The notes beneath the pieces are model-generated. The model made no database searches, was not told where the DNA came from, and worked only from the letters and a program-made list of their open reading frames with translations. This document shows positions 1-21,941 of a stretch of 21,941 nucleotides of DNA, piece after piece; the stretch's first letter is position 1, and every line of letters starts with the position of its first letter. Position numbers and translations under genes: made by a program. This stretch comes from a virus. The stretch is taken from IMG/VR virus record IMGVR_UViG_3300042691_009936, positions 1 through 21,941 of that record. One strand, 5' to 3'.

Positions 1-57
1 GTACTTGCTGTGGCAGCCTTAGTTTACCAAATTTATATTATGTTCACAGGAGGCTGA
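1..57 (+). CDS. C-terminal end of a small membrane protein (partial)
   Basis: An open frame enters from the left edge and ends at TGA 55-57. It encodes 18 residues, VLAVAALVYQIYIMFTGG, which are almost all hydrophobic and look like a terminal membrane-spanning segment with a very short tail. The thyX ribosome binding site (AGGAGG, 48-53) lies inside its last codons, and its stop lies one base before the thyX start, so the two genes are probably translationally coupled. Too little is visible to name a family; a small phage inner-membrane protein is the safest description. Confidence 0.5.
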   Translation, partial: VLAVAALVYQIYIMFTGG

Positions 58-58
58 T

Positions 59-724
59 TTGTCGGTCAAGTTAATTTCGTATTCCCAACCTGAACGTGAG
101 TTTGGGAAAGTATCTCTGCCTCTCGATCTAGTAGCCTATTGTGCTAAAGTTTCCAATCCTGCAAACCAGGACAAAATGGATACAGCCCCTAAGCTCATCA
201 AATATCTTATTGATAATAATCACTGGTCTCCGTTCGAAATGGTTTCTGTATGTATGGAGATCACAACAACTAGGGACATCGCACGTCAGATTCTTCGTCA
301 CAGGTCTTTCAGCTTTCAGGAGTTTAGTCAGCGATACGCTGACCCCGCAGCACTTGGTGAGCAGTATGTGCCTAGAGAAGCTCGTCTTCAAGATAATAAA
401 AATAGGCAGAACTCTATCGAAACTGAGGATGAGCAATTAAAAGCTCGTTGGTTAATTGAACAACAAAGAGTATATAATATGTCTATGGAAGCTTACACAT
501 GGGCGGTCAGCAACGGTATTGCTAAAGAACAAGCTCGCGCTGTGCTTCCAGAGGGTAACACTAAGAGTAGGCTTTACATGAATGGCACGCTTCGTAGCTG
601 GATTCACTTTGTTCAACTTCGCTCAGCAAATGGTACTCAAAAAGAGCATCAAAAAATTGCAGTTGACGCTGGTTGGATTATCAATGATCTATATGGTATT
701 AATATTTTCAACTTGGACAGCTAA
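59..724 (+). CDS. thyX: Flavin-dependent thymidylate synthase ThyX
   Basis: This 221-aa protein should make dTMP from dUMP using methylene-tetrahydrofolate, FAD and NADPH, supplying thymidine for phage DNA synthesis. The ThyX signature is clear: R80-H81-R82 followed by S90-Q91-R92 matches RHRxxSxxxxSxR. The C-terminal half has the expected LPEG, SRLYMNGTLRSWIHF and QLRS...QKEHQ segments that form the dUMP and folate sites. Length is normal for the family. The start is TTG at 59, supported by a perfect AGGAGG at 48-53 with 5-nt spacing; no in-frame ATG fits better. The gene is followed at once by a strong promoter, so it ends one transcription unit. ThyX is unrelated to the ThyA of T4 and is common in phages. 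Family assignment is firm. Confidence 0.96.
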   Translation: MSVKLISYSQPEREFGKVSLPLDLVAYCAKVSNPANQDKMDTAPKLIKYLIDNNHWSPFEMVSVCMEITTTRDIARQILRHRSFSFQEFSQRYADPAALGEQYVPREARLQDNKNRQNSIETEDEQLKARWLIEQQRVYNMSMEAYTWAVSNGIAKEQARAVLPEGNTKSRLYMNGTLRSWIHFVQLRSANGTQKEHQKIAVDAGWIINDLYGINIFNLDS

Positions 725-725
725 G

Positions 726-765
726 AAAAATTCTCCTTGACTTTGACGGTCATCGGGGTTATACT
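726..765 (+). promoter_or_regulatory. Sigma70-type phage promoter P1
   Basis: TTGACT (737-742), a 17-bp spacer and TATACT (760-765) form a near-consensus sigma70 promoter. An A-tract AAAAAT (726-731) sits upstream at the same distance as in two other promoters of the window, like an UP element. It begins directly after the thyX stop. The predicted transcript starts near 772 and gives a leader of only about 16 nt before the ATG at 788. Confidence 0.85.
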
Positions 766-787
766 ATAAGGACAGTAAGAGATACAT

Positions 788-1510
788 ATGACACAGATCG
801 AAGCCCCAAAACATTGCCCATCTTGTAGCAGTACGCTTGAGATCGTTAATTCTGTCCTTTACTGTAGAAACGCTGACTGCCCCGCACAAGGACTCAAACT
901 AATAGAGAATTTTGGAAAGGTCCTAAAAATAATCGGGCTAGGACCTGCAGCAATTCGTAAACTAAACGTCGTCTCTATCACAGACTTATATAGTTTAGAT
1001 AAAGATGATATTAACCAGTGTCTCGGAGACGCGTTAGGTAATAAGCTCTATGCAAACATTGAAAAAAGTAAAACTGCGAGCCTAAACCAAGTTCTCCCCG
1101 CCATGGGTATACCACTAATAGGCAAAGTAGCCTCAGACAAAATATGCGCTAATATTAACCATTTAAGTGAAATCACAGAAAAGTTAGCGAATTCTGTTCT
1201 TGGCCCCAAAGCCGCCACTAATCTTCTTAATTGGCTAGATACAGAGGAATGGATAGACCTACCATTTTCTTTCATAGCTGAGAAGAAAAATACTACAGGT
1301 GATACAGTATGTATTACTGGAAAACTAAAGTCTTTCAAAACTAAAGCCGAAGCTAATGTTTACCTTTCCGAAAAAGGATATACACCAGTAGAAAGCGTGA
1401 CTAAGACAACCAAGTATCTGGTTAACGAGTCTGGGGTTGAAAGCGCAAAGACTGAAAAAGCACGTGCCAATGGCACAATCATTATTAATAATATAAAGGA
1501 TCTAATATAA
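788..1510 (+). CDS. ligB: NAD-dependent DNA ligase C-terminal subunit (Zn finger, HhH, BRCT)
   Basis: This 240-aa protein matches only the C-terminal half of bacterial LigA. C10, C13, C26 and C31 form the ligase four-Cys zinc finger, ending in the typical CPAQ. Helix-hairpin-helix segments follow (IIGLGPAAIRKL about 49-60, and MGIPLIGKVASDKI about 106-119), then a BRCT domain (about 169-240). The adenylation domain with its KxDG lysine and the OB fold are absent. T5 encodes a two-subunit NAD-dependent ligase, LigA plus LigB, so this is most likely the DNA-binding subunit, with the catalytic subunit elsewhere in the genome. It is the first gene after promoter P1, with a weak AAGAGA ribosome site. 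Its stop overlaps the next ATG by one base (TAATG). The subunit role is inferred from T5; domain content is read directly. Confidence 0.8.
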   Translation: MTQIEAPKHCPSCSSTLEIVNSVLYCRNADCPAQGLKLIENFGKVLKIIGLGPAAIRKLNVVSITDLYSLDKDDINQCLGDALGNKLYANIEKSKTASLNQVLPAMGIPLIGKVASDKICANINHLSEITEKLANSVLGPKAATNLLNWLDTEEWIDLPFSFIAEKKNTTGDTVCITGKLKSFKTKAEANVYLSEKGYTPVESVTKTTKYLVNESGVESAKTEKARANGTIIINNIKDLI

Positions 1511-2232
1511 TGGCACTACCAAAATGGGATGAAGCCCGCCTTGCGCAGCTAGTAGCTTACGTAGGCAACGAAGAACCAGTATCTATTCAAACTGTAAATG
1601 CAGCCGCTGTAGAACTGGAAACAACTGCACGTTCAATCGCTGCTAAGCTTCGTAAAGAAGGCTATGACGTCGAGAAGTCGGCAACTGTAGCCACCAAGAC
1701 GTTCACGGAAGAACAAGAAGACGCTCTTCGCGAGTTCCTTGTTAAGAATTCCGGAGACTACACATTCGCAGAAATCGCAGCAGCATTTGCTAACGGCGCT
1801 TTCTCCGCGAAGCAAATTCAAGGTAAAGTTCTTTCTATGGAACTTACCGACGCTGTTAAGCCAACTGAGAAGAAAGTTTACGAGCGTACCTTCAACGACA
1901 AGGAACAAGCAATTTTCATCAAGATGGCAAACGACGACGCCTTCCTTGAAGATATCGCTAGCAAGCTAAACCGCACGGTACCTTCGGTACGCGGTAAGGC
2001 TCTATCGCTCCTTCGCACGAAGGAAATCTCCGCGATCCCAGCGTCTAAGAACGTTGCGAAAGTAGAAGATGCGTTCGAAGGTCTTGACCTAGCGAACATG
2101 ACTGTAGCAGAAATCTCTGTGAAAGTTGACCGCTCAGAGCGTGGCGTGAAGACAATGTTGACTCGTCGTGGAGTTGACGCGAAAGACTATTCAGGCGCTG
2201 CAAAAGCTGCAAAGAATGCTGCAAAAGCCTAA
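1510..2232 (+). CDS. Helix-turn-helix repeat DNA-binding protein, T5 D5-like
   Basis: The 240-aa protein appears to hold four successive helix-turn-helix-like units, for example LETTARSIAAKLRKEGYDV near residue 40, YTFAEIAAAF near 85, LEDIASKLNRTVPSVRGKAL near 145 and VAEISVKVDRSERGVKTML near 200. It ends in a basic Ala/Lys tail. Its size and place just before the replicative helicase fit T5 D5, an abundant double-stranded-DNA-binding protein needed for T5 replication and late transcription; I infer the same role. All its Arg codons are CGC or CGT, unlike the AGA-rich neighbours, and C-ending codons such as AAC and TTC are common, which suggests high expression. AAAGGA (1495-1500) is the ribosome site. 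A strong terminator follows. Homology to D5 is based on position, size and composition, not an alignment. Confidence 0.6.
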   Translation: MALPKWDEARLAQLVAYVGNEEPVSIQTVNAAAVELETTARSIAAKLRKEGYDVEKSATVATKTFTEEQEDALREFLVKNSGDYTFAEIAAAFANGAFSAKQIQGKVLSMELTDAVKPTEKKVYERTFNDKEQAIFIKMANDDAFLEDIASKLNRTVPSVRGKALSLLRTKEISAIPASKNVAKVEDAFEGLDLANMTVAEISVKVDRSERGVKTMLTRRGVDAKDYSGAAKAAKNAAKA

Positions 2233-2254
2233 TCTTTTAGTCTAATGAGCAACA

Positions 2255-2287
2255 GCGGGGTGGAGGGAGACTTCCACCCCGTTTTTG
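2255..2287 (+). terminator. Rho-independent terminator after the D5-like gene
   Basis: Arms CGGGGTGGA (2256-2264) and TCCACCCCG (2273-2281) pair over 9 bp around an 8-nt loop, followed by TTTTT (2282-2286). This should end transcripts of the ligase subunit and D5-like genes, so the helicase downstream needs readthrough or another promoter; none is obvious in 2288-2300. Confidence 0.9.
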
Positions 2288-2300
2288 TTGGAGAAACACC

Positions 2301-3659
2301 TTGGATCTTGCTAGTGCTTTATTTAAGCAGTTGCTAACCCAACAGGATATCTCTACTTGGTCTTCTCTCAGAAAAAACTATCTTACACCTGAATATTCTT
2401 CATTATACGACAAAGTTTCCTCTTTCGTAGATAGGTTCAACAAACTACCTACCTTCGAAGAGCTTAAATTCGATGCCAAAAGTAAACAACTACTACAACG
2501 TGTAGCTATTGTTGAACAAGTAGAAGTAGACACCGATGCCGGTATTCTTCTAGAGTTTCTAAAAAACGACTACTCTCAACGGCTAGTACTTGAGGGAGTT
2601 ACGAAACTTATAGATAATTCCGTGGCTTTTGAAAGTGCTGCTGAAACTATCCAAGCCCTGCAGGACGTTATCGTAGGGATTGAGAAAAAGATCGATCTTG
2701 ATGAAGAACAAGAAACAATGCAAAGGATAGCGCTATTTGAGCCGCAAGAAGTTATATCTCGTTACATACCATTAGGGTTAAATACTGAATTTGACTCCGT
2801 GATCCAATATACCCCCGAAGATCTAATCATGATTGGGGGTAGACGAGGATCAGGAAAATCTCTAGTTTGCGCCAATGTCATGGCTAATATGCAAGCAGAG
2901 AACAAATCTTCAATGTACTTCACTATAGAAATGCACCAGCGCGATATTATTCAGCGTGTTGCATCTATTGGTGCAAATGTTTCTGCCTATAGACTACGTA
3001 ATAGAACACTATCCTCGGATGAGCTGTTCAGAGTAGCAAAATGGTGGTCTTCTAGGTACGAAGGTGGTGAAGATTTCTTTAAAGAACATTACGGGCTGCA
3101 CATCTCTTTTGATGAGTTTCATAAAAAACTGATAAGCCTGCCTCTTAAAGAGTCCAGGTTTGAAGTCATTTATGATCCTCAAATGACTGTATCTAAAATT
3201 AGGTCAGAGTGTGAGCGTAAAGTTCCTCTAATAAAACCGTCAGTAATTATTATTGACTACATAAACAAAATTAAGCTGTCTAAGATTCCCTCTAAAAAAG
3301 GCTCTTTTGATTGGGGCGAGCAGATTGAAGTGGCTAACTTTCTAAAAGCTGACATTGCACAAAAGTTTGGCATACCTGTGGTATGCCCTTATCAGATTGA
3401 TGCAAGTGGAGAAGCCAGATTTGCCAAAGGTATTCTGGACCCAGCAGATGCTGCCTTTACTCTAGACCCACATCAAAAGGATGATTGTGCAATGACGTTT
3501 ACTTGTACAAAAGATAGAAGAAATGCGGAAACTAACTTTACTTCTAGCATGGACTGGGACACCCTGAAAATTGGCCCGGACTCTGCAGTTGTAACTGCTA
3601 AGGACGAAGACGAGGATAAAGACAAAGAAGAAGTAGAAGATAGAAAGTGGCAAAAATAG
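2301..3659 (+). CDS. Replicative DNA helicase, DnaB family
   Basis: This 452-aa protein should be the replicative 5'-3' helicase acting as a ring at the fork with the primase encoded next. An N-terminal helical domain (about 1-150) precedes a RecA-like motor. Walker A is GGRRGSGKS (179-187). Walker B is VIIIDY (315-320). A conserved-looking VVCPYQIDASGEA segment (360-372) fits the DnaB motif in which a Gln senses nucleotide. The C-terminus (about 434-447) is a run of acidic and Lys residues. The start is TTG at 2301 with GGAG at 2290-2293, 7 nt upstream. It corresponds in position to T5 D6. The N-terminal domain is divergent from bacterial DnaB, as is usual for phages. The stop codon TAG overlaps the A-tract of promoter P2. 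Confidence 0.88.
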   Translation: MDLASALFKQLLTQQDISTWSSLRKNYLTPEYSSLYDKVSSFVDRFNKLPTFEELKFDAKSKQLLQRVAIVEQVEVDTDAGILLEFLKNDYSQRLVLEGVTKLIDNSVAFESAAETIQALQDVIVGIEKKIDLDEEQETMQRIALFEPQEVISRYIPLGLNTEFDSVIQYTPEDLIMIGGRRGSGKSLVCANVMANMQAENKSSMYFTIEMHQRDIIQRVASIGANVSAYRLRNRTLSSDELFRVAKWWSSRYEGGEDFFKEHYGLHISFDEFHKKLISLPLKESRFEVIYDPQMTVSKIRSECERKVPLIKPSVIIIDYINKIKLSKIPSKKGSFDWGEQIEVANFLKADIAQKFGIPVVCPYQIDASGEARFAKGILDPADAAFTLDPHQKDDCAMTFTCTKDRRNAETNFTSSMDWDTLKIGPDSAVVTAKDEDEDKDKEEVEDRKWQK

Positions 3660-3691
3660 TTCTTGACACCAGCAAATCTTTATGCTATACT
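3652..3691 (+). promoter_or_regulatory. Sigma70-type phage promoter P2
   Basis: TTGACA (3663-3668) is a perfect -35, followed by a 17-bp spacer and TATACT (3686-3691) with an extended -10 TG at 3683-3684. AAAAAT (3652-3657) lies upstream at the same distance as in P1 and P3 and covers the helicase stop. The predicted start near 3698 gives a leader of about 14 nt with AGGG before the primase ATG. Confidence 0.87.
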
Positions 3692-3711
3692 GATCAAAAT
3701 AGGGAAATGCC

Positions 3712-4563
3712 ATGAATGTGGAAGAAGTTCTAGTAAAACACAAGATAGCGTTTATCCCCAGCGGTAAAGACTTCTTAATAAAATGCCTTAACCCGGAACA
3801 CGATGACAGTAACCCGTCCATGAGAATGGACCGGGTTACTGGTATCTTTCACTGCTTCTCCTGTGGGCATAGAGGAAACATATTTAGCAAGTTTGGAATA
3901 GAACAATCCAGGCTAGATATGCTTAGAAACACCCTTAAAAAGAAAATCGAGCAGGTAACCCTAGAAAGAGTGGGCTTGCAGATTCCTGAAGATGCGGTTT
4001 TCTGGGAGGACGATTATCGAGGTATATCGGCAGCAACTTATAAGAAATTCAAAGCTTTTACTTATGAGGACGAATTCCCTAACAGATTGGTGTTCCCAAT
4101 CTATGATATCACAGGTAAAATAACTAACTTTTCTGCAAGATCATTCGATGCTTTTGCGAAACCTAAATACAAGCTTTATCCTGCTGGTTCGCAGGCTCCT
4201 ATGTACCCTATGACTAACAAGCCAAAATTTAGTACAATAGTACTTGTTGAAGGCGTGTTTGATATGCTTAAGTTGTATGATAATGGTATTACATTCGTAA
4301 TGACAGCTTTTGGCACTCAAACAGTTAATGAAGATAAACTTAGCTTGCTGAAAATGTTAGGCGTGCATGAGTTGCATGTACTATTTGACGGCGACGAGGC
4401 GGGGCAAGCCGCTGCCGAGAAAGTAGTGCCTCTAGCAGATAGTATGGGATTTCACACTAAGAATATAGTGTTGACCAATTATTTCGATGAAGGCGCTGAC
4501 CCAGGAAGCTTAACACGAGAACAAATTAGAAAGTTGAAATCACGCGAATGGCCAGAGTACTAG
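3712..4563 (+). CDS. DNA primase, zinc finger plus Toprim
   Basis: This 283-aa DnaG-type primase should lay RNA primers for lagging-strand synthesis. The N-terminal zinc ribbon is C25, H30, C48 and C51 (the CHC2-type finger, with FHCFSCGHRG). The Toprim domain has LVEGVFD with E180 and LFDGDEAG with D226 and D228, plus a possible third metal residue D263 in GADPG. It lacks the long C-terminal helicase-binding domain of cellular DnaG, so it is a compact phage form. ATG 3712 follows AGGGA (3701-3705); an ATG at 3706 reads straight into a stop. The gene is driven by P2 and its end overlaps the polymerase start by 16 nt. Position matches the primase of the T5 early cluster. Confidence 0.92.
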   Translation: MNVEEVLVKHKIAFIPSGKDFLIKCLNPEHDDSNPSMRMDRVTGIFHCFSCGHRGNIFSKFGIEQSRLDMLRNTLKKKIEQVTLERVGLQIPEDAVFWEDDYRGISAATYKKFKAFTYEDEFPNRLVFPIYDITGKITNFSARSFDAFAKPKYKLYPAGSQAPMYPMTNKPKFSTIVLVEGVFDMLKLYDNGITFVMTAFGTQTVNEDKLSLLKMLGVHELHVLFDGDEAGQAAAEKVVPLADSMGFHTKNIVLTNYFDEGADPGSLTREQIRKLKSREWPEY

Positions 4564-6848
4564 TTGTAGAGACAAAACCTACAAATACTGTCTATAGACA
4601 GTTCACATTTGAATATGATAAAGTATCGCTAGCCAGCGATCCTACCCTTAAGAAAGTTCTGAAGAAAGACGTAGTTATTGAGACGTCTATCGCGGATGCG
4701 TATGATTGGGTCATCCTAGTAGGCTCTGAGCCTTTTAAGTTCTTCACAGGCAAGAGTTCTGTAACAGAATACTCAGGAAAAGTAGTGGATGAGAAGTTCA
4801 TTCCTACTATTAATCCTGCCATGCTTGCTTTCAAGCCTGAAGCTAAACCGCTTTGGGAGGATTCTGTAAAGTCTATTAACGCTTTTATCAGCGGAAGTAA
4901 AGTTACTCCTAAATATAATATGAATAACTTTAAAGGTATTACAGACGAAGAAGAAGCTTATAAATATCTAATATGGTGCCACGATCAGCCTTATTCTTAT
5001 ATAGGTCTTGACTCTGAAACCAGCGACTTATACCCACGAAATGGAGAAGTGCTTGGCATCTCCATTTCTGCCGCGCCAAACACAGGCGCTTACATTCACA
5101 CCGATTGTTTAAGTGAACGTAACGATAAACTTTTACGTGATCTATTCGGGAAGAAAACCGTAGTATTCCATAACGCTAAGTTCGATATGGGTTGGTTTGC
5201 CTACCACTTTAAGTGGTTCTTCCCTAAGTTCGAAGATACTATGCTTCTCCATTATACGCTGGATGAACAACCAGGCAACCACGGCCTTAAGTCACTAGCA
5301 CTTAAATATACAGACTATGGGGACTATGAAGAGCCTCTGCAGCAGTTTATTTCAACGTACTGCAAGACTAATGGTATTCTAAAAGGAGACTTCAACTACG
5401 GGTTAATTCCTTTTGATATTATGTGGCCTTACGCAGCTATCGACGCTTGCGTCACATTCCTTCTCTACGACAAGTTCCGTCGAGCCGTTGAACGCAATCC
5501 TAGGCTACTGAAGATGTATGAGAACATCCTCATTCCTGGCTCTAGGTTCTTAACTAAGATTCAGGATAATGGAGTTCCTTTCAATCTTGAGAGACTAAAG
5601 CTAGCCCAAAAGGCTATGACTAAGGAGATTGACGCTGCAGTACTTACCCTTAAAGCTTACCCAGAAGTTCAAAAATTCGAGCGAGACCAAGGAGCCGAAT
5701 TCAACCCAAACTCCGTCCAACAACTGCGAAAGCTACTGTTCGATTACTTACGTTTGGAGCCTACCGGAATCCTTACCGGAACGGGAGCTGACTCCACAAA
5801 TGCAGAAGTTCTTGAACAACTTGCAGAAGCACATCCAATCCCAGCTCTTATTCTCACCATCCGAAAACAGAGCAAGATCAAGAATACTTACCTCGACAAA
5901 ATCATCCCCGAACTTGACCGGGACAGCAAGCTCAGAACCAGCTTCAACCTACATTCTACCACATCTGGTCGCTTATCCTCTAGCGGTAAGTTAAACATGC
6001 AGCAGCTACCGCGGGATAACCCAGCGGTTAAAGGCTGTATCAAAGCTCGCCCAGGGTACAAGATTGTATCAATGGACTTGAAAACAGCTGAGATGTATAT
6101 CGCCGCTGTTCTCTCTGGCGACCCAGAACTAATGGACGTGTTCAAGTCTGGAGGAGACTTCCACTCTACCATCGCTAAGAAGGTGTTCAATCTTCCGTGT
6201 AAGGTAGAAGAGGTTTCAAAACTATTCCCAGGTGAACGTCAGGCTGCTAAAGCTATTTCGTTCGGTATTCTATACGGAGCTGGTGCTAATAAGATTTCTG
6301 CTACCGTTACTAAGGGTATGCAGGAGAAAGATCCAGGAGCTATTTATACTAAGTCAGAAGCCCAAGAGGCTATCGACGACTACTTCAAAACGTTCAAGCG
6401 ACTTAAGAAGTGGCTAAAAACCTCAGAAGATAAGATTCTTGCTGATGGGTTCATTTATAGTCACTTCGGCCGTAAACGTAGACTAAGAAATATCGCTAGC
6501 GACAACAAAGGCATTGTTGCTCACGAAGTACGTTCTGGTATTAACTTCTTAATTCAGTCTCCTTCTTCCGATATTAACCTTCTTGCAGCTGTTGAGCTAC
6601 AGGACTATATTGAAGAGAGAAAGATAGACGCTAAGATCTTCGCCCTAGTGCACGACTCTGTGTTGGCTGAAGTTAAAGAAGAGTACGTAGACCAGTATCG
6701 TAAAAAACTAAAAGCCTTAGTCGAATTAGATAGAGGATTGAATATTCCGGGCATGCCTATTGGCTGCGAATTCTCTGTTTCCGACGATTACTCAGAAGGC
6801 GCATTTGAGGAGAAGTTCTTTGGAGAGGACGATCAAATCGCTGCATAA
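4548..6848 (+). CDS. Family A DNA polymerase with 3'-5' proofreading
   Basis: This 766-aa protein is the replicative DNA polymerase, equivalent in position to T5 D9. Proofreading exonuclease residues are visible: D155 and E157 (LDSETSD), N209 and D213 (FHNAKFD), and Y295 with D299 (YAAID). The polymerase domain has motif A with D510 and E515, motif B R564, K568, F572 and Y576-G577 (RQAAKAISFGILYG), and motif C H702-D703 (VHDSV). F572 occupies the E. coli F762 site. Motif A reads DLKTAEM, whereas cellular enzymes have DYSQIEL, so only the metal Asp and the Glu are kept. There is no 5'-3' exonuclease domain; that activity is encoded separately at 13987. The N-terminal 130 residues are not recognised. 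The gene starts within the primase end. Confidence 0.95.
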   Translation: MARVLVVETKPTNTVYRQFTFEYDKVSLASDPTLKKVLKKDVVIETSIADAYDWVILVGSEPFKFFTGKSSVTEYSGKVVDEKFIPTINPAMLAFKPEAKPLWEDSVKSINAFISGSKVTPKYNMNNFKGITDEEEAYKYLIWCHDQPYSYIGLDSETSDLYPRNGEVLGISISAAPNTGAYIHTDCLSERNDKLLRDLFGKKTVVFHNAKFDMGWFAYHFKWFFPKFEDTMLLHYTLDEQPGNHGLKSLALKYTDYGDYEEPLQQFISTYCKTNGILKGDFNYGLIPFDIMWPYAAIDACVTFLLYDKFRRAVERNPRLLKMYENILIPGSRFLTKIQDNGVPFNLERLKLAQKAMTKEIDAAVLTLKAYPEVQKFERDQGAEFNPNSVQQLRKLLFDYLRLEPTGILTGTGADSTNAEVLEQLAEAHPIPALILTIRKQSKIKNTYLDKIIPELDRDSKLRTSFNLHSTTSGRLSSSGKLNMQQLPRDNPAVKGCIKARPGYKIVSMDLKTAEMYIAAVLSGDPELMDVFKSGGDFHSTIAKKVFNLPCKVEEVSKLFPGERQAAKAISFGILYGAGANKISATVTKGMQEKDPGAIYTKSEAQEAIDDYFKTFKRLKKWLKTSEDKILADGFIYSHFGRKRRLRNIASDNKGIVAHEVRSGINFLIQSPSSDINLLAAVELQDYIEERKIDAKIFALVHDSVLAEVKEEYVDQYRKKLKALVELDRGLNIPGMPIGCEFSVSDDYSEGAFEEKFFGEDDQIAA

Positions 6849-7311
6849 AGTTAACTACCCCGTCTACAAGGTAGACCAAGAACCTATTACAGTCGATGGG
6901 CTTACCTTTGTAGGCGGGAATATAGTTGACGACAGAAACATCTCCGCTAGAACCTTAGGGGCTAGAAGACTACTTAGCCCCCACCCTCTTTATAAGCTTT
7001 TAAGACACCGCGGAGATGTAATAGAGCTTATAAAAGACACAGCCGGTACCAGGTCCTGGTACATAGACAACCTAGGGTCTTATTTTACCTATAAGCGTAC
7101 ATCTCTGCAAAGACTTGTTTGTCACAAAATAGACAACGTTATTTACAAAGATTTTTACTCGCTAATTATATTGGAAGGAATTAACTTTCCAATAGTAGTT
7201 AATAGACCCCCAGTCGGGAGTTTCGCCCAGATATTATACTATAAAGACCTTCCATGGAAACTATATAATATAATGTACGAATGGGAAAAGCCTACCCGGA
7301 AGAAAGTATAA
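6820..7311 (+). CDS. Uncharacterised protein between polymerase and phoH
   Basis: A protein of about 163 aa that I do not recognise. It has no signal peptide or membrane segment, is basic overall, and alternates beta-prone stretches rich in aromatic residues (for example RSWYIDNLGSYFTYKRTSL and FYSLIILEGINFPIVV), ending in a Lys/Arg-rich tail. The start is uncertain. TTG at 6820 has AGGAG at 6808-6812 with 7-nt spacing and is preferred; an in-frame ATG at 6760 would add 20 residues but overlaps the polymerase gene by 89 nt. With TTG the overlap is 29 nt, typical here. Its stop TAA overlaps the phoH ATG by one base, so it belongs to the polymerase-phoH unit and probably serves replication, which is inference from position only. 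Confidence 0.65.
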   Translation: MERTIKSLHKVNYPVYKVDQEPITVDGLTFVGGNIVDDRNISARTLGARRLLSPHPLYKLLRHRGDVIELIKDTAGTRSWYIDNLGSYFTYKRTSLQRLVCHKIDNVIYKDFYSLIILEGINFPIVVNRPPVGSFAQILYYKDLPWKLYNIMYEWEKPTRKKV

Positions 7312-8090
7312 TGGGTTCACCAAATGGTAACTTACAGTTATCTCGTATAAAAGCTTTAAATCCAAGACAAAAAGAGGTGTTAGCCTCCAATAAAAACCTA
7401 GTAGTCCACGGCGCTGCTGGTACTGGAAAAACTCTATTGGTTCTGTATAGAGCCCTAGTAGAGGTCGAAGCTAGACGCTTAGAAAAAGTAATTATTATGC
7501 GTAGTGCTGTACCAACAAGAAATATAGGATTCTTACCAGGATCAGCTTCAGAGAAGACTAAAGTATATGAAGCACCCTATATGGATTTAGCTTCGCAACT
7601 CTATGACAAAGAGGATGCGTACACAATGCTAAAAAGACAGAAAAAAGTAGAGTTCGTATCAACCTCATTTATAAGAGGCATAAACACAGAAAATTGTTTT
7701 CTGATCGTGGACGAGTTTCAAAACATGAACTTCCATGAGTTAGATTCCATTATTACTAGACTCGGAAAGAACTGCAAAATAGCCTTTAGTGGTGACGCAG
7801 GACAGGCCGACTTACAGAATAATGGGCTAAGACCTTTTATGAATATTCTTCAAAGAATGCCAGATCTATTTGATATAGTAGAGTTTGGAATTGAAGATAT
7901 AGTTAGAAGTGAACTTGTCAAACGCTACCTAACGGAAAAACATAAACTCAATGAAATTAATAAAACTGATAGCCTTAGCAACCCTGTTATTGACAGCTTG
8001 CACAAACTACCAGATTCCCGTACCGGCGAATCACTTATTATTCAGCCCGGTATCATTAGAAATGGAAATGGAGCCGAAACCCTTAGATAA
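7311..8090 (+). CDS. phoH: PhoH-like ATPase
   Basis: A 259-aa P-loop ATPase of the PhoH family, common in phages but of unclear function; RNA-related roles have been proposed. Walker A is GAAGTGKT (34-41). The family segment PTRNIGFLPGS (68-78) follows. Walker B is FLIVDEFQN (130-138) and a sensor-like GDAGQAD is at 161-167. ATG 7311 is chosen because it overlaps the previous stop (TAATG) and has GGAAG at 7298-7302; an in-frame ATG at 7281 lies inside the previous gene. The last 46 codons overlap the next gene by 140 nt in another frame and have no clear family match, so the true conserved domain ends near residue 213. Confidence 0.88.
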   Translation: MGSPNGNLQLSRIKALNPRQKEVLASNKNLVVHGAAGTGKTLLVLYRALVEVEARRLEKVIIMRSAVPTRNIGFLPGSASEKTKVYEAPYMDLASQLYDKEDAYTMLKRQKKVEFVSTSFIRGINTENCFLIVDEFQNMNFHELDSIITRLGKNCKIAFSGDAGQADLQNNGLRPFMNILQRMPDLFDIVEFGIEDIVRSELVKRYLTEKHKLNEINKTDSLSNPVIDSLHKLPDSRTGESLIIQPGIIRNGNGAETLR

Positions 8091-8457
8091 ATCTAGCGTA
8101 GATTGTCTAACACAAAATATCTATTTTGAAGCTAGAAACCAGCCTGTAGAAGGTCAGTTTGCGGTAGCAGAAGTAGTTATTAATAGAACTAAAGACCCCG
8201 ACTTCCCAGATAACATTTGCAAAGTTATAAAGCAGAAAACAAAAAACAACTGCCAATTTTCGTGGTATTGTGACGGGAAGAAGGACGTGATGGTGGAAGA
8301 AGAAGCTATTGCTTTAGCAACTTATATAGCTATTAGCGTATTGGAAAACCCAACTAATATTACAAAGGGCGCCAAATACTATCACGCAGACTATGTATCC
8401 CCCAATTGGGGGAAAGAAAAAACAGTTACTATAGGAGATCACGTATTTTATACGTAA
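7951..8457 (+). CDS. SleB-like cell wall hydrolase with lipoprotein signal
   Basis: A 168-aa peptidoglycan hydrolase of the SleB family (lytic transglycosylase-like). Residues 1-17 are a lipoprotein signal, MKLIKLIALATLLLTAC, with lipobox LLTA-C17, so the protein should be lipidated and face the periplasm. A short linker precedes the catalytic domain: NIYFEARNQPVEGQ with the predicted catalytic E60, AVAEVVINR, and the family's C-terminal YYHADYVSPNWG and IGDHVFY. Such enzymes usually cut peptidoglycan glycan strands. The gene lies among replication genes, not in a lysis cassette. It overlaps phoH by 140 nt, which is unusual; only a weak GGAA about 14 nt upstream serves as a ribosome site. An alternative start near 8063 would drop the signal but has no better site. 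Confidence 0.86.
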   Translation: MKLIKLIALATLLLTACTNYQIPVPANHLLFSPVSLEMEMEPKPLDKSSVDCLTQNIYFEARNQPVEGQFAVAEVVINRTKDPDFPDNICKVIKQKTKNNCQFSWYCDGKKDVMVEEEAIALATYIAISVLENPTNITKGAKYYHADYVSPNWGKEKTVTIGDHVFYT

Positions 8458-8461
8458 TAAC

Positions 8462-9739
8462 ATGGCAAAAGCAGTATTAACGAATAGAATATTCCTAGAA
8501 GTTAATCCAGAACTTCAAAGCCACTTATTACGGGCACTAACATATAAAATACCCCAATATAGGGATGACTTACCCCCTAAGATAATAACTAACGCTAGGA
8601 TAATCAAAGAAGGCTTAATGTCCATACCTAGCGGTAGGATTGACTTGATTCCAGAAGACTACGAGATTATAAATAGAAGAGTACTAGACTTTGTTGATTT
8701 CCCTCCCTTCCGTGGGGAGTTACGACAAAATCAATCTGCTGTTCATGATCACGTAGCTTCTGACTGTTTTATCAATGCTAATACTAGTTGGGGGAAGACT
8801 TTCACTGCTCTAAAAATAGCTGGTAAGCTAGAGCAAAGGACTCTGATAATCGTACACACTTTGGCCCTTAGGGACCAGTGGATTGCAGAATGTGAGAAAG
8901 TCTATGGTTTTACCCCTGGAATTATTGGCAGCGGCCGTTTTGATTGTAGTATGCCTATCAACGTTGGTAATATACAAACTCTTTATAGAGTTGCTGGAGA
9001 GAAGATTACTAAAACTTTCGGTACTATTATTGTTGATGAGTGCCACCATATTCCTTCTAGGACTTTCTCTAGTCTCATCGATTCCAACCATGCTTTTTAT
9101 AAGATAGGGTTGTCAGCTTCGGCTAAACGAAAAGATGGACTACACCTGCTATTCCCAGATTACTTTAGTAATAAGGTGTTTAAGCCAGCTGAAGAAAATA
9201 GAATGACACCTACTATTCATAGGGTAAAATTACCTATAAGAGTAGCAGACGGGGAACAACCTTGGGCAGTAAAAATAAATGATCTTGCAGACAATGAAGT
9301 ATATCAGCGTACTATTGCTTTGATGGCAGCTAGTTATGCGGCTAAAGGACACAAAGTATTAGTACTATCCAGTAGAACTAAACTTATGAAACGAGCTCAC
9401 GAACTTACACCCAAAAGTGTTGTAGTTACCGGAACCACTAAAGATAGAGCCGCTCAAATACAGAAAATGAGAGACGGAACCCATAGTGTTTTATATGGTA
9501 GTTTAAGTATATTTGCTGAAGGTGTTTCAGAAAACTATTTAAGTTGTTTGATAATTGCTACTCCTATTAATAATGAACCTTTATTGGATCAGCTGGTAGG
9601 TAGAGTAATTAGAACACAAGAGGGTAAAATTGACCCTATTGTAGTTATGCCCCAGCTTATGGGGAAAACAGTAGAAAAGCAACAACAACTCATGAAAGGC
9701 TACTTCATGAGAGCTGGTTATCAAGTCATAGACCTCTGA
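8462..9739 (+). CDS. Superfamily 2 DExH helicase, T5 D10-like
   Basis: This 425-aa ATP-dependent helicase resembles UvsW/RecG-like phage enzymes that remodel branched DNA during recombination-dependent replication, and in position matches T5 D10. A substrate-binding region (1-80) precedes LRQNQ (87-91). Motif I is NTSWGKT (107-113), in which Ser-Trp replaces the usual Gly-Ser before GKT. Motif II is DECH (192-195), motif III GLSAS (216-220), and motif VI QLVGRVIRT (377-385). An invariant motif V-like FAEGVS is at 351-356. The gene starts 4 nt after the hydrolase gene, without an obvious strong ribosome site. Its stop TGA overlaps the A-tract of promoter P3. Confidence 0.9.
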   Translation: MAKAVLTNRIFLEVNPELQSHLLRALTYKIPQYRDDLPPKIITNARIIKEGLMSIPSGRIDLIPEDYEIINRRVLDFVDFPPFRGELRQNQSAVHDHVASDCFINANTSWGKTFTALKIAGKLEQRTLIIVHTLALRDQWIAECEKVYGFTPGIIGSGRFDCSMPINVGNIQTLYRVAGEKITKTFGTIIVDECHHIPSRTFSSLIDSNHAFYKIGLSASAKRKDGLHLLFPDYFSNKVFKPAEENRMTPTIHRVKLPIRVADGEQPWAVKINDLADNEVYQRTIALMAASYAAKGHKVLVLSSRTKLMKRAHELTPKSVVVTGTTKDRAAQIQKMRDGTHSVLYGSLSIFAEGVSENYLSCLIIATPINNEPLLDQLVGRVIRTQEGKIDPIVVMPQLMGKTVEKQQQLMKGYFMRAGYQVIDL

Positions 9740-9778
9740 AAAATTCAGCTTGACTTTGGCAAGAAGGCGTGCTATACT
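9739..9778 (+). promoter_or_regulatory. Sigma70-type phage promoter P3
   Basis: AAAAAT (9739-9744), TTGACT (9750-9755), a 17-bp spacer and TATACT (9773-9778), with an extended -10 TG (9770-9771). The 24 bases from the A-tract through the -35 are nearly identical to P1. The predicted transcript start is near 9785, inside the next gene's first codons, so it can express ssb directly but not the full next gene. Confidence 0.83.
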
Positions 9779-9779
9779 T

Positions 9780-10157
9780 ATGATTCAATTCGACTGGCAA
9801 CGCGTAAAACGCCTGGCAAACGGTAGCAACATAGAGCTAATTAAAGTTATGTCCGCTATTACATGGCCAGAAGCCGCTCCCACTAGACAACAAAAAAGAC
9901 TCAATCCTTACTACTGGAAGGACTATGAGGGTATTTCTTTTCTAATAGAACCTGAAAAGCTTCTAACAAAGAAATACGAACTACCAGTAAAAGATATAGT
10001 AGAGTACATCGCTTTAGCTAGTAAAAGGTCCTTAGCGGAATATCTATTGACCGGCGATACGACATTGGATATAAGGCTAGCTCCTTTTATACCAGAAACA
10101 AATCAACTATTAACAATATCTAATAACGCAGTACATTTTAAGTACGAACAAGGGTAA
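9780..10157 (+). CDS. Uncharacterised 125-aa protein upstream of ssb
   Basis: I do not recognise this family. The protein is soluble, starts MIQFDWQRVKRLANGSN, is rich in Arg/Lys near the N-terminus and helical-looking later (KDIVEYIALASKRSLAEYLL). It sits between the DExH helicase and ssb, where T5 also has small early genes. ATG 9780 is taken because codons further upstream are the promoter itself; AGAAGG at 9762-9767 is a poorly spaced ribosome site. The ATG lies between the -10 of P3 and its predicted start site, so full-length protein would need transcripts from further upstream, or translation could begin at the internal ATG 9849. It is separated from ssb by 4 nt. Confidence 0.6.
   Translation: MIQFDWQRVKRLANGSNIELIKVMSAITWPEAAPTRQQKRLNPYYWKDYEGISFLIEPEKLLTKKYELPVKDIVEYIALASKRSLAEYLLTGDTTLDIRLAPFIPETNQLLTISNNAVHFKYEQG
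10047..10075 (+). promoter_or_regulatory. Candidate internal promoter for ssb
   Basis: TTGACC (10047-10052) and TATAAG (10070-10075) are separated by 17 bp; each hexamer matches 5 of 6 consensus bases. It lies inside the preceding gene, about 80 nt upstream of the ssb ATG. It lacks the AAAAAT tract of P1-P3, so it is less certain. Confidence 0.4.
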
Positions 10158-10161
10158 ACAA

Positions 10162-10815
10162 ATGGCACTATCATTTAACACTGTAAAAGGCGAAGCAGAT
10201 CGCGAAAAAACTCCAAGCTACAAGATGAAAGACGGTGAAAACCGCATTCGCATTGTTGGAGGCGTTCTAGGCCGTTATATCTACTGGATTCCAAATTCCG
10301 ACGGTCAGAAGTCCCCTGTTGAGTGTCTCTCATTCAACCGCGAAACTGAAAAGTTCGATAACGCTCAAAAAGATTGGGTGAAAGAATATTACCCCGACCT
10401 TAAAGCTGAATGGGCCTACGCAAGCCTTTGCGTAGACGCTAAAGACCCCACTAAGGTTCTTATCTTCAACCACAAGAAGAAATTGTTCAATGCTATCGTT
10501 GGCCTCGTAGAAGATCTGGGGAACCCTGGAGACACTGAAGAAGGCTGGGACATTGTTTTCACAAAGGCGAAAACTGGTCCTAAAGTATTCAACGTAGAAT
10601 ACACACTTCAGCAAATGAAGTGCAGCAAGAGCAAGAAGCCTGTTTCTGCAGAAGTAAAAGCTTTATTCGATGCCCATCCTACTATTGATGAAGTATTGAA
10701 GCGTGCTCCTCCTGAAGACATCAAGAAATATCTTGATAACCTTCGTGCCGGCGCACCTGTAGATAAAAAGGGTGAATCTGTGGACGATGAAATCCCAGAC
10801 GATTTCACTACCTAA
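10162..10815 (+). CDS. Single-stranded DNA-binding protein
   Basis: This 217-aa protein should coat single-stranded DNA during replication and recombination. The N-terminal region (KDGENRIRIVGGVLGRYIYW, about 23-42) resembles the start of the OB-fold of gp32-like phage proteins. Several aromatic and Lys residues follow, as expected for ssDNA contacts. The C-terminus is strongly acidic (DDEIPDDFTT), the usual tip by which SSBs recruit partner proteins. Like the D5-like gene, all its Arg codons are CGC or CGT, pointing to very high expression. AAGGG near 10148 is the ribosome site. A hairpin terminator directly follows the gene. No classical bacterial SSB signature is present, so the call rests on tail, N-terminal pattern and context. 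Confidence 0.75.
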   Translation: MALSFNTVKGEADREKTPSYKMKDGENRIRIVGGVLGRYIYWIPNSDGQKSPVECLSFNRETEKFDNAQKDWVKEYYPDLKAEWAYASLCVDAKDPTKVLIFNHKKKLFNAIVGLVEDLGNPGDTEEGWDIVFTKAKTGPKVFNVEYTLQQMKCSKSKKPVSAEVKALFDAHPTIDEVLKRAPPEDIKKYLDNLRAGAPVDKKGESVDDEIPDDFTT

Positions 10816-10821
10816 TCAAAA

Positions 10822-10850
10822 AAGGGCGGGCTTTCGGGCCCGCCCTTCCT
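10822..10850 (+). terminator. Hairpin terminator after ssb
   Basis: Arms AAGGGCGGGC (10822-10831) and GCCCGCCCTT (10838-10847) form a perfect 10-bp GC-rich stem around TTTCGG. The downstream tract is only TTCCTATCT, so it is weak on this strand; the A-run upstream (10818-10823) would give a good T-run in the opposite direction. It may attenuate rather than fully stop transcription into the sbcD-like gene. Confidence 0.72.
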
Positions 10851-10863
10851 ATCTAAGGAACCA

Positions 10864-11802
10864 ATGATACTCTTTACAGCAGACTGGCATATAAAATTAG
10901 GGCAAAAAAATGTACCTGTTGACTGGGCGGTCAATAGGTATAATTTATTTCTAGATCAGCTTTCTAAGATACCACATTCTCTACATATTGTAGGTGGGGA
11001 TATTTTCGATAAGTTGCCCTCCCTAGCGGAGCTTGCTATCTTTTTTCAGTTTGTACAGCAATGCACTGAAGAAACAATTATATACGACGGCAACCACGAA
11101 GCTACAAAAAAGGGAGAGTCTTTTTTACATACTTTAAAGCATGTAGTAAGCGCTCTTAACCCGCTTGTCAGCATTCTAACTGACGGGTATGAAACCTCAA
11201 AATTTGTAGTTTTACCATACACTGACCTTCACCAAAAAGGGTCTATAGAGGGTATTGATAGTACCCTTGCTATTTTTACACACGTAAGAGGTGAAATTCC
11301 TCCCCATGTCAAGCCAGAGGTGGACCTTGAAAGATTCGCAAGATTTCCTATTGTATATGCGGGGGATTTGCATAGTCATAGTAATAGTCAGCGTAATATT
11401 GTTTACCCCGGCAGCCCAATGACAACTAGTTTTCACAGAAATAATGTAGATACCGGGTATCTACTTATAGACGAGGAAGACCTGACAAAATGGACTTGGC
11501 ATAAGTTTAACCTGCCACAGTTAATTAGAAAAACGGTATCTAGTTCGGAAGAGATGATCCCAACTAAGTATGACCACACAATTTATGAAATAGAGGGCGA
11601 CCTCCAGCAATTAAGTACTGTAGAGAACTCCGAGCTATTAGACAAAAAGATAGTTAAAAGAAGTACAGAAGTAACTATCAATCTAATGGACAAAACTATT
11701 CCAGAAGAACTAGACATATACCTGGAAGAAGTTTTAAAGTTACCTGCTGATACAAGAGAGGCTGTTTTGGAGATTTTTAATGCTTATCATGGAAGAAGCT
11801 AG
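10864..11802 (+). CDS. SbcD/Mre11-like nuclease subunit, T5 D12-like
   Basis: A 312-aa metallophosphoesterase, the nuclease subunit of a phage SbcCD (T4 gp47-like) complex that trims DNA ends for recombination. Metal-binding motifs appear in order: DWH with D7 and H9, GDIFD with D46 and D49, GNHE (76-79), H140, and GDLH (167-170). YPGSP (181-185) is the family's usual sequence after the last motif. The C-terminal part (about 220-312) is probably the partner-binding and DNA-capping region. The ribosome site AAGGAA (10855-10860) is close to ATG 10864. The end overlaps the sbcC-like gene by 23 nt, so the two subunits should be made in fixed ratio. Position matches T5 D12. Confidence 0.93.
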   Translation: MILFTADWHIKLGQKNVPVDWAVNRYNLFLDQLSKIPHSLHIVGGDIFDKLPSLAELAIFFQFVQQCTEETIIYDGNHEATKKGESFLHTLKHVVSALNPLVSILTDGYETSKFVVLPYTDLHQKGSIEGIDSTLAIFTHVRGEIPPHVKPEVDLERFARFPIVYAGDLHSHSNSQRNIVYPGSPMTTSFHRNNVDTGYLLIDEEDLTKWTWHKFNLPQLIRKTVSSSEEMIPTKYDHTIYEIEGDLQQLSTVENSELLDKKIVKRSTEVTINLMDKTIPEELDIYLEEVLKLPADTREAVLEIFNAYHGRS

Positions 11803-13573
11803 TTGGGGTGGCTGTTTTAGCTACGGGGATAATAACGTAGTAAAACTGAACGGCCCTAATATAACCCAATTGTTAGGAGAGAATGGGGCTGGTAAGTCTT
11901 CCATAGCTCTTATTATTCAAGAAGCTTTCTTTAATAAAAACTCAAAAGGTATTAAAAAAGCGGATATACCTAATAGACTAGGAGACGGTTCTTACTGGAT
12001 TAGAGTTCCATTTACCTTAAATGGTAAACACTACGTAATTCAAATAAACCGTAAGGGTACACTAAAGGTTAAGCTTACTGAAAACGGCGAGGATATAAGC
12101 TCCCATACAGCCACAGAAACCTTTAAGACTATTGAATCTCTTATAGGCATGGACTTTAAAACATTTGTACCTCTTATATATCAGAGCACTACAGAAGGGC
12201 TATCATTCCTTACAGCTACAGATACCAATAGAAAGAAGTTTCTTATTGACTTATTTGGCTTAAACGAATATGATGCTTACCATGCTATATTTAAAGAGAT
12301 AGTATCTGAAACAGTAACAGCAGTAGCTAGGATTGAGGGACAGATTAGCTCGGTAACTACTTGGATAAAGAAAAACGAAGCATTACCTGACCGAAAGGAT
12401 ATGCTACCTATTCCAGAAATTCCTAATAATGATGAATTGTGGGAGTTAAAAGATAGAATTAGCAAAGCCAAAGAAACTAATAAGAAGATAGAAGCTAACA
12501 ACAAGCTAACTGAAATTCTTAAAAGCATATCTTTCGATAAGACCCTAGTGGCACAATCTAAGGAGGACACTTCTAGCATCAACGTAGAGCTGGGCGCTCT
12601 TGCCTCAGAAATTAAGCGCCTTACAGCGCTAATTAATAAACTAGAAGATTTGGACGACAAGTGCCCAACCTGTGAGCAAGATATTAATAAAAGCATACAA
12701 GTACACTTCGTTACTCAAGCTAAGACTCAACTAGAGGAAGCTCAGAGTAAAAAGGCCGCTCTAACTAAGAAGTTGGCTGAAGTTACTAAAATGAACACTC
12801 TCATCACAGAAGCTAAAGATAAACAGAATGAGTGGGAATCGCTCTATACTAAAGTGGACAGAACTCTAACGAAAACGCTAGAAGACGTTCACGAAATAAA
12901 TGAGCGCATAATATTAATAGAAGCGGAACTAGGTCGTAAAAAGAAAATCTACGACTCCGCGATTTCGAATAATATGGAAGCCGAGAAGCACAACTCACGA
13001 ATTTCGGTCATTCTTGAACAATTAAACGAGCATAGAGAAGAGCTGGCCAAAGTACAACAGCGCTTAAAAACAGCAACCACGGAACTCGGTTTATTAGAAA
13101 TTTTGAAAAAAGCATTTTCGACCAATGGATTGGTAGCCTACAAATTAGAAAATCTCGTGAAGGACTTAGAGAATGTCACGAATAACTATTTAGGTGAGCT
13201 TTCTGATGGAAGATTTACCCTGCAGTTCTCAGTAACTTCGGATAAGCTTAATGTGAGTTTAACAGACGACGGCGCCGAAATTGAAGTAGCAGCGCTTTCA
13301 AGTGGGGAATTAGCTCGTGTTAACACAGCTACTTTATTAGCAATTAGAAAATTAATGAATTCCATCTCTAAGACGCAGGTAAACATCCTGTTCCTAGACG
13401 AAGTAATGAACGTCTTGGATGAGTTTGGGAAAGATCGATTAGTAGAGGTATTACTGCAGGAAGAGGGCTTGAATACATTCTTAGTGTCACATGGCTGGTC
13501 TCACCCGTTGCTAGAAAAGATTACCGTTACTAAAGACGACGGAGAATCGAGGTTAAGTAATGGTGGACGCTAG
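11780..13573 (+). CDS. SbcC/Rad50-like ATPase subunit, T5 D13-like
   Basis: A 597-aa SMC-like ATPase that partners the preceding nuclease (T4 gp46-like). Walker A is GENGAGKS (33-40). A long coiled-coil region (about 180-440) is interrupted by the zinc hook CPTC (295-298), which lets two molecules dimerise. The ABC signature is LSSGE (506-510) and Walker B is ILFLDEV (536-542). The coiled coil is short compared with cellular SbcC of about 1,000 aa, as usual for phages. ATG 11780 is favoured by GGAG at 11769-11772, 7 nt upstream; ATG 11789 is an alternative. It overlaps the next gene by 14 nt. Confidence 0.94.
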   Translation: MLIMEEASWGGCFSYGDNNVVKLNGPNITQLLGENGAGKSSIALIIQEAFFNKNSKGIKKADIPNRLGDGSYWIRVPFTLNGKHYVIQINRKGTLKVKLTENGEDISSHTATETFKTIESLIGMDFKTFVPLIYQSTTEGLSFLTATDTNRKKFLIDLFGLNEYDAYHAIFKEIVSETVTAVARIEGQISSVTTWIKKNEALPDRKDMLPIPEIPNNDELWELKDRISKAKETNKKIEANNKLTEILKSISFDKTLVAQSKEDTSSINVELGALASEIKRLTALINKLEDLDDKCPTCEQDINKSIQVHFVTQAKTQLEEAQSKKAALTKKLAEVTKMNTLITEAKDKQNEWESLYTKVDRTLTKTLEDVHEINERIILIEAELGRKKKIYDSAISNNMEAEKHNSRISVILEQLNEHREELAKVQQRLKTATTELGLLEILKKAFSTNGLVAYKLENLVKDLENVTNNYLGELSDGRFTLQFSVTSDKLNVSLTDDGAEIEVAALSSGELARVNTATLLAIRKLMNSISKTQVNILFLDEVMNVLDEFGKDRLVEVLLQEEGLNTFLVSHGWSHPLLEKITVTKDDGESRLSNGGR

Positions 13574-13994
13574 AGCTAAAGGGGCACGCGGAGAGTACGC
13601 AGTAAGAGATATGATGAGAGAGCACACCGGAATGCAGTGGGAACGAACCCCTGCTTCCGGGGCCTTAGAGTACCAAAAGGGAGACTTATATATCCCCAAT
13701 GAAAAGCCTAAGTATATCATTGAAGTTAAAAACTACAAAGACAGCCCTTTATCCGATAAGATACTAACTAACACAACTAACAACTTAAATCAGTGGTGGA
13801 CTAAGTTGGTTCACCAAGCCAGTCAGGTGCCAGCTACCCCCATACTATTTTTTAAGTATGACAGGTCCAAATGGTTTATTACCGTAGATCGGGAACCGAA
13901 ACACGTAATAAACTACTTGCATTGGAAGGCTAAAGGGTGCTATACTTCTTTAGCTGAAGAATGGCTTCAAAAAGAATGGAAATATTATGGCTAA
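13560..13994 (+). CDS. PD-(D/E)XK nuclease, Holliday junction resolvase-like
   Basis: A 144-aa nuclease whose motifs fit archaeal Hjc-type or related resolvases. RAKGARGEYAV carries the first Glu (E12), ERTPASGALEYQKGDLYIP supplies D42, and IIEVKNYK gives the E55-x-K57 active site. The SGA stretch matches the substrate loop in Hjc proteins. It probably cuts branched intermediates produced by recombination, working with the SbcCD pair and the flap endonuclease that flank it; its position corresponds to T5 D14. GAGG at 13549-13552 supports ATG 13560. It overlaps the previous gene by 14 nt and the next by 8 nt. The exact DNA substrate cannot be read from sequence. Confidence 0.82.
   Translation: MVDARAKGARGEYAVRDMMREHTGMQWERTPASGALEYQKGDLYIPNEKPKYIIEVKNYKDSPLSDKILTNTTNNLNQWWTKLVHQASQVPATPILFFKYDRSKWFITVDREPKHVINYLHWKAKGCYTSLAEEWLQKEWKYYG
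13917..13946 (+). promoter_or_regulatory. Candidate promoter inside the nuclease gene
   Basis: TGC-TATACT (13938-13946) repeats the extended -10 of P2 and P3. The -35 is poor (TTGCAT, 13917-13922, 18-bp spacer). The predicted start near 13953 would give a leader of about 34 nt for the flap endonuclease. The shared -10 makes it worth listing. Confidence 0.4.
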
Positions 13995-14829
13995 CTTTGA
14001 CTCAGAGCCTCGCGACCCAAAGAACGTACTAATCGTAGACGCTCTTAACTTAGCCTTTAGGTGGAAACATGCCAGTCGTCCCTCCGATATGCCAAATGGA
14101 TTTATTGATACCATCCGCTCGCTCGCTAAGTCTTACGAGTGTGGTAGAATACTGGTGGTTGCCGACGGTCCAGGAGGTTCTAAGTGGCGTAAAGAAAAGC
14201 ACCCTGGTTACAAAGGTTCTAGAAAGCTTAAGTACGAAAAAGAAACTGAGGCAGAGAAAAAAGCTGCTCAAGAGTTCTTCGGCTATTATGAGCGAACACT
14301 TTCTGAGCTACGCAATATCCCACTTGTTCGATACCCAGGGGTTGAAGCTGACGATATCGCAGCTTTCATCGTGGAAAACAAACATAATCTCGATATCAAT
14401 TCCATCTGGCTTATTAGCTCCGACGCCGACTGGGACCTTCTTATCGAAGAAGACGTATCCCGCTTCTCCACGGTCACGCGTAAAGAAATTACCGTTGACA
14501 CATGGGAGCACCCGGTTGACAGAGACAGCTATATACACCTCAAGACACTCGTCGGGGATAAGGGAGACGACGTTCCAGGAGTGGATGGAGTAGGCCCAGT
14601 TCGTGCAGCTAAGCTTATCGAGGAGTACGGTACGGTATTCGACCTTATTGAAGCATTACCGCTCCCTGGCAAAGCAGCGTATATTCAAAACTTAAATAAG
14701 TCAAAAGATTCTATGCTTCTATCTTACGAACTCATGGACCTAAGGTCCTTCCACCTAGATGCTATTGGGGAGCAGCTCCCCGCGCTGAAAGCACAATTAA
14801 ATGGCATATTCTCTAGTAAGCTACCCTGA
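13987..14829 (+). CDS. Flap endonuclease / 5'-3' exonuclease, T5 D15-like
   Basis: A 280-aa structure-specific nuclease that removes 5' flaps and RNA primers, doing the job missing from the phage polymerase. Acidic metal ligands are seen in NVLIVDALN (D18), VVADG (D60), GVEADD (E120, D122, D123), SSDAD (D146, D148) and GDKGDD (D191, D194, D195). The basic stretch WRKEKHPGYKGSRK (67-80) is the arch region, and VPGVDGVGPVRAAKLI (196-211) is the H3TH DNA-binding motif. Size is close to T5 D15 (about 290 aa), the best-studied member. It overlaps the nuclease before it by 8 nt and the deformylase after it by 29 nt. A possible own promoter lies at 13917-13946. Confidence 0.94.
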   Translation: MANFDSEPRDPKNVLIVDALNLAFRWKHASRPSDMPNGFIDTIRSLAKSYECGRILVVADGPGGSKWRKEKHPGYKGSRKLKYEKETEAEKKAAQEFFGYYERTLSELRNIPLVRYPGVEADDIAAFIVENKHNLDINSIWLISSDADWDLLIEEDVSRFSTVTRKEITVDTWEHPVDRDSYIHLKTLVGDKGDDVPGVDGVGPVRAAKLIEEYGTVFDLIEALPLPGKAAYIQNLNKSKDSMLLSYELMDLRSFHLDAIGEQLPALKAQLNGIFSSKLP

Positions 14830-15238
14830 TCCTAGACTTAAAGTCGATCATAGTAAGCCTATACGATTTTTTGACTATCGAGACAGTATAGACATAGCGT
14901 TTTCTATAATGGAAAAAGCTATGGCCGAAGAGAAGGGATTAGGCATTGCAGCCGTACAAGTAGGCATTCATTTGCCTATATGTATAGTAGGGAATATCTA
15001 TATGATAAACCCTAAGGTAGAAAGTCTATCCTTAATTTATGAAGACGCACTAGAGGGTTGTTTATCTTGCCCAGGTGAGCGAATTAAAGTATCTAGACCT
15101 AAAGAGGTCGATGTAAGTTACATAAATACAAAAGGTAAAAAAGTAAATAGTAAGTTTAATGGCTTGTACGCCAGGTGTTTTCTTCACGAAGTAGACCACA
15201 TTCGTGGCAAGCTAATAAAGGATTATAGTGCGAATTAA
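14801..15238 (+). CDS. def: Peptide deformylase
   Basis: A 145-aa metalloenzyme that removes the formyl group from the first Met of new proteins. All three motifs are intact: GLGIAAVQVG (46-55), EGCLS (85-89) with metal ligand C87, and HEVDH (129-133) with both His ligands and E130. The protein is shorter than bacterial deformylase (about 170 aa) because it lacks the C-terminal extension, as in phage forms. The start overlaps the flap endonuclease by 29 nt; no strong ribosome site precedes it, and a GGGGAG/CTCCCC hairpin (14767-14781) lies just upstream. The end overlaps nrdA by 11 nt. It may speed maturation of phage proteins during infection, which is inferred from other phages. Confidence 0.95.
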   Translation: MAYSLVSYPDPRLKVDHSKPIRFFDYRDSIDIAFSIMEKAMAEEKGLGIAAVQVGIHLPICIVGNIYMINPKVESLSLIYEDALEGCLSCPGERIKVSRPKEVDVSYINTKGKKVNSKFNGLYARCFLHEVDHIRGKLIKDYSAN

Positions 15239-17015
15239 TTACGAAAGAGATGAGTTGCTGGACGAATTCAGCATCAAGACACTAGGAGACAGATACCTAT
15301 TACCGGGCGAAACATCGCCACAAGAAGCATTTGCTCGTGCAGCCATGACATTTGCCGATAACGAAGAACATGCTCAAAGACTTTATGACTATGCTAGCCT
15401 TCATTGGTTTATGTTTGCTACTCCTCTTCTTAGCAATGGGGGCAGTTCTCGTGGCCTTCCTATTTCTTGTTTTCTTAATTACGTGGATGACAATAGAAAA
15501 GGTATTACAGAGATTTTCACAGAGGACGCCTTCCTCTCATCAGTGGGAGGAGGAATCGGGACTTACTGGGGAGATATTAGATCAACAGGGGAGAAAACTT
15601 CCAGTGGATCGGAGTCGACTGGGCTAGTGCCATTTATGAAGGTTACAGACTCTCTGATGCTAGCCTTCTCACAAGGTGTTACACGTAGAGGCTCTAACGC
15701 TGCTTACCTAGATATTTCACACCCTGAGATTGAAGAGTTTCTAGACATTCGTAGACCTACTGGCGACATTAACCGTGCGTGCCTTAACTTGCACCATGGC
15801 GTAGTAATTTCCGATAAGTTTATGAGAATTATTGAACGTGCCACACAAGCTAAAGCTTTAGGTGAAGAGTTTGATGATTCTTGGGCACTTATCGATCCTA
15901 AGTCTAAGAGAGTAACAAAGACAGTATCTGCCAAGTCTCTTTGGATTAAAATTCTGCAAAATCGCGCCGAAACAGGCGAACCCTACATGGTATGGGGCGA
16001 TACAATGAACGACTCGCTACCAGATTACCAGCGTAAGCTAGGTCTGAAAGTTCGTCAATCAAATCTATGCACAGAGATTACTCTGGCAACTGACGCAAAC
16101 AGAACTGCCGTTTGCTGTCTTTCTTCCGTCAACGTAGAAAAGTTTGATGAATGGAAGGATAATGAGCACTTTATTGGCGATCTTATTCGTATGCTGGATA
16201 ACGTTATACAGCACTTTATTGATAACGCTCCTGAGCAACTCTACAAAGCGATTTACAGCGCTATGCGAGAAAGATCACTGGGTCTAGGAGCAATGGGTTT
16301 TCACTCTTACCTACAAAGTAAGAACATCCCTATTGAAACTCCGATGGCTAAATCGATCAACAACAAAATCTTCTCGCTTATCAAAGCAAAAGCTGTCGCA
16401 GAAACAATCAAACTAGCCGACGAGCGCGGGCCATGCCCAGACGCAAAAGGATATGAAAATGTCAGAAACGCCCATCTACTAGCTATCGCCCCTAATGCTT
16501 CTTCTAGCATTATCTGTGGGGAGACTTCTCCTGGTGTAGAACCATTCCCAGCCAACGCTTATAACCAAAAGACAATGAGTGGTACTAATACTCATAAGAA
16601 TAAGCATCTTATAAAAGTACTAGAAGCGTACGGAAAGAACACTGATGAGGTTTGGGCTTCTATCGTAGAAAATAGAGGTTCTGTGCAGCATCTAGATTTC
16701 TTATCAGACTGGGAAAAAGATGTGTTTAAAACGGCTATGGAAATCGACCAAAGATGGCTTGTTGAATTAGCTGCAGATAGACAAGAATTTATCTGCCAAG
16801 CTCAGTCTATAAACCTATTCTTCCCAGCGAATGTAAGCAAACAAGAACTTCACTATGTTCACTTGCTTGCATGGAAGAAAGGCCTTAAGAGTCTTTACTA
16901 CCTCCGTTCTGAGTCAGAGCGGCAGTCAGATAAACTATCTAAGTCTACAGTCAAACATTCTTTTGATTTTAGTAAGCCAGTAGACACTCAAGAGTGTCTA
17001 GCGTGTGAGGGATAA
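15228..17015 (+). CDS. nrdA: Class I ribonucleotide reductase, large subunit
   Basis: A 595-aa catalytic subunit that reduces ribonucleotides to deoxyribonucleotides. Active-site residues: C81 (LPISC), N279 and C281-x-E283 (NLCTEI), C297 (or C296) as partner of C81, and paired Tyr Y557-Y558 for radical transfer. The C-terminal thiol pair is C590 and C593 (ECLACEG). It is about 165 residues shorter than E. coli NrdA because it starts directly at the barrel domain; the N-terminal ATP cone for dATP inhibition is absent. GTG 15228 is preceded by AAAGGA at 15217-15222. It overlaps def by 11 nt and is followed immediately by nrdB. Confidence 0.95.
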   Translation: MRINYERDELLDEFSIKTLGDRYLLPGETSPQEAFARAAMTFADNEEHAQRLYDYASLHWFMFATPLLSNGGSSRGLPISCFLNYVDDNRKGITEIFTEDAFLSSVGGGIGTYWGDIRSTGEKTSSGSESTGLVPFMKVTDSLMLAFSQGVTRRGSNAAYLDISHPEIEEFLDIRRPTGDINRACLNLHHGVVISDKFMRIIERATQAKALGEEFDDSWALIDPKSKRVTKTVSAKSLWIKILQNRAETGEPYMVWGDTMNDSLPDYQRKLGLKVRQSNLCTEITLATDANRTAVCCLSSVNVEKFDEWKDNEHFIGDLIRMLDNVIQHFIDNAPEQLYKAIYSAMRERSLGLGAMGFHSYLQSKNIPIETPMAKSINNKIFSLIKAKAVAETIKLADERGPCPDAKGYENVRNAHLLAIAPNASSSIICGETSPGVEPFPANAYNQKTMSGTNTHKNKHLIKVLEAYGKNTDEVWASIVENRGSVQHLDFLSDWEKDVFKTAMEIDQRWLVELAADRQEFICQAQSINLFFPANVSKQELHYVHLLAWKKGLKSLYYLRSESERQSDKLSKSTVKHSFDFSKPVDTQECLACEG

Positions 17016-17969
17016 ATGTTAACAGAAACCAGAGACTACTACCGTCCTTTTACCTACCCTTGGGCTTACGACTATTACAAAGCTCAAAACAGAATGCATT
17101 GGCAGCCAGAGGAAGTTCCTCTGGCTGACGATATTAAAGACTACAATCAGAAACTAAACTCTGGAAGTAAAAAGCTAATTACTCAGATTTTTAGATTCTT
17201 TACCCAGGCTGACGTAGACGTAGCTGGTGGATATGCTCAGCATTACTTGCCCACATTTAAACCGCCTGAAATTAGAATGATGATGAGTGCTTTTGCAGGT
17301 ATGGAAGCTACTCACATCGACGCATACTCTCTTCTCATTGAAACGCTAGGACTTCCAGATGCAGAATACAAGATGTTTTCTAACTACAAATCAATGCGGG
17401 ACAAGCACGAATATTTGTCCCAGTTTAGCATGGATACTCCCGAGAACATCGCAAAATCCCTCGCAGTTTATTCTGGGTTTACTGAAGGAGTTCAGCTGTT
17501 CTCCTCTTTTGCTATTTTACTTAACTTCCCTAGACATAATCTAATGAAGAATATGGGCCAGATTATTAGCTGGTCAATTAGAGACGAAAATTTGCATGTT
17601 GAAGGCATGACCAGACTCTTCAGAACATACATCGAAGAGAATCCTCATTTATGGACAGACGAGCTTAAGGCTTCTTTATACGTTATCTGTAAAAAGATTG
17701 TAGAACTAGAAGACGCTTTCATTGACACTTGCTTCGAGGGCGCTAAACTAGAGGACCTAGAACCAGAGGAAGTAAAACAGTATATCAGGTTCATCGCAGG
17801 TAGAAGACTTAATCAGTTAGGGTTGAACAATATTTTCGGTATTGAGAAAAATCCACTACCTTGGGTAGACTCTATGATCAACGCTGTAGAGCATACTAAT
17901 TTCTTTGAAAATAGGTCTACAGCCTATTCTAAATCAGCAACAACTGGAAACTGGGCGGATATTTTATGA
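17016..17969 (+). CDS. nrdB: Class I ribonucleotide reductase, small subunit
   Basis: A 317-aa di-iron subunit that makes the tyrosyl radical used by NrdA. Ligands follow the class Ia pattern: an Asp near 66-68, E97-x2-H100 with radical Tyr Y104 at the normal +7 spacing, E157, E191 and H194. Residue spacing indicates a Tyr-radical enzyme rather than the Mn/Fe type without Tyr. GAGG at 17007-17010 is the ribosome site, directly after the nrdA stop. The reading frame contains a perfect 12-bp-arm inverted repeat at 17103-17127 (codons 30-38). The stop overlaps the methyltransferase ATG (ATGA). Confidence 0.95.
   Translation: MLTETRDYYRPFTYPWAYDYYKAQNRMHWQPEEVPLADDIKDYNQKLNSGSKKLITQIFRFFTQADVDVAGGYAQHYLPTFKPPEIRMMMSAFAGMEATHIDAYSLLIETLGLPDAEYKMFSNYKSMRDKHEYLSQFSMDTPENIAKSLAVYSGFTEGVQLFSSFAILLNFPRHNLMKNMGQIISWSIRDENLHVEGMTRLFRTYIEENPHLWTDELKASLYVICKKIVELEDAFIDTCFEGAKLEDLEPEEVKQYIRFIAGRRLNQLGLNNIFGIEKNPLPWVDSMINAVEHTNFFENRSTAYSKSATTGNWADIL
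17103..17127. repeat. Perfect inverted repeat inside nrdB
   Basis: CAGCCAGAGGAA and TTCCTCTGGCTG are exact reverse complements around one central G (17115). As RNA it would fold into an 11-bp stem with a 3-nt loop. It lies in coding sequence and has no T-run after it, so it is not an ordinary terminator. By chance such a site is expected roughly 0.001 times in a window of this size with even base composition. Confidence 0.8.
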
Positions 17970-18664
17970 ACTTTGATTGGGGTAGTACGCCTCAAGAGTA
18001 TATCGATTTATTTACAAAGGAAAACTTTGTAGAGCATACTTACGAGAAACACTGTAAAGTAGTTGCTGGAGACATTGTACTAGATATTGGTGCAAACTGC
18101 GGGTCATTTACTTTTTCTATTTTAGATAGAGCTCCAAAGCATGTTTATTGTATAGAGCCCTCAAATAGCTTAGTTAATTGTCTTGCTAGAAACTTATCTA
18201 AGGCTCCAGTGACTATTATAAATAAAGCAATTTCATATAGAATTGAAGATGCTAAGATTATAGGTAGTGGAGCGTTTATTTATGAGCATTATGGGGATAC
18301 TTACTCTACCACAACTTTTAGCAACCTCATTAAAGAACATAACGTTACTAGAATTGACTTTTTAAAATTTGATTGTGAGGGTGGGGAGTACTCTATATTC
18401 ACGAGAGAAAATTATGAGTTTATTCGTAACAACGTTAAACACTATGCTGGTGAATGGCACATTACAGACCATGAAAATGCTGTGGAAAAGTTCATTGAAT
18501 TTAGAGACTTATACCTAAAAGATTATAAAGAGTTACATGTTTATGAGAGATACGACGGAAAAGATATTACCGCTGAAATCTTTGATAATGACTACCTATA
18601 TGCTTTTAAAGACTGGTGGAAGCATACTTACTTTGGACAGTTTCTAATATATGTAACCTACTAA
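17966..18664 (+). CDS. FkbM-family SAM-dependent methyltransferase
   Basis: A 232-aa methyltransferase. The SAM-binding motif I is VLDIGANCGSFT (38-49), followed by VYCIEPSN (60-67) with the ribose-binding acidic residue E64. IDFLKFDCEGGEYSIF (130-145) is typical of the FkbM family, which usually O-methylates sugars or small molecules. The substrate here is unknown; phage or host glycans are possible. It shares an ATGA overlap with nrdB, so it is translated from the ribonucleotide reductase transcript. Codons are more A/T-rich than in nrdB, which suggests later acquisition. It is the last gene before the two-way terminator. Confidence 0.83.
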   Translation: MNFDWGSTPQEYIDLFTKENFVEHTYEKHCKVVAGDIVLDIGANCGSFTFSILDRAPKHVYCIEPSNSLVNCLARNLSKAPVTIINKAISYRIEDAKIIGSGAFIYEHYGDTYSTTTFSNLIKEHNVTRIDFLKFDCEGGEYSIFTRENYEFIRNNVKHYAGEWHITDHENAVEKFIEFRDLYLKDYKELHVYERYDGKDITAEIFDNDYLYAFKDWWKHTYFGQFLIYVTY

Positions 18665-18666
18665 CG

Positions 18667-18699
18667 AAAAGCCCCGGAACGCGAGTTCCGGGGCTTTTT
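18667..18699. terminator. Bidirectional terminator between convergent blocks
   Basis: GCCCCGGAAC (18671-18680) and GTTCCGGGGC (18685-18694) pair perfectly over 10 bp around a GCGA (GNRA-type) loop. AAAA precedes and TTTTT follows, so it works in both directions. It lies between the methyltransferase stop (18664) and the hydroxylase stop (18701) and separates + strand early genes from - strand tail genes. Confidence 0.95.
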
Positions 18700-18700
18700 G

Positions 18701-19249
18701 TTACTTCCAGCGAGGGCCTTCCATCCAACCAACTAGGGAGTTTCTTACTCCTGCGGTGACTGGGGTTACCCGGTGCGTTAGATAGCTAGGGAATATGAGG
18801 ATTGACCCCTGTTCCCTGAATCTAGTAGGCTGTTCGATTTCTTTGAACTCAAAGTTACCGCCTTCATAGCTGTTAGGATCGCTCAACTGTAGAACATAAG
18901 ATAGTTTCCTATCGTATGGACCAGTGCCTTCCCAATTTACATCGTAGTGCCAGTCATAGAAGTTACCTACTGTGTACTCTCCAAATTGAAGAGGGGGCAT
19001 ATAGTCAATATCTACCCCAAAGGCGTCTCTATTAGCTAACCTTAAGTAGTATAATGACATAGCCATTAGTTTAGGGTTCTCTGTCCAGCCTACTTTAGTT
19101 TTTCGTATTGAAGAGGCTGCAGTTACATCTGCACCACTAAATACACTACCATCAGCTAGTCTGCATGAGTCGTAGCATAGCTTTTTAATCTCTTCACACT
19201 CTTGGGGCGAAACCATTCCTGTGTAAAGCCTCCAGTTTTGTCTTACCAT
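18701..19249 (-). CDS. 2-oxoglutarate/Fe(II) oxygenase, prolyl hydroxylase-like
   Basis: A 182-aa dioxygenase of the P4H/PKHD type. Fe ligands are H101-x-D103 (WHYDVNW) and H159 (YLTHRVTPV); R169 (GVRNSLVGW) binds 2-oxoglutarate. EGGNFEF (129-135) and GSILIFPS (148-155) are the standard core strands. Such enzymes hydroxylate Pro or other residues, or small molecules. The gene is last in a - strand block whose first visible gene is a collagen-like tail fibre, a possible substrate (inference). ATG 19249 has AAGGAG 7 nt or so upstream. It is 9 nt from the preceding gene. PKHD-like oxygenases are frequent in marine and cyanophage genomes. Confidence 0.88.
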   Translation of the reverse strand: MVRQNWRLYTGMVSPQECEEIKKLCYDSCRLADGSVFSGADVTAASSIRKTKVGWTENPKLMAMSLYYLRLANRDAFGVDIDYMPPLQFGEYTVGNFYDWHYDVNWEGTGPYDRKLSYVLQLSDPNSYEGGNFEFKEIEQPTRFREQGSILIFPSYLTHRVTPVTAGVRNSLVGWMEGPRWK

Positions 19250-19258
19250 TTAGTCTCC

Positions 19259-19657
19259 TTAAGGATGAGGTCTCCAATTGACGCCATCGTTGATTTTGTT
19301 AAACATAAACATTCTACCATCATAATTCTGTAGTTTACAAGGTAGATTAGTACCTGTGTCCCCTACAATCCAACGTTGGCCAGTATCATCTTCTACCATT
19401 GCTACCATATGGTCTATTTGCGGGCCGCCTTCCATACTAGTAAGAACTCGCCATATCTTTTGAACTCCTAAAGTAAAGAATATCTCAGCCGTTGTGCTAG
19501 CTAATCCATCACAGTCATCCATAATTTTATAGTTATCTGGGTCTGCTAGAAATGGCTTTGCTGATGATTTCCACGAGTCGTGCTTAGGGTCATCATAAAC
19601 ATACCAGAATCTGCTGTGAATTTTCAAGTTCCATTTTCTAATTTCATCTGCGGTCAC
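19259..19657 (-). CDS. Transglutaminase-like cysteine peptidase
   Basis: A 132-aa protein with the layout of bacterial transglutaminase-like peptidases (peptidase C93 type). DDCDGLA carries the predicted nucleophile C49, QIDHMVAMVED the His H83, and WIVGDTG the Asp D100. It is short and has no visible secretion signal. GTG 19657 is the start and overlaps the stop of the lipoprotein gene (GTGA). C93-type proteins cleave or cross-link proteins in bacteria; the phage target is unknown. One possibility is processing of a tail protein or of the coupled lipoprotein. An alternative reading is a degenerate NlpC/P60-like hydrolase, but the GDT and DCD pattern favours the transglutaminase fold. Confidence 0.62.
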   Translation of the reverse strand: MTADEIRKWNLKIHSRFWYVYDDPKHDSWKSSAKPFLADPDNYKIMDDCDGLASTTAEIFFTLGVQKIWRVLTSMEGGPQIDHMVAMVEDDTGQRWIVGDTGTNLPCKLQNYDGRMFMFNKINDGVNWRPHP

Positions 19658-19830
19658 TTAGGGCACCAACTGTACGGGGTATCTTTGCAGGCAGACGCAC
19701 ACCATGGGGTGGAAGGATCATTACTGCAACTCTCCATATCTTGGGAGTATACCTCAGCCGGGTTACTGGTAGGCGGCTGCACAGTAGGAGTACAGCTCGC
19801 CAAAAGTAATGATATTAATAATATTTTCAT
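19654..19830 (-). CDS. Small Cys-rich lipoprotein (58 aa)
   Basis: A short gene that starts ATG 19830 and ends TGA 19654. Residues 1-13, MKILLISLLLASC, form a lipoprotein signal with lipobox LLAS-C13. The mature part is Pro/Thr/Ser-rich at first (TPTVQPPTSNP) and then holds four Cys (C35, C44, C48, C56), likely in disulfides in the periplasm. It is joined to its neighbours by ATGA (with 19827-20318) and GTGA (with 19259-19657) overlaps, so it is surely translated with them. Candidates are a superinfection-exclusion lipoprotein like T5 Llp, which lies near the receptor-binding gene in T5, or an outer-membrane spanin; no inner-membrane spanin partner is visible. The frame and signal are seen; the role is inferred. 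Confidence 0.78.
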   Translation of the reverse strand: MKILLISLLLASCTPTVQPPTSNPAEVYSQDMESCSNDPSTPWCASACKDTPYSWCPK

Positions 19831-20318
19831 GGTGGGTCCTTTATCATCTTTATTCTATCTAATGGAACCCCTGATTTTCTTTTAGCCTTTGGGTCCCAAC
19901 GAACATCTCCTGGTAGTAATTCTTCTATAGCTAAGTAATCTTCCATTAGTTTAAGTACTTTAGAATCTGTTACTATGTCTCTTTCTATATCTCTTTGAAT
20001 TTGTGCCTTTAAACCTCTGCCTAGCGTAGGAAAAGGAGCTGTAAGCACATGAGTTAGGAAAGTAAACTGAGCTATGCCTCTTCTAGGCTCTGTGTACCCT
20101 TCTACCATCTTGAAACCTTGCCAAGAAAGTTGAGTGTTCCAATCTGGGTGAAGTAAAAGCTGCTGCCTAATAACATCCTCGTCGTCAGCGTATCTTTTAC
20201 TATTAGGGTCTAGGCCATTTAGCTTAGACTGCTCCGAAGCTAGCCAATCAGACATAGGGCAGGGGCCCGTAAGGTTTGTTGCCGTTCTCCAGGCTTGAAG
20301 TTTATCTTGAATAAACAT
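19827..20318 (-). CDS. Uncharacterised 163-aa protein of the tail-end operon
   Basis: No family is recognised. The protein is soluble and charged, with no signal or membrane segment. It starts MFIQDKLQAWRTATNLTG, has Trp-rich stretches (HPDWNTQLSWQGF near 57-69) and a long helical Arg/Asp-rich centre (LKAQIQRDIERDIV near 103-116), and ends basic then PP. Ribosome site AAGGAG (20325-20330) overlaps the stop of the upstream tail gene. Its stop overlaps the lipoprotein ATG. It may be a tail-chaperone-like or accessory protein for the cassette, but nothing in the sequence shows that. Confidence 0.7.
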   Translation of the reverse strand: MFIQDKLQAWRTATNLTGPCPMSDWLASEQSKLNGLDPNSKRYADDEDVIRQQLLLHPDWNTQLSWQGFKMVEGYTEPRRGIAQFTFLTHVLTAPFPTLGRGLKAQIQRDIERDIVTDSKVLKLMEDYLAIEELLPGDVRWDPKAKRKSGVPLDRIKMIKDPP

Positions 20319-20327
20319 ATTATCTCC

Positions 20328-21008
20328 TTAAAAATTAGTGATGTCAACGACCAGCCCCTGGGCAAAGTCTACTGGGAATGTAAATGGGGGGTCATAAGTA
20401 TAGCTGGTAATATCGGATGTTTGAATTGCTCCATTTGAGAAAACTATTACATGTTGCGAAGTATTTTGTACCCCGGAATAATAAGTCCATTCTCTCTTTA
20501 CGGCTTTTTCTATAGTTGTTCCATCTTGTGAGAACCCTGGGGCTAGTATAACTGTGGCGTATTTTCTGCCAGAAGTATACGTGTAAGTAGTAGTGCCACT
20601 ATTATCTATTAAAGCTACGATTCTTAAGGGCTTATTTCCGCTATGATATACTAACTCGGCAGATGCATTAAATATTTGTAGTCCATAATTATGTGGGCTA
20701 GTTGTAACAACGTCGAACACATATAGTTCTACGGAGGCATTGTTAAACCCAGAAACTACCCTAAAGGTCCAAGTAGACCCGCTTTTAGTTATTGCGGTTA
20801 CTGTAACATATCTATTTGCACAGTATACAGCAAGAATAGGGTTTACGGCATTAGTAATAGTATAATCATAATAATAATAACTATAGGAGCCGTCACTGTA
20901 AAGACTTGAGGTAGTACCACTTCCTGCGTTACTTAGCTGAAAGTTTTTATAAGTTTCATCTACTTGATATGTTGAGGAATCATTTAGTACTTGGAATCCT
21001 GTAGGCAT
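20328..21008 (-). CDS. Tail-associated protein with repeated GLQ-type module
   Basis: A 226-aa, Ser/Thr/Tyr-rich, beta-rich protein without signal or membrane segment. It begins MPTGFQVLNDSSTYQVDE, similar to its upstream neighbour, and repeats the same module internally (YGLQIFNASAELVYHSG, 108-124). A Tyr run YYYYDY (44-49) is coded by a short ATA triplet repeat. Such proteins lie at the end of tail tip and fibre operons and probably cap or decorate the tip or bind receptors. GGAG about 8 nt upstream is the ribosome site; it is next to 21009 without a gap. It resembles the DUF6453-like tail proteins from memory, not by search. Confidence 0.65.
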   Translation of the reverse strand: MPTGFQVLNDSSTYQVDETYKNFQLSNAGSGTTSSLYSDGSYSYYYYDYTITNAVNPILAVYCANRYVTVTAITKSGSTWTFRVVSGFNNASVELYVFDVVTTSPHNYGLQIFNASAELVYHSGNKPLRIVALIDNSGTTTYTYTSGRKYATVILAPGFSQDGTTIEKAVKREWTYYSGVQNTSQHVIVFSNGAIQTSDITSYTYDPPFTFPVDFAQGLVVDITNF

Positions 21009-21308
21009 TTAATAAACTCCATAAATTAATCTTAGGGTACCTTCGCCAAAACTTGCTACATCAACTGACCAATCTATATTACCAGCGACAACAGCTACAT
21101 ATATAGAAGCCCAATAAGGAGTAACAATACTGTTAGGATTATAAACAGTAACAAATACCTGAGCTCCAGATTCTATAGTTGGTAAAACAATTGAACCAGA
21201 ATAGGGGTAACCCCCTATGTCTGTCCAACCTAGAACGCGTCCAAGCCTAGTGCTTGTATCTAATATGAGGTTGCCGGATGCATCCCATATTTGTAATCCT
21301 TGCGGCAT
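21009..21308 (-). CDS. Small tail-associated protein
   Basis: A 99-aa beta-rich protein starting MPQGLQIWDASGNLILDTS. The GLQIWDASG motif recurs in the next gene and is common at the end of siphophage tail-tip operons. It has no signal or membrane segment and ends in an aromatic strand (LRLIYGVY). It starts 1 nt after the fibre stop and ends next to the following ATG, so it is co-translated with both. It probably binds the tail tip or fibre; no enzymatic motif is seen. Confidence 0.68.
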   Translation of the reverse strand: MPQGLQIWDASGNLILDTSTRLGRVLGWTDIGGYPYSGSIVLPTIESGAQVFVTVYNPNSIVTPYWASIYVAVVAGNIDWSVDVASFGEGTLRLIYGVY

Positions 21309-21309
21309 A

Positions 21310-21941
21310 TTACCAGATTCCCATTCTTACTCTTAATACGTTACTAGAATCGTACACTCTTATCACGTTATCCTCGATTTCAGTTCTTGCACCTGATGAT
21401 GCTGTTCTTAGTAGACCAATTGTAGCCGTTAGGGCTGATAGTGAACTAACCTTCACGCTATCGGCATCAATCCAGTCCACTAGTTTTGTTAGTGTTAGAT
21501 CATTGCCTGTAGTATCATCGGCCGACTGCCACTGCCATACTTCTCCGTTTGTAACATTCCAGTAAACGTCTCCTTGTTTAACTAAGTTGCTACCTCTATA
21601 TGTTCTTATATAGTCGGACCTTGATGATGCCCCGGATGCGTTGTTATACGCACCAGTTACATCGAAGGCTACAGCGTTACCAGCTGAACCGGCTGGGCCG
21701 GCTGGGCCTGTAGCACCTGTAGCGCCTGTACCTCCTGGGCTGCCCACGGGACCGCCTACACCTTGAGGACCATTAGCACCTGGAGTACCCGCAGCACCGG
21801 GTGAGCCCGCTGGACCGCCTACGCCTTGAGGACCGTTAGCACCAGTAGCCCCTGGGGCACCAGTTGGACCAGCTGGACCGCCTACGCCTTGAGGACCGTT
21901 AGCACCAGTAGCCCCTGGGGCACCAGTTGGACCAGCTGGAC
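21310..21941 (-). CDS. Collagen-like tail fibre / tip protein, C-terminal part (partial)
   Basis: The frame is open to the right edge, so only the last 210 or so residues are visible. The first part is Gly-X-Y repeats (GPAGPTGAPGATGANGPQGV and variants) down to about 21680, forming a collagen-like triple helix. The C-terminal domain holds TIGLLRTASSG and IRVYDSSNVLRVRMGIW, the ending typical of siphophage tip attachment proteins (lambda J-type, DUF1983-like). It should be a trimeric host-contact fibre. A GTG at 21747 lies mid-repeat and is not the start. Pro occurs in both X and Y positions. Confidence 0.85.
   Translation of the reverse strand, partial: PAGPTGAPGATGANGPQGVGGPAGPTGAPGATGANGPQGVGGPAGSPGAAGTPGANGPQGVGGPVGSPGGTGATGATGPAGPAGSAGNAVAFDVTGAYNNASGASSRSDYIRTYRGSNLVKQGDVYWNVTNGEVWQWQSADDTTGNDLTLTKLVDWIDADSVKVSSLSALTATIGLLRTASSGARTEIEDNVIRVYDSSNVLRVRMGIW
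21754..21941 (-). repeat. Tandem 63-bp repeats in the collagen-like region
   Basis: Three head-to-tail 63-bp units (21 codons, seven Gly-X-Y triplets): 21754-21816, 21817-21879 and 21880-21941 (cut by the edge). The last two are identical over all visible bases; the first differs at many positions. Each contains GCCTACRCCTTGAGGACC. Further units probably continue off the window. Confidence 0.9.

Follow-up and report, generated by a model that had tools for sequence, protein, structure and literature searches.

A 58-aa ORF near the end of the tail operon of a siphovirus-like phage is, judging from its sequence and that of its relatives, a real gene, and its predicted lipoprotein product represents a new family of known architecture, the Cys-rich head of which is absent from Pfam, PHROGs and NCBIfam. 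The gene overlaps and precedes that of a LapG-like cysteine protease, and this pairing recurs in all five phage lineages in which the lipoprotein was found. As the leading, still tentative explanation, we propose that the two genes form an accessory module, active late and directed at the envelope; in it the lipoprotein would dock or regulate the protease, and the module's role would probably lie in cell exit. The window, i.e. the whole stretch of 21,941 nt analysed here, is a fragment of the phage genome; its relevant features are as follows.

18667–18699 (hairpin 18671–18694), no strand: perfect stem of 10 bp, flanked by A/T, where two operons converge
18701–19249, – strand: 2OG-Fe(II) oxygenase, last gene of the operon
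19259–19657, – strand: BTLCP (peptidase C93, LapG-like) cysteine protease, 132 aa, without signal peptide; from motif, profile and fold
19511–19513, 19409–19411 and 19358–19360, – strand: predicted protease triad C49, H83 and D100 (DC49DG...DH83M...GD100T)
19654–19830, – strand: small lipoprotein gene, 58 aa; from the sequence read and homologues in L118, L119/L120, L121 and L125
19657–19740, – strand: conserved four-Cys, two-Trp head (residues 31–58); from the alignment of homologues
19741–19791, – strand: Pro-rich linker (residues 14–30), of varying length among homologues
19792–19830, – strand: predicted signal peptide (residues 1–12) and lipidated Cys13; from sequence
19827–20318, – strand: 163-aa protein, its gene sharing an ATGA overlap with the lipoprotein start; present in relatives without the pair
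19837–19842, – strand: AAAGGA, resembling a Shine-Dalgarno site, 6 nt ahead of the lipoprotein ATG
20328–21939, – strand: tail-fibre genes of the same late operon, lying upstream: proteins of 226 and 99 aa and the C-terminus of a collagen-like fibre

The lipoprotein gene and its surroundings

On re-reading, the coordinates, frame and sequence given for the ORF in an earlier note on this DNA proved exact, translation of 19654–19830 (– strand) yielding MKILLISLLLASCTPTVQPPTSNPAEVYSQDMESCSNDPSTPWCASACKDTPYSWCPK. The lipobox it had described (L10-A11-S12-C13, closing the N-terminus MK-ILLISLLLAS-C), the Pro-rich linker (Pro at positions 15, 19, 20 and 24) and four further Cys (35, 44, 48 and 56) are all present in the translation, and the ATGA and GTGA overlaps were located at 19827–19830, where the lipoprotein gene starts within the 163-aa gene, and at 19654–19657, where it ends within the protease gene. 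Calling the gene hidden, as too short for usual length cut-offs, was an overstatement: 58 aa exceeds the length floor of Prodigal, which stands at about 90 nt. An antisense ORF of 101 aa (19580–19885, + strand) covers the lipoprotein gene and was taken as chance.

A basic N-terminus, a hydrophobic stretch and the [LVI][ASTVI][GAS]C box are kept in all homologues, and this lipobox supports the earlier claim of a lipoprotein; the product is probably exported, lipidated and anchored to a membrane. Residue +2 is Thr and not Asp; by the sorting rule of E. coli, a residue other than Asp at this position fits the outer membrane. The four distal Cys may pair into two disulphides. In a strict lipobox scan, the ORF was the sole 40–80-aa match in the window, and 30 dinucleotide shuffles of the window returned 0.07 lipobox ORFs of this length per window, with 0 carrying a Shine-Dalgarno-like site. 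Codon usage of the ORF is atypical, falling at the 1.8th percentile relative to same-length gene segments of the same phage, so that composition alone would not call it a gene; the decisive evidence is instead the Cys pattern and gene order kept in diverged phages.

Related DNA includes a relative of 100,125 bp (G004) and a 39.8-kb contig (G001) that is 99.99% identical to the window. The relative carries a full head-tail operon on the – strand, in the order terminase- and portal-like genes, tape measure, lambda J-like tip, collagen-like fibre, 99-, 226- and 163-aa proteins and 2OG oxygenase (most of these names being our reading of the sequences). Between AAGGA repeats, G004 and its kin lack the two-gene stretch as a whole, the 163-aa gene being followed immediately by the 2OG gene (L007 6179/6180); the rest of these contigs yielded neither gene. 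Lipoprotein and protease are present or absent as one unit and are accessory in this phage; since the 100-kb relative lacks the pair, lysis in this group of phages does not depend on it. Downstream of the operon, the 10-bp stem, which a simple scan missed, likely serves as a bidirectional terminator between the converging operons.

Several further loci in these genomes deserve mention. Window and G004 encode different FkbM-like methyltransferases (17966–18664 and 64769–65392, respectively), apparently in the same slot after nrdB. A SleB-type cell-wall hydrolase gene (PF07486, E 7e-26; window 7951–8457, + strand; L094 14770–15255) possesses a lipobox (LLTAC / LLAAC), with the signal encoded inside the 3′ end of a PhoH-like gene in another frame. 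The 100-kb relative retains this lipobox and this overlap although the sequences differ, and a lipidated wall hydrolase would be unusual in a phage. Another lipoprotein of 56 aa in G004 (L092 6803–6973) is strongly Pro-rich and lacks the distal Cys: MKLITATIALALMATACSNSEPKPDVIPPPADAGPGSEPQPLPVTPPVDEPTRVAE.

A lipoprotein family with a constant protease partner

Single-protein scans of viral and bacterial contigs returned the 99.99% identical copy as their sole match, and tblastn against 50,697 phage records gave noise only and no lipoprotein homologue; its best match (H1, Marine virus AG-345-P14) was antisense to other ORFs, lacked the motif and was rejected. Scanning viral contigs with a degenerate DNA pattern for the triad motif led to a phage (L108/L121) with a clear homologue, and subsequent protease-only profile scans added three more lineages. 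Besides the near-identical copy of the window, the protease-only scan found five further contigs from four lineages, and in all five an ORF for a lipoprotein sharing the Cys motif lies directly upstream of the protease gene and overlaps it (by 1 nt in L118, 1 in L119, 16 in L121 and 8 in L125), a pairing that may be over-represented, as the relatives’ profile was seeded from two members that both carry the lipoprotein. Together with the window this makes five lineages, all from metagenomes.

The homologues (L118, L119, which equals L120, L121 and L125) measure 64–76 aa and are 33–38% identical to the window lipoprotein (alignment A4). Invariant positions are C13, P19, D31, C35, P39, W43, C44, C48, W55 and C56, within the family motif C13 ... 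D31-x3-C35-x3-P39-x3-W43-C44-x3-C48-x6-W55-C56, while signal and linker vary. Thus, the search for homologues proposed in the earlier note was successful, and conservation of the Cys pattern in relatives, on which that note had staked its reading, extends to all four distal Cys as well as the lipid-bearing one. The Cys-Trp pattern had 0 further occurrences in 1.76 Mb of six-frame translated DNA. Matches in Pfam and PHROGs either covered signal and linker only or were insignificant, the Cys head had no match in NCBIfam, PDB sequence searches with lipoprotein and protease retrieved nothing convincing, and plasmid, NCBIfam, PADLOC, Rfam and tRNA searches retrieved nothing.

For the 132-aa neighbour, motif, profile and modelled fold agree on a LapG-like or BTLCP-like enzyme, and this predicted assignment is firm. 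The motif DDCDGLAST...DHM...IVGDT is invariant in the five lineages, its Cys-His-Asp order is that of BTLCPs, and the triad spacing in the window protease (C–H 34, H–D 17) compares with 34 and 15 in HvyA (C192-H226-D241; PMC4241560). A single-sequence fold was unusable (pLDDT 33.8), but eight aligned sequences raised the AlphaFold model to a pLDDT of 90.1 and a pTM of 0.86. All top PDB matches of this model are LapG (Foldseek E 1.7e-4, prob 1.00), with Legionella LapG the best structural match (VIA Z 12.2, rmsd 3.4, 121 residues), and proteins named as phage transglutaminase-like proteinases are among its top viral structure matches. The Pfam cut-off was reached neither by the window protease, which has no match, nor by L119, which scores 15.3 bits vs. 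a cut-off of 27, and a five-sequence protease profile (A3) also finds BTLCPs above the PF06035 cut-off (L111, L115). As the link to Pfam runs only via the latter two, we name the enzyme LapG-like or BTLCP-like and not a Pfam C93 member.

The protease begins MTADEIRKWN and lacks the periplasmic signal of typical bacterial members. Its start has at best a weak ribosome site of its own (GGTG), and its translation therefore probably depends on that of the upstream lipoprotein. The distant BTLCP-like proteins L109–L116 occur without the lipoprotein. Two of them that pass PF06035 (L111 1211–1705, – strand; L115 52–546, + strand) combine protease and lipobox-like N-terminus (FWGC and WGWGC) in one polypeptide, the single-chain equivalent of the two-gene layout.

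As to genomic position, fibre or tail-tip genes precede the lipoprotein in all five lineages, bearing out the earlier observation of nearby fibre genes. ORFs between tip gene and lipoprotein in L121 (3060–3374 and 3406–3756) and L125 (3559–3981) encode a tail-fibre-assembly-like protein and 116/140-aa proteins.

A proposed envelope module and its alternatives

The constant BTLCP partner in five lineages, fused to an endolysin in two of them, points to a module of the envelope and of cell exit. In L121 and L125, the protease domain forms the N-terminus of a 289–295-aa protein with an M15-type endolysin as its C-terminus (phrog_465, E 1e-41), and the fusion gene is followed by two overlapping genes, one i-spanin-like and the other for an o-spanin-like lipoprotein (both recognised by architecture, with weak profile support). 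The lipoprotein of these two lineages belongs to a lysis cassette. According to the proposed mechanism, lipoprotein and protease would both be made late from the tail operon, coupled in translation, and would work together. Lacking a signal peptide, the protease would meet the lipoprotein only once the inner membrane is breached at lysis, unless it arrives with the virion. The lipoprotein might then dock, position or license the protease on an envelope target, and the two might ease the release of progeny from the cell or from its adhesive surface. LapG is controlled by a membrane partner, LapD, with a conserved Trp highlighted in the complex (PMC4359373); by analogy, the two invariant Trp of the lipoprotein suggest a possible LapD-like contact with the protease. 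It is also possible, and put forward here with reserve, that Cys-rich lipoprotein and LapG-like cysteine protease constitute a new two-component phage system acting jointly on the envelope of Gram-negative hosts as infection ends (by releasing surface adhesins, or by cutting envelope-anchored proteins or a wall link). Such a system would be distinct from holin, endolysin and spanin and would sometimes form part of the endolysin itself.

Counting against the module are the absence of the pair from the 100-kb relative, the codon usage of the lipoprotein gene, the lipoprotein-free L109–L116, and the location of the protease away from lysis genes in the window, L118 and L119. Besides, in a survey of river single-virus genomes, BTLCP proteases headed the auxiliary genes by frequency (PMC11283719), and as such common cargo the enzyme could serve host adaptation. 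If the module is true, proteolysis can join holin, endolysin and spanin as a step in the exit from Gram-negative cells. A lipoprotein accompanying one BTLCP subfamily, together with the endolysin fusion in two lineages, provides a handle on the role of BTLCPs in phages, where this protease likely acts at the envelope with a dedicated partner.

The earlier note had likened the product to Llp, the receptor blocker of phage T5. Read as a superinfection-exclusion lipoprotein in the manner of Llp, Cor or Rtp45, it would bind the phage’s own receptor from the periplasm and shift its outer loops, such that progeny and later phages fail to adsorb, and the protease would be a separate surface-editing gene. 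We consider this rather unlikely, even if Llp and Rtp45 are disulphide-bearing periplasmic lipoproteins of the same size and architecture, their genes adjoin tail-tip or receptor-binding genes just as fibre or tip genes lie close by in all lineages here, and accessory status suits genes of this kind. What held of the comparison is a small lipoprotein near fibre genes; a relation to Cor or Rtp45 did not hold beyond the signal peptide, and the Cys layout of T5 Llp differs. Similarity to phrog_1119 (Cor) is confined to residues 1–26, mature Rtp45 scores 0.4 bits with the lipoprotein family profile, and this profile comparison thus revealed no mature-domain similarity to either protein. Moreover, a blocker matched to a receptor would not be expected to keep its Cys head across phages whose fibres differ, as this family does; the constant partner is a protease, and the gene sits inside the tail operon, whereas llp is early. 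Failing sequence membership of Cor or Rtp45 does not bar the lipoprotein from working like Llp or Rtp45, which by analogy would be the best functional precedents for it as a superinfection excluder. Still, a two-part envelope tool late in infection is more likely than a T5-style receptor blocker.

Less probable again is an inhibitor or immunity lipoprotein that keeps the LapG-like protease inactive in the periplasm up to the time of lysis, or that blocks the proteases of superinfecting phages. T4 Spackle, which blocks the gp5 lysozyme, offers a parallel, and the tight translational coupling, the constant pairing and a Cys-rich head predicted to be periplasmic would all suit such a role, as would the regulation of LapG by the membrane protein LapD via a conserved Trp (PMC4359373), given the two invariant Trp of the family. 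However, as the protease lacks a signal peptide, there would be nothing for an inhibitor to restrain in the periplasm ahead of lysis, except where the enzyme is carried in the virion.

That the lipoprotein is the outer-membrane spanin (o-spanin, Rz1-like) of the phage is very unlikely. It is small and has a Pro-rich linker, Cys are frequent in o-spanins (PMC6139136), and there are weak matches to Rz-like spanins (best phrog_456, 4.5e-5; PF23793 LysC, 2.2e-5, for L118), yet these are limited to signal and linker. We rejected this identity on the grounds that a distinct o-spanin gene, overlapping that of the i-spanin, is present in both L121 and L125. Likewise, G004 has its own i-/o-spanin pair (24305–24691 and from 24627) without the lipoprotein gene, and no i-spanin adjoins the lipoprotein in the window, L118 or L119.

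A single lipidated protease made by frameshifting, with the ORF as export signal of the BTLCP enzyme, would accord with the overlapping gene ends, the one-chain L111 and L115 and a LapG-like model in BFVD annotated ‘Lipoprotein’, but is highly improbable: overlaps of 4, 1, 1, 16 and 8 nt leave no constant frame relation among the five lineages, for which reason this fusion was rejected, no slippery site was seen, and the modelled protease needs no residues upstream of its own start codon to complete its fold (pLDDT 96–97 over residues 1–20). A chance ORF without product, as the low codon-usage percentile might imply, is in effect refuted by the Cys motif and synteny kept in four diverged lineages, and further opposed by the AAAGGA site and by a protease start that probably depends on upstream translation.

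Comparison with known systems

With LapG and other BTLCPs (C93, PF06035), the window protease shares triad spacing, DCD motif and fold; it differs in lacking a signal peptide, in being shorter, in its pairing with a lipoprotein and, in two lineages, in the fusion to an M15 endolysin. Transglutaminase-like phage enzymes in lysis exist in the pseudomurein endoisopeptidases PeiW and PeiP (PMC4592898), but these target an archaeal wall and their fold similarity to the window protease is weak (Foldseek E 0.4).

The lipoprotein resembles Rz1/LysC o-spanins (PF23793, phrog_456) in signal peptide, Pro-rich linker and, in two lineages, its location in a lysis region, whereas its four-Cys, two-Trp head lies outside the spanin profiles and the same phages have a separate o-spanin. 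Like members of the Rtp45/Cor family (phrog_4281, phrog_1119), it is a small lipoprotein with a Cys pair, encoded near a tail-tip gene; Rtp45, a periplasmic lipoprotein of about 6 kDa, has a Cys30–Cys38 disulphide (PMC12685063). Similarity to this family is limited to the signal peptide, the Cys spacing differs, and its members have no BTLCP neighbour. T5 Llp is a periplasmic lipoprotein with a Cys11–Cys58 disulphide, expressed early from its own promoter on the strand opposite to oad (PMC9586334). Llp is, and the window protein would be, a phage lipoprotein of about 6–7 kDa bearing disulphides and encoded beside a receptor-binding or fibre gene, but they have no visible sequence similarity: Llp has one disulphide, another Cys layout, no protease partner and an early promoter of its own, whereas the gene described here lies inside the tail operon.
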